Virus record (IMG/VR): IMGVR_UViG_3300036985_005357 | Location: 1 to 45,903 of that record | Direction: 5' to 3' (one strand) | DNA length: 45,903 bases | Source: a virus | Shown: positions 1 through 45,903 of the stretch, piece after piece | Layout: each line of letters opens with the position of its first letter | Position numbering within the stretch: position 1 is the stretch's first letter | The notes under the pieces: model-generated | Database searches by the model: none | Told to the model about the DNA's origin: nothing | The model's input: only the letters and a program-made list of their open reading frames with translations | Translations under genes and position numbers: made by a program

Positions 1-650
1 ACAGTAAGACCCATCTCTTTACTTAACTTTGCAAAAGCTTCTGAAGAAACTCCTCCGTATTTAAAGTTTTGATCTTCTGTTTTAGGTTTATTATCCTCTT
101 GCATTTTGAATGTTGCATCGAAGAAGGCTTTTCTCTTTTCTTCAAGTGGAACTTTTTTAGCTTCTAAATCATATATCTTTTTAGATAGATAATCATTATT
201 AATCTTTTTAGTTTTATCGTCTATGTTTGTTTTAGCCAACTCCTTTTTAAGTTGTTTAAATATATCTTCTTGCTCATCATTTATTTTTGTAAGCCCGATT
301 TTTCGTGTATACTTTTCAATTGCTCTTGCAAAGGTGTCTTTTGTAGACAAATCCATTCCAAAATCTTTCTCTAAGGATTTTACATCTTTAGCTTTCAATT
401 TTAGTGTGTCAGAAATTACTTCTGTTGCGTCAGGAAGTTTCATCTTTACTCCACCTTGCTCGTGAGTTTTACCTTCTACCTTTTGAATAGATTGATCTGG
501 ATACTTAATGTATTCATTTTTTTCTACTTCCGAATTTGGGGTTATAGGTGATCCAGGTTGAATACCTCTAGTAACTTCTCCTGTTAAAGTTCTCTCTATG
601 TTTTTATCTTCAGACTTTATTTTTATCTGATTAATGTCAAATCCTTTCAT
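1..650 (-). CDS. Partial virion-associated protein with THEQGG motif
   Basis: This gene runs off the left edge; 216 codons are visible. Its ATG lies one base after the stop of the preceding gene. The product is charged and helical (many Lys/Glu, residues 85-190). Residues 62-67 read THEQGG, followed by a short strand-rich stretch ending VISDTLKLKAKD. Similar 'HE(Q/E)GG ... EVI.D.LK' stretches occur in uncharacterised structural proteins of Bacteroidetes phages (from memory). Its place after the muzzle-like and lysozyme genes matches the internal/cargo proteins of crAss-like virions, but this is inferred from position only. The C-terminus is not in the window. Confidence 0.8.
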   Translation of the reverse strand, partial: MKGFDINQIKIKSEDKNIERTLTGEVTRGIQPGSPITPNSEVEKNEYIKYPDQSIQKVEGKTHEQGGVKMKLPDATEVISDTLKLKAKDVKSLEKDFGMDLSTKDTFARAIEKYTRKIGLTKINDEQEDIFKQLKKELAKTNIDDKTKKINNDYLSKKIYDLEAKKVPLEEKRKAFFDATFKMQEDNKPKTEDQNFKYGGVSSEAFAKLSKEMGLT

Positions 651-651
651 C

Positions 652-2022
652 TTATAAAAATATTTGTCCGTTTTCTATTTTAGATATTCTACCACTATGT
701 GTTTTTCCATCGTGCTCAAATTCCAAAAAATCTCCTACCTTGTGAGTAAAAGTTCCTCCACCTTTCATTTGTGGTTGTTCTTGTGCTTCAGGTTGCTCTT
801 GACCAGGTGCAGAATTTTCTCCTAACATCTGTTCAGCAATTTGCATAATAGCTTGGTAAGATTGTTCGTCTGTACCTTGCTCTTTTAGGTATTTGTCAAT
901 AGCTTCAAGAGAACCTAATCCCTCTACAAGTTGTTGAGCTACTTGAACCATTTGATCTTGAGGTTGTGCACCTTCTTGTGGCATTTCTCCACCATCTTCG
1001 GCAAAGAAGAATGTTCCACCATCTCTTGCATATGGTGTGTATCCAACATTATTAGTGTTATCTGTTTGAGAAATATTAGTGTATTTCTTTTCCTTCATTA
1101 AGTCATCATAGTAATTCTGTGTATAGTCATTCATCTTTGAATAACCTATTCCAGAAGCTACGTTTCTTGCTATATCAAATAAACCTGCACCAGCTCCACC
1201 TATAATATCAGCCCATTTTCCTTTAGTACCTTTCTCAGCTCCTAAGCCTCTACCAAGTGTAAACATCTCTGTAGAAATATCACTTCCTCCAGGATTCATA
1301 TAACGCATCATTGCATTTAGCCTTGCTTGGTCCTGATTAACTCCTGCACCTTGTTGGTCAGTTCTTGTACCTGTCTTTGGGTCATATGTTTTTTGGTCCA
1401 AACCTTGTGCAATTTCTGCATCAGTGTATAGACCATTTGGTATTTCAGTTCTTTGAGTGTCTTGTTTATTTTTTAAATAAGCATCATAATCAGAACCATA
1501 ACTTGTAGGTTGATTAGATAGAATCTTTGGAGGAGTCTCAGGCAATGTAGGCATAGATGTTCCCATATTCCATTGTACTGCTTGTGGAAATAATCCTTCT
1601 GCAGGCTTCATACCTTCTGTTATTGAAGGGGTAATATTTGACATAGCACCACCTAAACTTGGTGTTGGCTGTGGGTATGGTCTATATAAATATCTTTCTA
1701 AAGTACTTTGGTCAAGACCTGATGATGGCACTTTTATCTTATCTACACCTCCAGAGGTCTTAATAAACCCATCTGCAATTCTTTTTTCTCTATTTGCTAT
1801 AAAGGAGTTTACAAATGCTATGCTATCAGGATCTCCAGTATTAATACTTTCCCTAAAACTATCATAAGTTTTATATTTGTTATCTACAGTTTGATAAAAA
1901 CTATCCTTATAAACACTCTCGTCTATAGGGGGTGGATCTCCAGGTGTACCTGCAAGTTGTTGATACTGCTCTGATGTAATAACACCACCTAGTGCAAGTT
2001 TTTGTAAAGTCTTAATGTCCAT
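652..2022 (-). CDS. Hypothetical virion protein, Q/E/P-rich C-terminal part
   Basis: This 456-residue protein is not recognised as a named family. It has a mixed N-terminal half with many Pro, Gly and Tyr. Near residue 345 comes a Gly-rich stretch (YARDGGTFFFAEDGGEMP), then a Gln/Glu/Pro-rich low-complexity segment (about 350-425) and a short C-terminal beta segment (VGDFLEFEHDGKTHSGRI) that could form an SH3-like fold. Gly-rich 'DGG' stretches of this kind recur in tail-end proteins of Bacteroidetes phages. It starts with ATG and lies between the tail lysozyme and the THEQGG gene, so it is probably a virion or ejected protein. Confidence 0.85.
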   Translation of the reverse strand: MDIKTLQKLALGGVITSEQYQQLAGTPGDPPPIDESVYKDSFYQTVDNKYKTYDSFRESINTGDPDSIAFVNSFIANREKRIADGFIKTSGGVDKIKVPSSGLDQSTLERYLYRPYPQPTPSLGGAMSNITPSITEGMKPAEGLFPQAVQWNMGTSMPTLPETPPKILSNQPTSYGSDYDAYLKNKQDTQRTEIPNGLYTDAEIAQGLDQKTYDPKTGTRTDQQGAGVNQDQARLNAMMRYMNPGGSDISTEMFTLGRGLGAEKGTKGKWADIIGGAGAGLFDIARNVASGIGYSKMNDYTQNYYDDLMKEKKYTNISQTDNTNNVGYTPYARDGGTFFFAEDGGEMPQEGAQPQDQMVQVAQQLVEGLGSLEAIDKYLKEQGTDEQSYQAIMQIAEQMLGENSAPGQEQPEAQEQPQMKGGGTFTHKVGDFLEFEHDGKTHSGRISKIENGQIFL

Positions 2023-2030
2023 AATTATGT

Positions 2031-2061
2031 CAAATATAGGAAGTTTTTTATATATCTTAAA
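2031..2061 (-). promoter_or_regulatory. Candidate Bacteroidetes-type promoter (imperfect -33 box)
   Basis: Read on the minus strand this gives TTTA, 19 bases, then TATATTTG, an exact match to the TAnnTTTG -7 box with one mismatch in the -33 box. The last base of the -7 box lies 9 bases before the ATG of the gene at 2022. It is weaker than the other promoters in the window. Confidence 0.45.
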
Positions 2062-2078
2062 ATAGATTGCTTTTTGTA

Positions 2079-2999
2079 CTATTCACCTTGCTGGGAATAT
2101 CTTTGTCTAAATTCTTGAATCTTGTTGGAATCTAATAGAGAATGTAATGTTCCTCCATCACCCATCTGAGGATTTTGACCTGTTGAAAAAAGGCTATTAC
2201 CTTGCTGTACATCAAAACCTAAATTTTGTGTGTAAAGTCCTTGCTCCATTGCTGAAGGTATGTTTTCTATACTAGGATCGGTTGGAGTGTTGTCAGTAGG
2301 TGTTGGTGCTGAATATGCTTCTAGGAATGCTACACGATTGTTGTGGTCCTTTTCAGCCTTCGTAAGTTCTTGTACATTCTTAGATTTCTGTGCTAATTCC
2401 TCTTTTTGTTTCTCTTCCTCTAAGCGTCTGTTAAAATCACTTTTTTGTGCAGCAACATCCTCTTCTAATTTAACTATTCGTAAGTGTTCAGGTGTTGAGA
2501 TATTGTTTGTGTTAAGTGGCGTTATGTAAGATGATGTTGACCCCTGTGTATAGCCTGGTGTTGCAAATGAACCATTACCAAAATCTTTTAACCAATCTTG
2601 TCTTCCTGCAATCGCAGAAGAACTTTGGTCTTTTGGTCTCTCCCAACTAACCATAAAGTCTTTTGTTGCAGCTTCAGGTGTATCAAACTGTTTTGCTAAG
2701 TATTTTTTTGTGTCTGGTTCTGACAATGCAAAGGTGACTTGAGCTTCCCAATCTGTTAAATCTCCTCCTATAGCCTTCAATAACGCTTCTTTTCTAGGCC
2801 CATTATGTTGAAATAATCCTACAGCATTTCCATTATCCCCATAAATAGAATGTTGAAAACCCATAGATTCTGTATTTATATTAGCAACCATACCTAAAGC
2901 GTGATTTTTTGGCACGCCTTGCTTCATAATAAAATCTAGTAACTGTAGTGGGTCTACTTTTCCGTTATTAGCTACATCCTTTGCTCTCTCTTTTGCCAT
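2079..2999 (-). CDS. Tail-associated lysozyme (Phage_lysozyme2-like) with coiled coil
   Basis: A 306-residue protein. Residues about 18-140 resemble the phage tail lysozyme family (Phage_lysozyme2): GMVANINTESMG with Glu44 as the likely catalytic acid, then GNAVGLFQHNGPRK and a closing WERPKD stretch. Members cut peptidoglycan so that the tail can pass. Residues 175-225 form a strongly charged coiled coil, followed by a Pro/Thr-rich tail. The gene lies directly downstream of the muzzle-like gene, so the enzyme is probably carried in the virion and used at entry; a separate endolysin is found in the lysis cassette. The family assignment rests on motif recognition. Confidence 0.8.
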   Translation of the reverse strand: MAKERAKDVANNGKVDPLQLLDFIMKQGVPKNHALGMVANINTESMGFQHSIYGDNGNAVGLFQHNGPRKEALLKAIGGDLTDWEAQVTFALSEPDTKKYLAKQFDTPEAATKDFMVSWERPKDQSSSAIAGRQDWLKDFGNGSFATPGYTQGSTSSYITPLNTNNISTPEHLRIVKLEEDVAAQKSDFNRRLEEEKQKEELAQKSKNVQELTKAEKDHNNRVAFLEAYSAPTPTDNTPTDPSIENIPSAMEQGLYTQNLGFDVQQGNSLFSTGQNPQMGDGGTLHSLLDSNKIQEFRQRYSQQGE

Positions 3000-3010
3000 G
3001 AGTTTGTTTT

Positions 3011-3037
3011 AAAAACAAAGGTAGTGATTAAACTACC
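3011..3037 (-). terminator. Hairpin terminator after the muzzle-like gene
   Basis: On the minus strand GGTAGT-TTAATC-ACTACC forms a 6-bp stem with a 6-base loop, followed by TTTGTTTTT. It sits 30 bases beyond the stop of the 2323-residue gene and before the lysozyme gene. Confidence 0.55.
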
Positions 3038-3046
3038 CTTGTTAAA
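3016..3046 (-). promoter_or_regulatory. Candidate promoter overlapping the terminator
   Basis: The minus strand reads TTTA, 19 bases, then TACCTTTG, which matches the TAnnTTTG -7 box; the -33 box has one mismatch. It overlaps the hairpin at 3020-3037 and would start a transcript just before the lysozyme ATG at 2999. The overlap with the terminator makes it uncertain. Confidence 0.35.
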
Positions 3047-3066
3047 ATATATACACTTTTTTCTAA

Positions 3067-6000
3067 TTATTCGTAAAATGTTCTATCGTCCATTCCAAAC
3101 CTAAATATCATCTTATACTTACTTTCAATGTCATTAGATAATCTTACATTTAAGTAATCTCCTCTAAGTCTATCTCTATGCATGTTTCTGTAGTCTAATA
3201 ATCTATTATCAATAGTTTTATCTGTTTGAGAACAGTTATTTATAAATATTGGTAATCCTGATTTCTCATTTTTAATTAAATTGTACAAATAGTTAAAAGA
3301 GAATTTTCCGTCGATTTCTGATTGAAGAATAGAGACTGACGTAGGATTGTATTGTGGATAATCTATTTGTTGTCTTAAATTATTATTTTGTTGGAAAACA
3401 AGATTTAATTGTCCCGAGTTCTGTGTATTGTTATACACAATAGCTTTATTGAATCCTATTCCAAATCCGTCTGTGTAATCCCACTCACTGTAATACTTTC
3501 TTGCGTCAAGGTAATAAGATATACCATTTAAAACTGAGCCTGTGTACTTTGTCTGTAAACTATAATCAATTGTCCAAGGATAAAGTTTTCCATAAAATAC
3601 TTGGTAACTTGAAACGAATGGTAGATGCGACCATAATCCTAACTCAGTTGAGTCAGAAGAGTAGTTTATACCTGTTTGAAAGTAATTATGGTATCCTATG
3701 TAGTAATTAGGCTTAAACGAATAATAAGATACCCATCCTTCTGTAACAGGACTATATGCCACTGTCCAAGAACATTCTCTAAAATAAGTTGGATCACCTA
3801 ATTCTACCAAAGTAATTCCATAAGTAGTCTCTGTTAAACTACAATCTCCACAAATACTACTTGGAGTCAAATCAACATAACCTTCTTGGCACTCATATGT
3901 TAAAGCGTCCTCATAAAAATATCTCTCAGTTTCTGTTGAATAGATAAAGTTTAAGTCTGTCGTAGAAGTTGCATTTCTAAGCTCTACATCTGTATTATCT
4001 AATATTGCTGCACCGAACATACCCAAACTTCCGAAGTTCTTACCTTCAATCTTCACTGTGTGACAACCTTCTGTTAACTCAATAGGGTATATGTGAACTC
4101 TTTTAAAAGTAGTTGTATCATTACCTGATAAATATCCATGTTGTGGGGATATTACGGTGTGGTCTGATGTCAAAATTACCCCACCATCAACACTAAATCT
4201 AAACTGATTATCCGCTGTTAAAACAACATAATAGGTTTTTGGTGTAACTACATTAATAATGCTAGTTGCTCCATACCAGATATTGTAACCAAAAGATCCA
4301 CTCCATTTTGCTAATTTATTAACCAGACGGTCTACGACAACACCGTTACCTGTCCAAAATAAGTCTGTCAGGTGTTCAAATGTATATCCTGTAGGGGACA
4401 TTCCATCAACGTTACCTGAACCATTTGAATTATAAGCTGAGTATAAAGTTGGTTGATGAAACCCATAAGCTGTACTACCTGCGTAATCAACTACAACAGG
4501 TGTACCAACAGGTTCTTTTGGAGTAAGTGTAACTTTTGTACACACATTTCCAACAAGAGTATAACCTTCTGGGCAAGGTGATTCTACATAAAAACCTATT
4601 CCATCTTCATATGCTAAATCTTCGTTGATTATTGTATAATCTTTTTTAGTTATAAAGAGTCTTTTTAATCTGTCGTCCCACCCCATTGCAAGTCCTAACC
4701 CCTTGAAGTTATTATCTACATTAACTGTTGGGAATGTTCTTAGAATTTTAAATGGTAGGTTTTCCTTAAACCATTTTTCTAGTCCTTTTGTAATTTCTTT
4801 TAATCCTGATCCCCCAGGTTGTAAACTAAATACTTTTCCTCTTTTAGCATCAGCCCAAAAGTGTCCGAAATCACAAGATACTTTTGCATTATGTTGTGCA
4901 CCTCCGTAACCTAGTTGTGTGTTATTAAAGTTAATACTTCTTCCTGTAAATATACCTCCTATTCCTAAATTCTTTATTTCAGGGGTAAGTCTATCTTTTA
5001 ATACGTCTACAGCTCCAAAAATAGAAAGTCCATTAGTAAATCTTGCCAGCACTTGTCCTGATTCAATTCCATCCATTTCGGTAAGAGTACCATTATTTAT
5101 GGGAAACTGATATGCATCTAATGGTTTATACATTAACCAAGGGTCAAGAAGACCATTCTCAGAAACATCTTGTCCACTATACCTTACGGCATTTGGTAAG
5201 TTTGAAAGTTTGTCATAAACCTCCTTACTATAATTAGATGGTAACACCCTGTAGGGTACACTTGAATGTAAGGCAGAGTAAACATCATTATAAAAATAAG
5301 TGTTTGGTTCTCTAATGCTGACATTCTTTTCTTGTGTCCATTCCATTACATCTCCTACATTTGGGTAGAAATTTTCATGGTCTTCCCTTTTTCCATATCT
5401 ATAATTACAGTTTATTTCACTCTCCACTAAGAAGTGTGGTAATCCATAAGAATACAGATAGAACTTTGAAGGAGGTTTTACATACATCTTGTCATCCCCT
5501 GTCAAATACTCTAGGTCATAGTCAGATTTATTAGATGGCCAAACAAACATTGCGACATAATTATCTGTATCATTTATTTGGTAATCAATGTACTTTCTAC
5601 CTGTAGAATCCTCAGGGTTAATATTAAAGTATTTTGAATAAGCAAAAGGTGTCAGTGGTGCTAATCCAAAAGCATCTGTTGTAAAAAATGGAAACTTTCT
5701 TTTTATAGCAAATCTAGAAATAAATACGTCCCCTCCAAGGGCAATATCACAGTCAGATGTAGAAGATAAATCTCCACAAAATCCTGTACTCATCCAAGAA
5801 ATAGAATCTATTTGTCCATACTGAGAAGGTAAGTATTGTTTTAATGCTACATACGGTAAAGCTGTATTTGAGATTAGTGGGTTGCCACTATAAGGGTCTA
5901 TACCGTGACTTCTTCCAACACCTCCATAGCCTCTTCTACTAGATGTGGTAGTTGATATATCGAAGTTGTCATAATTTGAGTATACAGAAGGGTACTTTAT

Positions 6001-9000
6001 ATTATATGTAGGTGCTGCTCCTAAGCCTATAAAAACAGAGTCTTCTCTATCCTTATTATTTACTCGGTTATTTACACCTGTCAATTCATTTTTTAAATTC
6101 CAAAGTCCTTCACGTAAGTATGTAGTATTAGATATACCTCTTAAGGTACTGTCTGTAACACTATTTGGAATAAAATAGTTATAATACCCAACTGCTGTCT
6201 GATAGTAAGCAAAGTTCTCAGGCTTTCCTAAATTCGTTATAATTTGAATCCATTGCAGTCGATATTGCCCAGTTTTATAAATTGCTGCAATAACATATCC
6301 TGCAATAGCTATACCTGCAATAATACTTGCGGCTGGTGCAGAAACTCCACCAGACCCTGCTAATACTCCCCAATCAGAGGATTGCACTAAAACCTCTAGT
6401 AAACTTTCAGCAATAGCTAAACTAGTTGCTAAAGCATATGCATCACTCCCTAATAAAATATAAGTTGGGTGGTTTTTAACTTCATCATAAGATAATTGAC
6501 CCTTTCCAAAAATATAACCTTCTACACTTAACTCACTTGGAAGAGTGGGTTTATGAAAGTGTGTAGTTGGGCTATGAAATGTAAATAGATTATTTGAAGT
6601 GCTACCATATAAATGATTCTGAGATGAACCGTTTCTTGGATCTCCCCCTAAAGTATTTAATGGGTAGTTTGAATACAATTCTTTCTGTACACCATTTGAT
6701 TCATACATATCAAATAAAACACCCTTAGCTACAACAGACTTATTGTATCTTCTGTCCCCTCTAAAAATTTCATACTTCGTTATGTTTAATCTATCTTCTA
6801 ATGTTAGCAAATTATTATTTACCGCAATATCTAAAAAGGCATTTATTACATCAACACTTAAGTTGAACCCTATTGGATATATGACACTTTCCTTGAAGTC
6901 ACCTGGGTTTTGAGACGGATCAACACCATTCTCGTAAGACATATATGGTGCAATCTTAGAATCTGGATACTTATAATGTCTAATATTTGTATCCATAAAA
7001 TTAGTTCCTGCACTAAGTGTGTAGGCTCCACCTCCACCAACTGCTGTTACGTAGTTATCCTCAAATTCAGTTTGCCTTCCTACAGGTATATCTGATTGGT
7101 TAATCACTAAAGAAGATGAGTCAAATAATTCAGAATTACAAGTATACTTATCTAAGGATTCCCAATATGAAAAATTTCCCTTTTTATAAGGTATAGGGTC
7201 ACAATTTCCTAATTTTGGTATTGAGAAAGTACAGCTTGAAGTGTATGTCTCTCTTTTACCAAAACTTAAATTTGTAAATGTTATCTTATTTAAAGTTTGT
7301 TGTTCTCTTTGATAAATATTAAAACAACCACATGGGGGAGTCAATGTATAGTAAGTTTGTACTGTAGCTTTCGTTCCTGCCAAATCCCCTGTCACATTTG
7401 TTATACCAACTCCTGGCTCTAAACTTGTTGGTCCCCTAAAAGTGATAACACCTAAAGCAGATGTCACGATTATATCATGTGCTGAAAGTATGGCTGCTGC
7501 ATGTGTTGTAACAAAATTAGCTGCAGTTGTTGTTAAGTCTGTTGCAAATGTAACCAAGTAATTTGTAGCTACAATAAGAATGTTTGCAGTTCCTGTAGTT
7601 CCACTTAAAGTTATTGTAAACTCTTCGCTACCTCGTATGGGTGAATCTATTACAATATATCCTGTTGTCCCCGAAAAATCTGTTGGGTCAAGTTCTACAA
7701 ATTTATTTGTGTCTCCAACTAGTGTTACATCAGATACCACTCTTGAATAAGATGCAATATCTGTTGTAGATGCACAAGTATCATATACACTTATCCTAAT
7801 AGAGGTTCCAGAGTTATCATCTGAAAAATTACAAAGGATTGGGCTTAACTCAACAATAACCTTTTCAGGACCAGTGAAGTTAAACTTATACCATAATGCA
7901 TTTGTGTGTAATTTAGTTGAATAGTCTGTATAATTTTGAGCTGTAATAGTTGTCTGTAGTCCTGACAAAGCTCCTACAACTCCTTTATTATCTAAGTAAT
8001 ATTTTACATCTACTTGTGGATTAGTCCATGTAGTTAAAACTATTGCAGAAGTACATGCTATATTTGTAGGTAGTGTGCCTCTAGTATAAACAATTTCACC
8101 TGATTTCATGTAAGTTGTTTCAAACACTGTATCTGAAACAGGAGCTCCACCCCCATCAAGTAAAACAGAGTTACAAGTGGTAGGTGCTAACACTCTATCA
8201 TAATCAGCGAATGGAAATGCCTCTTGGACCACTACTTCTGCAGTTGTGCCAATTGCAATAGCTTCTTCTACTTCAAGAACAGCAGTGTCACAGTTGTCTC
8301 CATAATCTGGTGTACAATGATCTACAGCAGTAGATGCATCTGAAATTGCAGTTTGTATGTCAACCCATTGTGGGTCAACTGACGCAATTATAGCAGCAAT
8401 GTTTTGATTTACATATACAGCAATAGGTAGATTTGTTTCTACGTATACTACACCACTTGCAACAATTCCTAATTCTTTTATAGAAGCTCCATCATAAACA
8501 ATGCAACTTGATTCTACAGGTCTAATAACGGTTTCTGTATCTGCATAGGGTGGTACTACACAAACTCCTTCGTCAACCGTAGCTGTATTTTCAAATTGCC
8601 ACCTCAAAGTTCTATCCCCACCTTCGCATAAACTAGTATATGCTAAAATAGATTGAGAATTTAAATTATCAATAACTTCTAATTCACTTGCTGTTGGAGG
8701 TCTTGGTATTAATACAAAATTTGGTGTGTGATACCCACCTTTCATTGAAAATCTTATAGAGTATGGATATACTTCATCTCGCATAGCTGTCTTGAAGTTG
8801 GAGATGTTAGCTCCATCCATATATAAATCCTCATTTGCTTGCATAGTACCCCACTTAGCAAAACTTCCAAGAAGGTTTGCAATAGGTTGTAAGTTAAGTT
8901 CTTTTTGTGTTTCTAGCCCATAATGAAATAAATACCCATTACTTTGTGCTAACCCTTTTGATTTCTTATAGAAAGTTTTTATTTGGTTTATATCTTCTAC

Positions 9001-10038
9001 TGTTGTTCTAATACTATTTGTTAGAGATGCAACTATAATAGTGTTGACATCTGTTGGGTAGGTTCCATATTTAAAGTATTCAACTGCACCATCTAATCCT
9101 GATCTATGAATAACTGATAATGTATAGTTTCTATAATCTAAATCTAGTCCTGTAATATTTACCTTAAAAGATTTATTTGTTATATAGTCTAGGTTTGTCT
9201 GGTCAAGAATGTTATTATTCCGGTCATGTATTGCAAGGGGATTTGTCATGGAAAAATACTCTGAAATGATATTTCCACTTGCATCTGAATATGCAATAGC
9301 TACTTCATACATTCCCGCTTTTAAATTACCTCCGTCTTTTATTGAGTCTATCTGTACACAAGGGTGTTCAAATAACTTATCAACCCTCATCTTATCTACA
9401 TCAAGACAAGTTTCTGTGACATCTCCTGTACAAAGGTCAATATCCTGTGTGTATGTGTCTAAGTAATCAAGCTTAATATATCTTGATGGATTTAAATTGT
9501 CTGTAAAATAAATAACCTTTCCAACTGTTTCGGATTTAATGTGAATATTATTCTCAAATATTGGATAATCAATATTAAAGTTCAAAACTCTAGTTGCTGT
9601 AGAAGTTAACTCACAGTAGTCTGATACAAGTGTGTAATAAGAGCATGTATTTGTTTGTGTAGTGTTCTCTAAGCCATTTTCTAATACAACTGTTATATTG
9701 CATTCACATGCACTCTCAACTTGTGTCAGAGAAGTATAATTGTGGAAACTATTTATGTAACCTATTTCAGAAATATTTGTTGTAGGGTTGACTAAAAAGA
9801 AATATGTTCTTTCTCCATTTATATCAAACTTATGTCCTATTACTTTATACCCTGTCTTAAAACCAGTACACTTAATATTTGAACCCTCATTTTGCAACAT
9901 AACCACTCCGTTTCCATGTTCATCTTGGTAGTTACCATTTAACATGAAAGAATATTCTTGTGCAGAAAGTGTTGATTCATGGGCATCTCTGTTCATTCCC
10001 ATTTTAGGATTCTCAATCCCTTTAGCTTGTTTTCCCAT
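3067..10038 (-). CDS. Giant tail-hub (muzzle-like) structural protein, 2323 aa
   Basis: The largest gene of the window. Its position after connector- and IHF-like proteins and before lysozyme and cargo-like genes matches the tail stabilisation/muzzle protein of crAss-like phages, which closes the tail tip (analogous to P22 gp10). The protein is rich in beta strand, Asn, Tyr and Cys, with no signal peptide; a hydrophobic Ala/Gly-rich stretch lies near residues 1215-1260. Residues about 805-905 hold a module (TANILIVATNYLVTFATDL ... TGDLAGT) also found in the 754-residue protein. Residues about 1900-2005 (TADNQFRFSVDGG, HIYPIELTEGCHTVKIEGKN) look like a PA14-type sugar-binding sandwich. Start and upstream stop share one base (TAATG). 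The role is inferred from context. Confidence 0.8.
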   Translation of the reverse strand: MGKQAKGIENPKMGMNRDAHESTLSAQEYSFMLNGNYQDEHGNGVVMLQNEGSNIKCTGFKTGYKVIGHKFDINGERTYFFLVNPTTNISEIGYINSFHNYTSLTQVESACECNITVVLENGLENTTQTNTCSYYTLVSDYCELTSTATRVLNFNIDYPIFENNIHIKSETVGKVIYFTDNLNPSRYIKLDYLDTYTQDIDLCTGDVTETCLDVDKMRVDKLFEHPCVQIDSIKDGGNLKAGMYEVAIAYSDASGNIISEYFSMTNPLAIHDRNNNILDQTNLDYITNKSFKVNITGLDLDYRNYTLSVIHRSGLDGAVEYFKYGTYPTDVNTIIVASLTNSIRTTVEDINQIKTFYKKSKGLAQSNGYLFHYGLETQKELNLQPIANLLGSFAKWGTMQANEDLYMDGANISNFKTAMRDEVYPYSIRFSMKGGYHTPNFVLIPRPPTASELEVIDNLNSQSILAYTSLCEGGDRTLRWQFENTATVDEGVCVVPPYADTETVIRPVESSCIVYDGASIKELGIVASGVVYVETNLPIAVYVNQNIAAIIASVDPQWVDIQTAISDASTAVDHCTPDYGDNCDTAVLEVEEAIAIGTTAEVVVQEAFPFADYDRVLAPTTCNSVLLDGGGAPVSDTVFETTYMKSGEIVYTRGTLPTNIACTSAIVLTTWTNPQVDVKYYLDNKGVVGALSGLQTTITAQNYTDYSTKLHTNALWYKFNFTGPEKVIVELSPILCNFSDDNSGTSIRISVYDTCASTTDIASYSRVVSDVTLVGDTNKFVELDPTDFSGTTGYIVIDSPIRGSEEFTITLSGTTGTANILIVATNYLVTFATDLTTTAANFVTTHAAAILSAHDIIVTSALGVITFRGPTSLEPGVGITNVTGDLAGTKATVQTYYTLTPPCGCFNIYQREQQTLNKITFTNLSFGKRETYTSSCTFSIPKLGNCDPIPYKKGNFSYWESLDKYTCNSELFDSSSLVINQSDIPVGRQTEFEDNYVTAVGGGGAYTLSAGTNFMDTNIRHYKYPDSKIAPYMSYENGVDPSQNPGDFKESVIYPIGFNLSVDVINAFLDIAVNNNLLTLEDRLNITKYEIFRGDRRYNKSVVAKGVLFDMYESNGVQKELYSNYPLNTLGGDPRNGSSQNHLYGSTSNNLFTFHSPTTHFHKPTLPSELSVEGYIFGKGQLSYDEVKNHPTYILLGSDAYALATSLAIAESLLEVLVQSSDWGVLAGSGGVSAPAASIIAGIAIAGYVIAAIYKTGQYRLQWIQIITNLGKPENFAYYQTAVGYYNYFIPNSVTDSTLRGISNTTYLREGLWNLKNELTGVNNRVNNKDREDSVFIGLGAAPTYNIKYPSVYSNYDNFDISTTTSSRRGYGGVGRSHGIDPYSGNPLISNTALPYVALKQYLPSQYGQIDSISWMSTGFCGDLSSTSDCDIALGGDVFISRFAIKRKFPFFTTDAFGLAPLTPFAYSKYFNINPEDSTGRKYIDYQINDTDNYVAMFVWPSNKSDYDLEYLTGDDKMYVKPPSKFYLYSYGLPHFLVESEINCNYRYGKREDHENFYPNVGDVMEWTQEKNVSIREPNTYFYNDVYSALHSSVPYRVLPSNYSKEVYDKLSNLPNAVRYSGQDVSENGLLDPWLMYKPLDAYQFPINNGTLTEMDGIESGQVLARFTNGLSIFGAVDVLKDRLTPEIKNLGIGGIFTGRSINFNNTQLGYGGAQHNAKVSCDFGHFWADAKRGKVFSLQPGGSGLKEITKGLEKWFKENLPFKILRTFPTVNVDNNFKGLGLAMGWDDRLKRLFITKKDYTIINEDLAYEDGIGFYVESPCPEGYTLVGNVCTKVTLTPKEPVGTPVVVDYAGSTAYGFHQPTLYSAYNSNGSGNVDGMSPTGYTFEHLTDLFWTGNGVVVDRLVNKLAKWSGSFGYNIWYGATSIINVVTPKTYYVVLTADNQFRFSVDGGVILTSDHTVISPQHGYLSGNDTTTFKRVHIYPIELTEGCHTVKIEGKNFGSLGMFGAAILDNTDVELRNATSTTDLNFIYSTETERYFYEDALTYECQEGYVDLTPSSICGDCSLTETTYGITLVELGDPTYFRECSWTVAYSPVTEGWVSYYSFKPNYYIGYHNYFQTGINYSSDSTELGLWSHLPFVSSYQVFYGKLYPWTIDYSLQTKYTGSVLNGISYYLDARKYYSEWDYTDGFGIGFNKAIVYNNTQNSGQLNLVFQQNNNLRQQIDYPQYNPTSVSILQSEIDGKFSFNYLYNLIKNEKSGLPIFINNCSQTDKTIDNRLLDYRNMHRDRLRGDYLNVRLSNDIESKYKMIFRFGMDDRTFYE

Positions 10039-10898
10039 TAGATATTAGTTTCGTATTGCAAGCTTTCTAATTGATTTAGTCTCTTCATCTTCTGAAAAGT
10101 GGACGGTTTTAACTTGGACATTTTTAACTCCGTTGAAGCGTTTCTTAAAGCTATGCTTTCTTGTCGTTCATACACTTGGTATAGATTTGCTAATCCTTGT
10201 GCATCATTATTTCCCATCAACCTCTCAGCAAGTCTTCTCTTTAAGTGGTATTCCAAGTAAACCTCTAAATGTCCATTCTTAGTTTCAGGTATCTCGATAT
10301 TTCCATCTTCATCAACAGGTAGTCCATAATATTGCATATAGATGTGACCTGCATTAAAATTTGCTTGTAAGTTATAATTTATAATAACTATCTCGTTAGG
10401 ATTATCTCTAACAATTTTATTTCTACAAGTTTTGTGACAATTACTCTTAACAAAAGACTTTCCAAGTGTCAATAATGTCGGATTGCTATAATTAAATTGT
10501 ACCTTATTACCATTGTAGTACAAATTTTCTCTAATAACTTTCTCAGTGGTTTTCTCACATGAAGCATTACATTCATCCCAAACTTTGGTATTAATTGTAC
10601 GTTCCCTGTAAACTACAGAGTTTATTAAGGAATCTTGTTCTACATCCACACCTGTTGTAAATCCTGCTGGATTACAAAGGAAGGCAGCATATAAACTGAA
10701 AAAGGACTGTGGTAAAACTGCATATCCATTAGCCACTTCAACCATAGTTTCTTGAAGTTGCATTATGTCGTTTCCAAATCTTTTTAATCCTAATGTTATA
10801 TCTCTATATAAAGATGTATCATCTATTAACCCAGCATCGTCATACTTACTAAGGTCGCTTTTTACTTGGGCTATGATGCCCTCAACATTGCTATACAT
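10038..10898 (-). CDS. Tail adaptor/connector-like structural protein
   Basis: A 286-residue mixed alpha/beta protein with helical ends. The N-terminus (IIAQVKSDLSKYDDAGLID) and C-terminal helices (EYHLKRRLAERLMGNN onwards) with a beta-rich middle resemble the P22 gp4-like tail tubular or ring proteins annotated in crAss-like phages. Four Cys residues cluster in the middle (CNASC, CHKTC), a possible metal or disulfide site. It shares one base with the next gene and follows the IHF-like gene by one base. The assignment is an inference from position and overall character. Confidence 0.7.
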   Translation of the reverse strand: MYSNVEGIIAQVKSDLSKYDDAGLIDDTSLYRDITLGLKRFGNDIMQLQETMVEVANGYAVLPQSFFSLYAAFLCNPAGFTTGVDVEQDSLINSVVYRERTINTKVWDECNASCEKTTEKVIRENLYYNGNKVQFNYSNPTLLTLGKSFVKSNCHKTCRNKIVRDNPNEIVIINYNLQANFNAGHIYMQYYGLPVDEDGNIEIPETKNGHLEVYLEYHLKRRLAERLMGNNDAQGLANLYQVYERQESIALRNASTELKMSKLKPSTFQKMKRLNQLESLQYETNI

Positions 10899-10899
10899 T

Positions 10900-11382
10900 T
10901 TAAATAAAGTTTAATTTTTTGAAAGAGTATAAATACATTTTGTATGTAACACCTCGATCTAATTTTGCTTCTAATCTTTTCTTCAACACATCTGTAAAGT
11001 TTTTATCTAATGTCCAGCCAAGTAAAGGTCGTCCACCCTTTCTACAAGGGTAAAATATTAATTGTACTTTCTTACCTCCGTGTTTCTTATAGATGGATAT
11101 TTTTGTATTTCCATCTTCCTCTTCTTTTTGAAAGACGTGTTTCCTCTGACTACGGTATACAAAAAAATACCCTAAATTCCTAAGCATAACACCACCTTCA
11201 TTTTCTATAAGGTCGTCTCCTATCTTTTTTAAAAGGCTATTTGTAATAAGCCTTAACTGAGCTTGCGAATTTACTTGTAATTTCTTTTTTAGAGTTTTTT
11301 TATACTTCAAAAAAGTAAGGTACTCTCTTTGCCCTGTAATAGTTGCAACAGGCTCAATAACATTTGTTCTTGTATAACCCAT
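10900..11382 (-). CDS. IHF/HU-like protein of the tail module
   Basis: A 160-residue basic protein. The pattern of a helical N-terminal half (AQLRLITNSLLKKIGDDLIE) followed by GGVMLRNLGYFFVYRSQRK matches the IHF/HU fold, in which two helices are followed by 'V.L..lG.f.v..r'. IHF-like genes next to the tail genes are a hallmark of crAss-like phages, where some such proteins serve as virion ring proteins instead of nucleoid proteins. Long Lys/Arg-rich strands follow (KHGGKKVQLIFYPCRKG). The start shares one base with the upstream stop (TAATG). A DNA-bending and a structural role are both possible. Confidence 0.72.
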   Translation of the reverse strand: MGYTRTNVIEPVATITGQREYLTFLKYKKTLKKKLQVNSQAQLRLITNSLLKKIGDDLIENEGGVMLRNLGYFFVYRSQRKHVFQKEEEDGNTKISIYKKHGGKKVQLIFYPCRKGGRPLLGWTLDKNFTDVLKKRLEAKLDRGVTYKMYLYSFKKLNFI

Positions 11383-12077
11383 TATTGAATAGTTTTAGAT
11401 TTTTGGTTTGAATCCATATTTGGGTTTTCATCCTTTATAGAGGTTCTATAGATTGACCCCACTTCCTGTAAAGTATCTCGTAACACTAAGTCAAGAAATC
11501 TATCAGGGCAGATAAAGTTGTACTCCCAAGTAGATTTACAATTACATTCTATACAGCTTGATACTTCCTCAGCACCTTTTGTATCCATTGTAATCATCCT
11601 AACTTCTACAAGTTCGTTTGTTGAATTTGGTAAGTATAGATATCCATCCTTTATGTAAAAATATCTTGTTATATCTCTTGAATACTTTTTCCTCTTTTGC
11701 AGATTAATAAACATAGTAGGCGTAATATAATCGTAGCTTGCAGATTCTTCCACATTAGTTACACTTATAATTCCTGATCCGTTTTTTCCAAATAATCCTT
11801 CCGGAAGTTTTTTAATAGACTTCATTACACTAGCACAAGTTCTGAACTCAAAGATATCACAATCTTTGTGTGTAACAGCTTGTAATTCTACGCAAGGGAC
11901 AGTAGTAATTATATCTTCTTCTCTGAATAAAGTCATTTCATCTAACTTTTGACTGATCAAAAACTTAGCTTTTACTTTTCCTATCTTAAGAATAAATCTT
12001 TTACTTATATGCCCATCTTTTGTAATAGCTTTTAGGTTATTAACAACTCTTGAGACAAACTCATTATTTGTAATCAT
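11382..12077 (-). CDS. Tail ring/adaptor-like structural protein
   Basis: A 231-residue protein when started at the ATG at 12077, which overlaps the upstream stop as ATGA. The alternative ATG at 12128 would add 17 residues and a 55-base overlap, and is less likely. The middle is beta-rich, with a Cys cluster CIECNC followed by STWEYNFICPDRFLDLVLRD and a polar C-terminal tail. A C-terminal helix of the type 'FLDLVLRDTLQEVGSIYRT' occurs in connector and adaptor proteins of podoviruses. The exact role is not known; its position in the tail block suggests a ring between portal and muzzle. Confidence 0.7.
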   Translation of the reverse strand: MITNNEFVSRVVNNLKAITKDGHISKRFILKIGKVKAKFLISQKLDEMTLFREEDIITTVPCVELQAVTHKDCDIFEFRTCASVMKSIKKLPEGLFGKNGSGIISVTNVEESASYDYITPTMFINLQKRKKYSRDITRYFYIKDGYLYLPNSTNELVEVRMITMDTKGAEEVSSCIECNCKSTWEYNFICPDRFLDLVLRDTLQEVGSIYRTSIKDENPNMDSNQKSKTIQ

Positions 12078-12385
12078 TTTTTGTAAAATATGTTGAATGT
12101 ATCTTTTATATCTTTTAGAACTATGCACTGTTCATACATCTCTAATTCTATTAATCTATCAATAGATAAATCTATCGTGGGTACCACTTCGTCAGGTGTA
12201 AGAACTATATCTGTACCTACTTTTTTTGAGTACACATTCAAAACTAAGTAATCACCTGGTAATTTTAGAAAAGAGTTTTTTTGACTCTCTTGAATCAACT
12301 CATCTCTTTGTCTCTCTTGTAAGGAAGATAGTTTTACTTTAAATTCCTCCTCTTTGAAATGGTATGTTCTATCAATATCAAACAT
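12074..12385 (-). CDS. Hypothetical tail-module protein, 103 aa
   Basis: First gene of the tail transcription unit, preceded by a good promoter and a very short leader. The protein has a charged N-terminal helix (residues 10-36), a strand-rich middle (KLPGDYLVLNVYSKKVGTDI) and a C-terminal helical part (DLSIDRLIELEMYEQCIVLK). No family was recognised. It overlaps the following gene by four bases (ATGA), so translation is probably coupled. Confidence 0.7.
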   Translation of the reverse strand: MFDIDRTYHFKEEEFKVKLSSLQERQRDELIQESQKNSFLKLPGDYLVLNVYSKKVGTDIVLTPDEVVPTIDLSIDRLIELEMYEQCIVLKDIKDTFNIFYKK

Positions 12386-12398
12386 AATTAGTTTTTCT

Positions 12399-12430
12399 CA
12401 AAAATACAAACTTCCGTAAAGTTAGACAAA
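12399..12430 (-). promoter_or_regulatory. Bacteroidetes-type promoter of the tail module
   Basis: The minus strand reads TTTG, 20 bases, then TATTTTTG, a full match to the -33/-7 consensus of Bacteroidetes housekeeping sigma factor. The -7 box ends 14 bases before the ATG at 12385. It drives the tail hub genes after the upstream terminator. Confidence 0.75.
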
Positions 12431-12450
12431 AGTGTAGTTTTATCTATAAC

Positions 12451-12474
12451 AAAAAACCCCCCTGAAAAGGAGGG
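12451..12474 (-). terminator. Rho-independent terminator
   Basis: On the minus strand CCCTCC-TTTTCA-GGGGGG (one G-T pair) is followed by six T. It lies 36 bases past the stop of the 180-residue gene and directly before the tail-module promoter. Confidence 0.85.
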
Positions 12475-12510
12475 CTATAGGAATAGATAAAACCAACAAA
12501 AATCTACTTC

Positions 12511-13053
12511 CTATGATATCTTAGTTACTTTGAAAACTGCATTTTGTGGATATGAATTTGCATTAGCTGATCCTCTGATTGAAAGTACATCCCCAGCCAC
12601 AAGAGCTACATTAGTAGCAAATACAATGAATGGTACTACTGCTGGACCTGTTGGAAGTGTCACTGTCTTACTTGTAATTACACTGTACTCTGATAAGTTT
12701 TTAAAAAGTTTTAAATTCAGTGTTCCAGCAGTAGGTGTGTTATATTCCCCGACATACTGTATCTCATAATCTCCACCTTCTCCAACAGGGATTGTATAGG
12801 TTGTTCCCGTAATCACTGTAGGTGTTGCAGGTATTATTGCTACCGTTCTAATTCCTAACGGAGTATTTGTATAGTAGGGGATATTACTAACTTCACTATT
12901 AGTACAACACTCAAGTGCACATAAATAATCAGTTATTTTTTGAACAACTACTTCAATAGCATCTCCTGTAAGTATTCCTACGCATTCAATATCAGCTCCT
13001 GTGTATCCACACGGAGTGCTAGGTGTAGGTATTACTTCATCATCACAACACAT
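12511..13053 (-). CDS. Cys-rich small fibre/decoration-like protein
   Basis: A 180-residue protein. The N-terminal 50 residues are Cys-rich (MCCDDE, IECVGILTGDAIEVVVQKI, LCALECC) and share the pattern 'C . G ... G(D).(L/I)..V...I' with the three genes upstream. In Bacteroidetes phages such segments precede fibre or decoration domains. The rest (about 70-180) is a predicted beta sandwich with Thr/Val-rich strands ending in VLSIRGSANANS, like receptor-binding or capsid-decoration domains. It ends with TAG just before a terminator, so it is the last gene of this cluster. The function is inferred. Confidence 0.7.
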   Translation of the reverse strand: MCCDDEVIPTPSTPCGYTGADIECVGILTGDAIEVVVQKITDYLCALECCTNSEVSNIPYYTNTPLGIRTVAIIPATPTVITGTTYTIPVGEGGDYEIQYVGEYNTPTAGTLNLKLFKNLSEYSVITSKTVTLPTGPAVVPFIVFATNVALVAGDVLSIRGSANANSYPQNAVFKVTKIS

Positions 13054-13064
13054 AAATATATACT

Positions 13065-13763
13065 TTAAAGGGTTATTATTCTATAAGTAACGTAAATTGT
13101 AAAAATACCGTCACCTAATGTAGCATCTCCAATAGGACTAAATATTCTTACAGGTTGATTTTCTACAATTTGTACATCAAGAGTGTCCTTTTTAGAAAAT
13201 GTGCAAAAAGTGCTAGAAGGCCATGCCAATATACTGTCAGATCTAAACTGGTGAAATGTGGCTGTATCAGTTATTAAATCTATTGATGTATTAGCATGGT
13301 TGTACACTGCCGAATCAAAATCTAACTTACAACTTCCTGATAAAAGTTCTATCGCATATCCTGGTCCAGGTGCTGCTACTATTATTACAGGTGCAGAAAA
13401 TAATGCTTTTGTTTGTGTGGTGGTTAATTTCACCTTTGCTGTTAAATAACCACTTTCTCCATTACAAACATATTCTGTAGAGATTAAGTCATCTGTAGCG
13501 GAGTCTTTAACTTGTATTCTTACACCACCTGTAGCACAATTAACCCCTGCAAGTTCTGTTGTCAACACTACATATGTAGTATTTTCGATATTACAAAACT
13601 TCTCATTAATATTTGCTAATGCTGTACTTAATAAATCTCCTTTTGAAACATCTATACAAGACAAGTCAGCATTTGTGTATCTTACACATCCTGCATCTAC
13701 TTCAAATTTACATCCACAATCTTGCTCTGCGCAAGGTGTAACATCATTGCATCCACATCCCAT
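13065..13763 (-). CDS. Cys-rich small fibre/decoration-like protein
   Basis: A 232-residue paralogue-like member of the Cys-rich cluster. The first 60 residues contain ten Cys (MGCGCND, CAEQDCGC, CVRYTNADLSCID, CNIE) and the motif KGDLLSTALANINEKFCNIE. The C-terminal 150 residues are strand-rich with a hydrophobic AAPGPGYAIELLSG stretch and end with a beta segment (FTIYVTYRIITL). There is no signal peptide. It probably forms a trimeric virion fibre or decoration; this is a guess from pattern and neighbourhood. Confidence 0.68.
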   Translation of the reverse strand: MGCGCNDVTPCAEQDCGCKFEVDAGCVRYTNADLSCIDVSKGDLLSTALANINEKFCNIENTTYVVLTTELAGVNCATGGVRIQVKDSATDDLISTEYVCNGESGYLTAKVKLTTTQTKALFSAPVIIVAAPGPGYAIELLSGSCKLDFDSAVYNHANTSIDLITDTATFHQFRSDSILAWPSSTFCTFSKKDTLDVQIVENQPVRIFSPIGDATLGDGIFTIYVTYRIITL

Positions 13764-13766
13764 AAA

Positions 13767-14069
13767 TTATAATTTTATTCGTAAATACCCTAAAGTATCT
13801 ACATAAGGTTTTCCTGCAATAAGTCCTCCAACCCCTGCAGCTGTATCATTAGCATAAGTTGTAAGTGCAGTTAAATCAATTGTCTTATTTGAAAGGTTTT
13901 TCACCTTATCCATTATCTTAGTAATAACAGTAGTTAGTGTAGCTCCTACACCAATACCAAAGAAATTGTATGCAATAACTGTAGAAACACAGCTTGTACT
14001 TATAATCTCATTACAATCTAAGGCAGTATCATCTACCGTAGGTTTATTTATTTCGTCGCAACTTGGCAT
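13767..14069 (-). CDS. Small Cys-containing fibre-like protein, 100 aa
   Basis: A 100-residue protein with four Cys in its first 27 residues and the segment GVGATLTTVITKIMDKVKNL, the same 'G..L..V...I' heptad-like motif as its neighbours. The C-terminus GKPYVDTLGYLRIKL is a short strand. It looks like the shortest member of the Cys-rich family, perhaps a fibre stalk without a head domain. It ends three bases before the next start. Confidence 0.65.
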   Translation of the reverse strand: MPSCDEINKPTVDDTALDCNEIISTSCVSTVIAYNFFGIGVGATLTTVITKIMDKVKNLSNKTIDLTALTTYANDTAAGVGGLIAGKPYVDTLGYLRIKL

Positions 14070-14075
14070 GTCTTA

Positions 14076-14543
14076 TTAAGGTGTTAAGATGTTTACTTGA
14101 TCTAACAATAATTGAAGAACCTCTTTAAGGTTTGTAGGCTGTAGTCCACATGCATCAACTAGTAATCCATAATCTAAGCCTACACAAGAAATATCTTGAG
14201 TGAATATAGGAGAACAGTTTTCACATGAAGGACAATCTGCACAAGCCATACCTACATAAGTCATAATTGCTTCCAATTTTGCATCTAAGGTTATGATAGC
14301 ATCTCCCACTGTAATATGTCCACCTGTTAGTGGATATGTAATACAAGTGTTTGTAAGACCAGCTAAATCTGTCTCATCCTTTAATGTATTTATTTGCTCG
14401 TTAATGTCTTCTATAACCACTTCAAGATTAAAGCATCCTGGGGCTGTTAATGCAGAATCATCTACTAGTGTACCTTCATAAGTTACACAGACAGCGTTTA
14501 TTTTCTTTCCACATCTGTCGGAAATTTTATCGTTACAGCTCAC
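14076..14543 (-). CDS. Cys-rich protein with three internal motif repeats
   Basis: A 155-residue protein that starts with GTG at 14543; a stop codon lies directly upstream in frame, so no ATG is available. Three degenerate copies of the family motif follow each other: residues about 18-55 (VCVTYEG ... CFNLEVVIEDINEQI), 67-96 (CITYPLTGG ... ITLDAKLEAIM) and 117-155 (SCVGLDYG ... TNLKEVLQLLLDQVN). A CADCPSCENC cluster sits between the second and third. Repeats with 'L..V...I' helices suggest a trimeric stalk. It overlaps the upstream gene by 11 bases. Confidence 0.68.
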   Translation of the reverse strand: MSCNDKISDRCGKKINAVCVTYEGTLVDDSALTAPGCFNLEVVIEDINEQINTLKDETDLAGLTNTCITYPLTGGHITVGDAIITLDAKLEAIMTYVGMACADCPSCENCSPIFTQDISCVGLDYGLLVDACGLQPTNLKEVLQLLLDQVNILTP

Positions 14544-14793
14544 TTAATTTAAGTATTGAATTTTTTATAACTTGTTCTCTTATGGTTGTTGTTTCGTCAT
14601 CTCCTAAGTAGCAAATGTTATTACAAACAAATCTATCAAGATACAACATCTCTTTCATCTTCTTACTTGATACACCACAACCATGATCAAAGCGTATCTT
14701 TTTTAATACATCCATAGAAGCTTCCTTAAAGTATTTTGCCAACACTTCGTTTGTAGGAGAATTTATTCTATTATGTACGTTGAGAGTACTCAT
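14533..14793 (-). CDS. Hypothetical protein, 86 aa
   Basis: A mostly helical 86-residue protein of unknown function. It has a central DHGCGVSSKKMKEMLYLDRFVC stretch with three Cys up to residue 61. It overlaps both neighbours (23 and 11 bases), which supports translation in the same operon. Position among small virion-type genes suggests a structural or chaperone role; nothing more can be said. Confidence 0.65.
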   Translation of the reverse strand: MSTLNVHNRINSPTNEVLAKYFKEASMDVLKKIRFDHGCGVSSKKMKEMLYLDRFVCNNICYLGDDETTTIREQVIKNSILKLSEL

Positions 14794-15019
14794 TTTTAAT
14801 GTATGTATTAAGCATGCTTATCTTTTCTTGTGTCGGGCATATTCCTGGAGCAACAGCTATTAAACTATCTATCTCCGTTATTACGGCCATATATTCTTCT
14901 CTTAGTTCTACTGTCTTTGCCGTATTGTAAAGTGTAGTTACAAGCTTTCTGAAGTTCCTAAGTTGTACTATGTTGTTAGAACATTTACCTCTCGCAGCAG
15001 CACATGGAGCACATCCCAT
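14771..15019 (-). CDS. Hypothetical Cys-rich protein, 82 aa
   Basis: The start chosen is ATG at 15019, which shares one base with the upstream stop (TGATG); the TTG three codons earlier has no support. The N-terminus MGCAPCAAARGKC holds three Cys, and the rest is helical (residues 18-70). Many Bacteroidetes phages have small helical proteins with a CxxC-type N-terminus in this region. Function unknown. Confidence 0.65.
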   Translation of the reverse strand: MGCAPCAAARGKCSNNIVQLRNFRKLVTTLYNTAKTVELREEYMAVITEIDSLIAVAPGICPTQEKISMLNTYIKNEYSQRT

Positions 15020-15543
15020 CAATGACAAGTTTTACAATCGTTCAACCTGTCTACTAATTTTTGAGCTTGTTGAAATAACATTCCACACTCTTTCTCCATG
15101 TCATAACGAAGATGAGCTTCAGCTCCTTTCAAGATAAAGTCTATTTCTGCGAGCTTGTCGATAATTAAGTCTTTGCTTGGATTTGAGATGCTGTCAATAT
15201 ATATTTTATCTATTTCCATTTGTAAGAGGTCCGTCTTTAAATACTTTCTCTCTTTATTATAAGTGGAGGGGGATCCAATAACTTTAATTATGTAGATTCC
15301 GTCAGATAAAGTTTGTACATCTTCGCTATCACATTCAACACAACTTCCATCTAAGGTAATTGAATTAAAAATGTTTACTTTGTTTTTATCAAAGTATCTA
15401 GTTTTAGGTGTTGCAAATCCAGGTAGTGTAACTTCAATAATTGATGGTCGGTTTTCAATCAACGCCCAATCAGAAAAGTCAAAGACCTTTAAGTAATACA
15501 AATCACTCTTTACATCAAAATCAATACTTATTTTTTGACTCAT
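15019..15543 (-). CDS. Hypothetical structural-type protein, 174 aa
   Basis: First gene of the small Cys-rich cluster. The N-terminal 100 residues are strand-rich (IDFDVKSDLYYLKVFDFSDW, IIEVTLPG) and the C-terminal 70 helical, ending in CKTCH. The overall plan, a beta sandwich plus a helical end, would fit a virion baseplate or decoration protein. A promoter -7 box ends five bases before its ATG, so the mRNA may begin at or next to the start codon (leaderless). No family was recognised. Confidence 0.7.
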   Translation of the reverse strand: MSQKISIDFDVKSDLYYLKVFDFSDWALIENRPSIIEVTLPGFATPKTRYFDKNKVNIFNSITLDGSCVECDSEDVQTLSDGIYIIKVIGSPSTYNKERKYLKTDLLQMEIDKIYIDSISNPSKDLIIDKLAEIDFILKGAEAHLRYDMEKECGMLFQQAQKLVDRLNDCKTCH

Positions 15544-15547
15544 ACTA

Positions 15548-15578
15548 CAAAAATAACTTAAATGGTAAGGTTATCAAA
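15548..15578 (-). promoter_or_regulatory. Bacteroidetes-type promoter, -7 box abutting start codon
   Basis: The minus strand reads TTTG, 19 bases, TATTTTTG. The final G is five bases before the A of the ATG at 15543, placing the expected transcription start at the start codon. Confidence 0.75.
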
Positions 15579-15671
15579 AATTATAGCCTTTTTTGATATT
15601 TGAAAAATTAACAATTATTTTCAGTATAAATTAGGTAGTCTTGTTTTTATGTTGTAACCTTGCATCTGAAA

Positions 15672-15805
15672 AACGTGAGGCTCCTATAATAGGTCACGTT
15701 GAAAGTCAAAATAGACTTGAAGCTAAACAAGCAGCAACTTAGTAATAAGGTTTGACTTGTAAGGGAGAGGTATTATTAAACTTTCCAACTATATTTTTTC
15801 TTTAT
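15672..15805. ncRNA. Candidate structured RNA (strand probably +)
   Basis: Three successive hairpins can be drawn: AACGTGA/TCACGTT (15672-15700) enclosing CCTA-TAA-TAGG; AAGTC/GACTT (15703-15718); GTAATA/TATTAT (15742-15776). A T-rich run (TATTTTTTCTTTATTTTTT) follows on the plus strand. No known RNA family was recognised and no clear promoter is visible upstream. A 33-codon open frame starting with TTG (15641-15742) overlaps it, so a coding explanation is not excluded. Confidence 0.3.
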
Positions 15806-15852
15806 TTTTTGTTGGTTTTTTCTAATTAAGAAGCGAAGCACAATCGAGCTTT

Positions 15853-15994
15853 TGCGAAAAAGGTCGCACACAGTACTTCAAACACAGTTCATAAAAGAAA
15901 CAGAATTTATAACTACTGATAATTGAGGCGATAGCCGAAAATTATCCTCTTCCGCCGAGTGGCGGCCCACGGAGTGAATCCACTAGTTTAGTGG
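15853..15994. other. Cluster of four hairpins
   Basis: Stems seen: TGCGA/TCGCA (15853-15868); GATAATT/AATTATC (15918-15946) with an inner GGC-GATA-GCC hairpin separated by a GA/GAA internal loop; CCGCC-GAGT-GGCGG (15952-15965); CCACTA-GTT-TAGTGG (15980-15994). No member of a named RNA class was recognised. Confidence 0.45.
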
Positions 15995-16000
15995 TTTATC

Positions 16001-16091
16001 TATCTTTTATGAGTAGTTTTTGTAATTACCTATACACTAGGAGGGTAAATATATCTTTTATGGGTATTTTTTATAACTACCTATACACTGG
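16001..16091. repeat. Two 40-bp direct repeats, 51-bp period
   Basis: Copies at 16001-16040 and 16052-16091 share the frame TATCTTTTATG.GTA.TTTTT and end in ACCTATACACT; they differ at about five positions. The 51-bp period keeps reading frame, so the plus-strand open frame that crosses them also repeats 17 residues. Could be binding sites or a duplicated leader for the mini-gene at 16195. Confidence 0.75.
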
Positions 16092-16194
16092 TGACTTAGT
16101 AAAATCTTTAATATATTTACTCTTAAAATTACCTTTACTAAGGGAATTTCTTGGAAAGTTTTATTTTTTAGATTACCTTTATAGAAAATCTTAC

Positions 16195-16362
16195 ATGAAG
16201 TATTACGCTGTCAGAGTTGGTAGAATTATTGGGATATACTTTCTGTGGAAAGATTGTGAAGCCCAAACTAAGGGTTTTCCAGGAAGTGAATTTAAAGCTT
16301 TCACTTCCATAATGGATGCCGTAGAATATATAGGTTTTGAGAGAAGCTTATACGGTAAGTAA
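16195..16362 (+). CDS. Mini-protein with viroplasmin/RNase H1 N-terminal-like domain
   Basis: A 55-residue plus-strand gene within a minus-strand region. The sequence KYYAVRVGRIIGIYFLWKDC followed by EAQTKGFPGSEFKAFTS closely follows the caulimovirus viroplasmin domain (Caulimo_VI), which in RNase HI is the N-terminal domain that binds RNA-DNA hybrids. No catalytic RNase H domain follows. The ATG at 16195 is chosen because the domain begins there; an in-frame extension back to 15991 crosses the direct repeats and looks non-coding. Its last 15 bases overlap the convergent endolysin gene. No strong promoter is visible. Confidence 0.65.
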   Translation: MKYYAVRVGRIIGIYFLWKDCEAQTKGFPGSEFKAFTSIMDAVEYIGFERSLYGK

Positions 16363-16998
16363 TTTGTAAAACTCCTTAGTAATCTCTATACGCGAATCAA
16401 GCCCGTTGACTCCTCCGTTAATTCTTTTAGTTAGTTTAGTTATAGATTCTGTACTTACAGACTTAGCTATATCCCACAACTTATTCTTAGCAAAGAAAAA
16501 TAATGCACTTTCAAAATAATACTTAACAGCAACTTGCGATGGATCTTTCATAATAGATTGGTCCTTTATAAAGTCTGCAAAGGCTTGGTAATTTGCTCTA
16601 CCAGTCAACTGCAATGATCCTCGCCCCCTGTACAAACTTCCATCCCCTGAGGCTTCGTTACCATTTCCGTTTTGGTTAGCATATACAAAATTTGCCACGG
16701 CAACGCTGTTACCAGCTAAGGCTTTAGCTCTATCCTTCTCTGTAGATGATAACACTCTATCCTTATTTATGTCAAAATCTGATTTAAAGATTTGAAGCAT
16801 TCTTTCCACAGAGTAATTAGTGTTCTCCACTCCTGTTTTAAATCCTCCTGTTTCGTGATAACATTGCCCAAAGAAATTTGCTGTTTGCTCATTACTTAAT
16901 TTATAAAAAGCTTTAGCCTTTAATAAGCATTCTTTACCAAACTCACCATCAGGAGCTGCTCCAATTTTTTTCTGAAATTCTTTTATTGCTTCACTCAT
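16348..16998 (-). CDS. Endolysin, GH19 chitinase-like
   Basis: A 216-residue peptidoglycan hydrolase. After about 35 residues that resemble a shortened peptidoglycan-binding helix (IKEFQKKIGAAPDGEFG) comes a GH19-like domain: FFGQCYHETGGF with Glu49 as catalytic acid, ANQNGNGNEASGDGSLYRGRG with Glu115 as the second acid, and the conserved GRGSLQLTGRANY and RINGGVNGLDSR segments. No signal peptide, so release depends on the holin. It is the last gene of the lysis cassette and overlaps the spanin-like gene (ATGA). Confidence 0.88.
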   Translation of the reverse strand: MSEAIKEFQKKIGAAPDGEFGKECLLKAKAFYKLSNEQTANFFGQCYHETGGFKTGVENTNYSVERMLQIFKSDFDINKDRVLSSTEKDRAKALAGNSVAVANFVYANQNGNGNEASGDGSLYRGRGSLQLTGRANYQAFADFIKDQSIMKDPSQVAVKYYFESALFFFAKNKLWDIAKSVSTESITKLTKRINGGVNGLDSRIEITKEFYKLLTV

Positions 16999-17426
16999 GG
17001 TTTAATGTATTTAATGATTTTTCCCACCTGACATAAAAAGATTCCCAAAACCATTCCTATGAAGAATCTTAACCAACCAGCTTGTTTTTTAGTTTTTATC
17101 ACAACTCTATCTTTATCTTTGATTATTTTATACTCTGTCTTTATTCTAACTCTTTCAGTTTTTTCTCCTTGGCGGATTTCTATTCTTGTCTTAGGCACAT
17201 AAACAGTATTGTATTTAATTATTGTATCCTTTTTAGTAATGAACTTCTCCCAAACAATGGTGTCATTCTTTATTACTGGAAATGAATCTACAACACTCAC
17301 TTGTATTGTGTCAGTTGCTTGTTCTACTTTTAAGCCTTTCTTTAAAGCTCTATTGTAATGGTACGATGCTGAGCAAGAGGTTAGTACAAGTATTATTCCT
17401 AAACTCCAAATTAGTTTTTTAATCAT
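16995..17426 (-). CDS. Candidate unimolecular spanin (lipoprotein with C-terminal TM)
   Basis: A 143-residue protein. The N-terminus has a lipoprotein signal with lipobox LTSC (Cys18), a charged strand-rich middle (about 30-115) and a C-terminal membrane segment (WLRFFIGMVLGIFLCQVGKI, about 117-138) followed by Lys. An outer-membrane lipid anchor at one end and an inner-membrane anchor at the other is the plan of a u-spanin such as T1 gp11, which joins the two membranes at lysis. The gene lies between a small membrane protein and the endolysin with overlapping ends. No sequence family was recognised; the assignment is from topology and place. Confidence 0.7.
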   Translation of the reverse strand: MIKKLIWSLGIILVLTSCSASYHYNRALKKGLKVEQATDTIQVSVVDSFPVIKNDTIVWEKFITKKDTIIKYNTVYVPKTRIEIRQGEKTERVRIKTEYKIIKDKDRVVIKTKKQAGWLRFFIGMVLGIFLCQVGKIIKYIKP

Positions 17427-17655
17427 TGGTTTTTGTTGTTGTTATTCGGCTCCCAAGAGCGTCTGTTAATTTACTTCCTAAAGCTACTCCTACAAAAGTC
17501 GCAAACACTTCATATTTAAATCCATTTTTGTATAAATCGTAAAGTGCCATATTTACAGCTAATATCCATGCTGAGAACATTGTTAAAGATGTTCTAGAAA
17601 ATTTTCCTTCCTTCTTTAAAGTGTCTCCCAATATTATTGATAGTAACTCTCTCAT
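17419..17655 (-). CDS. Small membrane protein of the lysis cassette
   Basis: A 78-residue protein with one or two membrane segments (TMFSAWILAVNMALYDLY and FATFVGVALGSKLTDAL). It starts at an ATGA overlap with the patatin gene and overlaps the spanin-like gene by eight bases. Comparable small membrane proteins accompany lysis genes in flavobacterial phages. It could be a second holin or a holin regulator, but the sequence does not decide this. Confidence 0.65.
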   Translation of the reverse strand: MRELLSIILGDTLKKEGKFSRTSLTMFSAWILAVNMALYDLYKNGFKYEVFATFVGVALGSKLTDALGSRITTTKTND

Positions 17656-18581
17656 CTTAATGTGTTGTAGAAGAAGTATTTCATTTTATCTTTATTAATC
17701 TTTGCAGAAGTTTCTCCGTCAGATATGAGATTTTGAATGTTTTCTTTTGATGCGTCATCAATCTTTCCAGAGGATTTCTTTATAATGCTATTACACCTCA
17801 CGTAGATTCCAAATCTATTTCCTCCATTAAGGTTTGGTAAAATAGCATATAGTTGCTTTAATAGATAGTCTGTTGTCTGTGTGGCTTCTGTAAGAACTAT
17901 GTTCATTGTTGGACTTGCCATGGTAGCAATACCTCCGTTAGCAGCACCTTTTGTAATAGGTTCCTCAATACATCCAGTAGAAAAAGATAAAATATCTATC
18001 TTATTATAACCATCTTTAACACTTTCAATGAAAGCCATAAGAGAAGGATTATTAACATACAATCCTCCGTCAACATACCTGTCTCCATTTATTTCAGTTG
18101 CTTTAAAATATGTAGGTGCAGAAGCACTACTTCTTATTACGTCAAATAATTTATAATTCTCAGAATCACCTAGCTTAGCTTTTGAAGACTTAAAAATCTC
18201 TCCTTGTTTCTTTGTGGCATTATACGTTGGTATTAATATATTAGCCTGGCAATCCTTTAATGTAAGTTCTTTTGTATACTCCTTTATAATGTGATTAAAA
18301 TATGTATCATCATACTTTGGACGAAATATCCCCCATCTAAAAAAATCTTTGTGGAAAATACCTTCTCCATGAATAACGTATAAATCTAGTATTGCATCAG
18401 TGGTATAACCAATTGAAAGTAGTGTAGCAATTATAGCTCCTGTACTTGTTCCTGCAATAAGGTCGAAATAGTCTTTGAGAGGAGTTTTTACCATCTTTTC
18501 AAAGTCTCTAAGTTGTATCAATACAGATACACTCTTTATTCCTCCACCATCAATTTCTAATACATTAATCGTTTTTTTCAT
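17652..18581 (-). CDS. Patatin-like phospholipase
   Basis: A 309-residue lipid acyl hydrolase of the patatin family. Visible are the oxyanion Gly-rich loop DGGGIKS (11-17), the nucleophile elbow GTSTG with Ser46, and the catalytic DGG with Asp171 (RYVDGGLYVNNP), completing the Ser-Asp dyad. Members cleave phospholipid acyl chains. No signal peptide or membrane segment is present, so the enzyme is made in the cytoplasm. It overlaps the holin gene by 17 bases and the small membrane gene by four, within one operon under the lysis promoter. A role in attacking membranes at lysis is likely by context but unproven. Confidence 0.9.
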   Translation of the reverse strand: MKKTINVLEIDGGGIKSVSVLIQLRDFEKMVKTPLKDYFDLIAGTSTGAIIATLLSIGYTTDAILDLYVIHGEGIFHKDFFRWGIFRPKYDDTYFNHIIKEYTKELTLKDCQANILIPTYNATKKQGEIFKSSKAKLGDSENYKLFDVIRSSASAPTYFKATEINGDRYVDGGLYVNNPSLMAFIESVKDGYNKIDILSFSTGCIEEPITKGAANGGIATMASPTMNIVLTEATQTTDYLLKQLYAILPNLNGGNRFGIYVRCNSIIKKSSGKIDDASKENIQNLISDGETSAKINKDKMKYFFYNTLR

Positions 18582-19041
18582 TTAGGACGTTTTTTACTTC
18601 GTGAGAAACTTCTTTTGTTCTACGTAAGAAAAATTTAAATTTTCCCCATAAACTTTTTCCTGTTATAGCTTTATAGTTTTCATCTATTGAAGAGGCTTCT
18701 ATAAAGATGAAGTAAGATGCAGTTAACTTAGTTAGTACTAATGGTATGTCAGTTAACAACCCAATAAAATCTCCTGTAATATATTTCTCAACACAATACA
18801 AAAAGATGATAGCTGTTTCATATAAGCACATCTTAGAACAGATTTGTGATAGTCCTCGACTATTGTAGGTTTTTAACTTCTTAGCTTTCATTATTCCTGA
18901 CACAGTGTCAAAACCTATTGCTACACCAACTAAAAGTATTAGAGGAACGATAGGAGTTAAAAAAGCTAGTAAGATTCCAAAAAGTGCAATATAAGATGAT
19001 TTTAAATTTATTAAAAGTAATGAGGCTTGGTACTGTAACAT
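18565..19041 (-). CDS. Holin, phage holin family 4-like
   Basis: A 158-residue membrane protein and first gene of the lysis cassette. Three to four hydrophobic segments are seen: about 15-42, 66-88 (CLYETAIIFLYCVEKYI) and 92-113. The sequence GFDTVSGIMKAKK after the first hairpin, the SRGL segment, and the basic tail WGKFKFFLRR match the phage holin 4/toxin-secretion holin family common in Bacteroidetes and Firmicutes phages. It would open the inner membrane so that the endolysin can reach the cell wall. A good promoter lies 22 bases upstream. Confidence 0.82.
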   Translation of the reverse strand: MLQYQASLLLINLKSSYIALFGILLAFLTPIVPLILLVGVAIGFDTVSGIMKAKKLKTYNSRGLSQICSKMCLYETAIIFLYCVEKYITGDFIGLLTDIPLVLTKLTASYFIFIEASSIDENYKAITGKSLWGKFKFFLRRTKEVSHEVKNVLNEKND

Positions 19042-19063
19042 TATAGAAGTTATGGTTAAGACA

Positions 19064-19095
19064 CAAATCTAAAAATTAATAAATAAATGTGCAAA
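19064..19095 (-). promoter_or_regulatory. Bacteroidetes-type promoter of the lysis cassette
   Basis: The minus strand reads TTTG, 20 bases, TAGATTTG, 23 bases before the holin ATG. Its -33 box overlaps the T-run of the fibre-gene terminator, so termination and restart are packed within 70 bases. Confidence 0.75.
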
Positions 19096-19130
19096 ATGGT
19101 ATCCCCTAACAAGTATATTAGAAGATACCA
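19093..19130 (-). terminator. Hairpin terminator after the 429-aa fibre gene
   Basis: On the minus strand TGGTATC-TT-CTAA ... TTAG-GG-GATACCA forms a two-part stem (7 and 4 bp around a 2x2 internal loop), followed by TTTT. It separates the fibre genes from the lysis cassette. Confidence 0.65.
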
Positions 19131-19173
19131 ATTATTCTTATAGTTTAATATCTAGAATAATTTTCTATCGCAT

Positions 19174-20463
19174 TTATTTAATTTCAGTTACAATAAAGTT
19201 CAAATCTGTTACTGTAATATTTTGTGACGACGTATTGTTTGAGCAATGTATCTCTAGATAGTCTCCGTTCGAATGACTTACAACGCAATTAAAAGATATG
19301 TTTTCTGATCTTCCACTACCATTTGAGGTTGATTTAGTTCTTGACGGTGTCCTAATTGCTCCTAGCTTTGAATCATAAAAACCAAACTCGCATACGTGAG
19401 AAGATCCTGAAGTGAACGATACAGAGCAAGATATTAAATACTTACGACTTATTGTAGCGTTATTTGTTAACCTATTATTAGTCATTGTATACTTACTATT
19501 GTCCGAACTTGCTGTTGTTGTTCCTAGCACTTTGTAAAATGTATTAGATGCACTTATAACCGTCGCAGTCGCGTTGTTTTGCATATACAATTGACCGTTT
19601 ACGGCTGTGTTTGTTATACCTACGCAAGCCGTATAAAGTGCTTTATTGCTTGTTCCAGTTACTCCCGACAAATAAGTACCACCGCCCGAAAAGTTAACAG
19701 TATCTAGTATATATTTTTCATCTGCAATTGTAGCTGAATTACTTACATTTATACCAGTTTCACCACTTAAACAAACGAACGAAGAATAATCTATTCTAAA
19801 ACGTCTAGTAATATTTGTGGTTGATGGAATTATTAATGTTGTTTGTCCTGTTCTACCATCAAATAAACTATTATTAAATCCTATTGTTCCAATCGTTCCA
19901 TCTAATGTAAGATTAGCAGAATTTAAAAAAGCAGAACTTTCTATAATTACGTTTGAATAGTCTTTTATTGTTCCAACATTTGCACAATCTAAAAAATTTA
20001 CACCGTGCCAATCTAATGCTGTTGTTGTTGCATCACCATCTAAATTAAATACCGTACCACTTGTGTAAGTTATGTTTCTAATTGGTAAGGAATAAATAGA
20101 AGTAATTAATGCAGTCGACGCATTTAATCCTGTAGAAGTTAATAGACAATTTTCAGAACTTGCACCGAGTATTACAGTGTTTGCACCACATACAATCCTA
20201 TCTCCTAATAAATCTACAGTAGTGGTAAAATAATACGTAGTATTTGCAAGTAGCGTTCTAACATTTGCAACCGCAGTAGGTAGGTCAGCAGGAGTGTTTA
20301 CGAAAATGAAATTACCAACTGATAGACCAATAGTAGAAATAGTTGTAGTTACAAAATCAAATACAGCATCCTCACTAGGAGACATGTGCTGTATACCTGT
20401 TGTTACTCCTTGTGAAATATCTGTGGCCCTAAGTCCACCTAAAAGTGCGTCATATTTATTCAT
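19174..20463 (-). CDS. Tail fibre/receptor-binding protein, 429 aa
   Basis: A fibre with a conserved attachment end and a variable body. The first 40 residues (LRATDISQGVTTG, MSPSEDAV) match the 358-residue fibre's N-terminus. The middle is rich in Asn, Thr and short strands (residues 70-300, e.g. NVIIESSAFLNSANLTLDGT), as in right-handed beta-helix spikes; the C-terminal 90 residues (CEFGFYDSKLGAIRTPSRTK) look like a compact sandwich. It sits two bases after a 93-residue partner gene. It probably contacts the host surface; the receptor is unknown. Confidence 0.75.
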   Translation of the reverse strand: MNKYDALLGGLRATDISQGVTTGIQHMSPSEDAVFDFVTTTISTIGLSVGNFIFVNTPADLPTAVANVRTLLANTTYYFTTTVDLLGDRIVCGANTVILGASSENCLLTSTGLNASTALITSIYSLPIRNITYTSGTVFNLDGDATTTALDWHGVNFLDCANVGTIKDYSNVIIESSAFLNSANLTLDGTIGTIGFNNSLFDGRTGQTTLIIPSTTNITRRFRIDYSSFVCLSGETGINVSNSATIADEKYILDTVNFSGGGTYLSGVTGTSNKALYTACVGITNTAVNGQLYMQNNATATVISASNTFYKVLGTTTASSDNSKYTMTNNRLTNNATISRKYLISCSVSFTSGSSHVCEFGFYDSKLGAIRTPSRTKSTSNGSGRSENISFNCVVSHSNGDYLEIHCSNNTSSQNITVTDLNFIVTEIK

Positions 20464-20465
20464 AA

Positions 20466-20747
20466 TTATGACAATTGAGTTTTAGTAATATTCGATCCGT
20501 TTATAGTTTCATCTACATACGATATGGTCTTTGTAACTGTTTCAATGTTTCCATCTATTGTACCTGAATATATGATACTAATAATGTTATCTGTACCTGT
20601 TGTACCTTCATATTCAAAATCCTCTGTATAGTCTGAAGCATTTTGAATAGTGATTAATTTAGTATTTATTGAATTATTTAATGTATGTGTTTGTAAAGAA
20701 AGCCTTTTTAAGACATTCAACACATTGCTGTCTATTCTTTCTGACAT
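20466..20747 (-). CDS. Fibre-associated small protein, copy 1
   Basis: A 93-residue protein, about two-thirds identical to the copy at 24158. The N-terminal 35 residues are an amphipathic helix (NVLKRLSLQTHTLNNSIN) that could form a trimeric coiled coil; the rest is strand-rich (EYEGTTGTDNIISIIYSGT) and closes with ETINGSNITK. Both copies stand directly before a fibre gene with the same N-terminus, so the product may be an adaptor or chaperone for that fibre. Confidence 0.8.
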   Translation of the reverse strand: MSERIDSNVLNVLKRLSLQTHTLNNSINTKLITIQNASDYTEDFEYEGTTGTDNIISIIYSGTIDGNIETVTKTISYVDETINGSNITKTQLS

Positions 20748-20748
20748 A

Positions 20749-21141
20749 TTAAGTGTTTTTTAATGTTAAATCCAATTTACCATAAAAGTGGATTATTAGT
20801 GTAAATATAAGTGTAGGTAAATCTGACCATCTTATTCCTGAGATATTATAAAAGATAGAATCTATTGCTTGGTCGAGAAGGTAAGAAATAATTATAGAAT
20901 AAATTAACCGGTTCCAACCACCTTTGTACCTATCTGAATAAGATATAATAGAAAATAAACCTAGTACTACAAGATTTAAAGCTTTCCACTTCATCTCATT
21001 GTAGATGTTGTTAATTTCCTCTAAGGAATAAGAGACTTTTATGAAAGTGTGTAAATCATCTACTAAATAGTCTAATAGGTATGAGTGAAATGCCCACACA
21101 ATAAATATTAGACTACAGTAGATTAATTTAAAATTTTTCAT
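20749..21141 (-). CDS. Hypothetical membrane protein, 130 aa
   Basis: A 130-residue protein with about four hydrophobic segments (LIYCSLIFIVWAFHSYLL near the start, ALNLVVLGLFSIISY, LIYSIIISYLLDQAI, and LIFTLIIHFYG). It starts within an ATGA overlap with a 32-residue gene and ends one base before the 93-residue gene. A degenerate copy of its last 30 codons lies before the other 93-residue gene. Why a membrane protein sits among fibre genes is unclear; superinfection control or a lysis role are possible guesses. Confidence 0.75.
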   Translation of the reverse strand: MKNFKLIYCSLIFIVWAFHSYLLDYLVDDLHTFIKVSYSLEEINNIYNEMKWKALNLVVLGLFSIISYSDRYKGGWNRLIYSIIISYLLDQAIDSIFYNISGIRWSDLPTLIFTLIIHFYGKLDLTLKNT

Positions 21142-21236
21142 TTATTTCTTACACCACTAGGTCTAGGTTTTTGATCTAGAGTTTTCTGTGTTGGAGGTGG
21201 CGTAGGTTTAACTACTTTTGTTTGTTTCTTTTTCAT
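21138..21236 (-). CDS. Lys/Pro-rich mini-protein, 32 aa
   Basis: A short gene with ATG at 21236 and a TGA that overlaps the next ATG (ATGA). The product is basic and Pro-rich (MKKKQTKVVKPTPPPTQK at the N-terminus, ending RPSGVRNK). The start/stop coupling with the 130-residue membrane protein supports it being translated. Function unknown; it may serve mainly to couple translation. Confidence 0.5.
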   Translation of the reverse strand: MKKKQTKVVKPTPPPTQKTLDQKPRPSGVRNK

Positions 21237-21263
21237 AGTTTATTTAATTTCTGCTAACAATAT

Positions 21264-21312
21264 ACTACAGTCAACCACCCTAGTGTTTTATACCACTGTG
21301 ACATACTGTAGT
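21264..21312. other. Inverted repeat in gene-free gap
   Basis: ACTACAGT (21264-21271) and ACTGTAGT (21305-21312) can form an 8-bp stem, with a smaller AGTG/CACT stem in the loop. It lies just after the 100-residue gene in the direction of transcription. No T-run follows, so it is not a typical terminator. Confidence 0.4.
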
Positions 21313-21321
21313 GTAAAAATA

Positions 21322-21624
21322 TTAATTTTGTATTAAGTCTGGGTACATATTCAAGTCGGCCCCCAATATTTGCTCTATACCTAAACCAATAGGAGAAGCT
21401 TCTAGCTGTGAATACTTGGTACTAGTTTCTGTATCCAATCTCTGGTAGTACATAGACTCTAACCGTTTCATCTCTATGCCTGTAGGTGAGACTAATACTT
21501 TATCAACCTTAACAGTTATTACCCTTGTTTCAGCATTCACGCTAAATTCCTTAGTACGTAATTCTACAGACAAACCTGTAGTTTCATCTACACCTATTAC
21601 TTTATTTGATATATAATTTTTCAT
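21322..21624 (-). CDS. Hypothetical protein, 100 aa
   Basis: A 100-residue protein of unknown family. The first 60 residues are strand-rich (GLSVELRTKEFSVNAETRVI, TVKVDKVLVSPTG), then comes a helical tail with Tyr/Met (IGLGIEQILGADLNMYPDLI). The leader reads AAAATAAAAAACATG, the A-rich type used by Bacteroidetes for efficient starts. It lies after a lectin-like fibre gene and is probably a small virion or fibre-assembly protein. Confidence 0.65.
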   Translation of the reverse strand: MKNYISNKVIGVDETTGLSVELRTKEFSVNAETRVITVKVDKVLVSPTGIEMKRLESMYYQRLDTETSTKYSQLEASPIGLGIEQILGADLNMYPDLIQN

Positions 21625-21642
21625 GTTTTTTATTTTAAAATA

Positions 21643-23082
21643 TTATTCAAAGTAACCATCTATATCAATTAAGAAAGTAACAACTCCAGTTGTTGTAACA
21701 GCTCCAACATTCTTTGCAACAATTTGTACAAACTCTCCTGGTTGAATAGCAATTGGAACATCAAAATTACTAGATATTGGCGTTGCTATTGTACCTGCCG
21801 TGGCAGCAGCAGGAAATTGATTTATCCCTAACACTTTTCTTCTAGGAGCTTTTGTTGTAGCAGTCTCAGTAGTCGCTAATGAGACGGCATTATGCCCAAA
21901 CGCAACAGAGTAAATGTATGTAAGAGGAGTGGCATTTCCAACAAGTACTGTTGTAACTAAAGCTGATACGTTGATGCTTCTTGCATATAAGGTTTTACCT
22001 GGGTAAGCAGCTGTACCTAATGGTACTTGAAAAGAGCTAACTATACCATCAGTATTTACAGCTAAGGTTGGTAAAGCAGAAAATTGTCCCCCTAAACCCG
22101 ACCCTAAAGCAGCAGTTGTATTTGTCATTGCAGCACCTGCTGTTGGGGCTAAAGAGTTAGTGTATAGAGCCGTTGAGCCTAAAGTACCACCTGTTTGACC
22201 TTGAAAAGCATTACCTCCTGCTCCTGAAATAATAGCATTCCAAGGCTTAGATGTATTCATATCAGCTAAAGTAACATTCACCATAGACACCTTCATAATC
22301 TGAGCTGATGATATCGCTGAGCTATTATAATTTCTAAACGTTAAGGGTAAATTTTGAGAGGATGTTATAGTACCAGTAGCAGCTGGTGCGTCTAATGTTG
22401 CAACTAATTGATTATCTATCCAAAAGAAAGCCTTGTTTGACATTATATAAATCAAGAATGCTCTTGTGTGATTTACGTCAACTAACGCAGTAAAATCTAA
22501 AGTTGAAGACTGAATTTCAGTACCGTTATTATTTATTACTGCTCTAAATTCACCTGTCGAATTTACTCTAAATAGTGCACCATCGGTTGGAGCAGATGTA
22601 CCTGTTGATAAAAAAGCTCCCCATTCACATACGTTACCTGCAACGGGTAAATTTGTGAAATTAACCTCCATCTCAAAATAAGTCGTATACGACTTGTAGC
22701 AAGGAAAATGTCTATAGGTCGACAATCTTGCTACTGCTCCAGAAGCCAACGAACCAGCTGCATTTAAATTAGCAAAACCGCCTGCTACAGTTAAAGTTGC
22801 TGTAGTTACAGGAGATGTCCATAACCCAGTATTCAATGCTGCTCCTGGAAATAGTTCATTAAATAACATTTGATCAACCCCAGTTCTTAATCTGAAGTCA
22901 CCTGTTACTTCTGGTGATAAAGTGTACCTAGTTCCTGTCACTAATCCGGCATCATTTTCAGCTGTGAATGTTACAAATCCTGATTTCTCTTCTACTAAAG
23001 TAGGAGATACTTCTAATTGAAAATCTGGAGTAACATTAGCTTTTCCCGCTTCACTGCTACCACCTTTTATTACTGTACTCAT
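21643..23082 (-). CDS. Fibre/decoration protein with lectin-like domain, 479 aa
   Basis: The N-terminal 60 residues (VIKGGSSEAGKANVTPDFQL, ENDAGLVTGTR) follow a pattern known from many phage appendage proteins. Residues about 80-275 read like a concanavalin/laminin-G sandwich: FPGAALNTGLWTS, then SYTTYFEMEVNF, GALFRVNSTGEFRAVINNNG, and FFWIDNQLVATLD. The C-terminal 170 residues are Ala/Thr/Gly-rich strands. A carbohydrate-binding role at the host surface is likely. It is coupled to the 358-residue fibre by an ATGA overlap. Domain names are from pattern recognition only. Confidence 0.75.
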   Translation of the reverse strand: MSTVIKGGSSEAGKANVTPDFQLEVSPTLVEEKSGFVTFTAENDAGLVTGTRYTLSPEVTGDFRLRTGVDQMLFNELFPGAALNTGLWTSPVTTATLTVAGGFANLNAAGSLASGAVARLSTYRHFPCYKSYTTYFEMEVNFTNLPVAGNVCEWGAFLSTGTSAPTDGALFRVNSTGEFRAVINNNGTEIQSSTLDFTALVDVNHTRAFLIYIMSNKAFFWIDNQLVATLDAPAATGTITSSQNLPLTFRNYNSSAISSAQIMKVSMVNVTLADMNTSKPWNAIISGAGGNAFQGQTGGTLGSTALYTNSLAPTAGAAMTNTTAALGSGLGGQFSALPTLAVNTDGIVSSFQVPLGTAAYPGKTLYARSINVSALVTTVLVGNATPLTYIYSVAFGHNAVSLATTETATTKAPRRKVLGINQFPAAATAGTIATPISSNFDVPIAIQPGEFVQIVAKNVGAVTTTGVVTFLIDIDGYFE

Positions 23083-24155
23083 AATAATTGTAATATATAT
23101 TTAACTGTATAATTTCCACTAGCATCATTGCTAGCAGTTCCTCTGATATCAAAGGAAGTATTGTCTATTATATTCTCTAGATTAAATGTCACACCATTTA
23201 GTTTAAAATCATCTAAGCTTGTTTCAGTAGTTTCTTGTGGGAGAAATGTAATACTCATCACTGTTGTAGATGTAATAACAATATCTGCAATAGTTACTAC
23301 TACACCATCCTCTTCATTTCCAAAGTTAAGTAATGCTGTCCCTGAGATATAAGATGTAACTCCTCCTGCATTAGCTAATACAAATTCTGTAGTTGCTAAT
23401 TGGGTGGTGTTTGTCCCTGGAGCAGCTGTTGGACCTGCTGGAACTCCTGTAAAAGTTGGGGAAGCTATATCTGCTTTTGTTAATAAATCAGATTCAAATG
23501 CAAAGTTGCCGTCTGTACAAGCAGTGTTAAACTCTAACATCTCTCCTGTGATAATATTATCAGTAAGCGAGATTGACTTATTACCAAATACTACAGGTGT
23601 ATTTTTTATGTCATCTACAAATTGAGTGATAGTTCTTTTAACCCACGATCCTGCTTTTCTTTGAATAATGTCATCATCGGCTGGTACTATGGCTGCAATT
23701 ACTGTTAAGTCTGAATCTAGTGGTTGATATGCAGAAGTCGTTGCAGATAGAACAACTGCAAGTGTAGCTGGAGTAACAAATTTATCCGTTACTAACCCTG
23801 CATCTACTTCTACCTGTGTTGCTTGATACGCATATTCTTGCCACTCCCAAGTAGTTCCGTTTGAGTGGTATAACCCAGCATTATAATAAGTTCCTCCTAA
23901 ATATCCTGGTAACCAACTTGTTCCTTGTGAAGCTTGACACCAATAGAATTTACCATTAACAGTATTTGCTGCAGGTAATGCTGAGTAATTAGCTACAGTA
24001 ACTATTCCACCACTAGATATACCTGAGATAGCGTTTGTAATAGCCGTATTTACAGCATCTTCGCTAGGTGACAGATTACGTACTCCTGGGGTTACAACCT
24101 GAGATATATCTGTAGTTCTTAAGGAGTCTAAATGTACATCATACTTAGTCCCCAT
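23079..24155 (-). CDS. Tail fibre protein, 358 aa
   Basis: The first 45 residues (LRTTDISQVVTPG, LSPSEDAVNTAI) match the 429-residue fibre, marking a shared virion-attachment end. Residues about 215-262 carry the classic tail-fibre signature SPTFTGVPAGPTAAPGTNTT followed by QLATTEFVLANA. The middle (KFYWCQASQGTSWLPGYLGG) resembles repeats of T4-like fibres, and the last 90 residues form a strand-rich tip. It starts two bases after the 93-residue partner gene and is coupled to the lectin-like gene by ATGA. Confidence 0.82.
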   Translation of the reverse strand: MGTKYDVHLDSLRTTDISQVVTPGVRNLSPSEDAVNTAITNAISGISSGGIVTVANYSALPAANTVNGKFYWCQASQGTSWLPGYLGGTYYNAGLYHSNGTTWEWQEYAYQATQVEVDAGLVTDKFVTPATLAVVLSATTSAYQPLDSDLTVIAAIVPADDDIIQRKAGSWVKRTITQFVDDIKNTPVVFGNKSISLTDNIITGEMLEFNTACTDGNFAFESDLLTKADIASPTFTGVPAGPTAAPGTNTTQLATTEFVLANAGGVTSYISGTALLNFGNEEDGVVVTIADIVITSTTVMSITFLPQETTETSLDDFKLNGVTFNLENIIDNTSFDIRGTASNDASGNYTVKYILQLL

Positions 24156-24157
24156 AA

Positions 24158-24439
24158 TTAAGAGTATTGAATTTTAGTTACGTTAGAGCCGTTGATCGTT
24201 TCGTCTACATACGATATAGTTTTTAAAACTACCAACACTTCACCAGCTACTGTACCTGAATACACAACACTTATGATGTTGTCGGTTCCTGTTGTGCCTT
24301 CATATACAAACTCCTCAGAATAATCTAAGGAGTTTTTTATTAGAGACAGTCTAGCGTTTATAGAAGTAGTTAGTGTATTTACTTGTAATGAAAGTCTTTT
24401 TAAGAGATTCATTGTATTGTGGTCTATTCTTTCTGACAT
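24158..24439 (-). CDS. Fibre-associated small protein, copy 2
   Basis: A 93-residue paralogue of the protein at 20466, with the same N-terminus (MSERID), the same central EYEGTTGTDNIIS-type segment and the same end (DETINGSNVTK). The helical part (residues 8-38) varies most. It lies just before a fibre gene with the shared N-terminal end, as in the other copy. It is preceded by a remnant of the membrane-protein gene, showing that a larger block was duplicated. Confidence 0.8.
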   Translation of the reverse strand: MSERIDHNTMNLLKRLSLQVNTLTTSINARLSLIKNSLDYSEEFVYEGTTGTDNIISVVYSGTVAGEVLVVLKTISYVDETINGSNVTKIQYS

Positions 24440-24451
24440 ATTAAGTATTTT

Positions 24452-24600
24452 TTATGTTAAATCCAATTTACCATAAAAGTGGATTATTAGTGTAGGTAAA
24501 TCTGGCCATCTTATTCCTGAGATACTATCAAAATCTAAAAAGAATACTACTCTAGTTGAAGGAGGGTTCAATTTAAATGTATTACTAACAGAGAATCTAT
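24452..24600 (-). pseudogene. Remnant of duplicated membrane-protein gene
   Basis: The minus strand still encodes SISGIRWPDLPTLIIHFYGK and LDLT then a stop, nearly identical to the end of the 130-residue membrane protein (which has four extra residues, IFTL, inside). DNA similarity continues into the 93-residue gene. Upstream of this the frame is open but unrelated and has no start codon before an in-frame stop within the 111-residue gene. This stretch of about 160 bases therefore holds a gene fragment and no working gene. Confidence 0.75.
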
Positions 24601-24936
24601 TTAAGAAAGAGTTTCCTGACTTCTTGTAATAAGTTCTATAAAACTAACTATTATGTTTTTCTTAGTTATAGACAACTCTTCATAAGTAATACTATACATT
24701 TCTTCAAAAAACTGACCTTCTATACTTAGTAAATTTATTTCAACTGACAAGTTTTTATCTGTATCTATAGTGCAGTTACTACTACCTTCTAGCAATATAA
24801 TAAATTTGTCAAATTTTAATTTATCTTTATTAGACAAATCATTATACATAATATCTACTTCAACATAAGAATTTCCATTTTGAAAACCTGAATGAAGTGA
24901 AATTTCTTCGCTTTTATTTGTTAATATCTGTACCAT
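24601..24936 (-). CDS. Hypothetical protein, 111 aa
   Basis: A 111-residue protein with a beta-rich N-terminal half (SYVEVDIMYNDLSNKDK) and a helical C-terminus (EEMYSITYEELSITKKNIIV). The acidic, hydrophobic-alternating pattern gives no family. It begins five bases after the tailspike-like gene and ends just before the pseudogene fragment. Possibly a chaperone or small virion protein; unknown. Confidence 0.65.
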   Translation of the reverse strand: MVQILTNKSEEISLHSGFQNGNSYVEVDIMYNDLSNKDKLKFDKFIILLEGSSNCTIDTDKNLSVEINLLSIEGQFFEEMYSITYEELSITKKNIIVSFIELITRSQETLS

Positions 24937-24941
24937 ATTTT

Positions 24942-26948
24942 TTAAATTACTGGGTAAATTACTGGGGCAGCTTCTGCAACTAACCCTAAAAATGTGTCAA
25001 CTCCTGTTGTCAATGGGGCATTTGTAAGTACCTTGGAAAAGCCAAGGACTGTTCCTGTACCTGCTCCACCTGCGGTAATTTGAGGATTAGTACCTACAGC
25101 ATGAATTCTTGAATCATACATATATACGGTACAATAACTTCCAGTAGTAAATACTTCTTCAGCATCAGCTACAACACCTGTATTTTCTATAAGAACATTT
25201 TGAAGATAAACTTTTTTACCTGCACCAAATGAACATTTACCCCCACTTACTTTTCCATTTCTTACTAACAATCTTGAGTCTGAACTTGAAGTACCTGCTA
25301 AAAAAGCTATAGGTACAGCATTGTTTTCTGTAGTTACATTACCGTTAATCTCAATGTTTCCATAGTAACTATTAAAATAAGCATATGCACAAGGTACATA
25401 CTTACCGAATATGTTTCCATTAATAGTCATTTTTCCTGTGGTTGAAGCTACTGTGGAATTAGTATGTGCAATAATTGCATTTAAATTACTACCTGAAGCA
25501 TCATTTACTTCATTTATTAAATTACCGTTTACAACTACTTTGAAATTAGCACCTATAAAAGATAAATTAAATTGTGTTTTTGCACCTGCTGTAAAAGTTG
25601 CACGGTATAAAGTAGGAACTGTTATTATTTGAGGACAATTAAATATAAGATCAACGTTGTTTGTTGCAGTTACTGAAATCCAAAAACCTAATACATACAC
25701 TTCACTTTCAAATTTTTCTCTAATAAATATTCTACTTTTAGCGTTATCATACATTCTAAATGGTTGAACATTACCAGCTGATCCTACTTGATATACTGAA
25801 TTTCCAATAATTGTAGTATCAGAATTATACCCAAAAGTTCCAAAGTGACTACAAAAAGCTTTATCAAATTCAAAATGTAATTTGATATCTGAAACTACAC
25901 TTAACATAGTATTAGCTGTATATCCTTCCCAACAAGCATATCCTGTAACTCTTACTATTTTACCTGTACTCACAAGATCTTTATGACCTGTTCCACTTGT
26001 AAAAATAACACCTGCTTCATAATGAATATATGCGTAATGTTCTAATCTGACTGTACCATTATAGATACCTTGACGAACATAAACTTGTACTGGATAAGCT
26101 CCACCAAGAGTTACAGCGGAGTAATTAGCTGCATAATCTATTGCAGCTTGAATAGTCTGCCAAGGTTTAGATGCATTTCCAATTTCTTCAGTTCCTACAC
26201 CTTGATAATTAGCTGGGTCAACGAAAACTACAAGACCCCACATAAGATCTCCACCCCCACCTGCCGAACCTGCCACCCAATCAGAAACCCCAGCTGAACT
26301 GTATCCTAATACTTGTCCTGTTGTTGGAGCTGCTAATGGTAATGAATAATTTTTAGTATTAACTGTGCCATCATTTTGTACTCTGAATAAGTTAGTAGTA
26401 CCTTTTACAACTCTATAAGGCTCGCCAGTAGAACTAGCTCCAACACCTACAACCATTCCGTGAGCATCTGTTGTTCCTGTATTGATTACATTTAGTTGCC
26501 AATCAGAATTACTAGCTCCATTTAGAAATACTGCTCCAGAACGTTCAATGGCACTTAACTTATTTCCTCCAGCATCAACAGTTGTACCTGCAAAATTAAA
26601 GGGTGTACTAGGAACAATTACAAGAGAAGATGATTGATATCCAGACCCATCAGAAGTCCAAAGACTGTTGTTTAAAGAGGATACATATAGTGTATCTCCA
26701 TCTAATTGTATATCAGGTGTAAAAGTGTTTCCAGGTGAGTTTGGATTTGCTAGATCAAATCTAACATTATTTGATGGAATATTAGCTACAGCACTCTGTA
26801 TATCATCCCTGACTTGATTGGATATTTCATCTACAGTAGTGTATTTAATAGGGATTGACTTTGACTTATTATATATAGGTATTCTCTCTTCACCCGTCAA
26901 AGTTTCTTTAGGTTTGAGGTTATTAGGATTTATAAAGTTTTCAGACAT
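24942..26948 (-). CDS. Tailspike/fibre with beta-helix, 668 aa
   Basis: First gene of the fibre block. The N-terminus (residues 1-60, TGEERIPIYNKSKSIPIKYT) is a common baseplate-attachment style in Bacteroidetes phages. Residues 60-230 are fibre repeats, ending with GQVLGYSSAGVSDWVAG. Residues about 240-600 look like a right-handed beta helix: the entry ASKPWQTIQAAIDYAA, then many short strands with Asn/Gly turns (GKMTINGNIFGKYVP, GNIEINGNVTTEN). Such helices bind or cut surface glycans; no catalytic residues can be assigned. A terminator precedes the gene, and no good promoter is visible in the gap. Confidence 0.78.
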   Translation of the reverse strand: MSENFINPNNLKPKETLTGEERIPIYNKSKSIPIKYTTVDEISNQVRDDIQSAVANIPSNNVRFDLANPNSPGNTFTPDIQLDGDTLYVSSLNNSLWTSDGSGYQSSSLVIVPSTPFNFAGTTVDAGGNKLSAIERSGAVFLNGASNSDWQLNVINTGTTDAHGMVVGVGASSTGEPYRVVKGTTNLFRVQNDGTVNTKNYSLPLAAPTTGQVLGYSSAGVSDWVAGSAGGGGDLMWGLVVFVDPANYQGVGTEEIGNASKPWQTIQAAIDYAANYSAVTLGGAYPVQVYVRQGIYNGTVRLEHYAYIHYEAGVIFTSGTGHKDLVSTGKIVRVTGYACWEGYTANTMLSVVSDIKLHFEFDKAFCSHFGTFGYNSDTTIIGNSVYQVGSAGNVQPFRMYDNAKSRIFIREKFESEVYVLGFWISVTATNNVDLIFNCPQIITVPTLYRATFTAGAKTQFNLSFIGANFKVVVNGNLINEVNDASGSNLNAIIAHTNSTVASTTGKMTINGNIFGKYVPCAYAYFNSYYGNIEINGNVTTENNAVPIAFLAGTSSSDSRLLVRNGKVSGGKCSFGAGKKVYLQNVLIENTGVVADAEEVFTTGSYCTVYMYDSRIHAVGTNPQITAGGAGTGTVLGFSKVLTNAPLTTGVDTFLGLVAEAAPVIYPVI

Positions 26949-26968
26949 GTTTATTAATTATTAAATTT

Positions 26969-26998
26969 AAAAAAGGGGAGGCTAATTACAACCTCCCC
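26969..26998 (-). terminator. Strong Rho-independent terminator
   Basis: On the minus strand GGGGAGG ... CCTCCCC forms a perfect 7-bp stem with a 10-base loop, followed by TTTTTTAAATTT. It lies 24 bases past the stop of the 754-residue gene. Confidence 0.9.
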
Positions 26999-27021
26999 AT
27001 AAGTATTAAATTATTTTTGTA

Positions 27022-29286
27022 TTAGATTCCGAAAGCTTGTACTGTTGCTACACCTGCGTTAGCAGCTAAGTTGTTAAGTAAATCTTCAACTGCATTATGC
27101 TTACCTACTTCAACGAAGAAGTTGTAATTAATGTCGTTGTTAATACGTCCTGCGAATCCTTGTGTATGGTTGAAACTAGACACTTTCAATTTGTACTGGA
27201 TGTACTGTGTCATGCTATCTTGCATATTAGAAGTCTCTCCTCTCAAAAGTCTACCTAAGTAATCTTTATCATTAGAGATGTTTCTGAAATATCCTTTACC
27301 TTCCATTTCAAGGTCACGTAAGTTTCCAGCTAAATGTGTTCTGTGTTGTTGTCTAGATAAGTACTTTCCTTGGAAACCTCCTTCAGGAATCATTCCGATA
27401 CCCTCACGAATTTCTTCTGGGAATCCTGCTGATACTTGAATTTGAGTTGAAGTCTCTGTAAATCCTACTACATCTCTTAATGCTTCATCACCATCTAAAA
27501 CAAATACTCTAGATTTAAATCTAATACCACATTTACAGTTTCCACTAGAAACTATTGTTGAATCATTTGAAATAGCTACCCAATCCAATTGTTCAAAAGC
27601 TTCTGGAGCTACTGTGATGTACGCATCTTTGTAGATATCGTCACACTCATCACCAATTAAGTTAGAAATAACTGAAGTGATATATTTGTGTTGACAACCA
27701 GCTGTTACAGGAGTTAAAGCTCCTAATGTACCTGCTAAATCTCCTGTTGCATTCACTGCAGCTGTAACTGTAGGGAAAGCTCCTGAAACGTTAGCGAAAG
27801 TGATTACACCTGATGCTGCTGTTACAACCAATCCTTTATTAAGTAATAATGCTGCTGCATGTGTTGTAACAAAGTTAGCTGCAGTTTGTGTTAAACTTGT
27901 AGCAAAAGTTACTAAGTATGCTGTACCAGCCACTGTGATGTTTGCAGTACCTGAAGTACCTGTCAAAGTCACGGCTCTTGTTTGAGCTAAAGCGATTGTT
28001 AAGTTTGAGTAAGAAGCTTGTAATTCAACCAAACGGTCATTTCCACAAGAATCATCTGGTACCCATAACTCATACCCTTCACTTACAGCGTTAACTGAAT
28101 CACCAATAACCCAAGCAGTATCAGTTGTTGTAGAGTTAGTACAGATATCTGAAACTTTACCTACTAATTGAACTGTGAATGTATTACTAGGAACAGCACC
28201 ACCTAACAGAGTTGTAATAGCTGCATCTGTAATTTTAGCTGTGAAAACTGCTGTATAGAAACCTACACCTGCACTATTTCCAGATTTAACCACTGTACCT
28301 GTAGCATATGTTGCCATTGCTGTGATCAATGCTGATTTATCAACACCATCATCTTCAATAGTGAAAGCATAAACATAACCACCTGATACAGCTGTGTATC
28401 CTGCTGGACATGTATCACAACCTTTTATGATTGAAGCAATACTAGATGAGAAATCTGCAGGAGCTCCTGAAGTTGTAGGAAGCAATAATTGATAAACTGA
28501 AGTTGAACCATTACGGCTAATTCTTTTTACAGCAGTATTGTATTGTGCTCCAACGATAGCTTTTGCTGAATCATCTCCTGTATCACAGATAGATAATGTA
28601 TAAAAGTCATATTGAATCAACGCTGCTGTTAAATCTGTATCACACTCAGTAACTGCTGTGATGTCGATGAAATCTGCAACAGTTTTTCCACCTGTTAATT
28701 GTTTTCTACGTAATCTCTCTACTGCTTCTACAACGATTAATTTGCAATCTACTGCGTCACAGTTTGTACATCCTGGGTCAGTACAGTTATCAAAAGGATC
28801 ACATGCTGGAATTTCAATATTCACACCAACTTGTTCCCATCCGTCACGTCCACCTCTAAAGTCGATAGCTCCACCTCTCAAAGAAAGAGAAATACGGAAG
28901 TAAGAATCACCTGTATTAAATGAAAACTCTGAACCTGGAGTTCCGTCATAACCAATAACTACTTCATCAACGATGTGTTCAGTAATTTTTGGAGCAGAAA
29001 CAGATAACTCAACAACTTCATTCAAAGAGAAAGGTACTGTAGAGTAACTTTTATCTGAGTAAGAGCGTCCTGGAGTTTTTCCTTCAATTCCCAATCTTAA
29101 TGTGAAGTCTTTTTTATCTTTTGCTTTTCCAGCAAATGTAGACAACACTTTCAATCCGTCTACTGTAGCAGACGCTTGATCAATAGCAGCCAATTGACCT
29201 TTTACAAGGTTAAGTGATCCACCAGTTGTTTTAACAGCTCCATCAATTAAGAAGAAATTTCTGTCAAACGCTTTGTTTAATCCCAT
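27022..29286 (-). CDS. Large virion structural protein, 754 aa
   Basis: A major-looking structural gene between connector-like genes and a strong terminator. The N-terminus GLNKAFDRNFFLIDGAVKTT and the C-terminal third (EIREGIGMIPEGGFQGKYLS, KGYFRNISNDKDYLGRLLRG) look like one conserved fold, with strand-rich segments and Cys-rich insertions (CDPFDNCTDPGCTNC, residues about 160-175) between them. Residues about 438-535 hold the mobile module TANITVAGTAYLVTFATSL ... TGDLAGT, shared with the muzzle-like protein. It could be a capsid-auxiliary or tail protein; no family is assigned. The AAAAAACATG leader suggests high expression. Confidence 0.75.
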   Translation of the reverse strand: MGLNKAFDRNFFLIDGAVKTTGGSLNLVKGQLAAIDQASATVDGLKVLSTFAGKAKDKKDFTLRLGIEGKTPGRSYSDKSYSTVPFSLNEVVELSVSAPKITEHIVDEVVIGYDGTPGSEFSFNTGDSYFRISLSLRGGAIDFRGGRDGWEQVGVNIEIPACDPFDNCTDPGCTNCDAVDCKLIVVEAVERLRRKQLTGGKTVADFIDITAVTECDTDLTAALIQYDFYTLSICDTGDDSAKAIVGAQYNTAVKRISRNGSTSVYQLLLPTTSGAPADFSSSIASIIKGCDTCPAGYTAVSGGYVYAFTIEDDGVDKSALITAMATYATGTVVKSGNSAGVGFYTAVFTAKITDAAITTLLGGAVPSNTFTVQLVGKVSDICTNSTTTDTAWVIGDSVNAVSEGYELWVPDDSCGNDRLVELQASYSNLTIALAQTRAVTLTGTSGTANITVAGTAYLVTFATSLTQTAANFVTTHAAALLLNKGLVVTAASGVITFANVSGAFPTVTAAVNATGDLAGTLGALTPVTAGCQHKYITSVISNLIGDECDDIYKDAYITVAPEAFEQLDWVAISNDSTIVSSGNCKCGIRFKSRVFVLDGDEALRDVVGFTETSTQIQVSAGFPEEIREGIGMIPEGGFQGKYLSRQQHRTHLAGNLRDLEMEGKGYFRNISNDKDYLGRLLRGETSNMQDSMTQYIQYKLKVSSFNHTQGFAGRINNDINYNFFVEVGKHNAVEDLLNNLAANAGVATVQAFGI

Positions 29287-29315
29287 GTTTTTTAAAAATT
29301 AAATTGTTATTTTTG

Positions 29316-29987
29316 TTAAATTTCGGAGAATAATTTGTCTTTATGCATTTGATATGCTTGAGCGTCTCCATTTGTTGCTGAGAATTGTTTAGCCATTGCT
29401 GTTAGAATTTTGTGAACTACTTTGTCATCAAATTCTGGGTCTATATCTACTGTTGAAGTAGAACCATCGGATCTTATATATCCTGCAATGTCAACTTGTT
29501 TGGGGTATCTATAGTAAGATAGATTTACTTTTTCAATTTCAAAGTCTGATTTGTAAACTCCGACTTTATTGGAGGTTGTTAGGTAGAATGTTTCTCTATC
29601 TTCAAATGATGGCTTGTTACTATCATCATCTAAGAGTTCTTCTAAATCTTCTCCTTTTACTTCAAAGGCCAACACCTTTTGATTTGAACATTTACCCTTC
29701 TTAGCAAATACATGTAAGTTAGAAAGCTCAAAATAGTTGGTAGGTAAATTGAATAGTGTGTGAGTGTCTTTTACAACATCTTGTGTAAGTGGGGCTTCTA
29801 AGATAAGGAGAGGAGATATAGTTCGGATTACATCCTCGTTTCTCTTCTCCAATATCCATGAAGTGTATTCTATTAATGCTTTATTAAAAAATAAAATGAA
29901 TCTAGGTTTGTCTACATTTAAGTTGTTATTTGTTAAATTCTTGTTTACAAGATCTATAAAACTTATGTAGGCATCTTTAATCTTCAT
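29316..29987 (-). CDS. Connector/adaptor-like protein, 223 aa
   Basis: A helical N-terminus (YISFIDLVNKNLTNNNLNV, FILFFNKALIEYTSWILEK), a long middle with alternating strands (LPTNYFELSNLHVFAKKGKC) and a C-terminal helix (FDDKVVHKILTAMAKQFSA) follow the plan of head-tail adaptor proteins of podoviruses (P22 gp4-like) annotated in crAss-like phages. The gene overlaps its upstream neighbour by 11 bases. A place at the portal neck is likely by position; the sequence alone does not prove it. Confidence 0.65.
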   Translation of the reverse strand: MKIKDAYISFIDLVNKNLTNNNLNVDKPRFILFFNKALIEYTSWILEKRNEDVIRTISPLLILEAPLTQDVVKDTHTLFNLPTNYFELSNLHVFAKKGKCSNQKVLAFEVKGEDLEELLDDDSNKPSFEDRETFYLTTSNKVGVYKSDFEIEKVNLSYYRYPKQVDIAGYIRSDGSTSTVDIDPEFDDKVVHKILTAMAKQFSATNGDAQAYQMHKDKLFSEI

Positions 29988-30939
29988 CTTCTAACGAAAG
30001 TAATTCTTTTTTAATGTGTACTAATTTTTGTAACTTTGCAACATTATCTGCTGCTGATTTTAAGTCTGCACCTATCTCTGTTCCATCATAGAAGAACAAT
30101 CCGTTAGTTCTTGAAACTTTTCCACCTTTAACACTTAATTCCTTAAGAGTTCTATAGATAAAGATTTTGTGCAATCCTTGCTCCTCATTTGTTTCTTCTA
30201 CTAAGTCATTGAAGAATTTAACTCTATCTTCGTTGTTAGTTGCTAAGTGGTCATTGAACATACCAATTAAAACTGCATCCTCAACAGTACTTTGAAAATT
30301 CAACCCTGCAAATTTTAAAATTGCAAAAAGTCTATTTTTATCTGCTGATAGCATTGAAGTAAAAGATCCAATTGCTCTAAACTTATCTAAAGCTTTCTCA
30401 TCTTTTATTTTTAAGTCTTTATTGATGTCAACTACTACATAAGAAGAGTCTTCAAACTTAGAGTTACCTATTTCACTTTTTGGAGTGATTTGGTGTGCTA
30501 GTAATCCAAAGTATAACTCAACAGCTGAAAGTGGATCTGCTGTGTTAAAAGTTTTACCTGAGAAAACGTTGAAACTTAAATCTGCAAAGAACTTGTCATT
30601 ACCTTCATCAAATGCGTCTGCTATTCCTGATGCCTTCTTGTAAGGAGTCACTAAGTTTTTCTTTAGTGCCATAACTACAGGTTTAATTTCTTCAGCTGGC
30701 ATATCTTTGTAGCAAGGAGAATACTCGAAAAATCCTGTATCCCATATCCCTGTTCTTCCGTTGTCTCTACTTTTAAAGTTTACTTGGAAAGAATCTCCTA
30801 CACCTCTTGAAGGTAATTTTGATACTCCTTTTACAATGTACCCTGTTGGGGCATCCATATCAGGCTTATCCTTGATAACGTATACTGAATCTCTGTAAAC
30901 AGAAAATCCTTCTACGGTAAATAATTTCTCTTTTGCCAT
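29977..30939 (-). CDS. Virion-associated protein, 320 aa
   Basis: First gene after the capsid unit, with its own promoter. The N-terminal 90 residues are strand-rich (FTVEGFSVYRDSVYVIKDKP, FQVNFKSRDNG), then mostly helical (95-320), with a charged coiled-coil end (DNVAKLQKLVHIKKELLSLE). No family was recognised. Genes in this place of crAss-like genomes code for neck or minor capsid proteins. It begins 15 bases after a promoter -7 box. Confidence 0.7.
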   Translation of the reverse strand: MAKEKLFTVEGFSVYRDSVYVIKDKPDMDAPTGYIVKGVSKLPSRGVGDSFQVNFKSRDNGRTGIWDTGFFEYSPCYKDMPAEEIKPVVMALKKNLVTPYKKASGIADAFDEGNDKFFADLSFNVFSGKTFNTADPLSAVELYFGLLAHQITPKSEIGNSKFEDSSYVVVDINKDLKIKDEKALDKFRAIGSFTSMLSADKNRLFAILKFAGLNFQSTVEDAVLIGMFNDHLATNNEDRVKFFNDLVEETNEEQGLHKIFIYRTLKELSVKGGKVSRTNGLFFYDGTEIGADLKSAADNVAKLQKLVHIKKELLSLEDED

Positions 30940-30954
30940 TGGTTTGTTTTTCTA

Positions 30955-30986
30955 CAAAATTATGTAAAAGCCCGTCCCTAAACAAA
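30955..30986 (-). promoter_or_regulatory. Bacteroidetes-type promoter
   Basis: The minus strand reads TTTG, 20 bases, TAATTTTG, ending 16 bases before the ATG at 30939. It starts the connector/754-residue unit after the capsid terminator. Confidence 0.72.
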
Positions 30987-31009
30987 AAAATAAGATTTTT
31001 CACAATATA

Positions 31010-31036
31010 ATAGGGAGAGGTTTTAATTCTCCCTAT
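31010..31036 (-). terminator. Hairpin after the major capsid gene
   Basis: ATAGGGAGA and TCTCCCTAT form a 9-bp stem with a 9-base loop. On the minus strand it is followed by TATATTG and, a little later, TATTTTTTTG, so it could end or protect the abundant capsid mRNA. Confidence 0.65.
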
Positions 31037-31047
31037 TTAATGTTTAT

Positions 31048-32742
31048 TTAAACTCTACCTTTCTCTTGTAACTCGATTGTTACATATCTTGTAGTGTCTA
31101 ATACCAAAGCAGAAGACTGAGAAGTTGCCCAGAATGTTCTACCCATTTGTTTGATTGATGATGCAACATCTTCAAATTGTTCTCTGTTAGCAGTACGTCC
31201 TTGCTCATAACCATAAGTTACGTGAGGCTGACCTTCAGGTTTAACATAATAGATGTTTGCTGTTTGTGAACCACCTTCAATTAAAGATGCATTTTTAACT
31301 TTACCTCCTACATTAGAGTACTCAGGATTTGTTACATCATAAATAACTAAAGAGTTAGAAGTGTGTGCAAAGTTCTCACCATAATATCCACCAGAGAATC
31401 TGTCAGAAGTAGGCAAGTAATCCAATGAAGGATCGTGCTCTACGTGAACTTCACCAACACCTGGGAACATTACAGAAGTGATAGCAACAACACCCATTGC
31501 AAGGTTGTCCATTGATCCTGTAAATAATTTACCTGGTAATTGCGTATCAGATCCTAACATTGCTGCAGGTAAACCGTTCAATTGCATGAATGCATGCTCA
31601 CGGAATAATTGTAGAACATTTTGGTGTGCTAAGAATCCTGCTTTAAATTTAACTGAACGCTGTCCAACTGGGATATCAGAATTTTGGAAAATGTAAGATA
31701 CAGCTTCGTAGATGTGGTTCAATGTAATACCTCCTTGACGAGAATACTTAATCAATTTACCTCTACGCATTTGATGCCAAACACCTTCATTAACTCTTTT
31801 AAGACCATTAGATGTAGCAACTGTAGCAGCTTTAGCAAACAAAAGTTCGTTTGTCTCCATCATAGATAATTCCATTAAAGCTAAATACTCTAAAGTAGAA
31901 CCAATCATTTGAGGTTTCAATGAACCACTTGCGTCTTTACGTGCATAGAACATCATGTTCTTACCACCCATAGCGTCAATTTGTGCATTAATCTTGTCAG
32001 CTTTATCACTAGAGAATTTTGTCAAACCAGCAGATTTCATACGAGCAGCTTTTGCAGTTACAAAAGTCTCGATACCTCTTGGGTCAGACAATAAGAATTC
32101 ATTAGTAATTGTTCCTGAAGGATCTTTAATTAAAGTTAAACCACTGAATCCTGAATCAAATTCTGCTAACTTGTTAGAAAGTTTAATCCACTCAATACCA
32201 GCTTTAAGTTTTTCTTTAGGGAACCATTTTTTCTTGTCGTTAGTTTGTAACGTAACGTAGTGTAAATAGTTTTCTCCAACTTGTTCAACTTCGTGCTCAG
32301 AAGAAACCATAACTTGTTGACCGTATAAAGGATCGTAAGCTAAGATATCACCTTTTGTGAACTCTTGGTTTAAAACAATAGAAAAGATTCCACCGTCAAT
32401 ACCAGGGAAGTCATGGTTAGCTGAAGTATCTTCTGCAGTATAACATTTAACTTCTGTACGGTCTACAGCTAAATCATAAGTTACTGATTGACCTTCTGCT
32501 ACTTCTAAAACTGCTGAATTAGAAAACAAGTCTTTCAAGAAAGGCATTGATTTCTTATGAGAAGTTGCAAAAAGGTTAATTAAACCTAAGTGTTTTCTGT
32601 GAGAGTCTTTGTCATCCATAAGGTATGTAGAGACTTTTGCAGAATCCATCCAACCCATAGACTTCAATTCCTTCACATTTGTAAATCCAACAACGTAATC
32701 GCCATTGATGGACTCGTGTAAATCAAATCTGTTTTGAGACAT
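31048..32742 (-). CDS. Major capsid protein
   Basis: A 564-residue protein placed after portal and scaffold-like genes, as in crAss-like phages, whose capsid protein has the HK97 fold. Recognisable are an N-terminal arm, the strand-rich stretch VAEGQSVTYDLAVDRTEVKC, long helical central parts (QIDAMGGKNMMFYARKDASG, MMETNELLFAKAATVATSNG) and C-terminal VTIELQEKGRV. Codon use and the A-rich leader (ATACAAAAAACATG) fit a highly expressed gene. The hairpin after its stop separates it from the next unit. The assignment rests on order, size and overall similarity, without a search. Confidence 0.85.
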   Translation of the reverse strand: MSQNRFDLHESINGDYVVGFTNVKELKSMGWMDSAKVSTYLMDDKDSHRKHLGLINLFATSHKKSMPFLKDLFSNSAVLEVAEGQSVTYDLAVDRTEVKCYTAEDTSANHDFPGIDGGIFSIVLNQEFTKGDILAYDPLYGQQVMVSSEHEVEQVGENYLHYVTLQTNDKKKWFPKEKLKAGIEWIKLSNKLAEFDSGFSGLTLIKDPSGTITNEFLLSDPRGIETFVTAKAARMKSAGLTKFSSDKADKINAQIDAMGGKNMMFYARKDASGSLKPQMIGSTLEYLALMELSMMETNELLFAKAATVATSNGLKRVNEGVWHQMRRGKLIKYSRQGGITLNHIYEAVSYIFQNSDIPVGQRSVKFKAGFLAHQNVLQLFREHAFMQLNGLPAAMLGSDTQLPGKLFTGSMDNLAMGVVAITSVMFPGVGEVHVEHDPSLDYLPTSDRFSGGYYGENFAHTSNSLVIYDVTNPEYSNVGGKVKNASLIEGGSQTANIYYVKPEGQPHVTYGYEQGRTANREQFEDVASSIKQMGRTFWATSQSSALVLDTTRYVTIELQEKGRV

Positions 32743-32767
32743 GTTTTTTGTATTTTATTTTTATTTG

Positions 32768-33946
32768 TTACTTATTTAAAAGGTCAGCCATGTTGACTGA
32801 TCTGTCTGATGCAATACTTTTCTTAGGTTCAACTATCTGAGTTGATCTTGGAATAATTTTTATCTTTCTTGCTGTATCTAATTGCTTTTCTGTTACAGCT
32901 TTCTTTGTCACTTGCTTAATGAACTCATCTTCATCTGATAAAAACAAAGCTATTCTTGCTGCTTTCTCAGGATCCATTCTGTATTCATTATATCTATTAT
33001 CTAACTCGAACTTACCTTCCTCATTCTGTTTGGTGGCAATATCCATTAATTTAGACTTAGTCTTGTCATTTAACTCGAACTGATTTAAACTAGTTCGTAA
33101 GTTAGTTTTGTATTCTTTGAAACGAGCATCTCTTTCTTTAACACCAAGTTCAGCTTTTAATACTTCTGCAGCAACTGTTGCATCTATACCTGCTCTTAAA
33201 ATGTCATTTGATTTTAAAGCTTCCTCTTCTAAGATTCCCTCAGACTCATATGCTCTAATTAATCTATTGATGTCTACATCTTCTTGACCAGCTGCTTTAT
33301 ATCTAAGATAGATAACTTCTTTTTGGTCTTCTAAAACATTTAAATCTAATCCTTCCAAAGGATCAACATAACTTTGCTTTACTTTTAAAAGCTCTGTTAA
33401 ATTTCCTCCGTTCTTTTCAATGTCAATTAAACTCTTAGTAAACTCTGAAACACCTTCTGTAGAGATTTTATTCTTACTAGCAGTTTCTTTAATTTCTTCT
33501 AGTTTAGAATCCATAATTGCTAAGAATGTTTCCTCATCCATATCAATGTCCTCAATAGACATTTCCACTTCTTCGCCATCTACTTCTGTAACAATGTTAC
33601 CTAAAGTTTCTCCCCACATCTTTCTCAATGTGTCTTTGTAAACTGTAGAAGTAGAAGATTCAACTGTAGGAGTAATTATAGGCTCATCAACTAATGGGTC
33701 AACAATTACATCTAATACAGGTGGAACACTTATTGAAGGATCAACTAGTGCATCAATTACCACTGCTGGTTCACTTCCTGGGATAATAATATCATCCTCT
33801 TTCAACTTTAATCCTGGTAGAACGTCATCTACAGGTTTTAACTGTGACGCTAATGCGTCTTCCGCAGAAAGAATATCATCTTTCAACATTGGGGCGTTCA
33901 TTAAACTTTCTAATGTGACAACGCCTGTTGTACTGTTATTTTGCAT
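32768..33946 (-). CDS. Scaffold-like protein upstream of the capsid gene
   Basis: A 392-residue protein: a very acidic, Pro/Val-rich N-terminal third (DDIIIPGSEPAVVIDALVDP), a Glu/Asp-rich middle and a long helical C-terminal half with coiled-coil character (KELGV-type charged helices), ending in a basic tail. This composition and its place between portal and capsid genes suit a scaffolding protein. The promoter -7 box ends two bases before the ATG at 33946, so that ATG could only be used as a leaderless start; Met16 (ATG at 33901) gives a leader of about 40 bases and is a real alternative. Confidence 0.72.
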   Translation of the reverse strand: MQNNSTTGVVTLESLMNAPMLKDDILSAEDALASQLKPVDDVLPGLKLKEDDIIIPGSEPAVVIDALVDPSISVPPVLDVIVDPLVDEPIITPTVESSTSTVYKDTLRKMWGETLGNIVTEVDGEEVEMSIEDIDMDEETFLAIMDSKLEEIKETASKNKISTEGVSEFTKSLIDIEKNGGNLTELLKVKQSYVDPLEGLDLNVLEDQKEVIYLRYKAAGQEDVDINRLIRAYESEGILEEEALKSNDILRAGIDATVAAEVLKAELGVKERDARFKEYKTNLRTSLNQFELNDKTKSKLMDIATKQNEEGKFELDNRYNEYRMDPEKAARIALFLSDEDEFIKQVTKKAVTEKQLDTARKIKIIPRSTQIVEPKKSIASDRSVNMADLLNK

Positions 33947-33947
33947 A

Positions 33948-33979
33948 CAAATCTATAATTGGTTTTTTGTTTTTACAAA
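33948..33979 (-). promoter_or_regulatory. Bacteroidetes-type promoter of the capsid unit
   Basis: The minus strand reads TTTG, 20 bases, TAGATTTG, directly before the annotated ATG at 33946. It is expected to drive the scaffold-like and capsid genes. Confidence 0.75.
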
Positions 33980-34033
33980 TTGATTGTGAAAGTGGTGTAC
34001 TGAATTTCAAATTATTATAAAATATGTAATATT

Positions 34034-36784
34034 TTAATTTTTATTGATTGCAGCGATATATTCTCCACTTTGCCTTGCTCTAGCTTTCTCTTCAATGGCT
34101 TTAGCTTTAAGTTCTAACTCCTTCATCTTAATATCTCGAACATCATTTGTTTGCTGTTCTCTTAATTTAAAGTTATTAGCTTCAGCTTCTACTCGGTGAT
34201 TCAACTCCATAGATTTTAAAGATTGATCAGCTTGAATGTTGATTTGGTCCATACTACTTGTATCAGTCTTCATATCAGCTGCTCTACCTAAAGCTTGTAT
34301 TCTTTCTCTTTCAATATTAGACTCTCTGTCTTTTTGTTTAGAGATTTCTGTTCGTTCCCAAGTTCTTTGTGCAAGAGTTTCTTTTTGTTCAGCCTCTTGT
34401 GCTAGAGCTTGTTGAGCAGCTTGTTGTTGTTGAGCTTGTTGAGCTTGTCTATTTTTTCTTTCCATTCCTGCAATCTCTACTAGTTCGGACCAAGAGTCAG
34501 AACCAATCAATCTAGCTAACTCTAAAGTATCAGCACCGATTGTGTTAGTTTGCATTAAATAGTTTTTATAAGTTTCTATCTCTTTACGTTTCTTAGAATC
34601 ATATGTTGCAATTAAACCAAGTCTTCTGAAAGGAAGATCCGGATCAGTCATTTTTAAGAACTGAATACTTGCATCATCTTTTGTATAGTAGATGGTTGTA
34701 TCTTTTTTATTTGATTGGGCATATTGAGCTACACCTAAATGCAATTCCAATGCTCCTTTATTAAATTCTGAAAACTCTTCATGTATTCCAGAAATTTGAG
34801 CGACATTTGTTTCATTGCTTATTCTTACGCCTTCTGCAGTTTCATATTTAGTAGCTTGATTTAATATAGGGTTTATCCCAATCAACTCATAAGCTTTTCT
34901 TTGAAATAAATCTGCTAATTGAACTCTTGATTGAATCTCAGCTGCATGTGATATATTTATCGCTTGCACTGGGTTCATATTATTCATTTGCTTCTGTGAG
35001 TCCTGAGAAAGGTTTACAGGCATAAGTCCAACCGACTTAGCTGTATTTCTTAGTTGCATTAATGCATCCTCAGCATCTCCCCAATCTTCGTACTCGGATG
35101 GAATTAAATCTGTACTCATTAATAACACCATTCCTAACTCCTTCTCTATTAATGAACCTATTTGATTCATACATAGATTATACTTAGCTTGAAATGGGAG
35201 TATTTTTCCAACTGTAGATTCTCCAACTTTTCCAGCTACCGGTAATAATGTATCAAAGTCAGAATCCCCTTTTAACTGATACTCCATTGGAGTTATGTCA
35301 ATATAAATAGGTTTTTTTAAATTTGCACTTTGTATTTTTACTCCGTAGTAAGTTACAGGTTTGTATTGCCATTTTAAAGTACCAACTTCAAATGACGTGA
35401 TCATGTCATGTAGTGTAGACTTAAATGAAGCCTTAATATTATTATCCTTTAAGAAGGCTGGAAGAATGTCTTCAGTCACTTCTTCTGTAATAACTCTACC
35501 TGTCTCAGGGTCTTCATAAGTAAGATACCCCCACAAGTCATAAGCTTTAAAATACACTTCAGTAACTTGACATAAATCTTTTCTATGAACAAAGTCATTT
35601 CTAAGTAATGCAGCTAATGAATTATGTATACCAACTTGTCCTGATTTTGTTCTAGGTAGCCATCTTTCTCTAACAGTTTGTGATCCATCCTTATTAAAAG
35701 ATGTTTCGATACCCATTGGAGATCCAATCTCGTCTTCAATACCTAACATGAAGTTGTAGTCATTATATCCTTTAAAAGGTACAGTTTCCACTTTCAAAAA
35801 GTTAGATTCAATTGCTTGACCTATTGTTCCTGAAACCATGTTGTCAGCTACAAAGTTTTGCCAAGTGGTATTTCCACCTAAAATATCTCTTTGTTCTTCA
35901 GCTGTTAATTTGTGGCCTAATTCCTTTATAAGTTCTCCAGGTGTATATGGTTGAACTCTTCCTGCAAATTCGCCTTCTTGTACTTTATCAGTAGATACTT
36001 CTTTTGAGAAGAAAGTATTCTTAGGGCTCCAATTTATAGGTTGGTACTTATCGTGATATATTTTATGTTCTCTAAAACAACGTCCTGAAATAAGATAGTC
36101 CTTTAAATTCTGCTTACCTAGTTTTAGAAGATTAAATCTTTCTTTATCGTGATCAAGTGTCGCTTCTCCCCATTTTACTCCTGTTGACTTAAAATTACTA
36201 TTTAAGGCGTTCTTAGTATCTTGTGGTGTAAACTTCTCTTTCTCTTGTTCTAATTGTTGAATATATTGTTGTTGCTCTTCGGGGGAATTAAATTGTTTTC
36301 CCTCCATAGTCATACCTGATGATGCTAAGTGCATCTTTACAGTATTGTCTATAACCTCTTGCAAAAGTTTATGAAGCTCATCATTTCTAAAAGCTAGAAA
36401 TTCATTTTGAGCAACTTCTCCTGTATCTGTAACGTGAAATTTGTCTTGTAAGTCAACATACTTATCTACAATAGTATTTACAATAATACTAGTGATGTCG
36501 TAATGTTTCAAAAATGTAGGTACTCCTACACCACTTAATAAGTCAGAAAGTGTGCCTAATTGAGGTGCAACTTCAGCAAGTTCTTGATAAGTCATCTTAC
36601 CTTCTGACATTCTGTAATTGTCGAAGAAAGATAAATTCTCTTGTAGTTGAGTTAACCCTATGTGCTCAAAAGAGTCCATCACGGCTTGCTTCCACTTATC
36701 AGTATCCTTGACTTTCTTAGGAACCGTCATTGGCGGCAAAATATCAGAGCGACTCATCGAGTCTACAAAAGAGGTATTCAACAT
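34034..36784 (-). CDS. Portal protein
   Basis: A 916-residue protein between terminase and scaffold genes, the place and size of the crAss-like portal, a ring of twelve through which DNA is packed and ejected. The body (residues 1-760) is mixed alpha/beta, with helices such as YDITSIIVNTIVDKYVDLQD and the segment LGMVLLMSTDLIPSEYEDWG. From about 765 the chain is Gln/Ala-rich (QAQQAQQQQAAQQALAQEAE) and then a long charged helical tail to the end, consistent with a C-terminal barrel or coiled coil reaching into the capsid. Fifty-five bases without a clear promoter separate it from terminase. Confidence 0.85.
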   Translation of the reverse strand: MLNTSFVDSMSRSDILPPMTVPKKVKDTDKWKQAVMDSFEHIGLTQLQENLSFFDNYRMSEGKMTYQELAEVAPQLGTLSDLLSGVGVPTFLKHYDITSIIVNTIVDKYVDLQDKFHVTDTGEVAQNEFLAFRNDELHKLLQEVIDNTVKMHLASSGMTMEGKQFNSPEEQQQYIQQLEQEKEKFTPQDTKNALNSNFKSTGVKWGEATLDHDKERFNLLKLGKQNLKDYLISGRCFREHKIYHDKYQPINWSPKNTFFSKEVSTDKVQEGEFAGRVQPYTPGELIKELGHKLTAEEQRDILGGNTTWQNFVADNMVSGTIGQAIESNFLKVETVPFKGYNDYNFMLGIEDEIGSPMGIETSFNKDGSQTVRERWLPRTKSGQVGIHNSLAALLRNDFVHRKDLCQVTEVYFKAYDLWGYLTYEDPETGRVITEEVTEDILPAFLKDNNIKASFKSTLHDMITSFEVGTLKWQYKPVTYYGVKIQSANLKKPIYIDITPMEYQLKGDSDFDTLLPVAGKVGESTVGKILPFQAKYNLCMNQIGSLIEKELGMVLLMSTDLIPSEYEDWGDAEDALMQLRNTAKSVGLMPVNLSQDSQKQMNNMNPVQAINISHAAEIQSRVQLADLFQRKAYELIGINPILNQATKYETAEGVRISNETNVAQISGIHEEFSEFNKGALELHLGVAQYAQSNKKDTTIYYTKDDASIQFLKMTDPDLPFRRLGLIATYDSKKRKEIETYKNYLMQTNTIGADTLELARLIGSDSWSELVEIAGMERKNRQAQQAQQQQAAQQALAQEAEQKETLAQRTWERTEISKQKDRESNIERERIQALGRAADMKTDTSSMDQINIQADQSLKSMELNHRVEAEANNFKLREQQTNDVRDIKMKELELKAKAIEEKARARQSGEYIAAINKN

Positions 36785-36839
36785 AGTACGAAATTAGGTA
36801 ATTAGCACCTTTTAATCAAAATAATAGGAAATACTCATA

Positions 36840-38885
36840 TCAAAATGCACTTGGGCGTTTATTTCCAAACACAGACATTTTAACTTTTTTAACAGTTCTA
36901 TCGAAAAAATCAGGCTTAGTTCTTACTTCTTTTGGTCTTACAGAAGTTTTATCTAATTCCCTTGCATAGGCTAATGCTTGTTTAAATGCAGAGATTCTAT
37001 CAAAGTTTCCTCCCTTTCTATAGCTCAACATTTCCTTTAGTAAGTCGATATCTTCTATATACTCTACTCCATATTTAACAATCTCATTACCATTGTCATC
37101 AATACCTATTACGTGTGGCTCTTTACAATAATCTATCAACAAATCAAACATATAGTCGTTATTCTGTTTTGTTGGAAAAATACCAAACTTAGAATTACCA
37201 CTATATCCATTTGCTGCAGCTGTGTTTGAGAAAGACATTCCAGGTGCTAAACATTGTTCAGCTTTATGCTTTGTGTCTAAGAACTGTTTAAAACTAACAT
37301 CAATCGCCTCCATACAGCATATTGCTCCCCAACCATCCAACATTGTTTCACATATAATATGAAAATCAACGTGTCTAAATGGTCTTCCTGTATAAGATGC
37401 TGCAATAGTCTCACAAGGAGAATCAATTGTCAACCCTCTTCTTTTTAGAACATAAAATGCCCCCAAGGAACTTGTATCTGATTGCTCTAATTTATAATCA
37501 TCTAATCCAGAAACAAAGGTGAACTTTGCAGGGGGTGTTGTAGGAATTTCTCCAAACACTATTACAGGAGCATCAGCTTCTCCACCACCATGTGAAACAG
37601 CAGAACGCTTCTTAGAGGAAAACTCTGATTTTAAGTCTGCACCTGATCTATATAAAGTTACATTTCTACCTGTACGGCCCTCATCTTCAAGTTTCCTAAT
37701 GTGAGCGTCAATTACTACTGTTGGAAATGGGTTTGAGCCTTTTGTTAAAAATACATCAGCGATTTCTACTGGATAATACATTCTGTACTTCTCCTTCCCT
37801 TCTAACTTTACAAAGGACTCTAACTTTTCTCTAATGTATTTTGAAGCTTCTAACCAATTTGTTGTATTTATATCTATGCTTGCTAAACCAGGGTGGTCTA
37901 ATCCTAAGAAAGCTGCCAAGTTTGTTTTTATTTTAGGAACTTCTAAACGATATGACATTTGGCCAGGTACAAAGATAGAAAACTTCTCCTTTTTACTTCT
38001 TGACCAAGTGATTGCCTCTTCAGGAACACTTCTATCTAAGCGGTCCCAATTCATCATAATTAAATCATAAGCTTCAGGATTTCCTAACACTTCTTTGGCA
38101 TCTGCTGTAAGTTCCTCATTTCCACTGGTACCTGAAAGTACATGCACAAGCTTTGCTCCATACTGAGTCTTAAAAGATGGTAATGCAGATTCAAGTATTT
38201 TACGGAAATTAAATTTGCCACATTCATCTATTATAAAACCAATAGGAGAAGGTCCTGCACCTTTCTCAGACTTTTTAGATGTACCTCCATCAGCATTCGA
38301 GATAGATATATGTGAGTAGGGTAGTCTAAAACCATCTTTCTCCTTAATACCTAATTCTACATTCTTATCCCATTCAGCAACAAGCTGTGGTAAGAAGAAT
38401 GCTGGATGGACTTTATTGAAACCGATACCAATTAATCTTGATATTGCAGCTAAATCGTCTTTGTCTCCACCAATAACTTTTGTCACACCATTTTCTTTGA
38501 TTGTATTTAACCAAGAAATTAAAGATGCTATCTGACTAGACTTACTAAAACCACGAGTCCCAAAAAGTGCTAGGCCTTTATTAGCCTGCTCTGCCTCTTG
38601 ATAACTCTCAATTGTGTATAAGATGTTGTCATCAAGTGGAGGATTCATAATTAACTCTTCACCATTTTTTTGAGGAATAGGTGTCTTGAAATAATTAATG
38701 TGCCAATATAGCCAAGGGTGAATAAAATACCCACCAATAGTTATGCCCTCTCTAAGTTTCCTACCTTCCTCTAAGTAGAAATCCAATACATCAATGCTTT
38801 GATCGAAATAATGTTTTTTAGGATTCCATTTGGGAGGATTCTTAATGTTGATTAACAGCTCATTAGAGGTTAGGAATTGGCTCAT
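36840..38885 (-). CDS. terL: Terminase large subunit
   Basis: A 681-residue DNA-packaging motor. The ATPase part has a Walker A-like loop GTRGFSKSS (109-117), Walker B with acidic pair GFIIDE (216-221), and the coupling motif SGTSGN (251-256). The C-terminal nuclease domain begins near residue 455, with FTFVSGLDDYKL (Asp462 or Asp463 as metal ligand), and continues through WGAICCMEAIDVSF to a C-terminal acidic patch (EYIEDIDLLKEML). The protein cuts and pumps concatemeric DNA through the portal. It starts three bases after a small membrane-protein gene. Confidence 0.93.
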   Translation of the reverse strand: MSQFLTSNELLINIKNPPKWNPKKHYFDQSIDVLDFYLEEGRKLREGITIGGYFIHPWLYWHINYFKTPIPQKNGEELIMNPPLDDNILYTIESYQEAEQANKGLALFGTRGFSKSSQIASLISWLNTIKENGVTKVIGGDKDDLAAISRLIGIGFNKVHPAFFLPQLVAEWDKNVELGIKEKDGFRLPYSHISISNADGGTSKKSEKGAGPSPIGFIIDECGKFNFRKILESALPSFKTQYGAKLVHVLSGTSGNEELTADAKEVLGNPEAYDLIMMNWDRLDRSVPEEAITWSRSKKEKFSIFVPGQMSYRLEVPKIKTNLAAFLGLDHPGLASIDINTTNWLEASKYIREKLESFVKLEGKEKYRMYYPVEIADVFLTKGSNPFPTVVIDAHIRKLEDEGRTGRNVTLYRSGADLKSEFSSKKRSAVSHGGGEADAPVIVFGEIPTTPPAKFTFVSGLDDYKLEQSDTSSLGAFYVLKRRGLTIDSPCETIAASYTGRPFRHVDFHIICETMLDGWGAICCMEAIDVSFKQFLDTKHKAEQCLAPGMSFSNTAAANGYSGNSKFGIFPTKQNNDYMFDLLIDYCKEPHVIGIDDNGNEIVKYGVEYIEDIDLLKEMLSYRKGGNFDRISAFKQALAYARELDKTSVRPKEVRTKPDFFDRTVKKVKMSVFGNKRPSAF

Positions 38886-38888
38886 ACT

Positions 38889-39059
38889 TTAATCTACGGA
38901 TTTACTAATGCGTTCAAAACCTCTCCAAATTAAGTATATAAGTAGGCCTAAATTTAACCATTGATACCAAACTGTAGGTGTAGGCATATGATTTATACGG
39001 GCAGAACAATATATAATTATTATTAGCCCCCAAATAAATGATCTTGTTTCTTTATTCAC
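38889..39059 (-). CDS. Small two-segment membrane protein, 56 aa
   Basis: This short gene fills the gap between the 153-residue gene and terminase. It starts with GTG at 39059, two bases after the upstream stop, and ends three bases before the terminase ATG. The product has two hydrophobic stretches (SFIWGLIIIIYCSARI and WYQWLNLGLLIYLIWRGF) joined by a short MPTPTV turn. Close spacing supports expression; function unknown. Confidence 0.55.
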   Translation of the reverse strand: MNKETRSFIWGLIIIIYCSARINHMPTPTVWYQWLNLGLLIYLIWRGFERISKSVD

Positions 39060-39061
39060 AG

Positions 39062-39523
39062 TTATAAATTATCAAAAAGATTTTTTAATGTGTCTTCGTT
39101 TAAAAGCTTTTCTGTTGTACGTGAATTAAAGGCTTCTACGACATCCTTTTGTAAAGGTTCAAGTTCTCCATCCTTAATTGTATAATACAGCTTTAAAGCT
39201 TTTGAAACATTGTTTAAAATGAACTCTGAATCTTCATCAAGTTCCATCTCTATGTTTCCTAACTGAATTAATGTTTGTAACACAGTTAATCTACTGATTA
39301 ATGTTTCAACATCTTTGATTAGTAAAGCACTTGTTTGGTGCCCTACAAAAAGTTCTGTTAGTTCTGTTTTTATATCTTCAAACTTCACTCCAGGATTACT
39401 TTTCTTATAGGCCGACATTGCTTGGTGCTTTTCACCCATATCAACCAACTTCTTATCAAATACTTTAGCAACAGCTAAATATTCTTTTGTCATACTGACA
39501 ATTGACTCTTCTAAAACTCCCAT
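39062..39523 (-). CDS. Hypothetical helical protein upstream of terminase, 153 aa
   Basis: A mostly helical, acidic protein (residues 1-45, 70-100 and 105-150 are helices by pattern). It shares one base with the upstream stop (TGATG). A small terminase subunit would be expected near here and is usually helical, but no DNA-binding motif can be seen, so this remains a possibility only. Confidence 0.7.
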   Translation of the reverse strand: MGVLEESIVSMTKEYLAVAKVFDKKLVDMGEKHQAMSAYKKSNPGVKFEDIKTELTELFVGHQTSALLIKDVETLISRLTVLQTLIQLGNIEMELDEDSEFILNNVSKALKLYYTIKDGELEPLQKDVVEAFNSRTTEKLLNEDTLKNLFDNL

Positions 39524-39744
39524 CAGTCCTTGTATCTTATTAATTTGTCATTCTCTTTTCTGTAAGCATTCTCTATAGCCGTATAGAAATCTTCATCTGA
39601 AATACTTAGTAAATCAGACTTTTTGAAATCTACAAAATTGTCTATTTGTTTTAATGCTGCAAACACTGTTTGTGCAAATGTGTATTCAGGAATACGTGCT
39701 TTAAATTCCTGCATTTTGTCGTCAATCACTACTCTATAATTCAT
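39523..39744 (-). CDS. Hypothetical protein, 73 aa
   Basis: A 73-residue charged protein with a short N-terminal strand (MNYRVVIDDKMQEFKARI) and helices (TFAQTVFAALKQIDNFVDF). It starts at an ATGA overlap with the Cys-cluster gene and shares one base with the next gene. Such tight coupling supports a real gene. Unknown function. Confidence 0.65.
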   Translation of the reverse strand: MNYRVVIDDKMQEFKARIPEYTFAQTVFAALKQIDNFVDFKKSDLLSISDEDFYTAIENAYRKENDKLIRYKD

Positions 39745-40394
39745 AATTTTATTAATCTAAATCTGATGGTTACTGTTTTATAACCACCCATGGCAGTTCT
39801 ATATTCCACTGTTAAAAGTTTCTCATTAAGTCCTGTACGGAATCCTAACGTACTCATACTAACATTGAAGGTGATATTTCTTTTATTTATTGGTGTTACC
39901 TTTTCTACGTGTGTGCATCCACAAGAAACTGTTGTCTTAGAAAATGTAAAGTCACTTACACTTTTTAATATGAACTCGGCTTTCACAACGTTTTCAGAAG
40001 AAGCTCCAAAGTCAAATAATATCTCTTTTACTCCTGCTGTTGCAAAGTATTCACCCCCAACAACTTCTAAAGATATACCTGCAAAACTTTCTGTTTCAAT
40101 TGCTCTCCACTTAGGAGTTCTAGGAGTTTCTAACTCAACCATTCCACAAATGGAAGCCTTCACTGCACACTTTCTTAATACGCAACATCCACAAGCTGTA
40201 CAATGGTTTCCATCGTCACACACAAGAGACTTAGCTTTTGTTTCAACTTGCTGCATGAGTGTTGGATTTGAAATGTTTTTACTGTTCATCTCGCAATCAT
40301 TACACGTTGTAACTCTTTTCTCATACCACTCCTCCCCAACTGGTAAAGGTGCTATGAATGCATTTGCAATAGTTTTAATCTTTTTTATTCCCAT
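39741..40394 (-). CDS. Cys-cluster protein with DUF1573-like C-terminal domain
   Basis: A 217-residue protein with ATG at 40394, 11 bases after the upstream stop; the in-frame ATG at 40427 would overlap that gene by 22 bases. Residues about 30-85 have an array of Cys (CNDCEMN, CDDGNHCTACGCCVLRKC, CG) that should bind zinc or form a 'CGC'-type knuckle seen in Bacteroidetes phage proteins. The C-terminal 110 residues match the DUF1573 sandwich, including FDFG and the hallmark SCGCTHVEKVTP. DUF1573 proteins are common in Bacteroidetes and of unknown role. It lies in the block before terminase. Confidence 0.72.
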   Translation of the reverse strand: MGIKKIKTIANAFIAPLPVGEEWYEKRVTTCNDCEMNSKNISNPTLMQQVETKAKSLVCDDGNHCTACGCCVLRKCAVKASICGMVELETPRTPKWRAIETESFAGISLEVVGGEYFATAGVKEILFDFGASSENVVKAEFILKSVSDFTFSKTTVSCGCTHVEKVTPINKRNITFNVSMSTLGFRTGLNEKLLTVEYRTAMGGYKTVTIRFRLIKL

Positions 40395-40405
40395 TATATT
40401 TTGTT

Positions 40406-40828
40406 TTATCTTGAGGTGGCTCCCCAACCAGTGTTTTGATTTTCCTCTAATTGTCGTCTACTATTCTTATTGGTATAGCCATAACCCGATATAATAGTTC
40501 TTGCTCTATGGTAAGTGTAACCTAAGTATGCAGACTTCTCGTGTATATCCTCTATACGCTCTTCTAACTTTTTTGTTGTAGGTGTATCTGTTTTCATAAC
40601 AGCTTTAATCTGCCCTACTTTTCTTCTTAAAGGTCCTGTCTTTTGATACATTGTCCCAATATGTTTTATAGAGATGGCATAAACTGTTGGATCATTTGCA
40701 AGTTCCTTAATTCTTTTGGTGATATACGTATACACACCTTTTACTTGGTCCTCTGTAAGATCTAATTCCTTCATTACGTGAGCAATTAAATCTTTCTCAT
40801 AAGTGATTAAATTACGTACTTTACTCAT
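40406..40828 (-). CDS. IHF/HU-like protein of the packaging block
   Basis: A 140-residue protein. The segment LIAHVMKELDLTEDQVKGVY followed by NDPTVYAISIKHIGTMYQK has the helix pair plus 'V.I..iG.m' arm of the IHF/HU fold, although the typical R-rich DNA-intercalating arm is shorter. A basic linker (RRKVGQIK) and a charged helix follow, with a polar tail. A second, different IHF-like gene lies in the tail module. It overlaps the upstream gene by eight bases. DNA bending during packaging or a structural role are both open. Confidence 0.7.
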   Translation of the reverse strand: MSKVRNLITYEKDLIAHVMKELDLTEDQVKGVYTYITKRIKELANDPTVYAISIKHIGTMYQKTGPLRRKVGQIKAVMKTDTPTTKKLEERIEDIHEKSAYLGYTYHRARTIISGYGYTNKNSRRQLEENQNTGWGATSR

Positions 40829-41279
40829 TTCCAGCTGTCAACGAAAACATCATACGAGTAGGATTGTTCCCATTTGTTTTATAATATTGTGAAAGTTGTT
40901 CCAATTCAGGATTTAAATAAGAATCTCTTACATTCATTGTACCCTTAATAAGGAATCCCCCTTCTCTTAATTCTGAGTTGAGGCAATTAAGGTATATCTT
41001 TTTTAAATCTAGCATGGCACAAGCACGATTCTTACTTTCTTTATTGTACCCGTATTTGATATAGATGGATAAAAGTAAGACTAGCTTGGGGCGTAACATT
41101 TTAGGTTTCTCTCCCGAAATAGTTTTGTAACAAGAATAAACAGTGACAAGATTTTGTAACACCTCAAATTCATTCTTCGACTTGATGCCGATTTGGTAAA
41201 TCCCCACAGAAGATAAATTCTTAATTATAGAAATTAACTCTGCTTGACTTTTTGATTCTAAACTAACAGTAGTACTCAA
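40821..41279 (-). CDS. First late gene, hypothetical protein 152 aa, TTG start
   Basis: The frame starts with TTG at 41279; upstream in frame a stop follows within 21 bases and there is no early ATG, so TTG is probably used. A strong promoter lies 20 bases upstream. The product is helical, with a Lys-rich centre (YIKYGYNKESKNRACAMLDL) and polar end (QYYKTNGNNPTRMMFSLTAG). Family unknown. As the first gene of the long leftward run it may act in the switch to late expression or in packaging. Confidence 0.65.
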   Translation of the reverse strand: MSTTVSLESKSQAELISIIKNLSSVGIYQIGIKSKNEFEVLQNLVTVYSCYKTISGEKPKMLRPKLVLLLSIYIKYGYNKESKNRACAMLDLKKIYLNCLNSELREGGFLIKGTMNVRDSYLNPELEQLSQYYKTNGNNPTRMMFSLTAGNE

Positions 41280-41297
41280 GGCTTTATAATTTTTTTA

Positions 41298-41329
41298 CAA
41301 ATGTAGCGTTTTTATTGAGTATTTCCAAA
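41298..41329 (-). promoter_or_regulatory. Leftward late promoter of the divergent region
   Basis: The minus strand reads TTTG, 20 bases, TACATTTG. It is the head of the leftward run. Its -33 box lies 28 bases from the -33 box of the rightward promoter. Confidence 0.78.
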
Positions 41330-41332
41330 TTA

Positions 41333-41349
41333 ATTAACAAAAATTAACA
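41333..41349. promoter_or_regulatory. Direct repeats between the divergent promoters
   Basis: ATTAACA occurs at 41333-41339 and 41343-41349, a period of 10 bp (one helical turn), exactly between the two -33 boxes. It may bind a regulator on one face of the DNA. Confidence 0.4.
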
Positions 41350-41357
41350 TAATATTA

Positions 41358-41388
41358 TTTGTAGTTAAGTTTAGTTTTTGTATATTTG
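41358..41388 (+). promoter_or_regulatory. Rightward early promoter
   Basis: The plus strand reads TTTG, 19 bases, TATATTTG, a perfect consensus. The box ends four bases before the A of the ATG at 41392, so the mRNA would start at or next to the start codon. Confidence 0.82.
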
Positions 41389-41391
41389 CAT

Positions 41392-41604
41392 ATGGATTAT
41401 GCAGATTATTTTCACGCAACTTGGAATGAGATTTCTGAGAGTATTGTCACAGAAGAATATTACGACAAAAATCAGGAATTGTTTGAAGCAGTTACTTTTG
41501 ACTTCTTTCAGTTTCATTCTGATGGAGGTAACTTTCCACCTGTCTTAGCAAAATTTGCTATTGAAAGGATGATTAGTGGGATGCTTTGTTGGGGAATTAG
41601 GTAA
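41392..41604 (+). CDS. Small early protein, 70 aa
   Basis: First rightward gene. The ATG at 41392 is chosen; the TTG two codons before it lies inside the -7 box. The product is acidic with many Tyr and Phe (MDYADYFHATWNEISESI, FDFFQFHSDGGNFPPVL) and a short helix at the end. No family was recognised. Small acidic proteins made first are often host-takeover factors; this is only a suggestion. Confidence 0.6.
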   Translation: MDYADYFHATWNEISESIVTEEYYDKNQELFEAVTFDFFQFHSDGGNFPPVLAKFAIERMISGMLCWGIR

Positions 41605-41616
41605 TCCATAATATAT

Positions 41617-41647
41617 TTTGATAGTAAACAAAAAATTATTATATTTG
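41617..41647 (+). promoter_or_regulatory. Promoter of the polymerase-like gene leader
   Basis: TTTG, 19 bases, TATATTTG on the plus strand, a second perfect consensus copy. The transcript would begin near 41652 and meets a terminator about 70 bases later. Confidence 0.82.
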
Positions 41648-41671
41648 CAGCATTAATACGTGTATCGTATT

Positions 41672-41724
41672 CCGGGGGGAGGATTTTGTTTTGACCAACT
41701 ATTTGCCATCCCCCGGTATTTTTT
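41672..41724 (+). terminator. Terminator/attenuator in the leader
   Basis: CCGGGGGGAGG (41672-41682) pairs with CCATCCCCCGG (41706-41716): ten pairs including one G-T, with one A-A mismatch, then TATTTTTT. The 23-base loop contains TTTTGACCA (41689-41697), which is complementary to the start region of the next gene. Confidence 0.8.
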
Positions 41725-41759
41725 AATAGTACGGTCAAATAATAGAAAAATTAAATATA

Positions 41760-43133
41760 ATGGTCAAAAAGAAAAGAGTACCTAGTAAGTACGTGTATAA
41801 GCTATACACAATTCCCGAAGAATTAAATAACGATATATTAGCACTTAAATTATCTAAGATGCAATATGAAAAAATTATACACTTTGTAGGTATTCTTAAA
41901 AAGAAAGCCTTCCAGCAAGGTGGAGATTTTTCATTTCCTGTAATGTTACCTAAAAACTACTTATCAACTTTCTTATCATCTAATTACGCTAGATATACAA
42001 ATCTACTAGATTCGGCTAAAATTGTAATAAGAGATGATTACTACAATCAGAGTAAATCTATAAGTAAAAGTTATGCCTTAAATAATAAGTATTTTCCTAT
42101 AGATAATATTAGTATAAATAAAGGAGTAAAGAACAAGATAAAATTGGTTAGTATCTCATGTAAGAGAATATCTACTAAATTAAGTCCTGATACTGAGGAT
42201 ATTATAAGGGAGGCAAAAAAGGAGTTAAATACCTTAAAAATTGATGAAAATCTTGTCCGAATAGCATCTCAAAAATGTATAGATGACATATCAATTGAAG
42301 ACTTTAAAACCCGAACTCAAATCAGCGAGCAAAAGTTTCAAGTTAGGATGTTTGTAGGAGCTGAAATAAAAAACAGATGGATTACTAAAGAAGATGCCCT
42401 TGAGTTAGCCAGGTTAAATGGTAAAGAACTTATTCAGGATAAGAAAGCTTTTTATATAATGACCCCTGAAGAGTTTATTGCTAGAAAGAAGTTGATGACT
42501 CAAATATCTCACGAAGATGCTATAACTAGGCTTGTAAAAAAATATTGGACCGTTTCTAGAAATACTACAAATAACAGATTAGATACAAATTTAACTAACC
42601 TTGCAAGTCCTATATTGGATGTTATAATGGAATTAAATAATTTAAGTCAGATAGATTTAGGAAACTCTCAGTTTGCCTTACTTGCAAGCACTCTTCCATC
42701 TGATTTAGTTCACCCAACTACATTAGAATTTAAAGACGCAGCGGCAAGAGGTGTTTTGTATGAACTTGTACAATCTAAGCTAAACCTAACTAGTAGAAAG
42801 CGAGCAAAACAGACTACCTTTGAATTACTATTCTCATCTCATAAGAATAAATCTGAGGATTTGTCAAGAATGCGAGTGGAATTTCCAGAAGTAATGAATT
42901 ATATAGATACATTTAAAATTAAAAATGGGCATAAGAATTTCTCAATCTCCTTACAAAAAATAGAATCTGATCTATTTATAGATAATATTCTTAGGCAACT
43001 TTCCTCTTTAAGTTTAGGTTGCCTTACAAAACATGACTCAGTTATTTGTAAAAAAGAAGATTTAGGCGAAGTACTTGGAATAATGAATCTTATATTTAAG
43101 TCGAAAAATATTAAGGGAAATCTTGTTTATTAG
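41760..43133 (+). CDS. Predicted polymerase-like protein with family A-type palm motifs
   Basis: A 457-residue basic protein. Residues 1-240 are helical and unassigned. From 260 the motifs resemble family A polymerases: SRNTTNNRLDTNLTNL (266-281), motif A-like SQIDLGNSQFALL (Asp299), motif B-like SRKRAKQTTFELLF (345-358), SLQKIES (397-403), and motif C-like TKHDSVI (Asp426). There is no exonuclease domain. A family of unstudied phage and plasmid proteins with 'D..NSQ' and 'HDS' motifs appears related. As an early gene next to recA it could be a replicative, primer-forming or repair polymerase. A TAG-TAA-TAA stop follows. The activity is a prediction. Confidence 0.6.
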   Translation: MVKKKRVPSKYVYKLYTIPEELNNDILALKLSKMQYEKIIHFVGILKKKAFQQGGDFSFPVMLPKNYLSTFLSSNYARYTNLLDSAKIVIRDDYYNQSKSISKSYALNNKYFPIDNISINKGVKNKIKLVSISCKRISTKLSPDTEDIIREAKKELNTLKIDENLVRIASQKCIDDISIEDFKTRTQISEQKFQVRMFVGAEIKNRWITKEDALELARLNGKELIQDKKAFYIMTPEEFIARKKLMTQISHEDAITRLVKKYWTVSRNTTNNRLDTNLTNLASPILDVIMELNNLSQIDLGNSQFALLASTLPSDLVHPTTLEFKDAAARGVLYELVQSKLNLTSRKRAKQTTFELLFSSHKNKSEDLSRMRVEFPEVMNYIDTFKIKNGHKNFSISLQKIESDLFIDNILRQLSSLSLGCLTKHDSVICKKEDLGEVLGIMNLIFKSKNIKGNLVY

Positions 43134-43141
43134 TAATAAAC
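43125..43141. other. Palindrome over the stop codon
   Basis: GTTTATTA-G-TAATAAAC is an 8-bp inverted repeat around one base, covering the stop of the polymerase-like gene. It may be an operator for the next gene or may be accidental. Confidence 0.3.
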
Positions 43142-43168
43142 TTCCTATCTTTACTGAAAATATAAATT

Positions 43169-43375
43169 ATGGCAATAAGGCAAAAAGAAATATATGAATT
43201 ACCACTATATCCTATCACTTATTTAGGAATAATATACACAGAAGATACAGTTGATGAAAAGTTTGATGCTTTCTACCACACACTAGAGAGTGTCAGAGAT
43301 GATGGAGGAATTTATGCATTTGATGGAATGATTGTTTATCCTGATGGGTCAATTACAGATGAAAGTGAGTACTGA
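43169..43375 (+). CDS. Hypothetical protein, 68 aa
   Basis: A 68-residue acidic protein of unknown function (ITYLGIIYTEDTVDEKFDAF, then IYAFDGMIVYPDGSI). It begins 35 bases after the polymerase-like gene and overlaps the homing-endonuclease gene by 17 bases. No domain was recognised. Confidence 0.6.
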   Translation: MAIRQKEIYELPLYPITYLGIIYTEDTVDEKFDAFYHTLESVRDDGGIYAFDGMIVYPDGSITDESEY

Positions 43376-44096
43376 AGAAGAAAGGTGGGCCTCTATTGAG
43401 GGATTTGAAGGTTACTATGAGATAAGTGATTATGGAAATGTACGTAGCCTAGACAGAGTTATAGTTAACTCTTTGGGATATACAAGTTTTGTAAAAGGGA
43501 GAACCTTAAAACCAGATTCGAGCGATAGGTACTTAAGAGTTAATCTTGTAAAACAGGATAAAAGAAGAAAATGTCCTGTTCATGTATTAGTTGCACAATA
43601 TTTTGTACCCAATGATGACCCTATTAATAAAACACAAGTAGATCACAAAAAGGAAGGTAATGGAAAGGATAATCACTATAAAAACTTACAGTGGTTGACA
43701 CCTAGAGAGAACAGTGTAAAGCACGTCCTATCTAAGAAAAAAGCATCAAAATATATAGGAGTTCACCGAAGTCATACAACCTCAACTAAGTGGAGTGCAG
43801 TAATTACACTAAATAAAAAAGGTAGGCACCTTGGAGTATTTATTACTGAAGAGGAAGCCGCTGAAGCTTACCAAAAAGCATTGAAATATATAAACTTATT
43901 TGGAAAACTTCCACCTCCTAATGTAAGGAAGCTAACAGTAAAATACCCAAAGATCTCAATATATTATAATAGGGATAAAAAAGCTTTCGTAGGATATGTG
44001 TATTATAAACACAATATAAAAAAGCACATTATAGCTAGAAAAGATAGAGTAGAAGTTGAGAGAGTATGTAACGAGTTTTTAAATAAAATCAAATAA
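43359..44096 (+). CDS. Homing-type HNH endonuclease (NUMOD4-HNH-AP2)
   Basis: A 245-residue protein starting at ATG 43359; earlier ATG 43344 and TTG 43332 are possible but overlap the previous gene more. Residues about 8-50 form a NUMOD4 motif (WASIEGFEGYYEISDYGNVR). Residues 85-125 give HNH with VDHKKEGNGKDNHYKNLQWL and PREN. Residues about 127-175 are an AP2 DNA-binding domain (KYIGVHRSHTTSTKWSAVIT ... GVFITEEEAAEAYQKAL), and a second AP2-like stretch follows. Such enzymes cut DNA and copy themselves into related genomes. It lies between two small genes and recA and interrupts no visible gene. Confidence 0.88.
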   Translation: MKVSTEEERWASIEGFEGYYEISDYGNVRSLDRVIVNSLGYTSFVKGRTLKPDSSDRYLRVNLVKQDKRRKCPVHVLVAQYFVPNDDPINKTQVDHKKEGNGKDNHYKNLQWLTPRENSVKHVLSKKKASKYIGVHRSHTTSTKWSAVITLNKKGRHLGVFITEEEAAEAYQKALKYINLFGKLPPPNVRKLTVKYPKISIYYNRDKKAFVGYVYYKHNIKKHIIARKDRVEVERVCNEFLNKIK

Positions 44097-44098
44097 AA

Positions 44099-45097
44099 AT
44101 GGCAAAAGAAAAGAAAGAAGAAGTGGTTAAAAAAGATGTGTTACAAGAAGCACTAGACAAGCTTAATAAAGCAATGGGTGCTGGATCAGTCTATGAGTAT
44201 AAGAATTTCCAAGGTGAAGAAAAGGAAAGAGTTAGTTCAGGGTCCTTAAGTATTGATTATATTATTGGTGGTGGATATGTGAAAGGGTTGATGCACTATA
44301 TCTCAGGGGGATTTTCATCAGGTAAGTCTACACTATGCTTACATGCAATTAAGGAGGTACAGAGACTTGGTGGAAAATGTGCATATATTGATTCAGAATA
44401 CTGTCTAGATTCTACCTACGCCTCATCTATAGGTGTTGACATGGGTGAATTAATTGTTGCACAACCAAATTGTATAGAGGATGGTTATCAAATTTTAATT
44501 GATTTAGTTGAAACAGGTAAGATAGATTTAGTGATATTCGACAGTATTGCAGCAGCTCAAACAAGAAAAGAGTTGGAAGGAGATGTAGGAGACCACACTA
44601 TGGGTATTAAGGCAAAACTTAACTCTGTAACATTCCCAAAAATCTGCCAAACCTTAAAGAAAAGCAACACAATAGGTTTGTTTATAAACCAACAAAGAAT
44701 GAAGATGGGTATAGCTTACGGCTCTCCAATTACAGAACCTGGAGGCGAAAGTGTGAAGTTTTATCCTTCTATAAAGATAGAAGTTAACCAATCTACAAAA
44801 CAACAAGATGGTGCTGGAGACATTTCAGGAAATTTAGTAAAAGCTAAGTGTACAAAAAATAAAACATCTAGACCTTTCTTAGAGGCTTCATATGTAATTA
44901 ACTACGGAGAAGGTGTTGATTATGTGCATGAAATTTTTGATTTAGGACAGAAGTTTGGATATATTAAAAGAGGTGGTGCTTGGTTTAGTTACGAAGAAAC
45001 TTCCTTAGGACAAGGTGAAGCTAATGCAATAGCAATGTTAAAAGATAACCCAGACTTAGTAGCTATCTTAGATGTACAAATTAGATCAAATTTTTAA
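44099..45097 (+). CDS. recA: RecA recombinase
   Basis: A 332-residue RecA-family strand-exchange ATPase. Walker A is SGGFSSGKST (69-78, the usual form being GPESSGKT), the catalytic Glu100 stands in YIDSEYCLD, Walker B is DLVIFDSIAA (143-152), and loop L1 has EGDVGDHTMGIKAK. INQQRMKMGIAYGSP (196-210) and EPGGESVKFYPSIKI carry the coupling Gln and loop L2. The N-terminal polymerisation helix is short and the C-terminal domain reduced. It would coat single strands to drive recombination-dependent replication or repair. It starts two bases after the homing endonuclease. Confidence 0.95.
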   Translation: MAKEKKEEVVKKDVLQEALDKLNKAMGAGSVYEYKNFQGEEKERVSSGSLSIDYIIGGGYVKGLMHYISGGFSSGKSTLCLHAIKEVQRLGGKCAYIDSEYCLDSTYASSIGVDMGELIVAQPNCIEDGYQILIDLVETGKIDLVIFDSIAAAQTRKELEGDVGDHTMGIKAKLNSVTFPKICQTLKKSNTIGLFINQQRMKMGIAYGSPITEPGGESVKFYPSIKIEVNQSTKQQDGAGDISGNLVKAKCTKNKTSRPFLEASYVINYGEGVDYVHEIFDLGQKFGYIKRGGAWFSYEETSLGQGEANAIAMLKDNPDLVAILDVQIRSNF

Positions 45098-45099
45098 CT

Positions 45100-45393
45100 A
45101 TGATAAGACATACAAGAATTGACAAAGATGGATTCGAGAAGAATATTGAAATAAAAGAGGAGAATTTATATGGCAGCATCAGGCTAACTGTTTTTGACTA
45201 TAAGGTTTATTGGCTTTATAAAGTAAAAAATATTTTATTAGAAGAATACATGGGCATAAATGAATGCATAGATTTTACTTGTGAAGATTTTAGTAGGTGG
45301 AGTGATGAGGCTATAGAAACATGGAACCATAAAAAGACTAAGTCTGAAAAAAGGCAACAACTAAAAGATTTAATTAATAATTCAAAGTGCTAA
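45100..45393 (+). CDS. Hypothetical protein, 97 aa
   Basis: A 97-residue charged protein with an N-terminal strand pair (MIRHTRIDKDGFEKNIEIKE), a hydrophobic centre (TVFDYKVYWLYKVKNILLEE) and a basic helical tail (NHKKTKSEKRQQLKDLINNS). It begins two bases after recA and shares its stop with the next start (TAATG). Unknown function in the replication operon. Confidence 0.65.
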   Translation: MIRHTRIDKDGFEKNIEIKEENLYGSIRLTVFDYKVYWLYKVKNILLEEYMGINECIDFTCEDFSRWSDEAIETWNHKKTKSEKRQQLKDLINNSKC

Positions 45394-45599
45394 TGAGCGA
45401 CGCATATAAAATACATCTACTAGGTAATAGTGCTGCATATGTACCTAATCCATGCAAAGTTCTTTTCGGACCAAAACCTGATGGATATCAAGAGAGTGTT
45501 TGGAATCCATACCAAAGTTCAACCACTGAGGCGGAAGAGTCTTCTAGTGGAATGAGTTTAACCACAAAAGTGGCAATCTATAATTCATTATTTTTCTAA
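45393..45599 (+). CDS. Hypothetical protein, 68 aa
   Basis: A 68-residue protein starting at ATG 45393 (one-base overlap with the previous stop); the GTG at 45387 is unlikely. It contains AYVPNPCKVLFGPKPDGYQE and a Ser/Thr/Glu-rich centre (SSTTEAEESSSGMSLTTK). No family was recognised. The tight spacing supports translation. Confidence 0.6.
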   Translation: MSDAYKIHLLGNSAAYVPNPCKVLFGPKPDGYQESVWNPYQSSTTEAEESSSGMSLTTKVAIYNSLFF

Positions 45600-45601
45600 A
45601 T

Positions 45602-45903
45602 ATGGCAAAGAGAGTAATAAAAAAGAAAGTTGTTAAAAGGGCTAGTGTTGTTAGAAATAGGAATGGTGGGAAATGGTCAGAAGCGGAATACTGGAGCAAG
45701 CTCCGGAGTTCGATCCGGAATGCGTTTAAATTTTGGGTCCCTATGACAGTCGCACTTACAAAGGCTTCAAGACCTTCTCAAAACCCAAGACTAAAAACTG
45801 AATACCAGTGTGCAGAATGTAAAGGTTGGTTCAAACGTACTGATGTACATATTGATCACATAGTTCCTTGTGGAAGTTTAAAGGGATTTGACGACTTGGA
45901 GGG
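45602..45903 (+). CDS. HNH endonuclease, cut by window edge
   Basis: One hundred codons are visible; the 3' end is outside. A basic N-terminus (MAKRVIKKKVVKRASVVRNR), a helical part and then the nuclease: a CAECKGWF zinc Cys pair (about 71-78) and DVHIDHIVPCGSL, the His-rich HNH core, near residues 83-95. This form, with a Cys pair and 'DHI.P.gsl', is frequent in phages, where it may act in DNA packaging, nicking or homing. It starts two bases after the previous stop. The second Cys pair and final His are expected beyond the edge. Confidence 0.82.
   Translation, partial: MAKRVIKKKVVKRASVVRNRNGGKWSEAEYWSKLRSSIRNAFKFWVPMTVALTKASRPSQNPRLKTEYQCAECKGWFKRTDVHIDHIVPCGSLKGFDDLE

Follow-up and report, generated by a model that had tools for sequence, protein, structure and literature searches.

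A Bacteroidota phage protein of 457 residues that reads, from its letters alone, like a family A polymerase stripped of its exonuclease domain raises two questions: is it a working polymerase, and if so, what is it for? The initial annotation had offered three functions, namely a minimal replicase, a primer-making enzyme, or a dead polymerase turned regulator. Here, we investigated the gene in its virus record of 45.9 kb, which is called the window below.

The gene and its neighbors

The polymerase gene and recA lie in the same plus-strand cluster. The features of this region are as follows.

41386..41604, plus strand: conserved ORF of 72 amino acids upstream of the polymerase; aligned to L068:7679-7903 of a sister phage and kept in sister contigs L068-L070
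41760..43133, plus strand: compact family-A-like polymerase coding sequence, ATG start, 457 amino acids; supported by conservation, a fold model, and dN/dS values against relatives that are well below 1
43169..43375, plus strand: conserved ORF of 68 amino acids downstream of the polymerase; kept in sister phages
43332..44096, plus strand: HNH (homing-type) endonuclease gene; PHROG HNH endonuclease, E = 6e-30
44099..45097, plus strand: RecA/UvsX-like recombinase; PF00154, E = 6e-71; phrog_97, E = 2e-68

Every motif named in the initial annotation was found in the polymerase frame in the order given there, and the length of 457 residues holds. The further claim that the gene heads an early operon with recA holds in part. 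RecA does lie downstream in the same cluster, but a conserved ORF of 72–75 amino acids comes first, which makes the polymerase gene second in the early cluster. The interval from polymerase to recA holds the 68-residue ORF, for which no Pfam match was found, and the HNH endonuclease gene. The latter is present only in the window; L068-L070 have none at that place. These three sisters, whose full-length polymerases came from a profile-guided scan at 57–59% identity, share the order TerL ... 75-residue ORF, polymerase, 63–72-residue ORF, RecA. The portal and terminase of the window match PHROG families, and its terminase is nearest to those of Cellulophaga phages phi17:2 and phi4:1 (39%).

Upstream of the polymerase start, a Bacteroidota-like TAnnTTTG promoter element is found at position 41640 of the window. 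Between it and the start lies a strong GC-rich stem-loop (~41672–41717) followed by a T run, terminator-like in appearance, which is possibly an attenuator or a short RNA gene. Neither L068 nor L070 shows an evident counterpart of the stem-loop at this position, and for this reason we kept it out of the mechanism proposed below.

Relatives of the protein

Searches of Pfam, PHROGs, NCBIfam, and PADLOC, and of the PDB by both single sequence and profile, returned no convincing match to the 457-residue protein. PF00476 matched neither the window protein nor its relatives, and a scan of IMG/VR by the window protein alone found no relatives. Tblastn against phages and plasmids gave distant homologs, carried by a 735-kb phage, by Aeromonas phages, and by a Hymenobacter plasmid. 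Profile-guided scans then yielded 55 IMG/VR loci and, from genomes, 16 loci, mostly in Bacteroidota. The conservation figures given below are based on an alignment of 38 rows of family members, called A6.

Predicted fold of the polymerase core

An AlphaFold2 model built with A6 has a pLDDT of 92.3 and a pTM of 0.88. A Foldseek search of the PDB with this model returned the large fragments of Taq and Bst and T7 DNA polymerase (E of 5e-5 to 1e-3, probability 1.0). With VIA-align, the best 50 PDB rows are all family A DNA polymerases, with Z scores of 13.2–15.1 over 242–321 residues, mostly within 140–457. The top row is 5dkt, with 254 residues aligned at 3.8 Å over 141–457. A search of viral models gave as best matches two phage proteins of ~400 amino acids, one of them named putative DNA polymerase I, followed by divPolA2 proteins. 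In the predicted model, D299 stands at the end of strand 295–300 and D426 at the turn of the hairpin 421–424/427–431, both where the palm match puts them. On the strength of this model, the 457-residue protein almost certainly has a family A polymerase fold.

No exonuclease domain, active or remnant, was found N-terminal to the polymerase; a winged helix is located there instead. The profile comparisons and structure prediction thus bear out the earlier reading of a palm and fingers with motifs A, B, and C and of a missing exonuclease domain.

Conserved residues of the active site

The conserved motifs of the core are located as follows.

42558..42602, plus strand: motif 1 region RNTTNNRLDTNLTNL with R273, invariant in 38/38 rows; aligned to TGR of Pol I
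42645..42695, plus strand: motif A QIDLGNSQFALLASTLP; D299 as metal ligand and Q304 at the E710 steric-gate position, both invariant in A6
42795..42833, plus strand: motif B (O helix), R346-xxx-K350-xxx-F354-xxx-F358; K350 invariant and F358 conserved in at least 90% of rows; column for column with RxxxKxxxFxxxY of Pol I
42951..42968, plus strand: LQKIES helix with Q399 (at least 90%) and E402 (invariant); Q399 at the Q849 position of Pol I
43032..43040, plus strand: motif C, H425-D426-S427 (in KHDSVI), with D426 as second metal ligand; at least 90% conserved and aligned to HDE of Pol I

The segment around R273 resembles the template-contacting arginine hairpin of Pol I (TGRLSS..NL). D299 lies in the motif A-like segment QIDLGNSQFALL, and the four spaced residues of motif B are found in RKRAKQTTFELLF. 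In all 38 rows of A6, R273, D299, N302, S303, Q304, Y334, K350, and E402 are invariant; T276, N277, T279, G331, F358, P376, K386, L398, Q399, S403, H425, D426, and S427 are conserved in at least 90%. The motif pattern is therefore unlikely to have arisen by chance. All members of a set of 75 distinct sequences have Q at +5 of motif A, a count that is partly circular because NSQ was the criterion for their selection, and most have HDS as motif C.

Counterparts of the Pol I residues R668, D705, R754 (here R346), K758, F762, Q849, H881, and D882 are all kept. This residue-by-residue equivalence is based on the hhalign alignment, the fold match, and the known roles of these Pol I residues. In motif A, hhalign proposed a register of NSQ with YSQ of Pol I, which is a two-residue slip. 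We prefer the pairing of D299 with D705, as D299 lies at the end of a strand, with the helix beginning at 303, and position 301 is not an Asp.

Purifying selection acts on the polymerase gene. For the pair L068 and L070, which are 84% identical, dN is 0.098 and dS is 1.49 (near saturation); between the window and L068, dN is 0.32 and dS is 2.3 (saturated). These figures bear on the proposal of a degenerate, non-catalytic polymerase that has become a DNA-binding regulator. Such a regulator would suit the small size, the winged helix, the missing exonuclease, and the place at the start of the early cluster, but the catalytic positions are all either invariant or at least 90% conserved and the purifying selection is strong. 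Together these make a dead polymerase very improbable, and we consider the protein very likely to be catalytically active.

N-terminal domain and thumb insertion

The N-terminal half had been left unassigned in the initial annotation. Using AlphaFold2, Foldseek, VIA-align, and hhalign, it can now be divided into a predicted winged helix, thumb helices, and an insertion that resembles the N-terminal domain of initiation factor IF3 (IF3-N).

41787..42089, plus strand: N-terminal winged-helix domain, approximately residues 10–110, from a separate AlphaFold2 model
42303..42551, plus strand: IF3-N-like beta-beta-alpha-beta-beta insertion in the thumb region, residues 182–264, from Foldseek and hhalign

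Residues 1–140 folded alone give a winged helix with a pLDDT of 88.8 and a pTM of 0.80, consisting of helices 33–54, 65–72, and 76–85 and wing strands 89–92 and 104–107. The nearest PDB chains are 4pql, which is top in both Foldseek and VIA-align, 4pt7, and 5kbj. We take these to be staphylococcal plasmid RepA structures, that is, plasmid initiator N-domains. The matches are weak, with a Foldseek E of 0.06 and Z of 6.7 for 4pql and 0.34 and 6.0 for 4pt7; across the initiator N-domains, E runs from 0.06 to 1 and Z from 5.7 to 6.7. The N-terminal domain has no Pfam match. From the model, only the winged-helix class is a safe assignment; the weak likeness to initiators, including the RepA_N type, may stem from DNA binding in general.

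For the thumb insertion, Foldseek returned 1tif with a probability of 0.99 and a target TM-score (TMt) of 0.60, but with an E of 0.18. Profile comparison by hhalign gave E = 6.6e-5 against four IF3 sequences and 7.5e-5 against six, with a score of 25.6, whereas 100 column shuffles reached at most 14.0. A single family member compared with Pfam IF3_N gave E = 0.05. The insertion is present in a clade of the 14 closest members; the huge-phage branch, L087, L089, and L090 lack it. T7 DNA polymerase (gp5) also has an insertion in its thumb, which binds thioredoxin, and the position of the IF3-N-like insertion recalls it.

Carriers of the family

The family is carried by phages, huge phages, prophages, a plasmid, and small integrated elements. 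In a drawn sample of Bacteroidota genomes, 20 of 395 hold a member at an E of 1e-5 or better. The family has no name in Pfam, NCBIfam, or PADLOC, and most members also lack one in PHROGs.

We used these carriers to weigh whether the protein is the main replicase of its phage. In favor of this role, the 71- and 84-kb sister contigs lack a PF00476 match, and neither they nor the window match PF00136, but the window and the sister contigs are fragments. A confident DnaB match was likewise not found in the window or the sister contigs. Phage phi17:2, the nearest by terminase, carries a regular PolA, far from recA, as well as a DnaB-like helicase, and a search with the family profile found no member in it. 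In addition, PolB or PolC is present in 7 of the 8 huge-phage records with a member (six with PolB, one with PolC and a PolA-like match). As most of the huge-phage carriers have a regular polymerase, the family member is probably not their main replicase and is expected to serve a specialized role. A main replicase is thus highly unlikely, and the earlier proposal of a minimal replicase becomes unlikely as far as phages are concerned.

In bacterial genomes and contigs, the gene is found in prophages with a serine recombinase (L071, L083, and L085) and in small tyrosine-integrase elements (L087 and L089), with a similar order of integrase, HTH, winged helix, and polymerase in L087. The L089 element (3538–10074) is 6.4 kb long, lies in a MAG labeled Bacteroides fragilis, and encodes an integrase, HTH proteins, several small proteins, and the polymerase. 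Direct repeats of 92 bp mark its ends; they are spaced 6,445 bp from each other, and one overlaps tRNA-Ala(ggc). No clear att pair of direct repeats was seen flanking the L087 and L090 elements. A Walker A motif is absent from all L089 ORFs of at least 60 amino acids, which leaves the polymerase as the only recognizable replication enzyme of the element. This suggests that the polymerase takes part in the replication of its carrier.

The main rival to a role in priming is that of a recombination or repair polymerase, which would fill gaps or extend 3' ends together with the neighboring RecA and would make no primers. In the window and in L068-L070, RecA is encoded two to three genes further downstream, a neighborhood that suits repair as well as replication, and most huge-phage carriers have a regular polymerase. 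Repair has also been suggested for the related divPolA2 proteins by Yutin et al. 2024 (PMC11348598). However, no RecA was seen among the neighbors in the prophage and small-element contexts read, and the L089 element fits replication better. We regard repair as an unlikely alternative to an accessory polymerase that makes or extends primers.

Two short frames were also noted. A Pol I-like frame of ~430 amino acids matching PF00476 is found in a Galbibacter genome (L110, G005:C15:617237-618409), and another compact frame of this kind (W07:C1:393932-394588) is present in huge phage LR756511, where a member of the polymerase family lies 1–2 kb away.

Relation to known compact family A polymerases

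Comparison of the family with a divPolA2 alignment by hhalign gave a probability of 97.7 and E = 1.4e-12 over 178 columns in the palm. Against bacterial Pol I, one comparison gave a probability of 69 and E = 4.3e-5 and was colinear, with R273 and motifs B and C in register. We equated divPolA2 with phrog_4756, since AUR84708, the divPolA2 example cited by Yutin et al. (PMC11348598), matches this profile. The window protein has no match to phrog_4756, and only 4 of 38 relatives do (best E, 2.3e-6). A maximum likelihood tree of the palm region places the family, divPolA2, and Pol I in three separate groups (supports of 95/96, 100/99, and 100/100); it is midpoint rooted with long branches, and 37 family rows fall on one side of the branch with support 95/96. 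Based on the tree and the phrog_4756 result, we describe a separate family, which by sequence comparison is related to divPolA2 and is not a member of phrog_4756.

The two families share a compact family-A-like palm (~430 residues in divPolA2), the lack of an exonuclease, an N-terminal globular domain, and tailed-phage carriers that also have a regular polymerase. They differ in motif A, which is D-[FY]-[KS]-x-x-[EH] in divPolA2 and DxxNSQ here, and in their hosts, mostly gammaproteobacteria versus Bacteroidota. The IF3-N-like insertion has no clear profile similarity to divPolA2. As a side observation, divPolA2-type proteins of Vibrio phage ICP1 are annotated as hypothetical; one of them (L117, ORF100) has 555 amino acids versus the usual 430.

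The TV-Pols of Iyer et al. 2008 (PMC2579912) likewise have a minimal A-family core with the Arg hairpin, two palm Asp residues, fingers RxxxK, and no nuclease; they are carried by mobile elements and viruses and are predicted primase-polymerases. Their N-terminal domain is all-helical, whereas that of the window family is a winged helix, and their fingers Asp is not evident in the window family, where the position holds GxxY(E/D) in A6. No D5 helicase was seen among the neighbors read, and L089 contains no Walker A motif. Iyer et al. list Bacteroidota TV-Pols (PMC2579912), and the window family possibly overlaps with these. The family profile found nothing in Microcystis phage Ma-LMM01, a cited TV-Pol carrier, with hits allowed up to an E of 10.

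CCPol-MP, a mobile-element A-family polymerase, has been shown experimentally to be a dNTP-using primase (PMC7581432). With it and the PolA-SSB primases (PMC7581432, PMC10061031), the window family shares a mobile-element A-family core and the lack of a working exonuclease. Whereas E710 and a portion of the exonuclease domain are retained in CCPol, the window family has Q304 and a winged helix. CCPol works together with a helicase and with an SSB-like protein, which it requires for priming, and no such partner was recognized for the window polymerase. We do not file the window family under divPolA2, TV-Pol, or CCPol, and consider it related in kind to the TV-Pols and CCPol.

With Pol I (Klenow, Taq, and Bst) and T7 gp5, the protein shares the predicted fold of palm, fingers, and thumb. 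It differs from Pol I in the missing exonuclease, the replacements E710 to Q304, Y766 to F358, and E883 to S427, and the IF3-N-like thumb insertion.

Probable product of the enzyme

Two of these replacements touch on whether the protein could be a single-subunit, T7-like RNA polymerase that makes primers or early transcripts. In motif C, the protein has the HDS of T7 RNA polymerase where Pol I has HDE; E710 is replaced by Q; and the huge-phage branch has a DxYGR sequence like the DxxGR motif of RNA polymerases. Nonetheless, the top structural matches are all DNA polymerases, with no RNA polymerase among the best 50 VIA-align rows, and mitochondrial RNA polymerase 6ymv was matched by Foldseek at an E of only 0.04. 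An hhalign comparison with a single T7 RNA polymerase sequence gave no match, and no promoter-recognition module was seen. T7 RNA polymerase uses tyrosine Y639 for ribose selection, and the window protein has F at this position. An RNA polymerase is thus improbable, although the same suggestion has been made for divPolA2 (PMC11348598).

We consider it probable that DNA is the main product. CCPol primes with dNTPs when paired with MP, and the F762 position is one of two CCPol-conserved residues linked with dNTP preference (PMC7581432). F354 at this position and the DNA-polymerase-like fold speak for dNTPs; Q304 leaves sugar selection uncertain.

Proposed role

Taken as a whole, we lean toward an accessory, element-encoded, catalytically competent family-A-like polymerase that makes or extends primers and is guided by its winged helix. 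The protein would combine a winged helix at its N-terminus with a short thumb carrying the IF3-N-like insertion and with fingers and palm that retain the two-metal active site. The winged helix may bring the polymerase to phage DNA at an origin, a junction, or a primed single strand, and the palm would make or extend primers at that site. The product would be DNA rather than long RNA, and bulk replication would be left to a regular DNA polymerase. The step to priming or initiation is the weakest, and here we see the chances as evenly balanced. Of the three functions first proposed, a primer-making enzyme would nevertheless be the best fit.

A bolder version, in which the single 457-residue chain combines origin recognition by an initiator-type winged helix with de novo primer synthesis and DNA extension in a family A palm, without an SSB partner, is doubtful. 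If true, it would represent a further primase architecture besides those of DnaG and AEP, distributed among Bacteroidota phages, and a single chain able to serve 6-kb integrative elements as their only replication enzyme. The 6.4-kb L089 element offers a minimal system in which the function of the polymerase could be addressed by direct knockout. With its wide distribution, the family also enlarges the small group of compact A-family polymerases known from mobile DNA. Its lack of an exonuclease, Gln steric gate, and fused winged helix make it useful for understanding how A-family cores come to make DNA, RNA, or primers.

Additional observations in the window and sister phages

The terminase ORF of L070 (L070:2290-5424) has 1045 amino acids compared with 681 in the window and matches the window terminase in two pieces, which suggests that it holds an inserted element of the intein or homing endonuclease type. 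Another sister phage (L096:1312-15585) has very large late-strand proteins of 1931 and 1953 amino acids, as crAss-like phages do. Finally, the window encodes at 17652-18581, read by eye, what looks like the start of a patatin-like phospholipase (DGGGIKS ... GTSTG) beside a membrane protein. An apparent cell-wall hydrolase lies nearby at 16348-16998, and the three may possibly form an unusual lysis cassette.
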